Virus record (IMG/VR): IMGVR_UViG_3300010373_000083
Span: 1 to 40,337 of that record
Length of the DNA stretch: 40,337 nt
DNA from: a virus
Strand: one strand, 5' to 3'
The position numbers were made by a program, and so were the translations under genes. The notes below the pieces were generated by a model. The model did not search any database, had not been told where the DNA came from, and saw only the letters and a list, made by a program, of their open reading frames with translations. Below, one piece after another: positions 1 to 40,337 of the stretch (position 1 is the stretch's first letter; every line of letters begins with the position of its first letter).

Positions 1-186
1 ACGCCGCCGACCGCGCCGACCGCGCCGCCGACTCCGCCGACCGCGCCGCCGACCGCGCCGACCGCGCCGCCGACGACCACGCCGCCGCCGACTCCGCCGA
101 CCGCGCCGACCGCGCCGCCGCCGACCGCGCCGCCGACGACCACGCCGCCGACGACCACGCCGCCGCCGACTCCGCCGACTCCGCCG
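1..186. repeat. GC-rich coding microsatellite, left part
   Basis: Degenerate triplet-based repeats such as GCCGCCGACCGC. On the minus strand they encode Ser-Ala-Ala-x, where the x codons differ by one or two bases (CGG Arg, TGG Trp, GAG Glu). All unit lengths are multiples of three, so the frame is kept. It joins the repeat at the far right end of the window. Copy number is likely to vary by slippage and may be wrong in an assembly. Confidence 0.9.
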
Positions 187-670
187 TGATGACTGAGCAG
201 GAATTTTCACTTATTTCCGCTTCGTGGCGCTGGCGTACTTGGGTGAGAGCCGCAACGGTCCGCGCGATCACGGCGTCGATGGCGTTGCCGTGTTTCCCGG
301 CATTGCCATTTTGCAGTGCGATCAACCGATCGACGCGGCGCAAGGCAAGCTTGTGGCGCACCGGCTCAAGGTTCGCGCCGGGCGTGATGGCCTCAAGAAA
401 CGCTTCGGGCCACGCCATCGCTTCGGCTTTCGGTAGACCTTCAAAAATACTGTCTTCAAGCCGTGCGAGCCATTCTGGTAGCCCCAGCTCGATCGGATAG
501 CGCGAATGATCGTAGGCTTCGAGCGTACACCCGATGGCGCAACCCTTCCCGTTCTCCCAACCGATGCCTTGCGTGATGGCATCGGCGGTGCGATGGGCAC
601 GAACGCGTGCCAGATATTTGTCTTTGATTGCCTGGTCGCCGTGGAAGGCGCGAAGGTGTTGGGTGGTCAT
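1..670 (-). CDS. Ala-rich repeat protein, N-terminal part (gene crosses window ends)
   Basis: The start is ATG at 670, preceded by CCGGAGAAAGATC, which holds a good GGAG ribosome site. The reading frame runs without a stop to position 1 and continues in the same frame from 40337 to a TAG at 40006-40008, giving 333 residues if the window is circular. Residues 1-162 form an ordinary globular domain (begins MTTQHLRAFHGDQAIKDKY, contains GIGWENGKGCAIGCTLEAYD). From residue 163 the protein becomes S-A-A-x and S-A-x repeats, with x being Arg, Trp or Glu. From memory this resembles a phage and prophage family with a conserved N-terminal domain, a variable Ala-rich helical region and a short conserved C-terminus. 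Its function is unknown to me. It lies in the minus-strand operon headed by the clamp-like gene. Confidence 0.85.
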   Translation of the reverse strand, partial: MTTQHLRAFHGDQAIKDKYLARVRAHRTADAITQGIGWENGKGCAIGCTLEAYDHSRYPIELGLPEWLARLEDSIFEGLPKAEAMAWPEAFLEAITPGANLEPVRHKLALRRVDRLIALQNGNAGKHGNAIDAVIARTVAALTQVRQRHEAEISENSCSVITAESAESAAAWSSAAWSSAARSAAARSARSAESAAAWSSAARSARSAARSAESAARSARSAA

Positions 671-684
671 GATCTTTCTCCGGT

Positions 685-1032
685 TCATGCGGGGATGTAG
701 CGGGAGCCGTTCCACACTTCCAGCGCGGCGCGGTCGGGGTTGCGCGTGCTGCGCGCGGCCTGACGCATGGCGTCGTCCGCGTCCATTGCACCGATGAGGA
801 TCCAGCCGTAGGGGCTGCGCAGGCGGTAGCTGGTGTAGGGCTCGCACGCGTGGTCGGTGTCGCACGGGGCCGCCTGGACCAGCGGAAACCGTACGCCGGC
901 GCGCTTGCTTCCATCGGATTGCTTAGATGCAAACCGGCAGGCTTCATCGTGCGGCATCGGGTACGCCGTCTGCCGCTGGCGAAAACCGGTGCGGTCGTTG
1001 ATGGCGTCCACATGGTACAGACGCTGTTTCAT
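685..1032 (-). CDS. hypothetical protein, 115 aa
   Basis: The ATG at 1032 is preceded by GAGGAG at good spacing, and its ATGA overlaps the stop of the upstream 70-residue gene, so the two are probably translationally coupled. The protein starts MKQRLYHVDAINDRTGFR and has a plausible soluble composition with a mid-protein hydrophobic stretch, YGWILIGAMDADDA. I do not recognise the family. It sits in the minus-strand operon between a sliding-clamp-like gene and the Ala-rich repeat protein. A role in host takeover or replication support is only a guess from position. Confidence 0.7.
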   Translation of the reverse strand: MKQRLYHVDAINDRTGFRQRQTAYPMPHDEACRFASKQSDGSKRAGVRFPLVQAAPCDTDHACEPYTSYRLRSPYGWILIGAMDADDAMRQAARSTRNPDRAALEVWNGSRYIPA

Positions 1033-1241
1033 GACACCAGCTCCTCGCCGCCCGGCAGCGCGTACACCAGCTTGCCGTCGCGGCGCAGCGGCGCGCGCAG
1101 GCCACCGCGCTTCGGCACGTCCAGCTTGACGGGGGCCTGGATGACGGCGTCACCGTAGACGACGGTGGCATGCGGGATGAAGCCCACGGTGGTCTCGGTA
1201 CCGCCGAAGGACGTGGTGCGGTACTCGGGCTCGGCTTTCAT
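1029..1241 (-). CDS. hypothetical protein, 70 aa
   Basis: The start chosen is ATG at 1241 because AGGAG lies at the right distance upstream; a longer frame exists but would run through the repetitive leader. The protein begins MKAEPEYRTTSFGGTETTVG and ends RRDGKLVYALPGGEELVS. It looks like a small beta-rich soluble protein. There is no recognised family. It overlaps the next gene by ATGA and shares a leader repeat with the clamp-like gene upstream. Confidence 0.65.
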   Translation of the reverse strand: MKAEPEYRTTSFGGTETTVGFIPHATVVYGDAVIQAPVKLDVPKRGGLRAPLRRDGKLVYALPGGEELVS

Positions 1242-1257
1242 GGTCTCGTCTCCTGTC

Positions 1258-1281
1258 GGTGGTCGGGGTGGTGGTCGGGGT
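1258..1281 (-). repeat. 12-bp leader repeat, tandem pair (third copy 1912-1923)
   Basis: GGTGGTCGGGGT occurs twice in exact tandem here and once more at 1912-1923. Read on the minus strand, ACCCCGACCACC lies just upstream of the ribosome sites of the 70-residue gene and of the clamp-like gene. The placement suggests either a duplicated 5' leader or a translational or regulatory element. Confidence 0.6.
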
Positions 1282-1302
1282 GGCATGCGCAACACCTGCG
1301 TA

Positions 1303-1896
1303 TCAGCGCGAGGCCCAGGAAACGTCGGGCACGTCCAGCGTTTGTATGGGCTGTCGGAACGGCATGAGGACTCCGGCAAAGTCGTGGACAGCGTTGATCC
1401 GTACGAGCGCGGCGCCAGAGCCGTTGTGCACGATCTCGGGGCACGCTTTCGCGCCCAGTGCCTTTGCCACCTTGCTGAACGCGGTCAACAGTTCCGGATT
1501 GAACTGCGCCGTTTCGCCGGACGGTGCCTGCGGGAAAATGCGGCGGTACTGGGGAAAACGCGCATCGATCGGGTCGAACAGCAGCGAATCGCTCGCCCAG
1601 CTCAACCGGCCGGTGCCGTCGGTGATGGTGAGGTCAACGAACTTGACGCCCTTCACCAGCTTCACGAACGCTTCCACGGTGGCACGCGGGATGATGATGA
1701 TGCTGAACGGTTCCGGGTTGGCCGTGGCGCTGCGGAACACCCCGAGCTTGATGCCGTCCGTCGCGGCCACGCGCGTTTCGTCCGGAAGCGCCTCGACGTA
1801 GACGCCGTTGGGGTAGTAGCGCACGTCGTTCTTGCCCGCGCAGTGAATGGCGGCGCACAGGTGGCGGGCGTTGATGGTGGTGGTGGTGGTGACCAT
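1303..1896 (-). CDS. DNA polymerase III beta sliding-clamp-like protein
   Basis: 197 residues, begins MVTTTTTINARHLCAAIHCA. The sequence has the character of a DnaN/beta-clamp-like protein: a helix, then beta strands with the pattern VRYYPNGVYVEALPDETRV followed by ATDGIKLGVFR, which matches the typical D-G-x-x-L-x strand of clamp domains. At 197 residues it is about half a bacterial beta clamp of three domains, so it may assemble as a higher oligomer or mimic only part of a clamp. The start is ATG at 1896 with CGGAGAA upstream; upstream in-frame ATG codons lack a ribosome site. It is the first gene of the leftward operon and is far from the polymerase gene at 29133. The family call rests on pattern recognition without a search. 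Confidence 0.6.
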   Translation of the reverse strand: MVTTTTTINARHLCAAIHCAGKNDVRYYPNGVYVEALPDETRVAATDGIKLGVFRSATANPEPFSIIIIPRATVEAFVKLVKGVKFVDLTITDGTGRLSWASDSLLFDPIDARFPQYRRIFPQAPSGETAQFNPELLTAFSKVAKALGAKACPEIVHNGSGAALVRINAVHDFAGVLMPFRQPIQTLDVPDVSWASR

Positions 1897-1937
1897 GGTC
1901 GTTCTCCGGTTGGTGGTCGGGGTGGTGCTGCAAGCCC

Positions 1938-1965
1938 ACCGTACACGCATTGCGTGGCTATGCAA
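1938..1965 (-). promoter_or_regulatory. candidate promoter for leftward clamp operon
   Basis: On the minus strand TTGCAT (1965-1960), a 16-bp spacer, and TACGGT (1943-1938) form a sigma70-like promoter. Transcription would start near 1931, leaving a leader of about 35 nt before the ATG at 1896. The same TTGCA plus TA-G-GGT pattern appears at both divergent promoters near 36.7 kb. Confidence 0.5.
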
Positions 1966-2047
1966 GGCGCGCCGCGATTGGCGTTCAGGACTCGTTCAGT
2001 TTATGCCCGCCTTGAACATGCAAAACGCTGCGCGTTGCGCCGAACGG

Positions 2048-2070
2048 GTGCAACATTGCACGTGTTGCAC
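2048..2070. repeat. inverted repeat GTGCAAC / GTTGCAC
   Basis: GTGCAAC (2048-2054) and its perfect inverse GTTGCAC (2064-2070) are separated by 9 bp. It is the left edge of the TGCAAC-rich divergent region and could be an operator half of the iteron-like cluster. Confidence 0.5.
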
Positions 2071-2103
2071 TGAGCTACGCATACGCTAGCGCACGGTTCG
2101 TGG

Positions 2104-2218
2104 ATGCAACGCGGGTGCAACGCGGCGGCGGTTTCGTGGCATGGGGCTAAGCTATTGATTTTTAATAGTTAGCTTCGAATGCAACGCGTATGCAACGCGG
2201 ATGCAACGCCGCGTTGCA
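2104..2218. repeat. iteron-like TGCAACGC cluster
   Basis: An 11-bp unit close to ATGCAACGCGG repeats in tandem at 2104-2114, 2115-2125, 2179-2189, 2190-2200 and 2201-2211, followed by the inverse GCGTTGCA at 2211-2218. An A/T-rich stretch (about 2152-2178), containing AAGCTA and its inverse TAGCTT, lies between the first pair and the next three copies. Tandem iterons beside an A/T-rich segment are typical of replication origins, but clustered operators of a repressor would look the same. The 517-bp interval 1897-2413 holds no gene that I can support. Confidence 0.65.
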
Positions 2219-2240
2219 GAAATTTTTAGAGGGACTGCCG

Positions 2241-2289
2241 CTGCAACGCAACGCGGGGTGTGTCTAGGGACACCCCCGCGGCGTTGCAG
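2241..2289. repeat. long imperfect palindrome containing two TGCAACGC copies
   Basis: The left arm 2241-2261 (CTGCAACGC then AACGCGGGGTGT) pairs with the right arm 2270-2289 (ACACCCCCGCGGCGTTGCAG) around an 8-base loop, with one bulge and a mismatch. Each arm ends in the TGCAACGC unit of the neighbouring cluster. There is no T-run after it, so it is not an obvious intrinsic terminator. It lies between the divergent clamp and terminase transcription units. Confidence 0.6.
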
Positions 2290-2378
2290 TTGCGGTCCGG
2301 CGGTCGGCGTTGAAACCAAAAACCTAGAACGCAACTTTTCGCACGTCACCAAACTGGTATGACGGGCGCCGCGCCGTG

Positions 2379-2407
2379 TTGCCGATGCCCACGCGCGTGA
2401 CTACACT
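2379..2407 (+). promoter_or_regulatory. candidate promoter for the late operon, possibly leaderless
   Basis: TTGCCG (2379-2384), a 17-bp spacer and TACACT (2402-2407) resemble a sigma70 promoter. The expected start of transcription falls at or beside the ATG at 2414, and no Shine-Dalgarno sequence is visible before that ATG. This combination would give a leaderless message. It is a weak call in GC-rich sequence. Confidence 0.35.
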
Positions 2408-2413
2408 CACGCC

Positions 2414-2956
2414 ATGGCCCCCCACTACTTTCCCTGGCATGACGCGTTCCTCGCAGCGCTGCGCGAATACCCAGTGCTGGGGCATGCGTGCGAGGTCGTC
2501 GGCATCAATCGCGCAACGGCATGGCGCGCACGCGAGCAAGATGCGGCCTTCGCCAAGGAGGTGGAGGACGCGCTGGAGGAAGGCATCGACCGTGCCGAGA
2601 AAGAAGCTTTCCGCCGCGGCGTAGAGGGCGTCGAGGAACCTGTGGTGTACCGCGGGGAGCTCACGCCGGTGTGGCGCCGCGACGCGCAGGGTGAGATCCT
2701 GCTGGTGGACACGGAGATGCCAGACGGCAGCGTTGAGCGTCGGCCTTCGCAGCTGATGGATGCGCGCGGGCGTCCGGTGTGGCTCACCGTGCGCAAACAC
2801 AGCGACGCCATGCTCGCCCTTGTGCTCAAAGGCCGTCGCAAGGCCATCTACGCCGATCGCACGGAGATCACAGGCGCCGATGGCGGTCCCCAACGACAGG
2901 CCATTGTGGTCGTTACCGGAGTGCCTGACGATTTCGATCCGGAGAGCGTGGCTTGA
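2414..2956 (+). CDS. terminase small subunit-like protein
   Basis: 180 residues. The N-terminal 60 residues contain a helix-turn-helix of the kind seen in small terminases (FLAALREYPVLGHACEVVGI then NRATAWRAREQDAAFAKEV), which would bind the packaging site on phage DNA. The rest is acidic and mixed, and the C-terminus DDFDPESVA could contact the large subunit. The next gene starts inside its stop codon, which is the usual order for small then large terminase. No ribosome site precedes the ATG, so translation may be leaderless. The call rests on the HTH pattern and position. Confidence 0.8.
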   Translation: MAPHYFPWHDAFLAALREYPVLGHACEVVGINRATAWRAREQDAAFAKEVEDALEEGIDRAEKEAFRRGVEGVEEPVVYRGELTPVWRRDAQGEILLVDTEMPDGSVERRPSQLMDARGRPVWLTVRKHSDAMLALVLKGRRKAIYADRTEITGADGGPQRQAIVVVTGVPDDFDPESVA

Positions 2957-4284
2957 CGGTTATCGACCTTGGCTACCGACCACGCGCCTGGCAAGCCGAA
3001 TGCCACCAAACGCGTGCGCGCTTCACTGTCCTGGCGCTGCATCGACGCGCAGGCAAAACGGAGCTGGCGTTAGCGGAGCTTGTGGACAAAGCGCTGCGGT
3101 GTACGCTCGGGCAAGCGATGTTCATCTACGTGGCACCGCTGCTCAAGCAGGCTAAAACGAATGCGTGGGACCGGCTGAAAGCACGTGTAGAGCCGTTGAC
3201 CAACGCCGGACTGGCCGTAGTAAACGAGGGTGAGCTGACGATTATCTTCGTAGCCAACGGCGCCAAGGTGCGCCTGTTCGGCGCGGACAACCCCGACTCC
3301 ATGCGCGGCATGCGACTGGACGGCGCGGTGATTGACGAGGTGGCGCAGGTGAAGCCCGAAACGTGGGAAGAAGTAATTCAGCCCGCGTTAGCCGACCGCC
3401 TGGGTTGGGCGCTGTTTATTGGAACGCCCAAAGGCGTAAACCTATTCAGCAAACTGTTTTTTAGGAAAGCGCCGAACTGGCATAGCCGCGCGTATACGGT
3501 TTACGACACCGACGCACTGGACCCGGAAGAAGTGGCGCGCTATCGGCGCGACGCATCTGAGGCGACTTTTGCCCGTGAGTACCTGTGCGATTTCACCGCG
3601 GCAGGTAACGATCAGCTGCTCAGCCTTATCGACATCATGGACGCCAGCAACCGCCATGTGCCGCCAGCGGAGTACGAGTACGCGCCGCGAATTCTCGGTG
3701 TAGACCCCGCGCGCTTCGGCGACGACCGAAGCGTGATCTACCCGCGACAAGGACTGTGGGCCGGCGAGCCCGACGTGTTCCACGGCGTCGACAACATGCA
3801 ACTTGCCGCCAAAGTGGCGGAAAAGATGGTGGAATGGGAAGCCGACGCGGTGTTTATCGACGCGGGCAACGGCGGCGGCGTCATCGACCGGCTGCGCCAG
3901 CTGGGGCATGACGTCATTGAAGTTAACTTCGGGGGTAAGCCAAGCGAACCGCGATTCGTCAACAAGCGCACGGAGATGTGGTGGAACCTGCGCGATTGGA
4001 TACTGGCCGGCGGCCGCATACCCCAACTGCAATCGCTACACCAAGACTTGGCTGCGCCAACCTACAAATTCGACGCGCAGGACAAAATCGCGCTGGAGTC
4101 CAAGGACGACATCAAGGCGCGCGCACTGCCCAGCCCTGACTTGGGCGACGCACTGGCTCTCACGTTCGCGTACACCGTGGCCAAAAAGCGCCCGCTATGG
4201 GCTCAGCCCGCCAAACGGGGGGAGTACGATCCCCTGAGCGTGGCCGACCGCTACGCGCAAAACGGAGAACGCCATGGCTATTAG
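2953..4284 (+). CDS. terminase large subunit
   Basis: 443 residues; the motor that packages DNA into the prohead and cuts it. Walker A is HRRAGKT at residues 30-36 and Walker B ends in Asp128-Glu129 (GAVIDEVAQV). The C-terminal RNase H-like nuclease shows Asp251 (GVDPARFGDD), Asp303 (VFIDAGNGGG) and Asp399 (PDLGDALAL). The start is a TTG whose bases overlap the TGA stop of the small subunit; GGAG lies upstream at good spacing. No upstream ATG fits. All catalytic residues are present, so the enzyme should be active. Confidence 0.95.
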   Translation: MTVIDLGYRPRAWQAECHQTRARFTVLALHRRAGKTELALAELVDKALRCTLGQAMFIYVAPLLKQAKTNAWDRLKARVEPLTNAGLAVVNEGELTIIFVANGAKVRLFGADNPDSMRGMRLDGAVIDEVAQVKPETWEEVIQPALADRLGWALFIGTPKGVNLFSKLFFRKAPNWHSRAYTVYDTDALDPEEVARYRRDASEATFAREYLCDFTAAGNDQLLSLIDIMDASNRHVPPAEYEYAPRILGVDPARFGDDRSVIYPRQGLWAGEPDVFHGVDNMQLAAKVAEKMVEWEADAVFIDAGNGGGVIDRLRQLGHDVIEVNFGGKPSEPRFVNKRTEMWWNLRDWILAGGRIPQLQSLHQDLAAPTYKFDAQDKIALESKDDIKARALPSPDLGDALALTFAYTVAKKRPLWAQPAKRGEYDPLSVADRYAQNGERHGY

Positions 4285-4729
4285 CTTCGCGGTGGAAACC
4301 GTCGATGCCATGCTGGCACCGGAGATCCAGGCGATGATGGCGCAGCACCTGGCCGACGTGGCCCCGCTGGACGCCTGGCGCACGCTGGACGCCGGCGTTA
4401 GCATGTACCGCCAGTGTGAGGCCGCCGGCATGTTCTACGTCATCGTGGCGCGCGACGGCGGCGTGCCAGTGGGCTATTCCGGCACGTTCATCGGCCCACA
4501 CCGGTTCTGCGTGGGGACCATCTTCGCCAACAACGACATGCTGTTCGTGGCGCCGGCGTTCCGCGGCACGAACGTGGCGCTGCGCCTCATGCGCGCCACG
4601 GTGGCCGAAGCCAAGCGCCGGGGGGCGTCGGTCATGGGCTGGGCCGCCCGTCCAGACAGCCGTTTCGGGCAGATGCTTGCGCGATCGGGCCATGTGGTCG
4701 CAGAATCTCTCTACCTCCGGGAGATCTGA
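4274..4729 (+). CDS. GNAT-family N-acetyltransferase
   Basis: 151 residues that fit a GNAT fold. The acetyl-CoA loop is visible as FVAPAFRGTNVALRLM around residues 91-106, after the strand VGTIFANNDML, and followed by the helix VAEAKRRG. It would transfer an acetyl group from acetyl-CoA to an unknown amine. It overlaps the terminase by 11 bases and has its own GGAG ribosome site. Acetyltransferases placed between terminase and portal are known in several podoviruses, but the substrate is not known to me; a virion or host protein is possible. Confidence 0.85.
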   Translation: MAISFAVETVDAMLAPEIQAMMAQHLADVAPLDAWRTLDAGVSMYRQCEAAGMFYVIVARDGGVPVGYSGTFIGPHRFCVGTIFANNDMLFVAPAFRGTNVALRLMRATVAEAKRRGASVMGWAARPDSRFGQMLARSGHVVAESLYLREI

Positions 4730-4732
4730 GCC

Positions 4733-5044
4733 ATGCCGCAAGCCGCCGCCATATCCGCCATCGTGGCCGCTGCGGCGACCACCTACAGCGCGCTGAACCA
4801 GCCCGGCGCGCCGAAGGTGCAGACGCCCACCGAGTTGCAGTCGGCCAAGTCGCCCGATGCCACGAGCGTCCGCAGTGCACTGGCCGGCCCCGGGCAGGGC
4901 GGCGGTGCGCAGGGCATCGCGCAAACCTTCCTGTCCGGGGCCGGCGGGGTGAACCCGGCACTGCTCCAGCTGGGCAGCAACACACTGTTGGGCGGCGGCA
5001 CGTCCGGCTCGTCCAGCACGCCGACGACGCCGGGGATGGGCTGA
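4733..5044 (+). CDS. small virion-module protein, unknown
   Basis: 103 residues starting MPQAAAISAIVAAAATTYSA, an Ala-rich hydrophobic N-terminus, followed by a Gly/Ser/Thr/Pro-rich tail (LLGGGTSGSSS). GGGAG before the ATG supports the start. It lies directly between the acetyltransferase and the portal gene. The composition suggests a flexible, perhaps virion-associated protein. I do not recognise a family. Confidence 0.7.
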   Translation: MPQAAAISAIVAAAATTYSALNQPGAPKVQTPTELQSAKSPDATSVRSALAGPGQGGGAQGIAQTFLSGAGGVNPALLQLGSNTLLGGGTSGSSSTPTTPGMG

Positions 5045-5045
5045 G

Positions 5046-6749
5046 TTGAGCCAGCCGACCCGCCAGGAAATCCTCACGCGCCTCGCGGCGCTGCGTACCG
5101 AGCGCGAAACTTGGCGAGCGCACTGGGCGGAGATTACCCAGTACCTGCTGCCGCGCAACGGGCGTTACTTCGTACAGGACCGCGACCGCGGTTTTCGTCG
5201 GCACAACAACATCTTCGACAACACCGCAACCCGCGCGCTGAACACGCTGGCGGCGGGCATGATGTCGGGCATGACCAGTCCCGCGCGCCCGTGGTTCCGC
5301 TTCGGCACGGTGGACCCGGACCGCCAGAAGTCGCAGGCGGCGAAGCTGTGGCTGAACCAGGCCACGCAGATCACGCTCGACATCTTCGCGCGCGGCAACA
5401 CCTACCGCGCGCTGCACGCGATCTACAAGGAGCTGGGCGCGTTCGGCACGGCCTGCTCGCTGGTGCTGGACGACTACAACGACGTCATGCGCCAGTACAA
5501 CCTCACCTGCGGTGAGTACTTCATCGCGCAGGACTGGCGCGGGCAGGTGTGCACGGTCTACCGCGAGTTCCAGAAAACCATCGGCGAAGTGGTCGCCGAG
5601 TTCGGACGCGACCGCTGCAGCAATGCGACACGCTCGCTCTACGACCGGGGCCAGCTGGACAAGTGGATCACGATCATTCAGGCCATCGAGCCGCGCGAGG
5701 ACCGCGAGCCCGGCAAGCCGGGCGCGCTCAACATGGCGTGGCGTTCGGTCTACCTGGAGCAGGGCGGCAACGGCGACGAGGTGCTGCGCGAGTCCGGGTT
5801 CAAGTACTTCCCGGCGCTGGCGCCGCGGTGGGACCTGGCCGGCGGCGACATCTACGGCAACTCGCCGGGCATGGACGCGCTGGGCGACGTCAAGCAACTG
5901 CAGCAGGAACAGCTGCGCAAGTCGCAGGGCATCGACTACATGACGAAGCCCCCGCTGCAGATGCCCAGCGGGATGAAGAACCGAGAGATCGACGCGTTGC
6001 CGGGCGGCATCAGCTACCTGGACTCCACCGGCGCGCCGGGCATCCGCAACCTGTTCCAGGTGCAGTTGGACCTGCAGCACCTGCTGGGCGACGTGCAGGA
6101 CGTGCGCGAGCGCATCAATTCGACGTTCTACGCCGACCTATTCCTGATGATGGCCAACGACAGCCGGTCGGGCATCACCGCGACCGAGGTCGCCGAGCGC
6201 CAGGAAGAGAAGCTGCTGATGCTCGGCCCGGTGCTGGAACGCCTTAACAATGAGCTGCTCAGCCCGCTGGTGGAGATGGCGTTCACCCGGGCAATCGAGC
6301 ACGGACTGTTGCCCCCGCCGCCGGCCGAGTTGCAGGGTCAGGACCTGAACGTGGAGTTCGTGTCGATGCTGGCACAGGCCCAGCGCGCCGTGGGTACCAC
6401 GACGATGGACCGCTACGTGCAGGCGATCGGCGCGGTGGCGTCAGTGGCCGGTCCGGCCATCCTCGACAACCTCGACCCGGACAAGTACGCCGACGTCTAC
6501 GCCGACATGCTGGGCGTCGACCCGGAAATCATCGTCCCGGGCGACAAGGTGGCGCTGATCCGCAAGCAGCGCGCGCAGGCGCAGCAGCAGGCACAGCAAG
6601 CGGCTATGATGAACCAGCAGGCCGATACCGCGCAGAAGCTGGCGAACGCGCCGACCAAGGGCGGCGGCAGCAACGCGCTGAACGACATCATCAACCAGTA
6701 CCAGGGCTACGGCGCACCCGACCAGGTCAACGCGCAACCCGGGCAATAG
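5046..6749 (+). CDS. portal (head-tail connector) protein
   Basis: 567 residues, close to T7 gp8-type connectors (Head-tail_con family). Typical sequence is seen near the start (RERETWRAHWAEITQYLLPR would be the helical entry; then NNIFDNTATRALNTLAAGMM and SGMTSPARPWFRFGT). The C-terminal region is Gln/Ala-rich (QAQQQAQQAAMMNQQ), as is common for portal crown helices. It forms the dodecameric ring at the head vertex through which DNA is packaged and ejected. The start is TTG at 5046; no ATG upstream keeps the conserved N-terminus. Confidence 0.93.
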   Translation: MSQPTRQEILTRLAALRTERETWRAHWAEITQYLLPRNGRYFVQDRDRGFRRHNNIFDNTATRALNTLAAGMMSGMTSPARPWFRFGTVDPDRQKSQAAKLWLNQATQITLDIFARGNTYRALHAIYKELGAFGTACSLVLDDYNDVMRQYNLTCGEYFIAQDWRGQVCTVYREFQKTIGEVVAEFGRDRCSNATRSLYDRGQLDKWITIIQAIEPREDREPGKPGALNMAWRSVYLEQGGNGDEVLRESGFKYFPALAPRWDLAGGDIYGNSPGMDALGDVKQLQQEQLRKSQGIDYMTKPPLQMPSGMKNREIDALPGGISYLDSTGAPGIRNLFQVQLDLQHLLGDVQDVRERINSTFYADLFLMMANDSRSGITATEVAERQEEKLLMLGPVLERLNNELLSPLVEMAFTRAIEHGLLPPPPAELQGQDLNVEFVSMLAQAQRAVGTTTMDRYVQAIGAVASVAGPAILDNLDPDKYADVYADMLGVDPEIIVPGDKVALIRKQRAQAQQQAQQAAMMNQQADTAQKLANAPTKGGGSNALNDIINQYQGYGAPDQVNAQPGQ

Positions 6750-6760
6750 GAGTTCAGGCC

Positions 6761-7051
6761 ATGAAGCAGAAGTTCTCGTACACGACGATTACCGCACGCG
6801 GCGCCGACAACGCCAAGCCGATCACCTTCGACTTCGACGGCCTGCCCGTGACACCGGCCGACGCGACTAACCTACCGGATGGCATCGCCCGTGGCCTGTA
6901 CTGCACCGGCACCGGCAACATCGCGGTGACGCTGGAGTCGGGTGCCACCGCGACGCTTACCACCGTGCCGGCGAACACCGTCATCCCGATTTCCGTGTCG
7001 ATCGTGGGCGCCACCGGCACCACGGCTACCGGCATTTACGCGCTGTACTGA
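6761..7051 (+). CDS. small beta-rich head-associated protein, paralogue 1
   Basis: 96 residues with AGGAG before the ATG. The C-terminal half is predicted by eye to be beta strands with the closing motif ATGTTATGIYALY. The next gene ends ASSGTTATNILALY, so the two are tandem paralogues. Genes of this kind sit in head modules of related phages and may decorate the capsid; the function is inferred from position only. Confidence 0.75.
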   Translation: MKQKFSYTTITARGADNAKPITFDFDGLPVTPADATNLPDGIARGLYCTGTGNIAVTLESGATATLTTVPANTVIPISVSIVGATGTTATGIYALY

Positions 7052-7061
7052 GGCCAAGGCC

Positions 7062-7340
7062 ATGCAGATCCTGAGCAAGTACATCGACGCGCTGGCGCCC
7101 ATGCAGTCGGGCGTCGCCGTCACGCCCGGCACGGCATTCGCGTCCCCGCTGGCGCGCGACGGGCATACGCCGCCAACCAACGCGGTTTACGTCGGCGGCG
7201 CCGGCAACCTCAGCGTGACGATGGCCGATGGCTCGACGCTCACCTTCGACGGGGTGACGGCGGGGGCGATGCTGAATATCGCCATCACTGCGGTGGCCAG
7301 CTCCGGCACGACAGCCACCAACATCCTGGCGTTGTACTGA
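7062..7340 (+). CDS. small beta-rich head-associated protein, paralogue 2
   Basis: 92 residues, start at the ATG preceded by CCAAGGCC. Shares with its upstream neighbour a region of GNLSVTMADGST (compare GNIAVTLESGAT) and the C-terminal GTTAT-I-ALY motif. The N-terminal part differs (MQILSKYIDALAPMQSGVAV). Probably a duplicated decoration or head-fibre type protein; no direct evidence of role. Its stop overlaps the start of the next gene by one base. Confidence 0.75.
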   Translation: MQILSKYIDALAPMQSGVAVTPGTAFASPLARDGHTPPTNAVYVGGAGNLSVTMADGSTLTFDGVTAGAMLNIAITAVASSGTTATNILALY

Positions 7341-7549
7341 TGGGCATTTCGTCCGCCAGCACGATCACGACGATCCCCCGGTGCTACCACCCCGATGGCT
7401 CGGCCGTCACGGTGGCGACCAATACCGTCATCACGACGCCGTGGTATCCTGAAGGCGTACCGCTGCCCAGCCCACAGCAAGGCGCGGCCGACTGGGCCAA
7501 GAACCTGGCGCAGAACATCAGCCCCACACAGCAGCCCGGAGTGCTCTGA
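7340..7549 (+). CDS. hypothetical protein, 69 aa
   Basis: Starts ATG overlapping the previous TGA stop by one base, so coupled translation is likely; no separate ribosome site is clear. The protein (MGISSASTITTIPRCYHPDG through NISPTQQPGVL) is Thr/Pro rich and has no recognised family. It lies within the run of small head genes between portal and scaffold. Confidence 0.65.
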   Translation: MGISSASTITTIPRCYHPDGSAVTVATNTVITTPWYPEGVPLPSPQQGAADWAKNLAQNISPTQQPGVL

Positions 7550-7550
7550 C

Positions 7551-7853
7551 ATGTCCCTCGTGAACCTCGACATCGCGGACGACGACAGCACCCCCTACAC
7601 GTCTGGCAACGCCGTATCGCAGGCGCCGTGCATCTACCTGACGGCGGCACAGGTGAAGGCGCTTGGCATTACCGAGCCGCCGCGCGCCGGCACGCGCCTG
7701 AGCCTACAGGGCCAGTGCATCGTGGAAAGCGCCACCGAGTCGATCGACGGCGACATGGACGACCCGGACGTGCGCCTGACGCTCGTGCTGGAGTACGCCG
7801 AAGTCGGCGCCGCCGATGCGCAGCGCGATCCGGGGAAGGCCTTGTATGGCTAA
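7551..7853 (+). CDS. capsid staple-like small protein
   Basis: 100 residues, GGAG before the ATG. The pattern resembles small phage proteins often annotated as capsid staple: start MSLVNLDIADDD, a central strand CIYLTAAQVKALGITEPP, then beta strands GTRLSLQGQCIVESAT and VRLTLVLEYAEVG. Such proteins would link capsomers in the head shell. The resemblance is from memory, not a search. It overlaps the next gene by 8 bases. Confidence 0.6.
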   Translation: MSLVNLDIADDDSTPYTSGNAVSQAPCIYLTAAQVKALGITEPPRAGTRLSLQGQCIVESATESIDGDMDDPDVRLTLVLEYAEVGAADAQRDPGKALYG

Positions 7854-8016
7854 GAAGTGGATCGACAGCGCGACCAAGAACGCGCATGGCCAGTTTCGTG
7901 AGAAGGCGCGCAAGGCGGGCATGACCACGCGCGCCTTCGCGGAGAAGCACAAGGATTCGCCCGGGAAGCTGGGCAAGCAGGCGCGCTTGGCGTTGACCCT
8001 GATGGGGATGCACTGA
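7846..8016 (+). CDS. small basic head-module protein, 56 aa
   Basis: Start ATG at 7846 chosen for GGGGAAGG upstream; it overlaps the previous gene by 8 bases. The product MAKKWIDSATKNAHGQFREK continues into a Lys/Arg-rich region ending KQARLALTLMGMH. This pattern (small basic protein with KHK and RARLALTL near the end) recurs in head modules of many tailed phages; its function is unknown to me. Confidence 0.75.
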   Translation: MAKKWIDSATKNAHGQFREKARKAGMTTRAFAEKHKDSPGKLGKQARLALTLMGMH

Positions 8017-8022
8017 GCGCGC

Positions 8023-8358
8023 ATGAGGGAGCATGACCCCACCGATATCCGAGGCGAAGAACGCGAGCAGGCCGAGATGCGACGCAAGACGCAACTCGCT
8101 GCGAACCTCGAAGCCGATGACTTCAAGTGGATCATGTCGAACAAGAGGGGGCGCCGCTTCGTGTGGCGCCTCCTTGAAAAGGCCGGTGTGTACCGATCGT
8201 CCTTCACCGGCAACTCCGAAACGTTCTTCCGCGAGGGACAACGGAATCTCGGGTTGCAGATCTTGGGCCTCATCCACGCACACACCCCCGAGCTGTACGC
8301 CACCATGTTGAGCGAGCAAAAAGACCATGAGCGATCCGAGCGCACAAACGACCACTGA
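8023..8358 (+). CDS. Bbp19-like phage structural protein
   Basis: 111 residues. The core DFKWIMSNKRGRRFVWRLLE followed by KAGVYRSSFTGNSETFFREG is a strong match in pattern to the Bbp19 family of Bordetella phage BPP-1 and relatives, found in the head module. The exact role in the virion is not known to me. It overlaps the scaffold gene by 32 bases. The ribosome site for its ATG is weak, so it may depend on translation of the upstream gene. Confidence 0.8.
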   Translation: MREHDPTDIRGEEREQAEMRRKTQLAANLEADDFKWIMSNKRGRRFVWRLLEKAGVYRSSFTGNSETFFREGQRNLGLQILGLIHAHTPELYATMLSEQKDHERSERTNDH

Positions 8359-8992
8359 CAGCGCAGCAGCTCCCGCACCCGCGGCTCCCGCGCCCGCATC
8401 GGCTCCCGCCGCTGCTCCCGCGTCGAGTCCCGCACCGGCATCGAGCCCCGCAGCCGCCCCCGCGTCCGCTCCGGTACCCGCCGCAGCGCCTGCGCCGGCA
8501 CCCGCTGCCGACTCCAAGCCGGCAGACGCGCCTCCCGGCGCGCCGGAAAAGTACGAGTTCCAGAAGACCGAAGGCATCGCCCTGGATGACAAGGTGCTCG
8601 CGAAATACGGCGAGGTCGCCAAGTCGCTGAACATGCCGCAGGACGCTGCGCAGAAACTGCTGTCGGAAGTCGCGCCCGCGATTGCCCAGCAGCAGGCGGA
8701 CGCGTTCAAGGCAACGGTCGAGGGGTGGAAAACGCAGACCACGGCCGACAAGGAAATCGGCGGCGAAAAGCTCAGCGAGAACCTGGGCTTGGCCAAGCGC
8801 GCGATGGACGCCTATTTCTCTCCGGACTTCGTCAAACTGCTGAACGACTCAGGCCTGGGCAACCACCCGGAGATGATCCGGGGCCTCATGAAAGCGGGGC
8901 GGCTCGTCAGTCAGGATCGTTTCGTAGCCGGCGGCTCGGGTTCCTCCAACCAAGGGAAATCCGCCGCCGACATTCTCTACGGCTCCCGTTAA
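8327..8992 (+). CDS. capsid scaffolding protein
   Basis: 221 residues in the place expected for a scaffold, directly before the major capsid gene. Residues about 13-75 are an Ala/Pro/Ser low-complexity linker. The rest is a helical region (YEFQKTEGIALDDKVLAKYG, ALD-DKVL, AQKLLSEVAPAIAQQQADAF) ending in a basic tail and SAADILYGSR, a typical C-terminal contact for scaffolds of this kind. It would guide prohead assembly and leave the mature head. Confidence 0.85.
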   Translation: MSDPSAQTTTDSAAAPAPAAPAPASAPAAAPASSPAPASSPAAAPASAPVPAAAPAPAPAADSKPADAPPGAPEKYEFQKTEGIALDDKVLAKYGEVAKSLNMPQDAAQKLLSEVAPAIAQQQADAFKATVEGWKTQTTADKEIGGEKLSENLGLAKRAMDAYFSPDFVKLLNDSGLGNHPEMIRGLMKAGRLVSQDRFVAGGSGSSNQGKSAADILYGSR

Positions 8993-9005
8993 AGGACACT
9001 AGACC

Positions 9006-10013
9006 ATGGCAACTCTCACCACTGGCGCACTCACCCTCGCCGACTGGGCCAAGCGGTTGGACCCGGACGGCAAGATTCCCGTCATCGCCGAACTGCTGTC
9101 GCAGTCGAACGAGATCCTCGAAGATGCGGTTTTCGTGGAAGGCAACCTGCCGACCGGTCACCGCGTCACGATCCGCACCGGCCTGCCCAGCGTCTACTGG
9201 CGCCTGCTGAACGCCGGCGTTCCCTCCAGCAAGTCGACCACCGCGCAGGTGGACGAAAGCGTCGGCATGCTGGAAGCCTACAGCACCGTCGACAAGGCGC
9301 TGGCCGAACTCAACGGCAACGAGGCGCAGTTCCGGCTGTCCGAGGATCAGGCGTTCCTCGAAGCCATGAACCAGCAGCAGTCGCAGACGATGTTCTACGG
9401 CAACGTCGCCACCAACCCGGCGCAGTACACCGGGCTGTCGACGCGCTACGGCGCCATCTCCGGCGCGGGCAACGCGCAGAACATCCTCGACGCCGGTGGC
9501 ACTTCCACCAACAACGCGTCCATCTGGCTCGTGCTGTGGGGCGAGAACACCGTGTTCTGCACCTTCCCGAAGGGCAGTCGCGCCGGCCTCGTGTTCGAGG
9601 ACGTCACCACGAACGCGCCCGTGCTGGACTCGAACGGCAACCGCTACCAGGCGCTGCAGACCCACTACGAGTGGAAGAACGGCATGGTGGTGAAGGACTG
9701 GCGCTACGCCGTGCGCATCGCCAACATCAACACCGCCAACCTCGTGGCGCAGTCGGCGGCCGCCGACATCGTGGCGCTCATGTCGCGCTCGCTGGACCGC
9801 ATCCCGAACTGGGGTATGGGCCGCGGCGCGTTCTACATGAACCGCACGATCTACTCGATGCTGCGCGTGCAGGCGCTCAACAAGAGCAACAACGCGCTGT
9901 CGATCGAGAAGGGCCTGTCCCAGTTCGGTACGCCGATGAACTGGCTGTCCTTCATGGGCGTGCCGATCCGTCGCGTGGATCAGCTGTTGAACACGGAGGC
10001 GAGGGTTGTCTGA
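9006..10013 (+). CDS. major capsid protein (Bbp17-like, HK97 fold expected)
   Basis: 335 residues, AAAGGA upstream of the ATG. Sequence such as MATLTTGALTLADWAKRLDP, then LPTGHRVTIRTGLPSVYWRL and the C-terminal FMGVPIRRVDQLLNTEARVV resembles the major capsid proteins of BPP-1-like podoviruses. It would form the icosahedral shell. It is followed by the cement protein gene, the same order as in BPP-1. No sign of a cleaved prodomain. Confidence 0.92.
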   Translation: MATLTTGALTLADWAKRLDPDGKIPVIAELLSQSNEILEDAVFVEGNLPTGHRVTIRTGLPSVYWRLLNAGVPSSKSTTAQVDESVGMLEAYSTVDKALAELNGNEAQFRLSEDQAFLEAMNQQQSQTMFYGNVATNPAQYTGLSTRYGAISGAGNAQNILDAGGTSTNNASIWLVLWGENTVFCTFPKGSRAGLVFEDVTTNAPVLDSNGNRYQALQTHYEWKNGMVVKDWRYAVRIANINTANLVAQSAAADIVALMSRSLDRIPNWGMGRGAFYMNRTIYSMLRVQALNKSNNALSIEKGLSQFGTPMNWLSFMGVPIRRVDQLLNTEARVV

Positions 10014-10056
10014 CGACGCCTAGCCTCTACCCCATTTTCAGCTGGAGCAAACAGCC

Positions 10057-10530
10057 ATGATTCTCGACAACAACGCCATTTTCTCGGGCTCCATCGTGGG
10101 TTCCACCGTGACGGGCCAGACCGTCACCGGTACCAACACGACGGTCACCTCCACCAATGTCTACGACCTGCAGACGGCGCGCGACATCATGAAGGGCGAC
10201 AACCTGGTCGTCCCCATCGAGGTCACCACGTCGTTCAGCGGCGGCACCAGCGTGCAGGCCCAGCTCGTGCAGGCCGACGACGCCGGCATCTCCACCAACG
10301 TGCAGGTGCTGTCGACCACCGGCGCCACGCCGATCGCCAACTTGACGGCCGGCACGCGGCTCGTGCTGGAAGGCGGCCGCGTCGATCCGTACCCGAACCG
10401 TCGCTACCTGGCAGTCCAGTACGTGATCGTGGGCACCGTCGCCGCCGGCGCACTGTTCGCCTCCCTGCAGCCGAACCAGGGCATCAGCGACGTGCCGGAG
10501 AATTACGCTTCCGGCTTCCAGGTCCTGTAA
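10057..10530 (+). CDS. capsid cement protein (Bbp16-like)
   Basis: 157 residues with GGAG before the ATG. The pattern MILDNNAIFSGSIVGSTVTG, followed by STNVYDLQTARDIMKGDNLV, later RRYLAVQYVIVGTVAAGALF and the end NYASGFQVL matches the Bbp16 capsid cement family, a jelly-roll protein that stabilises the BPP-1 head. It directly follows the major capsid gene as expected. Confidence 0.88.
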   Translation: MILDNNAIFSGSIVGSTVTGQTVTGTNTTVTSTNVYDLQTARDIMKGDNLVVPIEVTTSFSGGTSVQAQLVQADDAGISTNVQVLSTTGATPIANLTAGTRLVLEGGRVDPYPNRRYLAVQYVIVGTVAAGALFASLQPNQGISDVPENYASGFQVL

Positions 10531-10542
10531 GGAGCGACCGAC

Positions 10543-10881
10543 ATGGCCAAGTACCGTGCACTCGTGACGTCCTTCGTCCACAACCGCATCGTGCAGGCGG
10601 GCGACGTGGTGGACCTGGATGGCGAAGTCAGCCCCGTCAACTTCGAGCCGGCCGACAAGGCGGCGTCGAAGGCGGCGGAGGTCAAGCCGTTGCCTCTGGA
10701 AGTCGACCAGCTCATCACGGCCGTCAAGCTGCATGCCGCCTCGCGCGGCGTGCCGCCCACCGAGGTGAACGAGACCGATTTCGAGGACGTCGCCAAGGAG
10801 ATCACTCCCCCGCCGACTCCGCAGACACTCATGGCGGCGGCGGACAAGCTGGGCGTGAAGTTCGGCCAGTCGGTCGCCTGA
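10543..10881 (+). CDS. hypothetical head-module protein, 112 aa
   Basis: AAGGAG precedes the ATG. The N-terminal part (MAKYRALVTSFVHNRIVQAG followed by DVVDLDGEVSP) looks like a small beta barrel; the rest is Glu/Pro-rich and helical. No family recognised. It is the last gene before a strong intrinsic terminator, so it closes the head-gene segment. Confidence 0.7.
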   Translation: MAKYRALVTSFVHNRIVQAGDVVDLDGEVSPVNFEPADKAASKAAEVKPLPLEVDQLITAVKLHAASRGVPPTEVNETDFEDVAKEITPPPTPQTLMAAADKLGVKFGQSVA

Positions 10882-10906
10882 TACCCCTCGTCGGGCGTGG
10901 TACGTT

Positions 10907-10931
10907 GAGGGGGCCTTGCGCCCCCTCTTTT
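10907..10931 (+). terminator. intrinsic terminator after the head genes
   Basis: GAGGGGGC (10907-10914) pairs perfectly with GCCCCCTC (10920-10927), loop of five bases, then TTTT. It separates capsid genes from tail genes and would lower tail gene expression relative to capsid genes. Confidence 0.88.
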
Positions 10932-10946
10932 CTGTAGGTGGCCAGC

Positions 10947-11627
10947 ATGAGTTCCGAGGTCGATATCTGCAACGATGCACTAGCGGTGGTGGGCGACGCC
11001 GCCAACGTGTCCAGCATCAAGCCGCCGGACAGCAGCGCGCAGGCGGGGCATTGCGCACGCTTCTACCCCATGGCGCGCGACCAGCTGCTGGAGATGCACC
11101 CCTGGAACTTCGCCACCAAGCGCGCCGCGCTGTCGCTGCTCAGCGAAACCAGCAACCAGTGGCAGTACGTCTACGCGTTGCCCGGCGACTGCATGCGCGC
11201 GCTCGTCGTGCTTGACCCCCTGGCGCCGGACGACTTCTCCACGCCGATTCCGCTCTACGGTGTCTACCCCTACCCCTACCCGGGGCAGAACAACATCCCG
11301 GCGGTGTACTCGCCCCAGCCGTTCGTGGTGGAAGTCGACACCGCGGGCAACAAGATCCTCTACACCAACCAGCAGAACGCGCAGCTGACGTATCTCGCGG
11401 CGATCACCGACACCACGAAGTTCTCGCCGCTGTTCACCGAGGCACTCGTGATCCTGCTGGCGTCCAAGCTGGCCGGGCCGATCATCAAGGGCACCGAGGG
11501 GCGACAGATGGCCTCCGCCCTGCGCCAGGAGTTCATCGGCGAGTGGTTCAACAAGGCGGCATCGGCGGACGCCCAGCAGCGCCACACCGCGATTGCGCAG
11601 TCCGTCGCCTGGATCGTGAACCGCTGA
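10947..11627 (+). CDS. tail tubular protein A-like / head-tail adaptor
   Basis: 226 residues. The N-terminus SSEVDICNDALAVVGDAANV and the segment ARDQLLEMHPWNFATKRAAL are typical of the T7 gp11-like adaptor family of podoviruses. It would form the ring joining portal to tail nozzle. ATG at 10947 was preferred to a GTG nine bases upstream because AGGTGG then lies five bases before the start. The terminator 16 bases upstream means either readthrough or an unseen promoter is needed. Confidence 0.85.
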   Translation: MSSEVDICNDALAVVGDAANVSSIKPPDSSAQAGHCARFYPMARDQLLEMHPWNFATKRAALSLLSETSNQWQYVYALPGDCMRALVVLDPLAPDDFSTPIPLYGVYPYPYPGQNNIPAVYSPQPFVVEVDTAGNKILYTNQQNAQLTYLAAITDTTKFSPLFTEALVILLASKLAGPIIKGTEGRQMASALRQEFIGEWFNKAASADAQQRHTAIAQSVAWIVNR

Positions 11628-11628
11628 T

Positions 11629-14055
11629 ATGGCTACCCAGCGCACCATGAGCAAGGCGTTCAGCTCCGGCGAGATTTCGCCGGAGATGTTCGGCCGCGTC
11701 GACCTCAACAAGTTCACCCAAGGCGTGGCACTCGCCCGCAACGTCATCTCGCAGCCCTACGGCTCGCTGCGCAATCGCACCGGCACGCAGTTCGTCAAGA
11801 CCGCCGGCGGCGCCAGCGCCAACAAGGTGCGCCTCATCCCGTTCAGCTACAACAACGTCCAGCAGTTCGCCATCGAGCTAGGCGCCGGCTTCACGCGCTT
11901 TCACGCGCTGGCGCAGACGCTGCAGGCCACCGCACCGGCGTGGAACAGCGGCACGGCATACAACGTGGGCGATCTGGCAGCTGTCGGCGGCGTGCAGTAC
12001 TACTGCATCGCCGCTAACACCAATCACACGCCGCCAAACGCGACGTACTGGTATGCGATGCCATCGGATGGTACCTACGAGATACCGAATCAGTACGCCG
12101 CAGCAGACCTGTTTTCCATCCATTACGTGCAGTCCGCTGACGTGTTGACGCTGACGCACCCGAACTACCCCGTCACCGAACTGCGGCGCTACGGCGCGAC
12201 GGACTGGCAGTTCGCGCCCGTCGCCTTTCAGCCTACGATCAGCGCACCCGCGGCACCGACCATCACCACCGGTGGTCCGGGCGGGGGCAACCCGACGTTC
12301 CACACCTACGCGGTGACGGCGATTTCTGGTACCAACAATTCGGACGAATCGCTGCAATCACCATCGGTCACCACGGCGGTGGCCATCGACCTATCGGTGG
12401 CGGGCAACTACGCCCGGCTGACGCTCTCATCTGTCACCGGGGCGATCCGGTATAACGTCTACGAGAACGTCAACGGCATCTACGGCCTGGTGGGCTCCGT
12501 GGGCGCCACCGGCGCGCTGACGTTCACCGACAACAACATCACGCCGAACATCAGTCAGACGCCGCCCTACGTCGATAGCTCCAACTTCAACAGCGGCGCC
12601 GGGTACTATCCGCAGGCCGTGGGCTATTTCGAGCAGCGCCGCGCTTTCGCCGGCTGGAACAACTCGCCGCAGGAAGTGATCGCGACGCGTTCAGGCACCG
12701 AGACGAGCCTGAACTACCACATTCCGAGCGTGGCAGATGATCGGCTGGAGCTGACGATTGCCGCGCGGCAGGCCAGCTCGATCCGGCACATCGTTCCGGT
12801 GCAGGACGTCATCCTGCTGACGGCCAGCTGCGAGTTCCGCATGTTCTCCACCGATGGCAACGCGATCAGCGCGGCCAACGTGAGCGTGAAGCCGCAATCG
12901 TACGTCGGCGCCAACGACACGCAGCCGCAGGTCGTGAACAACATGGTCCTGTACTGCGCGTCGCGCGGGGGCCACATCCGTGAATTGGCGTACAACTGGC
13001 AGGCGCAGAGCTACCTGACGGGCGACGTCAGTCTGTTGGCGGGGCATCTGTTCGACTACAACGATATCGTGGATATGGCGTTCAGCAACGCGCCGACGCC
13101 GATCCTGTGGTGCGTCAACAACAACGGCGCGTTGCTGGGCATGACGTACGTGCCGGAGCAGCAGATCAGCGCATGGCACCACCACGACACGACCAACGGG
13201 CTGTTCGAAAGCTGCTGTGTCATCACCGAGGCCAACCCCTACGGCGGTAGCGAGGACTTCCTGTACGTGGCCGTCAATCGGACGATCAACGGCGCGACGC
13301 AGCGCAGCATCGAGCGCCTGAGTTCGCGCGCCTTTCCGCTGCCGTCCGAAGCGTTCTTCGTGGACTGCGGCGCGACGTATACCGCGCCCAGTGGCACGTA
13401 CAGCGCCGCCGGCACGACGCTTACCTGCACTCTCGCGAACCACGGCCTGACGACGGGGCAGTACGTGCCGCTGGCCTTTTCCGACCTGTCGCTCAACCGC
13501 AGCTACACGGTGACCGCGGTTAACGCCAACACCTTCACGATCACGCTGGCCAGCGCGCTGACGGAAACCGGCACGATGTCGCTGCCGGCCACGGTCATCA
13601 GCGGCCTGACCTGGCTGATCGGGCAAACGGTATCCGTGCTGGGCGACGGCGCAGTGATGCCGCAGGTGGTCGTCAGCAACACCGGCACGATCACGCTGGA
13701 ACAGCCGGTGAGCACGGCGCAGATCGGGTTGCCAATCACGTCGCAGATCCAGACGCTGCCGTTCGTGTACTACGCCTTCGACTTCGGGCAGGGGCGCCCG
13801 AAGGCCATCAACAAGGCGTACATCCGCGTGGTCAACACATCGGGCGTTTACGCCGGCCCGGATTTCGATTCGCTGGTACAGTATCCGCAGCGCACGACGG
13901 AGCCCTACGGTTCGCCGCCGGCGCTGATTACGGACGAGCTGGAGATCGTGCTCGACCCGGAGTGGGGAACCAGTGGCGAGTTGTGCATCCAACAGAGCGA
14001 TCCGCTCCCGCTGATTGTCGACTCGCTCACCCTTGACGTTGACGTGGGGAACTAG
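11629..14055 (+). CDS. tail tubular protein B-like nozzle with inserted binding domains
   Basis: 808 residues. The start MATQRTMSKAFSSGEISPEM followed by FGRVDLNKF is typical of podovirus nozzle (T7 gp12-like) proteins. Three probable insertions are visible: a carbohydrate-binding-module 5/12-like segment at about residues 103-142 (WNSGTAYNVGDLAAVGGVQY), a fibronectin-III-like segment at about 205-305, and a beta-rich segment at about 582-655 (YSAAGTTLTCTLANHGLTTG). These would sit on the outside of the nozzle and could bind surface sugars. The gene starts one base after the adaptor stop. Confidence 0.88.
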   Translation: MATQRTMSKAFSSGEISPEMFGRVDLNKFTQGVALARNVISQPYGSLRNRTGTQFVKTAGGASANKVRLIPFSYNNVQQFAIELGAGFTRFHALAQTLQATAPAWNSGTAYNVGDLAAVGGVQYYCIAANTNHTPPNATYWYAMPSDGTYEIPNQYAAADLFSIHYVQSADVLTLTHPNYPVTELRRYGATDWQFAPVAFQPTISAPAAPTITTGGPGGGNPTFHTYAVTAISGTNNSDESLQSPSVTTAVAIDLSVAGNYARLTLSSVTGAIRYNVYENVNGIYGLVGSVGATGALTFTDNNITPNISQTPPYVDSSNFNSGAGYYPQAVGYFEQRRAFAGWNNSPQEVIATRSGTETSLNYHIPSVADDRLELTIAARQASSIRHIVPVQDVILLTASCEFRMFSTDGNAISAANVSVKPQSYVGANDTQPQVVNNMVLYCASRGGHIRELAYNWQAQSYLTGDVSLLAGHLFDYNDIVDMAFSNAPTPILWCVNNNGALLGMTYVPEQQISAWHHHDTTNGLFESCCVITEANPYGGSEDFLYVAVNRTINGATQRSIERLSSRAFPLPSEAFFVDCGATYTAPSGTYSAAGTTLTCTLANHGLTTGQYVPLAFSDLSLNRSYTVTAVNANTFTITLASALTETGTMSLPATVISGLTWLIGQTVSVLGDGAVMPQVVVSNTGTITLEQPVSTAQIGLPITSQIQTLPFVYYAFDFGQGRPKAINKAYIRVVNTSGVYAGPDFDSLVQYPQRTTEPYGSPPALITDELEIVLDPEWGTSGELCIQQSDPLPLIVDSLTLDVDVGN

Positions 14056-14056
14056 C

Positions 14057-14647
14057 ATGCCTTTCTCCAGCACTACCCCCATGGCATCCAACGTCACGTA
14101 CATGGGTGGCATGGGCATCAACATGCCCGATACCTCCGCGGTCTCCAGCGGGTTCAACACGCAAGCGCTGGCCATGGGCGCGCAGGCGGTGGGCGGTGTG
14201 GCGCAGGCGGTGGGCGCCTACGACAGCACCGCCGCGCGCAGGAACATGCTCGGCATGGACGCGCAGATTGCGCAGTGGCAGAGTTCGCAGGCGCTGGCCA
14301 GCGGGCAGGTACAGGAAGAAGATTCGCGCCTGCAGAGTGGCCAGCTATTCGGCCGCCAGCGCGCCCAGCTGGCGGCCAACGGCGTCCAGCTAGGCTCCGG
14401 CAGCGCGCTCGACCTGCTGGCGGGCACCAAGGTCATAGGCAATATGGACGCGACGACCATCCACAACAATGCGCTGCGCGCCGCGTGGGGCTACCAGACG
14501 CAGAGCACCATCGACCGCTACGCCGCGTCCAACCTGAACCCGACGACGACGGGACTTACCACGCTGCTGGGCAGCGCCGGCTCGGTCGCCAACAGCTGGT
14601 ACCGCTACAACAACGCGATGAACGGCGCCCCGGTGCCCACTTCCTGA
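14057..14647 (+). CDS. internal virion / DNA ejection protein, small (T7 gp14-like position)
   Basis: 196 residues; ATG at 14057 chosen for GGGGA upstream. Hydrophobic and Gly/Met-rich start, then a long helix with Gln/Ala (NMLGMDAQIAQWQSSQALAS) and the conserved-looking RQRAQLAANGVQLGSGSALD. This pattern is usual for the first of the ejection proteins that follow the tail tube genes in podoviruses. It would be carried in the head and enter the host envelope at infection. Confidence 0.78.
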   Translation: MPFSSTTPMASNVTYMGGMGINMPDTSAVSSGFNTQALAMGAQAVGGVAQAVGAYDSTAARRNMLGMDAQIAQWQSSQALASGQVQEEDSRLQSGQLFGRQRAQLAANGVQLGSGSALDLLAGTKVIGNMDATTIHNNALRAAWGYQTQSTIDRYAASNLNPTTTGLTTLLGSAGSVANSWYRYNNAMNGAPVPTS

Positions 14648-14659
14648 CGCGAGCGCACG

Positions 14660-16786
14660 ATGCCCACCGTACCCGAACAGACCGTCCCCAGCGTACTGCC
14701 CAGCGAGCTACCGGCGCCGCAGGTAAGCCGGTTCGCCTACATGGCCATGGGTCAGGGCGGCGAAGAGCTGCAGCGTCAGGGCGCGGTGGCTGCAGGCATC
14801 GGCAACGAGGTGAGCGCCGAGGCCACGCAAACACTGCAGCTGGCTAACCAGGTCCGCGTCAACGACGCGATGAACCAGCTGCGCGAAGCCCAGCAGAACC
14901 TCACCTACGGCGATCCGAACGACCCCAGCACCGGCTATCTGGCGCAGCAAGGCCGCGCCGCGCTGGAGCGCCCTGGCGGCCAGTCCCTAGTGGACGAGTA
15001 TGGCGGCAAGCTGCAGAGCGCCGCGTCGTCCATCGCGGACGGCCTGAGCACGCCCGCGCAGCAGCAGATGTTCCAGCGCGAGGCGCAGGGCCTCGTGACC
15101 GGCTTCCAAGGCGAAGTGCAGCGCCACACGCTGCAGCAGTTCCACAACTACGCGCTGTCGACCCAGAGCGGCGCGCTCAAGCTGGCGCAGAACTCCGCCG
15201 CGCTGGGCTGGAGCAATCCGGATACGGTGGGCACCTCGGTACAGCAGGCCGAGGCCGCCGTGGTGCAGACCGGACGTCTGATGGGCATGTCGGCCGACGA
15301 GATCGAAGCCAACCGTCAGCAGACCGTCAGCGGCATGTACAGCCACGTCATTCAAGCGGCGCTGGAGAACAACAACCCCGACTACGCCCTGCTGTTCCTG
15401 AACGCCCACAAGGGCGACATGACGGCCGACGACGTCCTGCGCGTGCAGGGGCAGGTCAATCGCGACGTAGACAGCCGGGTGGCGCTGACGGCGACCACGG
15501 CGACCACGGCCAATTTCCAGTCGGCGCTGCAGCCCACCGGCATGGACCGCTTCACGAATTTGATCCTGCAGCAGGAATCCGGCGGCAAGGGCGATCTGCT
15601 GCCCAATGGGCAGCCGCTGACGTCCGCCAAGGGCGCCAAGTACAGCATGCAGGTCACGGACGCCACGGCGGCGAATCCCGGCTTCGGTATCCAGCCGGCG
15701 CAGTCGGATACGCCGGACGAGTACAACCGCGTCGGGCGCCAGCTGCTCAGCGCCTACGTGCAGAAGTACGGCAACGTGGCACAGGCGGCGGCGGCTTACA
15801 ACGCCGGTAGTGGCGCGGTTGACGCGGCGATCAAGAACGCGGGCGGCGCGTGGCTGACGCAGATGCCGGCGGAAACCCAAGCCTACGTGGGGAACATCAC
15901 GCGCCAGTACGACGCGGGCGCCGGCGCGCCGCAGATGCCGACGAAGCTGGCCTTCGTGCAGGATGCTGTCGCGCGGCTGGGCACGAACCCGCGGCCCGAA
16001 CAGGTCAAGCTCACGCAGGCTGCGGCGGCACGCCAGTTCGATATGCTGCAGACGTCGGTCAAGGAACGGGGCGAGCAGACGCTGAGCCAAGCGCAGCATG
16101 CTCTGATTGCCAATCACGGCGACTTCAACGGACTGGACGGCAACCTCAAGACCGCACTGGCGCAAGACCCCGAGAACTACACGAAGGCGCAGGCGTTCGC
16201 TACCGCGCTCAGCAAGGACACGACGCAGACGGACCCGGCGGCATACGCCAAGCTGGCCAGCCATCCCGAAGCCATGGCCGCGCTGTCCGACGCGCAGTTC
16301 ACGCAGCTGCGCACGGTGCTGTCCGCCGCCGACTTCAAGCACTTTGCCGACGAGCGCGGCAACATCCTGAATGGCAAGACGGACAACTCGGCTGGCGCGA
16401 TCAACAGCCCTGCGCTCAACACCGCACTGAACGAGCGCTTGGCCAACCTCGGTATCAACCCGTCGCCGACCAAGACGGACACCGACAACCTGGCACGTGT
16501 GGGCGAGATCCAGAAGTTCGTGCGTGACGACATTTTCGCCCAGCAGCAGGAGTTGGGTCGCAAGATGACGCCGCAGGAAATCGGCCAGCGCGTCGATGAG
16601 TTGTTCGCCAAGAATGTGAACCTGCGCGGCCTCTTCGGCCACTGGTCGTCCAAGCCCGTGCTGTCGATGGGCTACAGCGATATCCCTTCCGCCGACCGCA
16701 GCAAGCTGGAAGCGGCTATGCCGAACGCCACGGAAAACGACCGCCTCTACAAGTACCAGCAGTGGGTGATGCAGCATGGCCGATAA
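14660..16786 (+). CDS. internal virion protein with lytic transglycosylase (SLT) domain
   Basis: 708 residues. A soluble lytic transglycosylase-like domain spans about residues 290-430: LILQQESGGKGDLLPNGQPL has the catalytic Glu306, followed by SAKGAKYSMQVTDATAANPG and AAAAYNAGSGAVDAA. It would cut peptidoglycan so that the genome can pass the cell wall. The regions on each side are helical and Gln/Ala-rich as in ejection proteins. It overlaps the giant gene downstream by 11 bases, and the two probably act together in the ejected channel. Confidence 0.88.
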   Translation: MPTVPEQTVPSVLPSELPAPQVSRFAYMAMGQGGEELQRQGAVAAGIGNEVSAEATQTLQLANQVRVNDAMNQLREAQQNLTYGDPNDPSTGYLAQQGRAALERPGGQSLVDEYGGKLQSAASSIADGLSTPAQQQMFQREAQGLVTGFQGEVQRHTLQQFHNYALSTQSGALKLAQNSAALGWSNPDTVGTSVQQAEAAVVQTGRLMGMSADEIEANRQQTVSGMYSHVIQAALENNNPDYALLFLNAHKGDMTADDVLRVQGQVNRDVDSRVALTATTATTANFQSALQPTGMDRFTNLILQQESGGKGDLLPNGQPLTSAKGAKYSMQVTDATAANPGFGIQPAQSDTPDEYNRVGRQLLSAYVQKYGNVAQAAAAYNAGSGAVDAAIKNAGGAWLTQMPAETQAYVGNITRQYDAGAGAPQMPTKLAFVQDAVARLGTNPRPEQVKLTQAAAARQFDMLQTSVKERGEQTLSQAQHALIANHGDFNGLDGNLKTALAQDPENYTKAQAFATALSKDTTQTDPAAYAKLASHPEAMAALSDAQFTQLRTVLSAADFKHFADERGNILNGKTDNSAGAINSPALNTALNERLANLGINPSPTKTDTDNLARVGEIQKFVRDDIFAQQQELGRKMTPQEIGQRVDELFAKNVNLRGLFGHWSSKPVLSMGYSDIPSADRSKLEAAMPNATENDRLYKYQQWVMQHGR

Positions 16787-19700
16787 CGCGCTCGCCCCGA
16801 ACGCCGCGCCCGGCCAGCCGTCGCTGGACGACTTCCTTAAGACCGACACCGCGCCGGTACAAGCGCCCGCGGACGCGCAGTCGCTGGACGACTTCCTGGC
16901 GGGCGCCGCGCCCGGCGCGCCTTCGCCCGCGACCCTGCGTAACAACATGCAGTTTTCGGTCAACACACAGCCCGATCGCGAGGCGCAGATCCAAGCGCTC
17001 GCAAAGCGGGTAGGTGTGCCCACCGATACAGCGCGGGCGCAACCGGACGCCATCAAGACGCAGGCCGCGCTGCAGCAGTTCCCCGCCGATGCCATCGCCA
17101 GCAAATACCCGGAAACGGCGAAGGTTCTGGCCAGTCTCGACAACACGCGCATGCTGCACGACGACGTGCCGAACATGGCGGCGATCGAGGGCACGATGCA
17201 GGCGTGGCAACCGTCGTGGGGCCAGCGGCTTTCGTCATGGATCGGCTCGCTGTTCCGCATGCCGGAACTGGAGCGCGCGCAGGCGGCCAACCTTACCGCC
17301 GAGCAGCAGCTGGGCATCTCCGCTGGCCAAGCGCGCTCGGCAGTGGGCGGCGAGTCGGAACTGCCGGAGCAGTTCGCCGGGCAGGCCGTGCATGTCGGCA
17401 CACTGGGCATCGTGCCCAACCGCTTTGGCGAGGCACAGACCACAGCGGGACGTGTCGGCGCCGGCGCCGGTAGCCTGTTGGGCTTCATGGCCGGCGCGCC
17501 GATGAAGGTGGCGGCCTACGGCCTGGGCCGACTCGGCGTCACCGGCGCACTGGGCGCCGTGGGCGGCGGTTCCCTTCTGACGTCCACGCTGGCGTCGGCT
17601 GGCAATACGGCAGCCACGCTGGGCACGGCGGGCGCCCTTGGCGAGACGGGCAACGCGCTTAACAGCGCCAGCGCCGGCGAAGCCCTGGGCAAGATTGGCG
17701 CGGCCGCCGGCAGCAACGCGCTCACTGGCGCCACCTTCGGTGCCGTGGGGCGCTTGCTCCCGAAGAACACGCTGGCGCAGCTGATCGGGCGTGTCGTCGC
17801 CAACAACGCCGCCACGGACCTGACGCAAGGCAGCCGCCCCTGGGACGAGCGTCCGGTCGATCAGAAGATCATGGATTACGGCCTGAATACGCTCTTTTCG
17901 CTGCACGGTATGCCGCCGGCGGAAAGCGAGGCGATCCAGAACGCTGGCTCTGCGGCAGCGGCGACCGAAGACGCGCAGCGCGTCGCCGGGCTCAGCCAGC
18001 TGTTCACGGCGTCCAAGTTCCGCGACCGCGACCCGGAGCAGTTCAAGCAGTTCGTGTCGGACGTCGCCGACCGCGCCGGCACGCCGGACCTGTACGTGGA
18101 CGCCAAGCAGTTCGCGCAGGTGCTGGACCAGTCGGGCGTGAGCGCCGACGAGCTATCGCAGACGATGCCCGGCGTGGCCAAGCAGATGCGCGAGGGGCTG
18201 CAGACCGGGGGCATGGTGCAGCTTCCCATCGAGGACTACGCCCAACACATCGCCGGCAGCAAGGTGGACGAGGCGCTGCAGCCGCACCTGCGCACCTCGC
18301 CGGACGGCATGACGTTCGCCGAGGCGCAGCAGTATTACCAGGACAACGCACGGTCCTTTGCCGACCGGGCCAAGGTGGCCGATGCACGCGTGCAGGACGA
18401 AGCGTTCCAGCAGTCCGGGCAGCAGGTTGAGGATACCGTGCAGCAGCAGCTGGACGCGACGGGCCGCTTTCCGAAGGACGTCAACAGCGCCTACGCGAAG
18501 ATGTGGCGCGCGTTCTTCGAGACCACCGCCAGCAAGACCGGCCAGCTCCCGCACGAGGTCATGGCGCAGTACCCGGCCGAAGTGCGCAGCGACCAGCTTA
18601 CACGCCCGTCACTGGACCAGGGGGCGGCGCCGGAGCGCACCGTCAGCGTGACGGGCTTCGGCGATGTTAAGTTCAACCAGCAGCACGACGTGGAGCTGCT
18701 GGGCGGCAGCTCCGACGACGGCAGCACGGTCTACGCGGATCGGAGCTGGAAGCCGGTCGCCAAGCTGCGCATGGCCGATGGCACCGAGAAAGACGTGGAC
18801 CGCTCGCCGTTTCTTGGCGTGCACGAGCTGCGCGAACGCGCGCTGGAGGACCAGGGCTGGAGCTACACCGACGCGCATAACCAGGCCGAGCGTGAGGAAG
18901 ATGCCGCCGTGCGTGCGGCCGGCATCGACCCGAAGTCCTACCAGGAAAGCTACGACGGCGAAATCAAGGACGCCGCCAAGAAAGCCGACACCGGCAATCC
19001 GCCGCCGGACATCGTGGCCAAGCCCTACGAGCACCCGGATTCCCAGCGCGCCCGCGAAGCGCTAGGCCGCGTGGAGCAGGCCGAGAACAACGCCAGCGGC
19101 GAGTCGTCGGCGTCGCTGGAAGCGCAGCATCGCGTGGCCGACGAAAAGGCGGCCGGGCAGACGCGCGCCATCATTCGTCGCGATGGCTCCGTGGAACCGC
19201 TCTACGGCGTCGATGCCGTCGACACGCATGCGCGCGCGGGCGAGGTGGTCGTGCAGCATGGCGTAGGCCGCGAGCCGTGGACCGTCCTGTCGCACGGCGA
19301 CGACTTGTCGCGCGACGTGGCGCGGGGCAAGGTCAACCGCGCACTGGCTGATCTGGAAGGCCTGCGCAGCTACAACCAGCCGTCGCGCGGTTCGATCGCG
19401 TTTGACGAACGCGGCGTCGACAAGGGCGCCAGCATCAGCCTGTTCAAGGGCGCAGACCTGTCCACCTTCCTGCACGAGTCCGGCCACTTCTTCCTGGAGG
19501 TCTACAGCGACCTGGCGGGCAAGATGGGCACCGACAGCGCGGCGGGGAAGGACATGCAGCGCGTGCTGGACTGGTTCGGCGTGAAGGACGTGGCCACGTG
19601 GCGCGGCATGTCGCTGGAGGACAAGCGCGATTTCCACGAGCAGTTCGCCCGCGGCTTCGAGCAGTACCTCATGAGCGGCAAGGCGCCGACCATGGAGCTG

Positions 19701-22700
19701 CAGAGCCTGTACGGCCGCTTCCGTGCATGGCTCGTGAACGTCTACAAGTCCATGACGCAGCTGCACGTGTCGCTCACCGACGACGTGCGCGGCGTCATGG
19801 ACCGCATGCTGGCCAGTCAGGACATGATCGAGCGGACGCAGGCGGCGCGCGGCATGCTGCCGATGTTCCACGTGAAACCCGAAGGCATGACCGATGACGC
19901 CTGGGGCAAGTACCAGGACGAGCTGCGCCAGTCCACCGAGGACGCCATCAGCGACCTGCAGGCGAAGTCCATCAAGGACATGCGGTGGATGGGCAACGCC
20001 AAGGACCGGGCGATCCGGTCCCTGCAGCGCGAGGCGCGCAATGCGCGCGCCGATATCCGCGAGCGGGTGACCCGGCAGGTCGACGACATGCCGCTCTACA
20101 AGGCCGAGCGCTTCCTGCGCACTGGCGAGACGGAGGACGCCAACGGCGATGCGATCAAGGCGACGCAGGGGTTCAAGCTGAACACCGACGACCTGCGCCG
20201 GATGAACAACCCGGTGGACTTGGCCGACCTGCGCGGGCTCACCAGTCCGGACGGCCTGCACCCGGACCTGGTGGCCGACATGTTCGGCTTCAACTCGGGC
20301 GATAGCATGGTGCGCCAGCTGGCCGGGCGCGAACCGCGGCGCGACATGATCGAGGGTCTCACCGACCAGCGCATGCTGGAAGAGCACGGCGAGCTGGTCG
20401 ACCCGCAGAGCATCGAGCGCGCGGCCGAGAGCGCCATCCACAACGACGTGCGCACTCGCGTGCTGGCGCGCGAGCTGAACGCCCTGGCCAAGGCGACCGG
20501 GCCGGCCCGGCTGCTCGCCAAGGCCGCCGGAGAGGCCGCAGAGAGCGCCATCAGCGCGCGCAAGGTGCGCGACGTCAACCCGCGCCAGTTCCAGGCGCAG
20601 GAAGGCCGCGCCGGCAAGGCGGCGATGGACGCCATGAAGAAAGGCGACACCGAGACGGCCGCGGTGCAGAAACGCGCCCAGCTGCTGAACAACCAGCTGG
20701 CGCGCAAGGCGCAAGACGCGCGCGAGGACATCGCCAAGGCGCTCACCTACTTCAAGCGGTTCCAGCGCGTCAACCCGCTCAAGGCGATGGCGCCGGAAGA
20801 GCGCGAGCAGGTGCTGAAACTGCTGTCGGCCTACGACTTCCGCACGAACCCGTCCGCCAAGCCGTCGCGCGCGCAGGAGAACCTGCACCAGTGGCTGGAG
20901 TCGCAGCAGCTGGCCGGCTACAGTCCGCTGGTGGACGAGACGCAGCTGGCGGCTACGCCGCGCACCGGCTACCGCGACATGACGGTCAGCCAGCTGCGGG
21001 GGTTGTACGACACCGTGCGCAGCATCGAGAAGATCGGCCGCGACAAGCTCATGGCCCTGTGGGACGGGCAGCAGGTCGCGCTGGACGATCTGGTGCGCAA
21101 CACCTTCGTGCCGAAGATGCAGGAGCGCGGCGACACGTTCACGGCCGACCAGATCTACAGCCACGAGAACAACCGCGACGCCGGCTGGGTGAAGCTGGCG
21201 TTCGATCGCATGGGTAGCGCCCTGCGCGCGACAGGCGCCGAGTTGAAGCCCCAGTATTTCAAGGCCAACCAGTTCGACATGCACGACACGCTCGGCCCGT
21301 TCCACGAGATGTTCAACCAGGTGTTCGAAGCGAACTATCGCAAGCTGGACCTGATGCGCGAACAGTCCGCCCGTGCCCGCGATCTCGCCGCGACGCTGGG
21401 CCGCGACTGGCAGACGTCGATGTTCGACAGCGTGCCCAACGCGCAGCTGGCCGACGCCAAGGCCAGCGAGGAAGCCGGGCGCACCGTGCCGATGCGCCTG
21501 ACGCGCGACAACCTGATCCAGATCGCGGCACATGCCGGCAACGAGTCGAATTTCGACAAGCTTGCCAAGGGCTACGGCTGGAAGCCGGAGGACGTGTGGG
21601 CCTTCCTCGACGGCAAGCTGACGGCCAAGGATGTCGAAGCGGTCAAGGCGCAATGGGGATGGATCAACCAATACTGGCCGGAAGTGAAGGCCCAGTACGA
21701 ACGGCTGGGTCAGGTCGTTCCGCCGAAGATCGAACCGCGGCCCTACGCGCTGCGGCTGGCGGACGGCAGCACGGTGGAGATGCCCGGCGGCTACATGCCG
21801 ATCCGGTATGACCCGCTGCGTTCGCGACTGGGCGACAAGCAGCAGGCCGAGCGTGTCGTCAAGGACGGCGAAATCCGATTCGGTTCCGACTTCTTCGGCC
21901 GCGATACGACCACGAACGGCAGCATGAACGCGCGCGTGGATGGCTACACCGACGCCATCGACCTGCGCCACGAAGCGCTGGAGCAGGCGTTGAAGGAGAC
22001 GGTGCACGATTTGGCCTACCGCGAGCCGCTCATCAACGTCAACAAAATCATCAGCCATCCGGAGTTCAAGTCGCAATTTTTCAAGTCCTACGGCCGCGAG
22101 CAGTACGACGCGCTGTACACATGGCTGGGCCGCATCGCGAATGGCTACAAAATCGACAAGGAGGTGGGCACGCTTGGCCGCTTCCTGCACTACACGCGCA
22201 CCGGCATGGTGATGAACGCCATCGCCCTGCGCGCCAGCACCGTGCTCAAGCACGGCGGCAGCGCGGCCATCAAGAGCGCGGGCTACTTCGTGGGCGGTGG
22301 CGAGAAGTACTATCTGGCGCGTCAGGCGGCCATGGCCTACGACTACAAGGCGCAGCTGCAGGAGGCCTTCGACAAGTTCCCCGAGATCCGCGCCCGCGCC
22401 ATGCAGCAGGACCGCGACTACCGGCAGACCGTGGGCAGCCTGTTCAAGCCCGAATCGTTGCGGTCACGTGCCGAGCGTTTCGGCCACGCCGCCGTGGCCT
22501 ACGCCGATCTGTTCACCGCCGTGGCGACGGCCCATGGCGCCTACGACCGCGCCGTGACCGAAGGCATCCCCAAGAACCAGGGCGGCACCGGCGCGCCTCT
22601 GGCGCACGACCAGGCCGTGCGCTACGCCAACCAGGTCGTGCGCGAGGCCCACGGGTCACAGATCGAATCGGCGCGATCCAACCTGATGACCAACCCGCAC

Positions 22701-23255
22701 GAGGGCGTCAAGCTGTTCACGACGCTGTACGGCTTCATGAACAACACGCTGGGGCAGGCCACCGATATGGCCGACGCATGGCGCACCGGCCGCATGTCGC
22801 ACCCCGTCATCGCGGCGCGCGCCATGGCGGCGCTGATCGTGCCGGCGCTGTGGGCCGGTGTGATCCAGAACGGATGGCCCAGCAAGGACGACTGGGGCAA
22901 ATGGGGCTCCGAAGCGCTGGCATCCGAAGGCGCCGGCATGCTGCCGTTCGGGCGCGACGTGTACGCCTTTCTGGCCGGCTACCAGCACGCCGGTATCGTG
23001 GGCGTGGAGAACTGGCTGCAGGCCGTGGCGCAGCCGGCCAAGGATGCGGCCCATGCCGCCGAAGGCAAGAAAGTGGCCAACCCCATCGCACACGCCGCCG
23101 ACGCCGCCGGCATGGGCCTGCACATCCCCGGCCTGGGCCAGATTGGACACTCCGCGCAGTACCTCTACAATGTCCACACCGGTAAGGAACGCCCGAAGAA
23201 CGCGGGGGAACTCGCCGAAGGCGTCCTGCTCGGCCACGGCCAGCGCAAGCACTAG
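16776..23255 (+). CDS. giant internal virion protein, 2159 aa, with HExxH motif
   Basis: One uninterrupted frame of 2159 residues, nearly one sixth of the genome. It starts with two copies of SLDDFL (near residues 16-21 and 36-41), followed by a long Gly/Ala stretch. At residues 900-904 HESGH within FLHESGHFFLEVYSDLA has the zinc-protease pattern HExxH. The segment after it (EQFARGFEQYLMSGKAPTME and KSMTQLHVSLTDDVRGVMDR) is widely seen in giant phage virion proteins. The C-terminus MLPFGRDVYAFLAGY resembles the PLxRFG-type end. Role inferred: ejected with the genome. Protease activity is unproven and no third zinc ligand was assigned. Confidence 0.85.
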   Translation: MADNALAPNAAPGQPSLDDFLKTDTAPVQAPADAQSLDDFLAGAAPGAPSPATLRNNMQFSVNTQPDREAQIQALAKRVGVPTDTARAQPDAIKTQAALQQFPADAIASKYPETAKVLASLDNTRMLHDDVPNMAAIEGTMQAWQPSWGQRLSSWIGSLFRMPELERAQAANLTAEQQLGISAGQARSAVGGESELPEQFAGQAVHVGTLGIVPNRFGEAQTTAGRVGAGAGSLLGFMAGAPMKVAAYGLGRLGVTGALGAVGGGSLLTSTLASAGNTAATLGTAGALGETGNALNSASAGEALGKIGAAAGSNALTGATFGAVGRLLPKNTLAQLIGRVVANNAATDLTQGSRPWDERPVDQKIMDYGLNTLFSLHGMPPAESEAIQNAGSAAAATEDAQRVAGLSQLFTASKFRDRDPEQFKQFVSDVADRAGTPDLYVDAKQFAQVLDQSGVSADELSQTMPGVAKQMREGLQTGGMVQLPIEDYAQHIAGSKVDEALQPHLRTSPDGMTFAEAQQYYQDNARSFADRAKVADARVQDEAFQQSGQQVEDTVQQQLDATGRFPKDVNSAYAKMWRAFFETTASKTGQLPHEVMAQYPAEVRSDQLTRPSLDQGAAPERTVSVTGFGDVKFNQQHDVELLGGSSDDGSTVYADRSWKPVAKLRMADGTEKDVDRSPFLGVHELRERALEDQGWSYTDAHNQAEREEDAAVRAAGIDPKSYQESYDGEIKDAAKKADTGNPPPDIVAKPYEHPDSQRAREALGRVEQAENNASGESSASLEAQHRVADEKAAGQTRAIIRRDGSVEPLYGVDAVDTHARAGEVVVQHGVGREPWTVLSHGDDLSRDVARGKVNRALADLEGLRSYNQPSRGSIAFDERGVDKGASISLFKGADLSTFLHESGHFFLEVYSDLAGKMGTDSAAGKDMQRVLDWFGVKDVATWRGMSLEDKRDFHEQFARGFEQYLMSGKAPTMELQSLYGRFRAWLVNVYKSMTQLHVSLTDDVRGVMDRMLASQDMIERTQAARGMLPMFHVKPEGMTDDAWGKYQDELRQSTEDAISDLQAKSIKDMRWMGNAKDRAIRSLQREARNARADIRERVTRQVDDMPLYKAERFLRTGETEDANGDAIKATQGFKLNTDDLRRMNNPVDLADLRGLTSPDGLHPDLVADMFGFNSGDSMVRQLAGREPRRDMIEGLTDQRMLEEHGELVDPQSIERAAESAIHNDVRTRVLARELNALAKATGPARLLAKAAGEAAESAISARKVRDVNPRQFQAQEGRAGKAAMDAMKKGDTETAAVQKRAQLLNNQLARKAQDAREDIAKALTYFKRFQRVNPLKAMAPEEREQVLKLLSAYDFRTNPSAKPSRAQENLHQWLESQQLAGYSPLVDETQLAATPRTGYRDMTVSQLRGLYDTVRSIEKIGRDKLMALWDGQQVALDDLVRNTFVPKMQERGDTFTADQIYSHENNRDAGWVKLAFDRMGSALRATGAELKPQYFKANQFDMHDTLGPFHEMFNQVFEANYRKLDLMREQSARARDLAATLGRDWQTSMFDSVPNAQLADAKASEEAGRTVPMRLTRDNLIQIAAHAGNESNFDKLAKGYGWKPEDVWAFLDGKLTAKDVEAVKAQWGWINQYWPEVKAQYERLGQVVPPKIEPRPYALRLADGSTVEMPGGYMPIRYDPLRSRLGDKQQAERVVKDGEIRFGSDFFGRDTTTNGSMNARVDGYTDAIDLRHEALEQALKETVHDLAYREPLINVNKIISHPEFKSQFFKSYGREQYDALYTWLGRIANGYKIDKEVGTLGRFLHYTRTGMVMNAIALRASTVLKHGGSAAIKSAGYFVGGGEKYYLARQAAMAYDYKAQLQEAFDKFPEIRARAMQQDRDYRQTVGSLFKPESLRSRAERFGHAAVAYADLFTAVATAHGAYDRAVTEGIPKNQGGTGAPLAHDQAVRYANQVVREAHGSQIESARSNLMTNPHEGVKLFTTLYGFMNNTLGQATDMADAWRTGRMSHPVIAARAMAALIVPALWAGVIQNGWPSKDDWGKWGSEALASEGAGMLPFGRDVYAFLAGYQHAGIVGVENWLQAVAQPAKDAAHAAEGKKVANPIAHAADAAGMGLHIPGLGQIGHSAQYLYNVHTGKERPKNAGELAEGVLLGHGQRKH

Positions 23256-23264
23256 GATCGCACG

Positions 23265-24875
23265 ATGACCATCTCGTCTACCGTTCGCACCGCCGGCCCT
23301 TACACGGGCACCGGCCTGGTCAATACCTACCCGTTCGCCTTCAAGGTGTTCCAGGCCGGCGACTTGTTGGCGCAGCAGACCGACACCAGCGGCAATATAA
23401 CCACGCTGGTGCTCACGACCAATTACAGCGTAACGCTCAACGCAGATCAGAACGCCAGCCCGGGCGGTTCGATCGTGCTGAACAGCAACCTGCCGAACGG
23501 CTACGAGCTGATCCTCAGCTCGCAGGTGGCTGAGCTACAGGGCACGTCGATTACCAACAATGGCGGCTTCTACCCGCAAGTGTTGGAGGATGCGCTGGAC
23601 TATCTGACGATTCTTACGCAGCAGCTGCAAACGGGGCTGACGCAGTGCATGCAGCTTCCTCTTGCCGTGCAGGGCGTCACGACGACGTTGCCCGCGCCCG
23701 TCGCCGGACAGCTGATCGGCTGGAACGCTGCGGGCACTGCGCTGGTCAACCTAACGCCCAGTGGACTTGGCGCCGGTTCCGTGCTCGATGTCAACGTGGC
23801 TGCCAATGCCGCAATTAGCTCGTCGAAAATAAATTTCAACCAGCCGGCTACCAATCAGTTCTTCTCGCAAAATGGCGCCGTCATAAACCGGTTCAACGAC
23901 CGCATTTTTTTGGGTGGCGCGACGGCTTCGGATGGATCGATGGGCTCAGGAGGATCAGCTGACTGGGTTAGTCAGTTCTATGAAGCGAATGGCTACGCCA
24001 CGTTCCTTACGCCGAGCATGCTGTCGGTGGAAACGAACAACAACCCATTCTCCGAGCAGGCGATTTTCGGCGGCGCGCAATCCATGTACGCAACGGCGGC
24101 CAACTCGGCGGCTATCGGTCTTTACGGCCTGGGCGTCAACAACAACACGACGTATCAGTCCTACGCGTGGGGAGCGTACATCGAAGGCCAGCAGATTGCC
24201 AACACTGGCGGAGGCGCGGTAGGTATAGAAATTTCTACGCGAAACATGGTGGCGTCGCAAAAACTCGATCCCTATAACACAGTACCTTCCAATACGACCG
24301 TGGGGTTGCAACTCAGTTGTGGATGTGGCGTGGCCTCGACGGGCCAGTTCGACGGCACAGCCGCGTTAATCGTCACGAGCAACCCTATGACGTGGAACTC
24401 CGGTATTGTGTTCCGCAGTGGTTCGGTGACTGTCAACAACTCCTACTCCGAAGCGATGTCTCTCCCCTCGTCGTATGCGATCAACTGGTACGCAGTAGCG
24501 GGCGCCGTGGGCGCATCCATCCGTTCTTCCGTAACCAGCACAACGGCGGGGCAAATGATCTCGTTTACCGACGGGACGCTTTACATCACGACGCAAGGCG
24601 GACACCCGCTTTTCCAGTTGGGGTCCGATCCATCGTTCGTCAACTTCATCGTCATGAATCCATCGGCGACAGGCGGAGCCGTCAGCCTGGCTGCGTCGGG
24701 TTCAGACGCGAACGTTGATTTCAAGCTGGTGCCAAAGGGCACGGGTCTGGTTCAACTCGGAACGGCTGTGCAGAATGCGACGAATTCGGCGAATTTCGTG
24801 GCCGGAAAATATATAAGGTTCAAGGATGCCAGCGGCACCACCTACTATCTGCCGGTATCTGCAGCGTCGTGGTAA
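23265..24875 (+). CDS. tail fibre / receptor-binding protein
   Basis: 536 residues. The N-terminal ~150 residues resemble the T7 gp17 tail-fibre attachment domain (YTGTGLVNTYPFAFKVFQAG, then ITNNGGFYPQVLEDALDYLT). The central region is Gly/Ser/Asn-rich beta repeat sequence, and the C-terminus KYIRFKDASGTTYYLPVSA is a common fibre end. DNA of the central part (about 23800-24600) is visibly richer in A/T than its neighbours, as expected for a recently exchanged receptor-binding region. AGGA before the ATG supports the start. Confidence 0.88.
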   Translation: MTISSTVRTAGPYTGTGLVNTYPFAFKVFQAGDLLAQQTDTSGNITTLVLTTNYSVTLNADQNASPGGSIVLNSNLPNGYELILSSQVAELQGTSITNNGGFYPQVLEDALDYLTILTQQLQTGLTQCMQLPLAVQGVTTTLPAPVAGQLIGWNAAGTALVNLTPSGLGAGSVLDVNVAANAAISSSKINFNQPATNQFFSQNGAVINRFNDRIFLGGATASDGSMGSGGSADWVSQFYEANGYATFLTPSMLSVETNNNPFSEQAIFGGAQSMYATAANSAAIGLYGLGVNNNTTYQSYAWGAYIEGQQIANTGGGAVGIEISTRNMVASQKLDPYNTVPSNTTVGLQLSCGCGVASTGQFDGTAALIVTSNPMTWNSGIVFRSGSVTVNNSYSEAMSLPSSYAINWYAVAGAVGASIRSSVTSTTAGQMISFTDGTLYITTQGGHPLFQLGSDPSFVNFIVMNPSATGGAVSLAASGSDANVDFKLVPKGTGLVQLGTAVQNATNSANFVAGKYIRFKDASGTTYYLPVSAASW

Positions 24876-24904
24876 CCAAATACTTCACCAAACAGGAAAA
24901 CCTC

Positions 24905-25222
24905 ATGCAACTCGACGTCACGCAATCGATCACCGATCTCGACGGCCAAGTTATCCGCACCAACCCCGCCGATCCCGGCAGTGCGCCTTTTACCGTCAGG
25001 GCGCTGTTCATCCACGTGTTGTTCATGCCGCGGCAGAGCGATGCGCAGATGACGGGCGAAGCCAAGTTCAAGCGTTTCCTGCTAGCGCAGAAAATCCACG
25101 ACAACGACACCGTTAACCTGACGGTGGAGGATTGTGCCGAGCTCAAGCAACTGAGCGCCGAGACGTTCGCCACGCTGGTCTACGCGCGGCTGGCCTCGCT
25201 GCTCGACCCGCCGGTGAGTTAA
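24905..25222 (+). CDS. hypothetical protein, 105 aa
   Basis: Start ATG at 24905 chosen for AGGAAAA eight bases upstream; a GTG at 24869 would overlap the fibre gene end. MQLDVTQSITDLDGQVIRTN through LLDPPVS is a soluble mixed protein. Similar small proteins lie between fibre and lysis genes in several phages. No function known to me. Confidence 0.7.
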   Translation: MQLDVTQSITDLDGQVIRTNPADPGSAPFTVRALFIHVLFMPRQSDAQMTGEAKFKRFLLAQKIHDNDTVNLTVEDCAELKQLSAETFATLVYARLASLLDPPVS

Positions 25223-25226
25223 CGTC

Positions 25227-25466
25227 GTGGATATCGAACTGCAGGACTGGATTCGCTGGGGTCTGGGCCTTGTGCTAGTGGGCTACGTGCGCTACACGCA
25301 CATGCAGGTTGACAAGCTGCGCGATCGGCTTGACAAGGTGGAGCACGCCGCGGCTGCGGCTTCGGTCAACAACGAAACGCTCAAGCGCTTGGAGGGCGAG
25401 CTGTCGTCGCTCACCAAGGTGGTATACAAGATCGCGGGCCATCTGGGCATTCAAACGGGGGAGTGA
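25227..25466 (+). CDS. membrane-anchored coiled-coil protein, holin-like accessory
   Basis: 79 residues from a GTG start. Residues about 10-23 (WGLGLVLVGYVRYT) could be a short membrane segment, followed by a charged coiled coil (MQVDKLRDRLDKVEHAAAAA to KRLEGELSSL) and a second mildly hydrophobic region. This layout is like XhlA-type lysis accessory proteins. First gene of the lysis cassette; exact role inferred. Confidence 0.6.
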   Translation: MDIELQDWIRWGLGLVLVGYVRYTHMQVDKLRDRLDKVEHAAAAASVNNETLKRLEGELSSLTKVVYKIAGHLGIQTGE

Positions 25467-25469
25467 CCC

Positions 25470-25802
25470 ATGGAAGTCAGCGAGGATCTGGCGGCAGCGC
25501 TGCGTCAAACCGTCAACGCGTTGCGAGAAACCCGGGAGGAACTGCACCGGGCGAACGCCCAGCCGGTGCGCAGCCAGGTGGGTACGTCGCACGTCAACGT
25601 GGACGGTGGCGGATTCTTCGCCGTGCTGATTCTGTTCGTGTCCGCCATCACGTTGGGCGTGGCGCTGGCCACCTGCTGGAACGTATCCAGCCGCATGGCT
25701 ACACTGGAGCAGCGGCAGGACGGTCAGCACGACCAGCTTGACGCCATCTACATGATCGCCCCTCAACTCAAGCCGAAGGACAACAGCCATGCCCCGCCAT
25801 GA
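25470..25802 (+). CDS. lysis-cassette membrane protein, 110 aa
   Basis: GGGGGAG precedes the ATG. The protein has a charged helical N-terminus (ALRQTVNALRETREELHRAN), one clear membrane helix at about residues 47-70 (GGFFAVLILFVSAITLGVAL) and a charged C-terminal helix. A single-pass protein of this form could be a holin partner or inner-membrane spanin-like factor. There is no lipobox. The next gene overlaps its end. Confidence 0.65.
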   Translation: MEVSEDLAAALRQTVNALRETREELHRANAQPVRSQVGTSHVNVDGGGFFAVLILFVSAITLGVALATCWNVSSRMATLEQRQDGQHDQLDAIYMIAPQLKPKDNSHAPP

Positions 25803-25920
25803 CCAACCGTCGCACGAAGGCCACGCGTTCGACAGCCGGGAGGCGGCCATCGCCTACCTGCAGTCGCTGCCGGTGGCGCCCGACAGCATCATCATCCTGA
25901 CCCCGCCACCGAAGAAGTGA
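25789..25920 (+). CDS. small hypothetical protein, 43 aa, overlapping
   Basis: ATG at 25789 in a different frame from the preceding gene, overlapping it by 14 bases, with AAGGA upstream. Product begins MPRHDQPSHEGHAFDSREAA and ends SIIILTPPPKK, followed by TGA. The tight packing in the lysis cassette and the ribosome site support it, but it is short and has no known family. Confidence 0.5.
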   Translation: MPRHDQPSHEGHAFDSREAAIAYLQSLPVAPDSIIILTPPPKK

Positions 25921-25948
25921 CGGCATGAACCGGTGGAAGGAGGCGTGT

Positions 25949-26197
25949 ATGCGTCACCTTGTGGACGACTGGAAGCGGGCGCACCACTGGCTAAGCCTGC
26001 GCCTGCTTGTCCCGGCCGGCACGCTGGACGGCGCGGCGATGTACCTGCGCGCGTCGCATCCCCTGTGTGGGCAGTCGCTGCCCTACGACCTGCACATGGC
26101 GGCCTGGGCGCTGTTGTGGGGCGCCCTCGTCGGGCGACTGGTGCGGCAGAAAGGCCCAAAGCCGATCCAGCCCACCGTGCCGAAGAATCGACCGTGA
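25949..26197 (+). CDS. lysis-cassette protein, 82 aa, possible holin/DUF7940-like
   Basis: ATG at 25949 was chosen because a perfect AAGGAGG lies five bases upstream; an ATG 24 bases earlier lacks one. MRHLVDDWKRAHHWLSLRLL begins it, then the hydrophobic segment PYDLHMAAWALLWGALVGRL and a basic tail. The N-terminal pattern of a small protein with HLVDDWK is common directly before endolysin genes. One or two membrane segments are possible. Its stop overlaps the endolysin start by one base. Confidence 0.65.
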   Translation: MRHLVDDWKRAHHWLSLRLLVPAGTLDGAAMYLRASHPLCGQSLPYDLHMAAWALLWGALVGRLVRQKGPKPIQPTVPKNRP

Positions 26198-26745
26198 TGG
26201 ACGCCGCAACGCTCGCCGCCTGCCTTGGTTGCCCGACCACGGTGGCCGTCGACTGGTTGCCGCATCTGGACTACGGCATGTCGCAGTACGACATCGACAC
26301 GCCGGCGCGGCAGGCGGCTTTCCTCGCGCAGGTAGGGCACGAAAGCGGCGGCCTGAAGTGGCTGACGGAGTTGTGGGGACCGACGCCCGCGCAGCGCCAG
26401 TACGAGCCGCCGGCGGACAAGGCGCGCGAGCTGGGCAACACGGAGCCGGGCGACGGTTTCCGCTTCCGCGGTCGCGGCCTGATCCAGGTCACCGGCCGGG
26501 CCAACTACGACGCCGTGGGCGCCGCGCTGTGTCTGGACTGCATCCGCCAGCCGGAGCTGCTGGCCGAGCCGGAATTCGCGCCCCTCGTCGCCGCCTGGTG
26601 GTGGGCGCAGCACGGGCTTAACGCGCTGGCCGATGCTGGCGACTTCGAGGCGATCACCCGCCGCATCAATGGCGGCCTGAACGGCTACGATGACCGACTG
26701 CAGCGCTGGGCTGCGGCCAAGCATGCACTGGGGGCAATCGTATGA
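26197..26745 (+). CDS. endolysin, glycoside hydrolase family 19 type
   Basis: 182 residues with no signal peptide, so it needs a holin to reach the cell wall. The GH19 pattern is clear: AAFLAQVGHESGGLKWLTEL carries the catalytic Glu49, and later DGFRFRGRGLIQVTGRANYD and NGGLNGYDDRLQRWAA. It would cleave glycan strands of host peptidoglycan at the end of infection. The start overlaps the preceding stop, and the end overlaps the holin start by four bases. Confidence 0.92.
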   Translation: MDAATLAACLGCPTTVAVDWLPHLDYGMSQYDIDTPARQAAFLAQVGHESGGLKWLTELWGPTPAQRQYEPPADKARELGNTEPGDGFRFRGRGLIQVTGRANYDAVGAALCLDCIRQPELLAEPEFAPLVAAWWWAQHGLNALADAGDFEAITRRINGGLNGYDDRLQRWAAAKHALGAIV

Positions 26746-27263
26746 ACTGGAAGGATATCGCAAGCGACGTAGGCAAGGCGGCGCCACTGCTGGGCGGCCT
26801 GCTGGGCGGCCCTGCGGGCGCAGCCATTGGCTCCATCGTGTCGTCCGCGCTGGGCACCAGCAACGACCCCGGCTCCGTGCTGGCATCCCTGGCCAATCCC
26901 GACGCCGCGGTGAAGCTCAAGCAGATTGAAAGCGATCAGGCCCTTGGCCTGCAGAAGCTGGCGGTGACCGCCGAGCAGAACCGGCTGACCGCCGAGACGG
27001 CGGCGGCGCAGGCGGTGAATACCACCATGCAGGCCGAGGCCAAGTCGGATCACTGGCCCACCTACAGCTGGCGCCCGTTCGTCGGCTTCGTGTTTGGCAC
27101 GACGTGGCTGGGCGTGTACCTGCTGCTGCCGCTGCTCAAGATGCCCATTCCCACCATCCCGCCGGAGGCATGGTTGGCGATCGGCGGCGTGCTGGGCGTG
27201 GCCTCGTTCTACCGGGGCAAGATGCAGGCAGACCCGCGCGTTCCCTCCGATAACCGGGGTTAA
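26742..27263 (+). CDS. holin with three membrane segments (3-TM type)
   Basis: 173 residues. The N-terminus is Gly/Ala-rich and hydrophobic (APLLGGLLGGPAGAAIGSIV). A middle coiled region (KLKQIESDQALGLQKLAVTA) is followed by WRPFVGFVFGTTWLGVYLLL and then WLAIGGVLGVASFYRGKMQA. The last half matches the holin 3-TM family associated with gene transfer agents and phages. It would form inner-membrane holes for the endolysin. The TAA stop shares bases with the stop of the convergent helicase gene. Confidence 0.85.
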   Translation: MNWKDIASDVGKAAPLLGGLLGGPAGAAIGSIVSSALGTSNDPGSVLASLANPDAAVKLKQIESDQALGLQKLAVTAEQNRLTAETAAAQAVNTTMQAEAKSDHWPTYSWRPFVGFVFGTTWLGVYLLLPLLKMPIPTIPPEAWLAIGGVLGVASFYRGKMQADPRVPSDNRG

Positions 27264-28666
27264 GCGCGCCGCTTCATGTAGTCCAGCAGGGCATCCTGCA
27301 CGCTGCGCTTTCCGTCGCGCCGCGCCATCACCACCTCGTCTATCGTCTTGCGCGCCACGATGTAGTGGACGAACACGGGCCGGTCGAGGCCGGCCTGCAG
27401 CTGGCGCACCGGCCCGATGCGTTCCAGGATCTGCAGCTGGGCCTCCAACGCCCACCAGTGCGCGAAGAACACGAGGATGTTGCCGCCGTCCTGCAGGTTG
27501 AGGCCGTGGCCGGCGCTGTCGGGGTGGGCGAACAGGACCGGGATGCGTCCGGCATTCCAGTCGGTGATCGTCTGTGGACGCTTGTCCAGCACGCGGCCCT
27601 GCGGGAACGCACGACGCAGGCGCTCCAGGTCGCTCTTGAAGTGGTAGGCCACCAGCACCGGCATGCCCGCGGCTTCGTTGACGATCGACTCCAGCGCTTG
27701 CAGCTTGACGTCGTGGACCTCGATCGTCTCCCGGTCCGTCGACCCTTCCGGCGTGATGTACACGGCACCGTTGGCCAGCTGCAGCAGCTTCTGCGACTTG
27801 GCCGCGGCGTTGACCGCTTCGACGTCGTGCCCGGCGATCTCGGCGAAGAACTCCTTTTCCATGTCGTCGTAGGCCTTGCGCGCAGCGCGCGGCAACTCGA
27901 CTTCGATCACGTTGACGATGGGCTCGCGCAAGTCGAACCAGTCCTTCGGGTCGATCGACAGCGTGCAGTCGGCGAGCCGCGCGTGGATCTCGTCGTGGGC
28001 GTTCTCGTTCGGTACCCACTTGACGTACTGCGCATCGCCTTGCGGGATCGGCCGGAACCAACGCGACTGGAAGGCGCTGTACGTGCGCCCGAGCCGCTGG
28101 CCGGCGTCGATGAACCACTGCTGTCCCCACAGGTCCATGAGCCCGTTGGGCGCCGGCGTGCCGCTCAGGTTGATCCAGCTCTTCACCTGCGTGTGCGCGA
28201 CCTTGCCGAGCGCCTTGGCGCGCACGCCGCCCTGCCGGGTGCGGAACGACTTGAGTCGCGTGGACTCGTCGGCGACCACACGGCGGAACGGCCATGGCTT
28301 GCCGGCGTCCTCGAACCACTGGCGCAGCCACGGCAGGTTTTCGTAGTTCGTGCAGTAGACCTGCGCGTCGCGGCGCAGCGCGGCGGCGCGTTCGGTGGCG
28401 CTGCCGGTCACGCTGACGACGTGCAGGTCGCCAAGGTGTGCCCACTTGCGCGCCTCGTCAGGCCACGTAGACGCGGCGACGCGCAGGGGGGCCAGTACCA
28501 GTGTAGGGGCCGAGATGCCGACGACGTTGTAGAGCGCATCCAGCAGCGTCAGGACGGTGATCGTTTTGCCAAGCCCCATGCCTGCGTAGAGGTTGGCGCG
28601 CGGCGTCGACAGGAGGAAATCCTGCGCCAGCGACTGGTAAGGGCGAGGAGTGAAAAGATGGCTCAC
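27260..28666 (-). CDS. SNF2-family DEAD/H-box helicase
   Basis: 468 residues from a GTG start that overlaps the nuclease stop (GTGA). Walker A GMGLGKT is at residues 29-35, motif II reads ADES (132-135) and motif III SGTPAPNG begins at 168. Near the end GHGLNLQDGGNILVFFAHWW and ERIGPVRQ are the SNF2-type motifs V and VI. The usual length for this phage helicase is about 450-480. It closes the replication operon after polymerase and VRR-NUC, and probably works in DNA repair or recombination-dependent replication. Confidence 0.9.
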   Translation of the reverse strand: MSHLFTPRPYQSLAQDFLLSTPRANLYAGMGLGKTITVLTLLDALYNVVGISAPTLVLAPLRVAASTWPDEARKWAHLGDLHVVSVTGSATERAAALRRDAQVYCTNYENLPWLRQWFEDAGKPWPFRRVVADESTRLKSFRTRQGGVRAKALGKVAHTQVKSWINLSGTPAPNGLMDLWGQQWFIDAGQRLGRTYSAFQSRWFRPIPQGDAQYVKWVPNENAHDEIHARLADCTLSIDPKDWFDLREPIVNVIEVELPRAARKAYDDMEKEFFAEIAGHDVEAVNAAAKSQKLLQLANGAVYITPEGSTDRETIEVHDVKLQALESIVNEAAGMPVLVAYHFKSDLERLRRAFPQGRVLDKRPQTITDWNAGRIPVLFAHPDSAGHGLNLQDGGNILVFFAHWWALEAQLQILERIGPVRQLQAGLDRPVFVHYIVARKTIDEVVMARRDGKRSVQDALLDYMKRRA

Positions 28667-28953
28667 GCGAACAGCTCGTCCACCTGCGCGATGGTGCCCA
28701 CCACCTTCACGATCTGGCCGAGCTGGCGCATGCGGATGTGCTCGCGCTGCTGCGCGCGCTCGTGGGCGTTGGCGGGGAACGTCCGGATGGTCTCCGGGTT
28801 CTTGACCTCGATCCAGACGCCGGGTTTGTGAGGTAGCATCAGGAAGCGATCGGGCGCGTTGCGCCGTGCGATCCACTGGACTTTGCGCACTTCGCCGCGC
28901 GCCTCGCGGGCACGCTTGACCAGGTAGCGTTCAATGTCGCGTTCGAGGGTCAC
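28663..28953 (-). CDS. VRR-NUC domain nuclease
   Basis: 96 residues from a GTG start. The VRR-NUC active site is visible: Asp35 (APDRFLML), then Glu49 and Lys51 in VWIEVKNPE. Stand-alone VRR-NUC proteins of about 90-110 residues are common next to phage SNF2 helicases and are thought to cut branched DNA. It overlaps both neighbours by four bases (GTGA), so the three genes are translationally coupled. Confidence 0.88.
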   Translation of the reverse strand: MTLERDIERYLVKRAREARGEVRKVQWIARRNAPDRFLMLPHKPGVWIEVKNPETIRTFPANAHERAQQREHIRMRQLGQIVKVVGTIAQVDELFA

Positions 28954-29129
28954 GAGGGATTAACCTCGATTTCGACAGTGTGCCTACCTCGCGTGTATCG
29001 GATGGCGCCGTTGCATATTTCCACGCTTACGCTGGCGAGGCGCTCACGGCGCTCAATGTCCACATCCAAAAACTCCATGGCGGCGTTAAAGTCGTCCCAG
29101 AAAAGTTCGGCATTCATCGCATCGTTCAT
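28950..29129 (-). CDS. hypothetical protein, 59 aa
   Basis: ATG at 29129 gives MNDAMNAELFWDDFNAAMEF through TVEIEVNPS, then TGA overlapping the next GTG start. The helical acidic first half and short beta end look like a real small protein, and it fills the only gap between polymerase and VRR-NUC. No family recognised. Confidence 0.6.
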   Translation of the reverse strand: MNDAMNAELFWDDFNAAMEFLDVDIERRERLASVSVEICNGAIRYTRGRHTVEIEVNPS

Positions 29130-29132
29130 GGC

Positions 29133-31205
29133 TCAGTCCTTCCGGTAGTGGTGGCATTCGAAGCCCGCGGCTGCGAGCGGCAAGCCCTGCGCCCAGGGCG
29201 GATTCATCGCCAGCATACGCGCCAATGTCTCGTGTGAGTAATCGTCGGCATCGGGCGTTTCGGTGAGCAGTTCGTCGTGCACCGACAGCACGATCTCGTA
29301 GCCGGCGTTTTCGACAGCGGGCATATTGTGCGCCATCACGTCGCGGGCAAAACCCTGCGTCCAGTTCTCGACGAACTTGCCGCCGTAGGCGGGGATGCGC
29401 CCCCACTGGCGCGTGTACTGGTTGATGCCCATGTAGCTGATCGATCCGTCCTCGGCCATCTGCGGCTGCACGTAGCAGAGGTAGCGGCCACTGGGCAGGC
29501 GGCAGCGCAGCCATGCGCCGTCGCAGCGCACCTTGATGTGCTGGCCGGCGCCGAACGTCTGACCCTTGTTCGCCACGGCCTTGCGCACGGCATCAGCGGC
29601 GGCGCTCCACAGCGCCTTGGTCGCCGGGTGTGCATCGCGCCACATCAGCACCAGCGCTTCGCAGGCCAGCCAGACATGCTTGCGCAGGCCCAGCGTGCTG
29701 CGCTTGTTCTTCTTGAACCAGTCCCACATGACGGATGCCTGCTCCAGCCATTCGCGCGGCGCGTTGGCGTGCACCGAATCGGCTAGTTGATCCAGGTCCA
29801 TGCCGTAGACTGCGGCGAACGTCAGGAACGCGCCTACGCCGCCTTCATAACCCAGGCCCAGTTCCATCACCTTGCCGATCTGGCGCATGTACTTGTCGAC
29901 CCTCTCGACCGGGATGCCGAAGGCGCGCGCATAGGCCAGCTTGTACAGGTCGGCGCCGTCGCCTTCGTCGTAGGCTTTGAACGCGCACAGCTTCCAGTGC
30001 TCGCCGGCGAGGAACGCCAGGCCGCGGCCTTCAATATTCGACAAGTCGGCCACGCGCAGCTTCCTGCCGGGCGGCGCCACGATGCAGCCGCGCAGGGCGT
30101 TGGATGTCAGGCGCATCACCTCGTCGGTGACCAGCTCGACGCAGCCGGCTTTCAGCGCATCGATGCCGGCATCGATATCGCCACTCTCCATGTCCGGCCT
30201 CGGCAGGTTCTGCGGCTGGAATACGCGCCCTGCCCACCGACCCGTGCGCTGGGCGCCGCAGAACTGGAGCGTGTTGCGCAGGCGCCCGTCACTGGACGTA
30301 GCGTTCAGCAGCACCTTGTACTTGGCCGTGCTGGTCTTGGTCGCTTCCAGACGGATGCTGATAAGCAGCTTCACCGCCTCGGGCAGCTCGGGGTCTTCCA
30401 GCCGGCGCCGGAGCGTGTCGGCGCGCATGTCCGGCAGCGTCACGCCGTGCTCGGCCAGGATGTACGCCAGCAGTTCGTCGCGCTTGCTGGGCGTCGTGAG
30501 CACGTCGTTCGTCGCGGCGCCCAGCTTCTTCTTGAGCCGCGCCTGTTCATCGGCCACCGCCGCGAGAGCGGCGTTCGCCAGGTCCAGGTCAACGGCGAAA
30601 CCGCGATCGTTGATACGCTGGTCCAGATGCCACAACGCCAGCTCATCGCCGCGGTAGTTCCAGTTCGGCAACCGGCGGTCGATCTCACGCATGGCGACGA
30701 TATCCTGCCGGCTGTACTCCAGGAACTCGGTCCACTCCTTCGGGTGCGTCTCGCGCGTGGCGCGGCGCAGCTTCATGTTCTTCGGCCGCGGCTTGCAGAA
30801 GAGCTGGATCAGTTCGCGGCCACGCTTGTCCTTGGCCTTGTCGTCCTCGACGCCGAGCGCGGCGCCCGCCTTGTCCAGCCCACCAGGCAGGCCGTGGGCC
30901 ATGGCTTTGACCATGGTGTCGCGCCAGCGCTCCACTGGCACGTCGATGCCCCAGCAATGGCGGACCAGCGTGCGGTCGAAAAAGCTGTTGTGCGCGACGA
31001 CTTCGACGGCTGGGTCTTGCAACGCCGGCAGCAGTCCCAGCGGCACGTGTCGGCCGGTGCAGTCGATAACCGTGGGCTCGTCATCGCCAAGCGCCCACTG
31101 CGCCACCGTAATCTCGGTACTGGGGTGCGCGGCATAGCGCGCCGTGCCGTGCGCGCGCAGGTCGCACTCGGAGTATGTCTCCGTATCGAGATAGAGCACA
31201 GTCAC
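29133..31205 (-). CDS. family A DNA polymerase with 3'-5' exonuclease domain
   Basis: 690 residues from a GTG that overlaps the previous stop. The exonuclease domain shows Asp7 and Glu9 (LYLDTETYS) and VAHNSFFDRT with Asp77. The polymerase domain shows motif A RVADLSNIEGRG (Asp387), motif B RQIGKVMELGLGYEGG (441-456) and motif C SVHDE (641-645). All the catalytic acids are present. It would copy the phage genome; a clamp-like protein is encoded at 1303-1896, and a primase-helicase at 37594. Confidence 0.95.
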   Translation of the reverse strand: MTVLYLDTETYSECDLRAHGTARYAAHPSTEITVAQWALGDDEPTVIDCTGRHVPLGLLPALQDPAVEVVAHNSFFDRTLVRHCWGIDVPVERWRDTMVKAMAHGLPGGLDKAGAALGVEDDKAKDKRGRELIQLFCKPRPKNMKLRRATRETHPKEWTEFLEYSRQDIVAMREIDRRLPNWNYRGDELALWHLDQRINDRGFAVDLDLANAALAAVADEQARLKKKLGAATNDVLTTPSKRDELLAYILAEHGVTLPDMRADTLRRRLEDPELPEAVKLLISIRLEATKTSTAKYKVLLNATSSDGRLRNTLQFCGAQRTGRWAGRVFQPQNLPRPDMESGDIDAGIDALKAGCVELVTDEVMRLTSNALRGCIVAPPGRKLRVADLSNIEGRGLAFLAGEHWKLCAFKAYDEGDGADLYKLAYARAFGIPVERVDKYMRQIGKVMELGLGYEGGVGAFLTFAAVYGMDLDQLADSVHANAPREWLEQASVMWDWFKKNKRSTLGLRKHVWLACEALVLMWRDAHPATKALWSAAADAVRKAVANKGQTFGAGQHIKVRCDGAWLRCRLPSGRYLCYVQPQMAEDGSISYMGINQYTRQWGRIPAYGGKFVENWTQGFARDVMAHNMPAVENAGYEIVLSVHDELLTETPDADDYSHETLARMLAMNPPWAQGLPLAAAGFECHHYRKD

Positions 31206-31393
31206 CGGCCCACGTCCTCGAACTCGTCGGCCTTCGCTGCGTTCTGGCAGCGGTGCAGCTTCATGCCTTCGTACAGCTTCCAGCCGGCGGACCCGCAGTC
31301 CACCCACTCCAGATCCTCCGCGCCGCAACGCGTGCACGTCGCGCTGCGCGGTTCGCCGTCATCTTCACGGTAGGCATCGAATCGCATGGGCAT
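31202..31393 (-). CDS. small zinc-ribbon protein, 63 aa
   Basis: The product starts MPMRFDAYREDDGEPRSA; a second in-frame ATG lies two codons later. The pattern ATCTRCGAEDLEWVDC, followed by KLHRCQN, places Cys-x2-Cys and two later Cys/His, a likely zinc site. Comparable short proteins are common upstream of phage polymerases. The role is unknown. Its stop overlaps the polymerase start. Confidence 0.65.
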   Translation of the reverse strand: MPMRFDAYREDDGEPRSATCTRCGAEDLEWVDCGSAGWKLYEGMKLHRCQNAAKADEFEDVGR

Positions 31394-31396
31394 CTC

Positions 31397-31414
31397 GCCC
31401 GGCTTGCGCCGGGC
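31397..31414 (-). other. hairpin just upstream of the zinc-ribbon gene
   Basis: GCCCGGC and its perfect inverse GCCGGGC flank a four-base loop (TTGC). On the minus strand it lies just before the start at 31393 and overlaps the likely ribosome site, so it may dampen translation. No T-run, so not an intrinsic terminator. Confidence 0.45.
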
Positions 31415-31421
31415 GGCTCCG

Positions 31422-31607
31422 TCAGTGGGGAGTGAGGATGCGCGGCGCGGCGTCGCGCGCAGCCGCGGTGACGGCATTCAAGGCCACGATCAGGGCGGCT
31501 TGCGCCTTGGTGGGCTCCTGCGTTTCCGCCAGCGGCGGCTCGCTGAACGCCTGCGCGTTGACGCCACCATCGGCGGTGTCCTGGATCACGAGCGTGACGA
31601 GGGCCAT
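31422..31607 (-). CDS. hypothetical protein, 61 aa
   Basis: ATG at 31607, one base past the upstream gene's stop. The product MALVTLVIQDTADGGVNAQA continues through FSEPPLAETQEPTKAQ to a C-terminal helix ALIVALNAVTAAARDAAP. Small phage proteins with the start VTLVIQDT and a closing hydrophobic helix are common near replication genes. Function unknown to me. Confidence 0.65.
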   Translation of the reverse strand: MALVTLVIQDTADGGVNAQAFSEPPLAETQEPTKAQAALIVALNAVTAAARDAAPRILTPH

Positions 31608-31608
31608 G

Positions 31609-31818
31609 TCACTCGGCCCGCGCGGGTGCGCACGGCGCCGACGCGGAAGGCGCCAACACGGAATAGCCGCGGGACTGCAGCAGGGCAACGGCGTCCGCCT
31701 CGGCCTGCTTGCCTTCGACAAACGTGGCGAAGCTGCGGAGGACGCCGTGGAAGTCCTGGGTGAGATCAGTGCCGAGCGTGCGGATGAAATCCTCGGCGTG
31801 CTGCTTGATGCTGAGCAT
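31609..31818 (-). CDS. hypothetical protein, 69 aa
   Basis: ATG at 31818 preceded by AAGGAGAACCACC. MLSIKQHAEDFIRTLGTDLT through SVLAPSASAPCAPARAE is a short helical protein with an Ala/Pro-rich tail. No known family. The much longer in-frame extension upstream lacks a ribosome site and runs through a strong hairpin, so I discarded it. Confidence 0.68.
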   Translation of the reverse strand: MLSIKQHAEDFIRTLGTDLTQDFHGVLRSFATFVEGKQAEADAVALLQSRGYSVLAPSASAPCAPARAE

Positions 31819-31852
31819 GGTGGTTCTCCTTGTAGTCGGGGATGGGTAGCGC

Positions 31853-31882
31853 GGGGAGGGTAGGCGTGGCGCTACCCTCCCC
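31853..31882 (-). other. strong 11-bp hairpin between operon genes
   Basis: GGGGAGGGTAG (31853-31863) and CTACCCTCCCC (31872-31882) pair perfectly around an eight-base loop. It sits just after the DUF2815 stop in the direction of transcription. There is no T-run, so it is more likely an RNA stabiliser, processing site or partial terminator. Confidence 0.6.
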
Positions 31883-31891
31883 GTAAAGCGA

Positions 31892-32470
31892 TCAGCCGAA
31901 ATCGTCGGCGTCGGTGCCTGCGGACACCTCGTCAAACTCGTCGGCGTCGGCCGGGCGTCCGGCGCTGAACGCATCGCCGTCGTGATCGAACTGCACACCG
32001 CGTAGCTGGGCGTTGACGCGCTTGCCGAACTTGTTGTCCTGCGCCCAGAACTCGATGCTGGCGTTGACGTAGCAGCCGGCGTACACGACGCCATCGCTCT
32101 CCGTCAGCGGCGAGCGATCCTTGGCCAGCACCGTCGGCCGGTTAGCTTTCTGCGCGGCGGCGGCGATGTACAGACAACCGGGGAAGCCGTCGTAGCTGGC
32201 CTTGTTGTCACCGTCGTGCAGCGCCAGCTTGTCGGTCTTGTCCAGCTGCTTGTAGATCTCGGGCGCCTTGTCCTTCCACTTCTCCTTCGCGACCGCCTGC
32301 ATCGCCTTCTTGATCTCGGCGATCTGCGGGTGGTCGGGCGGAATCAGGAAGCTGGCGCCGTAGCGCGGCTCGCCTTCGCCGTTGACGGTGGCCGGGGTGA
32401 ACAGGTTGGGGAAGGCCAGGCGTGCATTCTTGAGCATCACGCGGCCGATGGGTTGGGCAGGAGTGGTCAT
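31892..32470 (-). CDS. DUF2815 family, ssDNA-binding-like protein
   Basis: 192 residues: MTTPAQPIGRVMLKNARLAF, then FPNLFTPATVNGEGEPRYGA and FLIPPDHPQIAEIKKAM are typical of DUF2815, a family thought to be related to T7 gp2.5-type OB-fold single-strand binding proteins. The acidic C-terminus (ADADEFDEVSAGTDADDFG) is the usual contact tail of such proteins. It would coat single-stranded DNA and recruit the polymerase. Neighbours DUF2800 and polymerase support this. Confidence 0.85.
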   Translation of the reverse strand: MTTPAQPIGRVMLKNARLAFPNLFTPATVNGEGEPRYGASFLIPPDHPQIAEIKKAMQAVAKEKWKDKAPEIYKQLDKTDKLALHDGDNKASYDGFPGCLYIAAAAQKANRPTVLAKDRSPLTESDGVVYAGCYVNASIEFWAQDNKFGKRVNAQLRGVQFDHDGDAFSAGRPADADEFDEVSAGTDADDFG

Positions 32471-32487
32471 GGCTTTTTCCTCTTGGG

Positions 32488-33849
32488 CTAGCGAATCCAG
32501 GCGCAGCCATCCTGCGCCGGGTCGGTGGATGAAACATCAGTGAACTCGTCGGCTACGGCCGACACGGTGAGCGCGGGGCGCGGATCGGACACGTGGGCGA
32601 CATGGGGCTTGCCCTCGCGCTGCACGATGATCTCTTGCAGCTTGGTCCACTGGCGCGGACCGATCACGCCGGCCTTGGCGCGCTTCTCCGCGGTCGTGGG
32701 CGAGATCAGCTTGAAGTCGTACATCTCTTCCAGCTTCAGGCGGAACGACTTGAGCAGCGCTTCGGCCTCCTGCTCGCTGGCGAACTGGCGGTTGCCTTTC
32801 TTGCCCGGCACCAGCTTGAAGTCCGGCACGCTCTCGCCGGCCAGCAGGCGACGCTCAACCTCGGTGCGGATGCCCTTGCACCAGTCCTCAATCAGGTCGA
32901 CCTGCTGCAGGCAGGCAGACAGCCAGCCTGCACCGTCGATCTCATGCGCCATCCCGTCCGCTACGACGGCCTCCTTGAATTCTTCCGGCGACGCTGGCTC
33001 AGCACCGAACACCGTCAGCGCCACCTCGTTGCGCAACGCCGGACAGGTGGCCTTGGCCTTGCAAAACCGGCACTGCTTCTCGCCCGGCGTCAGGTAGGCA
33101 TCGTCCCAGTGCTTGCGGTCGTGGACGCTTTCGAACGACGCCTCAGCCCGCTGGCACTTCTCGACAGCGGCGCGCGCGGCCTCGTGACCCCAGCGCTCCA
33201 GATCGGCGATCGACAGGTCGTACTCGCTGGGCTTCTTCGTGATGCGTGGCTGGCTGATGACCAGGCGTGCATGATCGAAGTCGCCGAAGTCACGGTATGC
33301 CGTCAGCGCGCCAAGACCGTAGCACGCCATCTGTGGGTTCGGCTCGACTCGGCCTTCGTCGCCCGTGCGACCCGCTTGCACCCCGACGCCCATGCCGTAC
33401 TTGAAGTCGACCACGACGATTTCGTCGGGCAGCAGGATGACGACGTCGGCGGTGCCCCAGCCGTCCTCCTCCGGCACGCCGAGGTAGCTGGCGTAGTTGA
33501 CCCTGACGTCGTAGAGCACCGGGTTGTCGCCGGCGATCTCACGCACGTAGTCAAGGCACACCTGCACGTGTTCGGCCATGTCGTCATCGACCAGGAACTG
33601 CCACGTGTGCGGCGTGGCGCTTTCCGGCGGCAGCACGCGGCCGTGGTCGTCCAGCGAAATGAACGTGCCCTTGAAGTCGGCGGCGTTCTTGTTCTGCTGT
33701 CCGGCCCACGTCAGCACCTGGTGCGCCGCAGTGCCTTCGGCGGCGTAGCTGTTCGCGTTGTCGGGCTGGCCCTGCTGCAGGACGTGCGAGCCGGCGCACA
33801 GCATGCGCTGTTCCATGCCGCTGGCAGGCCAGTAGGAGTGGGCGCTCAT
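32488..33849 (-). CDS. DUF2800 family PD-(D/E)XK nuclease with likely Fe-S cluster
   Basis: 453 residues, start ATG at 33849 (MSAHSYWPASGMEQRMLCAG). A RecB/Cas4-like nuclease core is visible: His43 in AAEGTAAHQ, Asp135 in GWGTADVVILL, Asp148 and Lys150 in VVVDFKYG, and Gln173 in NPQMACY. Cys18 and Cys260, Cys263, Cys269 (KQCRFCKAKATCPA) would hold a 4Fe-4S cluster as in Cas4 and AddB. It probably processes DNA ends in replication or recombination. The stop-to-start distance to DUF2815 is 17 bases. Confidence 0.88.
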   Translation of the reverse strand: MSAHSYWPASGMEQRMLCAGSHVLQQGQPDNANSYAAEGTAAHQVLTWAGQQNKNAADFKGTFISLDDHGRVLPPESATPHTWQFLVDDDMAEHVQVCLDYVREIAGDNPVLYDVRVNYASYLGVPEEDGWGTADVVILLPDEIVVVDFKYGMGVGVQAGRTGDEGRVEPNPQMACYGLGALTAYRDFGDFDHARLVISQPRITKKPSEYDLSIADLERWGHEAARAAVEKCQRAEASFESVHDRKHWDDAYLTPGEKQCRFCKAKATCPALRNEVALTVFGAEPASPEEFKEAVVADGMAHEIDGAGWLSACLQQVDLIEDWCKGIRTEVERRLLAGESVPDFKLVPGKKGNRQFASEQEAEALLKSFRLKLEEMYDFKLISPTTAEKRAKAGVIGPRQWTKLQEIIVQREGKPHVAHVSDPRPALTVSAVADEFTDVSSTDPAQDGCAWIR

Positions 33850-33850
33850 G

Positions 33851-34198
33851 TCACTCGTCCATCGCGGCGACGAGCTTGGCGTGCACGGCGCCGAGCTGGT
33901 CATCTGGCAGATCCTTGACCGCCTTCACGTCGTGCTCGGCGAGGATGGCCACGGCCTTGGCCTTGTCCTTGATGGCGAGCGCCACGGCCGCCTTGCTGAC
34001 GGTGGCACGGTCGATGTTGGCAGTTTCGATCATGTCCTTTGCCGCCGGGTTTTCCTTGACGGGCTTCTCCGTCTTGGGCGCTGCGGTCGCAGCGGGCTGC
34101 GGCGCGCCGACGACGGACTCCAGCGGGCGGCTGGCACGGCTGAAGAAGTCGGCGGCTTCCTGGACGTGGTCGAACGAAAGGGTGACGGTAACAGACAT
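33851..34198 (-). CDS. hypothetical protein, 115 aa
   Basis: ATG at 34198 with CCGGAGAAAACC upstream. The N-terminus MSVTVTLSFDHVQEAADFFS may be a small beta-helix fold; the middle is Pro/Ala/Lys-rich and the C-terminal half is helical (TVSKAAVALAIKDKAKAVAI). It resembles short phage proteins placed before DUF2800 genes. Function unknown. Confidence 0.7.
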   Translation of the reverse strand: MSVTVTLSFDHVQEAADFFSRASRPLESVVGAPQPAATAAPKTEKPVKENPAAKDMIETANIDRATVSKAAVALAIKDKAKAVAILAEHDVKAVKDLPDDQLGAVHAKLVAAMDE

Positions 34199-34276
34199 GG
34201 TTTTCTCCGGTCGAGTGGGTTGTAGCAAGTGCGAGACTGCAAGCTAGCAGATGCTAAGACACAGCGCAAGGGGGTT

Positions 34277-34414
34277 TCAGGTGCGTTTTCGCAGCTCGGC
34301 CAACTCGGCCGCCTGCTTCTCGATCAGGCGCGATTGTTCCTCGGCCTCAGCGCGCAATTCGCATATCTCGCAGCTTCGGCGAAGCTGGCCGTGTTCGCAT
34401 TCGTTGCGGGTCAC
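34277..34414 (-). CDS. small Cys-rich coiled-coil protein, 45 aa
   Basis: A GTG start overlaps the previous stop (GTGA). MTRNECEHGQLRRSCEICEL followed by a Glu/Ala heptad-like helix (EQSRLIEKQAAELAELRKR) gives a tiny zinc knuckle (Cys, His, Cys, Cys) plus coiled coil. This form recurs in many phages as a very short accessory protein. Its role is unknown. Confidence 0.62.
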   Translation of the reverse strand: MTRNECEHGQLRRSCEICELRAEAEEQSRLIEKQAAELAELRKRT

Positions 34415-34743
34415 TTCGACTCCTCCAGCATCGCGGCGTCTTCCAGGTTAGCCAGATACTGCGCCCGCGCGATCATGTCGGTATGCCACGACATGTCATC
34501 CATGTCTGACTCGCGCTCGGTTTTCAGGCGCACGGAGATTTGGAACAGCGCATCTTGCAGCGCCTCAACCTCGACGTCTCGGGAGGCATGGGCAGCTTTG
34601 AAAGCCTGCCATGAACACTCAACCCATGGGTCCATGTAGTCGTCGTGTACGCCACAGCCGTCCGCGCGAAATGCGTAACTCCAAAAAGGATGACGGACGC
34701 TCATGACGGCTCTGAACTTCGCCTGCAGTTCGTCGGTGGTCAT
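34411..34743 (-). CDS. hypothetical protein, 110 aa
   Basis: The ATG at 34743 overlaps the stop of the upstream gene (ATGA). MTTDELQAKFRAVMSVRHPF then DPWVECSWQAFKAAHASRDV and a closing acidic helix. Phage accessory proteins of this pattern (short protein with a W-x-x-W-x-A-F-x-A segment) are frequent in early operons. Function unknown. Confidence 0.7.
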   Translation of the reverse strand: MTTDELQAKFRAVMSVRHPFWSYAFRADGCGVHDDYMDPWVECSWQAFKAAHASRDVEVEALQDALFQISVRLKTERESDMDDMSWHTDMIARAQYLANLEDAAMLEESK

Positions 34744-34907
34744 GGCTGCTGTTCCTTTTCTGCATCGATCATCGATTGCAGTTCATCCGCGCAGTGCTGA
34801 TAACCGGAAGAGCGCCCTCGCTGTTCTTTGCTGGCGTAGGGGACGAGAAGGTTTCCGGCGCGCGTGCGAAGATCGGAGATGTACTGTTTCAGCGCATCAT
34901 TATCCAT
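34740..34907 (-). CDS. hypothetical protein, 55 aa
   Basis: ATG at 34907 with GGAG upstream, stop overlapping the next start (ATGA). MDNDALKQYISDLRTRAGNL through MIDAEKEQQP is helical and charged. No known family; accepted because of ribosome site and coupling. Confidence 0.6.
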   Translation of the reverse strand: MDNDALKQYISDLRTRAGNLLVPYASKEQRGRSSGYQHCADELQSMIDAEKEQQP

Positions 34908-34910
34908 CTC

Positions 34911-35462
34911 TCACTCCTTCTCGGGCTTCGGGGCTGCGGCGAGCGGATGCCAATGTGTGAAGTCGTCCGCGTTCCAGCCAAAATCGTTGCCGCCTTGATC
35001 TAGGAACTGGCCATCTTCGGCGTCGAGATGACCTGCGCAGGCGTCCCAGTAAAGAGCTTTTCCGTCGTTTCCATGCACCATGAGGCCACGAACGTGCATC
35101 GCTCCATCGTTCGGTGCTGATTCAATCGGAAGCCACCCATCCGGCACCCGCGCACTCGCCAGCATCGGCGCGACGGCTTTGAGGGCGGCGCGTGTCGCGA
35201 AGTCAAGTGCGTTAACAAGGTGCGATTCTTTTCCAGCGTGATACTGCTGCATTTCGTATTCGCCCATAGCTTTCGTTTGGGCTGCGTCGAATGCCTCAAA
35301 AATCTCATCCGTCACCCCCGTCTTCGCCGATTCGCGCTCGCGCAGGAGGTCAGCATAATTCGACGCCATCGAAAACAACTCGGCACGTTCGGCGACCGTC
35401 AGGGGATGACCGTGCATTTTTTGCAGGCTGCTACGCGCTTGTTCCGCCGTATATTTGCTCAT
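34911..35462 (-). CDS. DUF551-domain accessory protein, 183 aa
   Basis: A helical N-terminal half (MSKYTAEQARSSLQKMHGHP) is followed by a C-terminal DUF551-like domain: PDGWLPIESAPNDGAMHVRG, WDACAGHL and NADDFTHWHPLAAAP. DUF551 domains are common in phage accessory proteins; their function is not established. The next upstream feature may be a tiny coupled reading frame. Confidence 0.78.
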   Translation of the reverse strand: MSKYTAEQARSSLQKMHGHPLTVAERAELFSMASNYADLLRERESAKTGVTDEIFEAFDAAQTKAMGEYEMQQYHAGKESHLVNALDFATRAALKAVAPMLASARVPDGWLPIESAPNDGAMHVRGLMVHGNDGKALYWDACAGHLDAEDGQFLDQGGNDFGWNADDFTHWHPLAAAPKPEKE

Positions 35463-35512
35463 TGCATCACTCCCATGATTTCCAGGTCGATCTCGTCCAC
35501 CTTGTTGCGCAA
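35459..35512 (-). CDS. possible 17-aa coupled leader peptide
   Basis: TTG at 35512 with AGGA upstream encodes MRNKVDEIDLEIMGVMQ; its TGA overlaps the next ATG. It may couple translation into the DUF551 gene, or be chance. I rate it as weak. Confidence 0.22.
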   Translation of the reverse strand: MRNKVDEIDLEIMGVMQ

Positions 35513-35532
35513 GTGTTATCCTGCGAATTTGG

Positions 35533-35552
35533 GGTCTAATCAGGTGTTGGGC
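35533..35552 (+). other. possible attC half-site
   Basis: GGTCTAATCAGGTGTTGGGC resembles the right half of the attC-like sites nearby: an L-like box, a spacer beginning TCA, and GTTGGGC, a perfect GTTRRRY core. No matching left half is visible to its left. The stop codon of the 83-residue gene lies inside it, as at the next site. Confidence 0.4.
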
Positions 35553-35791
35553 GGCAAACTGTCGATCAGGCTTGATTCAAGGTTGCACACGTCATCCGCG
35601 CTTGCGTCGTCGTAGCAGCCCTTATGTGCCCGGTAGAAATAGCTGCGCCCGTCTCCCGGCTTCATCAGGCTGATAGCGCGCATGGGCCGGCTAAGCGGCT
35701 TGAGGCAATACGCACATGGAACGCCAAGGCCGGGATCAAATGCAGGGTTTTCCTGCTCCGGCGCATCAAAATATCCAAAAATCTCGGTCAT
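35540..35791 (-). CDS. hypothetical zinc-binding-like protein, 83 aa (cassette-like)
   Basis: ATG with GAGG upstream. MTEIFGYFDAPEQENPAFDP is followed by VPCAYCLKPLSRP and HKGCYDDASADDV, giving Cys-x2-Cys and His-x2-Cys, a plausible treble-clef zinc site. Similar small proteins are common in phage early operons. Its stop lies in the attC half-site and its start lies 20 bases from the R'' core of the full attC-like site. Confidence 0.72.
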   Translation of the reverse strand: MTEIFGYFDAPEQENPAFDPGLGVPCAYCLKPLSRPMRAISLMKPGDGRSYFYRAHKGCYDDASADDVCNLESSLIDSLPPNT

Positions 35792-35811
35792 GTTCGTTCC
35801 TCGTGTCTGCC

Positions 35812-35869
35812 GTCCAACAATTCGGTCAAGCGGAGCGCGTACCGCGCCCGCTTACCTCAAACGTTAGCA
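35812..35869 (+). other. attC-like integron recombination site 1
   Basis: 58 bp. R'' GTCCAAC (35812-35818, perfect RYYYAAC), 5-bp spacer, L'' GGTCAAGC (35824-35831), a short hairpin, L' GCTTACC (35850-35856), 6-bp spacer TCAAAC, R' GTTAGCA (35863-35869). L'' has one extra C against L', and the hairpin has one bulged A, the extrahelical bases that give attC its orientation. Left and right halves closely resemble those of the classical aadA cassette as I recall them. Confidence 0.75.
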
Positions 35870-36117
35870 CTCTTGTCCGGGTCATTCTCGGGCCAGTAGC
35901 CACATATCATCCGGCCCATGCCGCGCACTATCCGAAAGCGTCCATGTTCGGCCAGCAATTCGAGCGCCTCGCCGTTCGCAGAAATTGCGCCGCTGTCAGT
36001 CAGGCCCGGTTCTTTCGCATCATCTCCCGAAGTAAAACAGTGTTGCTCTGCCATCGCTTTCAGCGCGCCGAGCAGTTCATCGGTTTTCGCTTCGAGTAAT
36101 TCAATTGCGGTAGGCAT
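35857..36117 (-). CDS. hypothetical protein, 86 aa (between two attC-like sites)
   Basis: ATG at 36117 chosen for CGGGAGAA upstream. MPTAIELLEAKTDELLGALK, then an acidic loop and EALELLAEHGRFRIVRGMGR resemble a small phage accessory family. The last codons and the TGA stop are supplied by the L' to R' part of attC-like site 1, and the start lies 12 bases from the R'' core of site 2. The gene runs opposite to the attC orientation. Function unknown. Confidence 0.72.
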   Translation of the reverse strand: MPTAIELLEAKTDELLGALKAMAEQHCFTSGDDAKEPGLTDSGAISANGEALELLAEHGRFRIVRGMGRMICGYWPENDPDKSANV

Positions 36118-36129
36118 CGCATTCTCCCG

Positions 36130-36184
36130 TGCTAACACGTCATCCAAGCGGACGGCACGCCGCCGCTTAATTCAGGGGTTACCC
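36130..36184 (+). other. attC-like integron recombination site 2
   Basis: 55 bp with the same plan as site 1: R'' TGCTAAC (36130-36136), spacer ACGTC, L'' ATCCAAGC (36142-36149), hairpin with a bulged A, L' GCTTAAT (36165-36171), spacer TCAGGG, R' GTTACCC (36178-36184). The right half GCTTAATTCAGG is that of well-known class 1 cassettes from memory. The bases 36185-36269 hold no gene that I can support. Confidence 0.72.
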
Positions 36185-36269
36185 AAAGCGAGCCGGATCA
36201 GATCTACCGTTACTGACTCCACACCGGAATGCGTCCAACACGCACCCGGCCTGCATTCGCCCTGTAAGT

Positions 36270-36449
36270 TCAAACCCGGCTGACCGCCCAGGCAATGATC
36301 GGCCACGCGATCGCCACCAGTGCGGCGACGACCACGCCGCAGCAGACGATGCCCAACAGCGTATCCAGGAAGTCGTGCGGCTCACCAACACCCGGCTGGT
36401 AGCCCTGGCCCCGCATCGGCTTGTGCCGGTTCGCGAGATGGTTGTTCAT
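36270..36449 (-). CDS. small membrane protein, 59 aa
   Basis: The ATG at 36449 overlaps the previous stop (ATGA). MNNHLANRHKPMRGQGYQPG is followed by a strong membrane helix (LLGIVCCGVVVAALVAIAWP) and a short tail, IIAWAVSRV. Single-pass topology with a hydrophilic N-terminus. Possibly a superinfection-exclusion or host-membrane factor, but no direct evidence. Confidence 0.68.
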   Translation of the reverse strand: MNNHLANRHKPMRGQGYQPGVGEPHDFLDTLLGIVCCGVVVAALVAIAWPIIAWAVSRV

Positions 36450-36649
36450 GACTGGCCGTCCAGAGTGGGGTTGTGCCGGTGGTAGTCGCGTTCGGCTTGC
36501 TCGTAGATCTCGCGAACGGGCTCAAATCGCCACGCGTACAGTGGCGTGCCGCACTTTAGCTTTTTGTCGCTTCCTACCCTTGTCATGAAATGCTCGTTGC
36601 TTATGGCTACCGAGTTTTGGATGACGACTGCCGCAAGTTCATGGCTCAT
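36446..36649 (-). CDS. hypothetical protein, 67 aa, first gene of the leftward replication operon
   Basis: ATG at 36649 preferred over a GTG at 36688, because GAGGG lies at good spacing and the GTG would sit inside the promoter. MSHELAAVVIQNSVAISNEH through HRHNPTLDGQS. No family recognised. It is the first gene after the divergent promoter. Confidence 0.65.
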   Translation of the reverse strand: MSHELAAVVIQNSVAISNEHFMTRVGSDKKLKCGTPLYAWRFEPVREIYEQAERDYHRHNPTLDGQS

Positions 36650-36678
36650 GCGCGCGCCCTCGTTGACGAAGTGCGCAT

Positions 36679-36707
36679 ACCCTAGCACCTGCTATAAGAG
36701 ATTGCAA
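36679..36707 (-). promoter_or_regulatory. candidate promoter for leftward replication operon
   Basis: On the minus strand TTGCAA (36707-36702), 17-bp spacer, TAGGGT (36684-36679), with a TG one base before the -10 hexamer. It mirrors the plus promoter 14 bp away. Confidence 0.5.
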
Positions 36708-36720
36708 GCGTTTTCCCTTG

Positions 36721-36750
36721 TTGCATAAAAATCGCGCATCATGCTAGGGT
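36721..36750 (+). promoter_or_regulatory. candidate promoter for rightward primase operon
   Basis: TTGCAT (36721-36726), 18-bp spacer, TAGGGT (36745-36750), also with TG one base before the -10. TGCTAGGGTA at 36742-36751 is a perfect inverse of TACCCTAGCA at 36678-36687, so the two promoters form an inverted pair that could share one operator. Confidence 0.5.
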
Positions 36751-36780
36751 ACGCCCTACTTCCCGCCGCGCCGACCGCCC

Positions 36781-37167
36781 ATGAAGAAGCCCGCGAAATC
36801 CCGCCGCCCCACCGTCGTCTCGGCGCTCAAGTTGTGGATGCGGCTGGCGACCGCCACCGAGCAGGAAGCCCTCGCCGCGAAGTGCGACACGAGCCGGCAG
36901 ATGCTGTACCAGGTCGCCAACGGCCATCGCAATTTCAGTGCGTCGAAAGCTGGCCTGATCGAAGCCGCCAGCGCCGCCATGCACAAGACGACGCGCGGGC
37001 GGTTGCCGTTGCTGTACCGGTCGGACCTCGCCGCCGCCTGCGCCAGCTGCGCCTACGCCCGTGAGTGCCTCGGCGCGCGCGCCGAGTTCGATCTGGTGGA
37101 CGACAGCGCCGGCCATCGGATCGCGGCGAAGATCCGGCCCGCGGCACGGCGCAAGCCGCGGTCGTGA
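36781..37167 (+). CDS. helix-turn-helix transcriptional regulator-like protein
   Basis: 128 residues. A helix-turn-helix is visible at about residues 15-50: ALKLWMRLATATEQEALAAK then CDTSRQMLYQVANGHRNFSA, similar to Cro/YdaS-like phage regulators. The C-terminal half has CASCAYARECLG, a possible metal site. It is the first gene right of the inverted promoter pair and is a natural candidate to bind it and switch between units B and C. No clear ribosome site. Confidence 0.75.
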   Translation: MKKPAKSRRPTVVSALKLWMRLATATEQEALAAKCDTSRQMLYQVANGHRNFSASKAGLIEAASAAMHKTTRGRLPLLYRSDLAAACASCAYARECLGARAEFDLVDDSAGHRIAAKIRPAARRKPRS

Positions 37168-37355
37168 TTACCCTGGTGCTGGCCGTGCTGTGGTTCGCCA
37201 CGATGCCGCCGGCGCACCACACGCCGCATGCGCGTATCGAAGTCTGTCCGCACGCGCTGTACTTTATCCGCCACGGCGAACGGACGACCTGGACGAAACA
37301 CAAGCGCATGCTCTGTCGCATCGGCGACCACGACTTCTACGGGGACAAACGATGA
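37164..37355 (+). CDS. small protein with hydrophobic N-terminus, 63 aa
   Basis: A GTG start overlaps the previous stop (GTGA). MITLVLAVLWFATMPPAHHT starts with a likely membrane anchor or signal segment, followed by a Cys/His-rich basic tail (EVCPHALYFIRHGE, RMLCRIGDHD). The tail could bind a metal. Function unknown. Confidence 0.6.
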   Translation: MITLVLAVLWFATMPPAHHTPHARIEVCPHALYFIRHGERTTWTKHKRMLCRIGDHDFYGDKR

Positions 37356-37582
37356 CGTCAACCTCCTTGCGCCAGCGCATCGAACGCACGTTGGCCGACG
37401 GCCCGGGGACGGCGATGGACGTCGCGCTGGAACTGGAGCGCGACTCGCGCCGCATCGGTGCGTACCTGCGCGACCTGTGGCGCCGCGGGCATCTCGCGCG
37501 CCAGCCCTACTACCCGCCCTGCCGCATGCCCGGCGCCGCCTGCGCCCGGCGCGTGGTGTGGATGTACGCGAGGAAGGATTGA
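37352..37582 (+). CDS. winged-helix DNA-binding-like protein, 76 aa
   Basis: The ATG overlaps the previous stop (ATGA). TSLRQRIERTLADGPGTAMD, ALELERDSRRIGAYLRDLWR and RRGHLARQPYY form a typical small winged helix in the MarR-like style. It may be a second regulator or a replication accessory factor just before the primase-helicase. Confidence 0.72.
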   Translation: MTSTSLRQRIERTLADGPGTAMDVALELERDSRRIGAYLRDLWRRGHLARQPYYPPCRMPGAACARRVVWMYARKD

Positions 37583-37593
37583 ACCGCCGTCCT

Positions 37594-39552
37594 ATGAACG
37601 CACCCGCCGACATCACCGCCATCGCGCACCTGCGCTGCCCGGCGCCGCTGCGCGACCTCGCCGGCTGGGTCTGCTGGCGCTACGAGCCCAACGACAACCC
37701 GGGCGGCAAGCCGCGCAAGGTGCCGTACTACGCCGGCGGCGGGCGCCGTCAGGGGCGCCAGGGCTCGCCCGAGGACAGGGCGCAGCTCACCACCTTCGAC
37801 GCCGCGCGCAGCGCGGCAGCGCGGCGCAAGATGGACGGCGTGGGCTTCTGCACGCTGGCCGAGTTCGGCATCGTGGCGCTGGACTTCGACGCCTGCATGG
37901 TCGACGGCCAACCCCATCCCGACCTCCTGCCCGTCCTGTCCAGCACCTACGTGGAGTTCAGCCCCAGCGGCACCGGCCTGCGCGCGCTCTACCACGGCCA
38001 GCTGGGCGACCTCAAGTCGCACGGCGCGCCCTACGGGCTGGAGGTGTTCTCCAGCAAGGGGTACGTGACCATCACCGGCCATGCGCTGGACGTGGTGGAG
38101 CTGCTGGGTAACGAGGACGTCGTCGCCGACCTCGACACCGCGGCGATCGACCTGATCCGCGCGCGGTTCAAGCGCGACGCCACGCCGGCGTCAGACGCGC
38201 CTGCCGCCGATCCAGTGGGCCTCACCGACGCGCAGCTGGCGCAGGCGCTGGACGCCCTGCCGGATGACCTCGACTACGACACCTGGCTCAGCGTCGGCAT
38301 GGCGCTGCACCACGAGCGCGGCGGCGATGGCTTCGACCTGTGGGATGCGTGGTCGCAGCGCTCGCCCAAATACACCACGCGCGAGTACGGCTGGGACCGG
38401 TGGCGCAGCTTCGGCCATGGCGACGGCGCGCCGGTGACCGCGCGCAGCCTGGTGCGGCTGGCCAACGACCATGGCGCCGGGCTGGTGCTGAACGGCCCGG
38501 CGTCGCCGGAAGAGTTCGAGGCGGCCGCCAAGGCGCCCGCAACAGCCGCCGCGCGGTTCCGGCCGGTCCCGGTGGGCGAGTTCGCCCTGCGTGCGCCGCC
38601 GCGATGGATCGTCAAAGGCGTCTTGCCGGAGGCCGAGCTGGTGGTGCTGTTCGGCGAGTCCGGCTCCGGCAAGAGCTTCCTGGCGCTGGACCTGGCCATG
38701 GCGGTGGCGTTGGGTACCCCGTGGCGCGAGCGGCGCGTGCGCCAGGGTCGGGTGGTCTACATCGCGGCCGAAGGCGCCGGCGGCTTCCGCAACCGGTGTC
38801 AGGCCTACGGGCAGGCCAAGGGGCTGGACCTGCACACCCTTCCGTTCGACGTGGTCCCCGACGCGCCGAACCTGCTGCTGAAGGACGACGCGCTGGCGGT
38901 GGCCCGGGCCATCGGCCGGGCCGAGGTGGTGGTGGTGGACACCTTCGCCCAGGTGACGCCCGGCGGCAACGAGAACGCCGGCGAGGACATGGGCAAGGCG
39001 CTGGCGCACTGCAAGGGCATCCACCGCGCCACCGGCGCGCTGGTGCTGCTGGTGCACCACAGCGGCAAGGACGCCAGCAAGGGGGCCCGCGGCTGGTCCG
39101 GCCTGCGCGCTGCCGCCGACGCCGAGCTGGAAGTCATCCGCCATCCCGGCGGCCGTCTGGTGCGCACCAGCAAGCAAAAGGATGGCGAGGACGGGCTGTC
39201 GTGGGGCTTCGGCCTCGACATCGTGACGATCGGCCAGGATGAGGATGGCGACCCGCTCACATCCTGCGTCGTGGTGGAGCAGGCGCTCCCGGTCGCCGGC
39301 GCGCCGGCGCGTCTGCTCGGGCCGACCGAGCTTATCGTGAACGCCGTAGTACAGGAATTCGCGCTGGCGCAGTCGGCCGGGATCGAGGTGAAGGCGGTCC
39401 TGGCCGAAGCGGCGCGCCGGATGGACACGCCCGACAAGGGCAAGCGCGACACGCGCAAGCAACGCGCGCTGCGCGCGCTGCGCGCGCTGTGCACGGGCGA
39501 CGACGCGTCGTACATGCTGGACGATGACGACACCACGCTGACGGTCCTTTAA
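37594..39552 (+). CDS. bifunctional primase-helicase (PrimPol-like plus RepA-like AAA ATPase)
   Basis: 652 residues from ATG 37594; a TTG at 37579 overlapping the previous stop is an alternative start. The N-terminus is PrimPol-like: VGFCTLAEFGIVALDFDACM with Asp97 and Asp99, then SPSGTGLRALYHGQ and FSSKGYVTITGHAL. A PriCT-2-like domain lies at about 215-275. The helicase part has Walker A GESGSGKS (354-361), a Walker B in VVVVDTFAQVTPGGNENAG and VLLVHHSGKDASKGARGWSG. It would prime and unwind DNA for the phage polymerase. Confidence 0.9.
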   Translation: MNAPADITAIAHLRCPAPLRDLAGWVCWRYEPNDNPGGKPRKVPYYAGGGRRQGRQGSPEDRAQLTTFDAARSAAARRKMDGVGFCTLAEFGIVALDFDACMVDGQPHPDLLPVLSSTYVEFSPSGTGLRALYHGQLGDLKSHGAPYGLEVFSSKGYVTITGHALDVVELLGNEDVVADLDTAAIDLIRARFKRDATPASDAPAADPVGLTDAQLAQALDALPDDLDYDTWLSVGMALHHERGGDGFDLWDAWSQRSPKYTTREYGWDRWRSFGHGDGAPVTARSLVRLANDHGAGLVLNGPASPEEFEAAAKAPATAAARFRPVPVGEFALRAPPRWIVKGVLPEAELVVLFGESGSGKSFLALDLAMAVALGTPWRERRVRQGRVVYIAAEGAGGFRNRCQAYGQAKGLDLHTLPFDVVPDAPNLLLKDDALAVARAIGRAEVVVVDTFAQVTPGGNENAGEDMGKALAHCKGIHRATGALVLLVHHSGKDASKGARGWSGLRAAADAELEVIRHPGGRLVRTSKQKDGEDGLSWGFGLDIVTIGQDEDGDPLTSCVVVEQALPVAGAPARLLGPTELIVNAVVQEFALAQSAGIEVKAVLAEAARRMDTPDKGKRDTRKQRALRALRALCTGDDASYMLDDDDTTLTVL

Positions 39553-39560
39553 GGGGCGCC

Positions 39561-39776
39561 ATGAACAACGCACGCGACGCACACGCCAAGGTGGCCTTCG
39601 ACATTTATCTGGCCTGCTGGCAGCGCGGCTTCGTGCTGTGCCGGATGGATGGGCATGTCATGGCGCTGGGCGGCTTTGCCGACTACGCGCCGGTGGCCCG
39701 TGCCGTCGTGCGCAAGTTCGAGGATGTCCTACTCCCGCGCACGCCGCCGGTCCACGACGAGAACGCCCGGCACTAG
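39561..39776 (+). CDS. hypothetical protein, 71 aa
   Basis: AGGGG upstream of the ATG. MNNARDAHAKVAFDIYLACW through PVHDENARH is a short soluble protein that ends the primase unit, and its stop lies in the loop of the terminator hairpin. No family recognised. Confidence 0.68.
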   Translation: MNNARDAHAKVAFDIYLACWQRGFVLCRMDGHVMALGGFADYAPVARAVVRKFEDVLLPRTPPVHDENARH

Positions 39777-39786
39777 GCCGGGCGTT
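39762..39786. terminator. bidirectional terminator between convergent units
   Basis: AACGCCCGG (39762-39770) pairs with CCGGGCGTT (39778-39786), a perfect 9-bp stem with a 7-base loop and a short T/A end on each side. It sits between the stop of the plus-strand 71-residue gene and that of the minus-strand regulator. Confidence 0.75.
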
Positions 39787-39792
39787 TCGCGT

Positions 39793-39999
39793 TCATCCAA
39801 GCACCTTGAGCTGGAACAGCGTCCAGAACACCGGGTGCATCTTTCGTCGCCCCCCTTCCCAGTCCTGCCAGCTGCGCTCGGCGGCACACACGAGCTCGGC
39901 GGCGGCTTTCTGCGTCAGGCCAGCGGCTTGGCGCGCCGTGCGGATGGCCCCCGGTGTGGGGTAGGGTTGTGGGGGTGAAGGTGGCAGAAGCGCGTGCAC
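39793..39999 (-). CDS. small XRE-like helix-turn-helix protein, 68 aa
   Basis: GTG start at 39999, seven bases after the stop of the Ala-rich repeat gene. PTPGAIRTARQAAGLTQKAA then AELVCAAERSWQDWEGGRRK, PVFWTLFQLKV matches a well-known small phage HTH pattern (GLTQ, W-x-x-WE-G). It would bind DNA as a regulator. It ends the leftward clamp operon. A GTG start with a weak ribosome site makes the exact start uncertain. Confidence 0.75.
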   Translation of the reverse strand: MHALLPPSPPQPYPTPGAIRTARQAAGLTQKAAAELVCAAERSWQDWEGGRRKMHPVFWTLFQLKVLG

Positions 40000-40005
40000 A
40001 GGTGT

Positions 40006-40337
40006 CTACGCCGTAGCTTCGCGGAGCAGCTCCAACAGGTCCGCGGCTTCCCGCTTCCACGCCGCCGACCACGCCGACCGCGCCGCCGACCGCGCCGCCG
40101 CCGACCACGCCGCCGACTCCGCCGCCTCCGCCGCCGCCGACCGCGCCGACCACGCCGCCGCCGACTCCGCCGACTCCGCCGACTCCGCCGCCGACTCCGC
40201 CGCCGACTCCGCCGCCGACCGCGCCGACCACGCCGCCGACTCCGCCGCCTCCGCCGCCGACCGCGCCGCCGACTCCGCCGACCACGCCGCCGACCGCGCC
40301 GACCGCGCCGCCGACTCCGCCGACCGCGCCGCCGACC
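40006..40337 (-). CDS. Ala-rich repeat protein, C-terminal part (continues from position 1)
   Basis: This is the second half of the gene that starts at 670. The codon that spans the window ends uses bases 1, 40337 and 40336. The S-A-A-x repeats continue in frame and end in a non-repetitive tail, AAWKREAADLLELLREATA, before the TAG stop. That tail looks like a genuine amphipathic C-terminal helix, which argues that this frame is the real one. The two competing frames give Gly-Gly-Val or Thr-Pro-Pro strings; the plus-strand Thr-Pro frame has no start codon. Six bases separate the stop from the next minus-strand start at 39999, which fits a single operon. Confidence 0.82.
   Translation of the reverse strand, partial: SAARSAESAARSARSAAWSAESAARSAAEAAESAAWSARSAAESAAESAAESAESAESAAAWSARSAAAEAAESAAWSAAARSAARSAWSAAWKREAADLLELLREATA
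40060..40337. repeat. GC-rich coding microsatellite, right part
   Basis: Same repeat as at the left end, read on the minus strand as Ser-Ala-Ala-[Arg/Trp/Glu]. The two ends are not copies of each other, so they are not a direct terminal repeat. They read as one continuous tract of about 464 bp interrupted by the cut that made the window linear. Confidence 0.9.

Follow-up and report, generated by a model that had tools for sequence, protein, structure and literature searches.

The phage genome analysed here probably carries an integron cassette platform that lacks an integrase of its own and is served in trans by an integron integrase (IntI) of the host; the use of a host enzyme in trans is inferred and has not been shown. 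The virus record (IMGVR_UViG_3300010373_000083, 40,337 bases, referred to below as the window) contains T7-type head-tail connector, tail, terminase and major head genes, together with genes for a polymerase I type DNA polymerase, an exonuclease and a primase-helicase. The matches to T7-type portal and tail genes suggest that the phage is podovirus-like, in agreement with the label "podovirus" given in an earlier note on this sequence. The claim of the same note that no integron integrase is encoded also held. A search with the integron-integrase model TIGR02249 (E 0.001) found no integron integrase in the 40,337-base record, the completeness of which is unknown, and no tyrosine recombinase match in the window; the model also detects other tyrosine recombinases in control genomes. 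A phage-encoded intI was rejected for lack of a match in this search. Isolate phages showed no DNA similarity to the region, one search returning chance-level pieces only. At the right end of the contig the sequence consists of a degenerate tandem repeat of the CCGCCGACC type (positions 40057-40337), which is the likely cause of the assembly stop.

Both hairpin sites in the window are attC sites by sequence, structure and polarity, while cleavage of their folded bottom strands by IntI is an inference. Each is built in the order R'', L'', L', R', with its extrahelical bases confined to one arm; both contain the two that are classical for attC, a C in L'' and a bulged A, which read G and T on the bottom strand. 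The boxes of site 1 are R'' GTCCAAC (35812-35818) and R' GTTAGCA (35863-35869), those of site 2 R'' TGCTAAC (36130-36136) and R' GTTACCC (36178-36184). A covariance model trained on 24 bacterial attC sites of the Xanthomonadales and class 1 types, with phage attC excluded, was run over the whole window on both strands with filters off and recovered both sites on the plus strand (scores in the table below). On the minus strand site 1 reaches only 8.0 bits, and the model found no third attC in the window, the next best place scoring 13.1 bits (E 0.27). A sequence-only profile likewise assigns both sites to the plus strand. A gathering scan of the window with Rfam found nothing. A permissive blastn search against plasmids (E up to 10) matched both sites to attC of plasmid-borne arrays with intI, site 1 to one from Shewanella at 83% identity (E 5e-6) and site 2 to one from Diaphorobacter (E 0.03). 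Against class 1 attC, site 2 gives matches that are weak when taken alone (E 5).

The earlier note had placed two attC-like sites at these positions, described their boxes, paired arms, extra base and bulged A, and read both in the same plus orientation, and all of this was confirmed; the covariance-model search and the bottom-strand folds that it had suggested as checks were run and gave the values listed in the table. A correction concerns the 7-bp R'' and R' cores. The outer boxes pair only partly inside each site, and the perfect 7-bp complement spans the cassette, where GTTAGCA at the end of site 1 complements TGCTAAC at the beginning of site 2. That the sites would act as folded single-strand substrates for IntI is retained as an inference, since activity with an integrase is inferred only. 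The sole sign that IntI cuts them at G^TT is indirect and consists of exchange borders at AAC/GTT. The note had missed the attI-like site to the left of the array and the orientation of the genes, which is opposite to the attC polarity.

Features of the cassette array in the window (positions in the 40,337-base record)
Feature	Positions	Strand	Remarks
attI-like entry site	35513..35552	+	function inferred by homology; same block as intI-adjacent attI in Pseudoxanthomonas and Frateuria
Gene A, 83 aa	35540..35791	-	ORF with ribosome-binding site just inside site 1; function unknown
Cassette A (gene A + attC site 1)	35547..35863	+ (attI/attC polarity)	bounded by attI-like R box and site 1 R'
attC site 1	35812..35869	+	54.9 bits, E 5.5e-14; bottom-strand fold -14.7 kcal/mol, z -3.3
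Gene B, 86 aa	35857..36117	-	ATG at 36117; function unknown
Cassette B (gene B + attC site 2)	35864..36178	+ (attI/attC polarity)	R boxes GTTAGCA/TGCTAAC perfect complements
attC site 2	36130..36184	+	41.3 bits, E 7.3e-10; bottom-strand fold -10.5 kcal/mol, z -1.9; 3 edits from attC of phage contig L070
Outer array border flank	36185..36257		common to L104 and L002

The start of the array, read in attC polarity, is GTGTTATCCTGCGAATTTGGGGTCTAATCAGGT followed by the R box GTTGGGC (35546-35552), with the cut predicted after G 35546. Genomes of Xanthomonadaceae contain the same block some 200 nt upstream of intI, for example as CACCCCGAAATGGGGTCTATTAGGC followed by GTTAGCC in Pseudoxanthomonas sp. 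PXM01 and as GCCCCGATGTGGGGTCTAATAGGT followed by GTTAGCC in Frateuria. In these bacteria the block is the attI, as its position and an R box that complements R'' of the first attC show. By homology the corresponding segment of the window is an attI-like site, its function as attI being inferred. Its score of 12.2, which combines a matrix and a hairpin term built from 17 bacterial attI sites, falls in the top 0.15% of 10,049 GTTR positions in viral contigs. The site differs from the bacterial ones by one additional base between CTA and GTT, and the left arm of its hairpin is degenerate.

The final codons of gene A overlap the R box of the attI-like site, and it is the presence of that site that allows gene A to be counted as a cassette. 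Gene A has no PHROG or Pfam family, and its relative, 94% identical, was found in contig L002 only. The reading frame of gene B is confirmed by a 54% identical relative in the same frame in another phage contig (L075), where there is no attC. The definition of a cassette as a short gene plus attC with complementary R' and R'' within the unit is met by both, perfectly by B and in three of the four variable positions by A. With at least two attC sites and no integron integrase, the window qualifies as a CALIN. As regards a complete integron, intI is missing, an attI-like block is present at the array start, and the expectation that genes read away from attI (Pc) is not fulfilled, as both genes read towards the attI-like site. 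The locus is thus best described, with good but not full confidence, as an array of two one-gene cassettes with an attI-like start and no integrase.

If cassettes pass through circles, R' should complement R'' across a cassette, and if the sites are merely conserved hairpins, R'' and R' should complement each other within a site. Across cassettes of viral arrays, 81 of 109 pairs were perfect in the four variable positions, compared with 9 of 150 within sites, where random pairing gives 9%; none of 5000 permutations equalled the observed mean. Bacterial arrays yielded 204 perfect pairs out of 273 across cassettes. The complementarity across cassettes is the imprint of cassette circles, as in integrons, and a purely structural role of the hairpins is rejected by this test.

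The content of the array differs between related phages. Contig L002 is about 93% identical to the window over most of the shared genome (94% in the flank 36185-36257) and in place of gene B has an unrelated one of about 80 codons between the two attC sites. In L104, from another IMG/VR dataset, five attC sites and different cassettes, which also occupy the position of cassette A, lie between flanks homologous to window positions 35455-35561 (93.5% identity) and 36162-36257 (90%). Homology with both contigs is maintained up to the attI-like border, and homology with L104 restarts at AACACCTGATTAGACCCC, the GGTGTT border of the attI-like site, which coincides with the predicted integrase cut point. 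Site 2 of L002 is three edits from the window copy and one edit from an attC of L070, a phage contig with a baseplate gene, as expected if an attC moves together with the exchanged cassette. The possibility raised in the earlier note that would have refuted its reading, namely hairpins conserved in relatives with no moving cassette boundary, was not borne out. The locus is known from only three contigs in separate IMG/VR datasets, a search by flank pattern found no further variant of it, and among 67 loci found through relatives of the exonuclease only that of the closest phage, L002, has the attC sites.

The homology between the window and L002 ends inside site 1. There the inner 24-nt stem is identical to that of L002 (1358-1415) and the 10-nt spacers on both sides are unrelated; the window version of the site resembles an attC of the phage contig L081 (5 edits). 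Unlike spacers around an identical stem are not explained by a simple integrase exchange, and this observation counts against our preferred interpretation. A minus polarity of the array was initially assumed from the genes, as their stop codons extend into the boxes and the homology to L002 appeared to end at R'' of site 2. It was rejected because the breaks at attI-like sites, at the L104 borders and in several cassette pairs fall on the plus-polarity R', and it is also contradicted by the proximity of the L002 site 2 to the L070 attC.

Genes A and B share the leftward direction of the neighbouring phage genes and run against the attC/attI polarity. This inversion is common in viral arrays, where 68 cassettes are reversed and 25 canonical, the remainder being ambiguous (30 contigs to 6, with 36 called), whereas bacterial arrays contain 181 canonical and 23 reversed cassettes (37 contigs to 2, with 39 called). 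Sites were located with a sequence profile in bacterial arrays and with the covariance model in viral ones; gene calling was identical. Two of the six canonical viral contigs encode IntI. The reversed ORFs of 84 viral cassettes matched 61 PHROG families (E < 1e-4), including DNA methyltransferases (to 3e-55), dATP/dGTP pyrophosphohydrolase and nucleoside 2-deoxyribosyltransferase, and the canonical-strand ORFs of the same cassettes matched none; hence the reversed orientation is not an artefact of ORF calling. It is not universal in phages, since the Tetrasphaera phage TJE1, the best-known example, has the usual orientation at the attC that was read. The 95 phage cassette proteins gave a single match to a bacterial locus, and it lies in a prophage of the kind described here in Pseudothauera rhizosphaerae, whose genome also encodes a full IntI. 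A bacterial origin of the cargo was rejected for this reason.

Similar arrays were collected from dozens of viral contigs with a motif scan blind to gene orientation (GCTTGAAYGAATTGTTRG) and with the stem pattern of site 2, and the covariance model gives about 200 matches in these contigs. They carry terminase, portal, tail, baseplate, RecE and DNA polymerase genes. IntI was found in only two of the records, both with canonical gene orientation, and in none of the inverted arrays. Whole cassettes are common to unrelated phages at 84-93% identity (L076/L109, L103/L120, L082/L118) and others at lower identity (L101/L110, L079/L107). In L076/L109, L101/L110 and L079/L107 the end of the common stretch falls exactly behind AAC (G^TT when read in attC polarity), and for L076 and L079 it does so though one partner has no attC there. 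Array starts resembling attI occur in about ten further lineages. Of 72 loci returned by a scan for the attI pattern alone, 10 have a same-strand attC no more than 1.5 kb away, among them an array of ten attC sites (L331). In viral contigs most matches to this pattern are due to chance, 62 of the 72 loci having no attC in the vicinity, so that nothing but its co-occurrence with attC was used. The nearest neighbour of a viral attC was viral in 51 cases and bacterial in 29, with 26 ties, although bacterial attC were three times as numerous. The sample represents a single attC type, that of Xanthomonadales.

Several other features of these collections deserve mention. The records L115/L117 (IMGVR 2834908352_000001) and L077 (IMGVR 2927599553_000002) contain a full integron integrase with canonical cassette arrays and, judging by their appearance, are likely to be bacterial integrons or integrons beside prophages and not of the phage type. 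L070 (10410-11276) and L072 (8076-8131) apparently belong to one phage, being 98% identical over 5.9 kb; the cassette adjoining the array start is common to both and one contig has three additional cassettes. A phage attC array in L092 (IMGVR 3300048930_000661) has a reverse transcriptase gene (1400-2542; phrog_1423, E 1.8e-68) as a near neighbour, at a distance of about 450 nt. A bacterial attC array in Lampropedia puyangensis (L183, 5256-6333) has cassettes spaced about 190-230 bases apart that appear nearly devoid of genes and contain repeated similar filler sequence.

We propose that an integron integrase of the host, probably a relative of the Xanthomonadaceae, acts in trans on attC hairpins. 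These would fold from the bottom strand, which is the coding strand of the cassette genes, when it is exposed by phage replication or transcription. Excised cassette circles could then be re-inserted at attI or attC, also between phages in one cell. The phage operon would read the array from its far end towards attI, and the cassette genes may be inverted because only inverted cassettes would be expressed from it. The only direct support for the trans step comes from the published activity of IntI1 on some attC sites of other virulent phages (PMC9892861) and from the single prophage whose host encodes an IntI. Against this reading, recombination has not been observed, the host of the phage is unknown and its intI is assumed; the deviations of the attI-like hairpin from the bacterial sites and the small number of contigs with this locus also count against it. 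A bolder reading, towards which we lean only slightly, is that diverse phages maintain a cassette pool of their own, in integrase-less attI arrays of inverted cassettes whose coding strand is the recombinogenic one. Host IntI would serve these arrays in trans, and methyltransferases and other phage genes would pass between unrelated phages largely separately from the bacterial pool.

Among the alternatives, the least remote is that the attC sites are patches of homology at which phage or host homologous recombination between similar hairpins swaps genes, as has been suggested for the stem-loop linkers of T4-like phages, with no integrase involved today. The absence of an integrase from the phage, the similarity of attC stems between phages and the switch of homology within the site 1 hairpin between the window and L002 all speak for it. 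Exchange within stems, however, would not produce R boxes that are complementary across cassettes and unpaired within sites, would not end shared stretches exactly after AAC where a partner lacks attC (L076, L079), and would not place attI-like sites at array starts. We therefore consider it unlikely as a full account, although it could operate in addition to integrase exchange. It is less plausible still that the hairpins are terminators or RNA-processing or mRNA-stability elements between early genes that merely resemble attC. They are indeed intergenic and stable, and attC sites have been proposed to be weak terminators (PMC9892861), but their outer boxes pair within sites at the random level and are complementary across cassettes, the intervening genes change, the arrays have attI-like starts, and the sites are present in only one of the 67 exonuclease-relative loci.

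A phage recombinase not recognizable as IntI could also move the cassettes, given the many small genes of unknown function and a record that is possibly incomplete. This is very unlikely, as the window has no tyrosine recombinase match and the sites retain the full attC/attI form of host integrons. Equally improbable is an assembly chimera or contamination, in which a fragment of a bacterial integron was joined to a phage contig. The contigs are metagenomic and some IMG/VR records with attC arrays do contain full IntI and canonical genes (L115/L117, L077), but the same phage flanks occur in three contigs from separate datasets with different array contents, the gene orientation is opposite to that of bacterial arrays with the reversed ORFs matching phage families, and gene B has a phage relative without attC.

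With respect to known systems, attC clusters without intI in virulent phages are not new. The earlier note was unaware of attC pairs in lytic podoviruses; CALINs have already been published for the virulent phages TJE1 (Tetrasphaera), PH101 and P12002L (Qi et al. 2023, PMC9892861). Those resemble the present arrays in having attC pairs or arrays without intI in lytic genomes, methyltransferase cargo and some attC sites active with IntI1, but no entry site was reported for them and the orientation in TJE1 is usual at the attC that was read; the present arrays add the attI-like start, the inverted genes and the exchange at one locus between related phages. The sedentary chromosomal integrons of Xanthomonadaceae (Xanthomonas, Pseudoxanthomonas, Luteimonas) share the attC type and the attI block but encode intI, and their genes follow the attC polarity, as in the bacterial-array count above. 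The integron of the Shewanella prophage M16-3 likewise combines attI with cassettes inside a phage genome, and part of it has no intI of its own, but this is a cryptic prophage with a complete host-type integron, canonical by description (PMC9892861). In attG insertion (Loot et al. 2024, cited in PMC12444791) IntI also acts in trans to place cassettes outside the host integron; attG sites, however, are minimal and scattered, whereas phage arrays have a longer attI-like block that recurs at their starts. The stem-loop linkers of T4-like phages are intergenic hairpins that border exchangeable genes, thought to be exchanged by homology, and are not known to have attC architecture, R-box complementarity or attI. 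In the literature searched, which was mostly open-access and did not cover preprints, neither attI-like sites in lytic phages without an integrase, nor a systematic inversion of genes, nor the exchange of cassettes at a single phage locus turned up, and these three features appear to be new.

Integrons are regarded as bacterial gene banks and lately also as stores of anti-phage defences (papers cited in PMC12444791). If our interpretation is correct, the arrays described here would represent the phage side of integrons, where viruses trade their own genes through a bacterial system without possessing its enzyme. Since the sites are common to phages and bacteria and the gene polarity is opposite, the formation or the selection of cassettes must differ between the two, and the inversion offers a handle on the open question of how cassettes are formed. 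The interpretation also predicts that intI-positive hosts would be places where unrelated phages swap genes.
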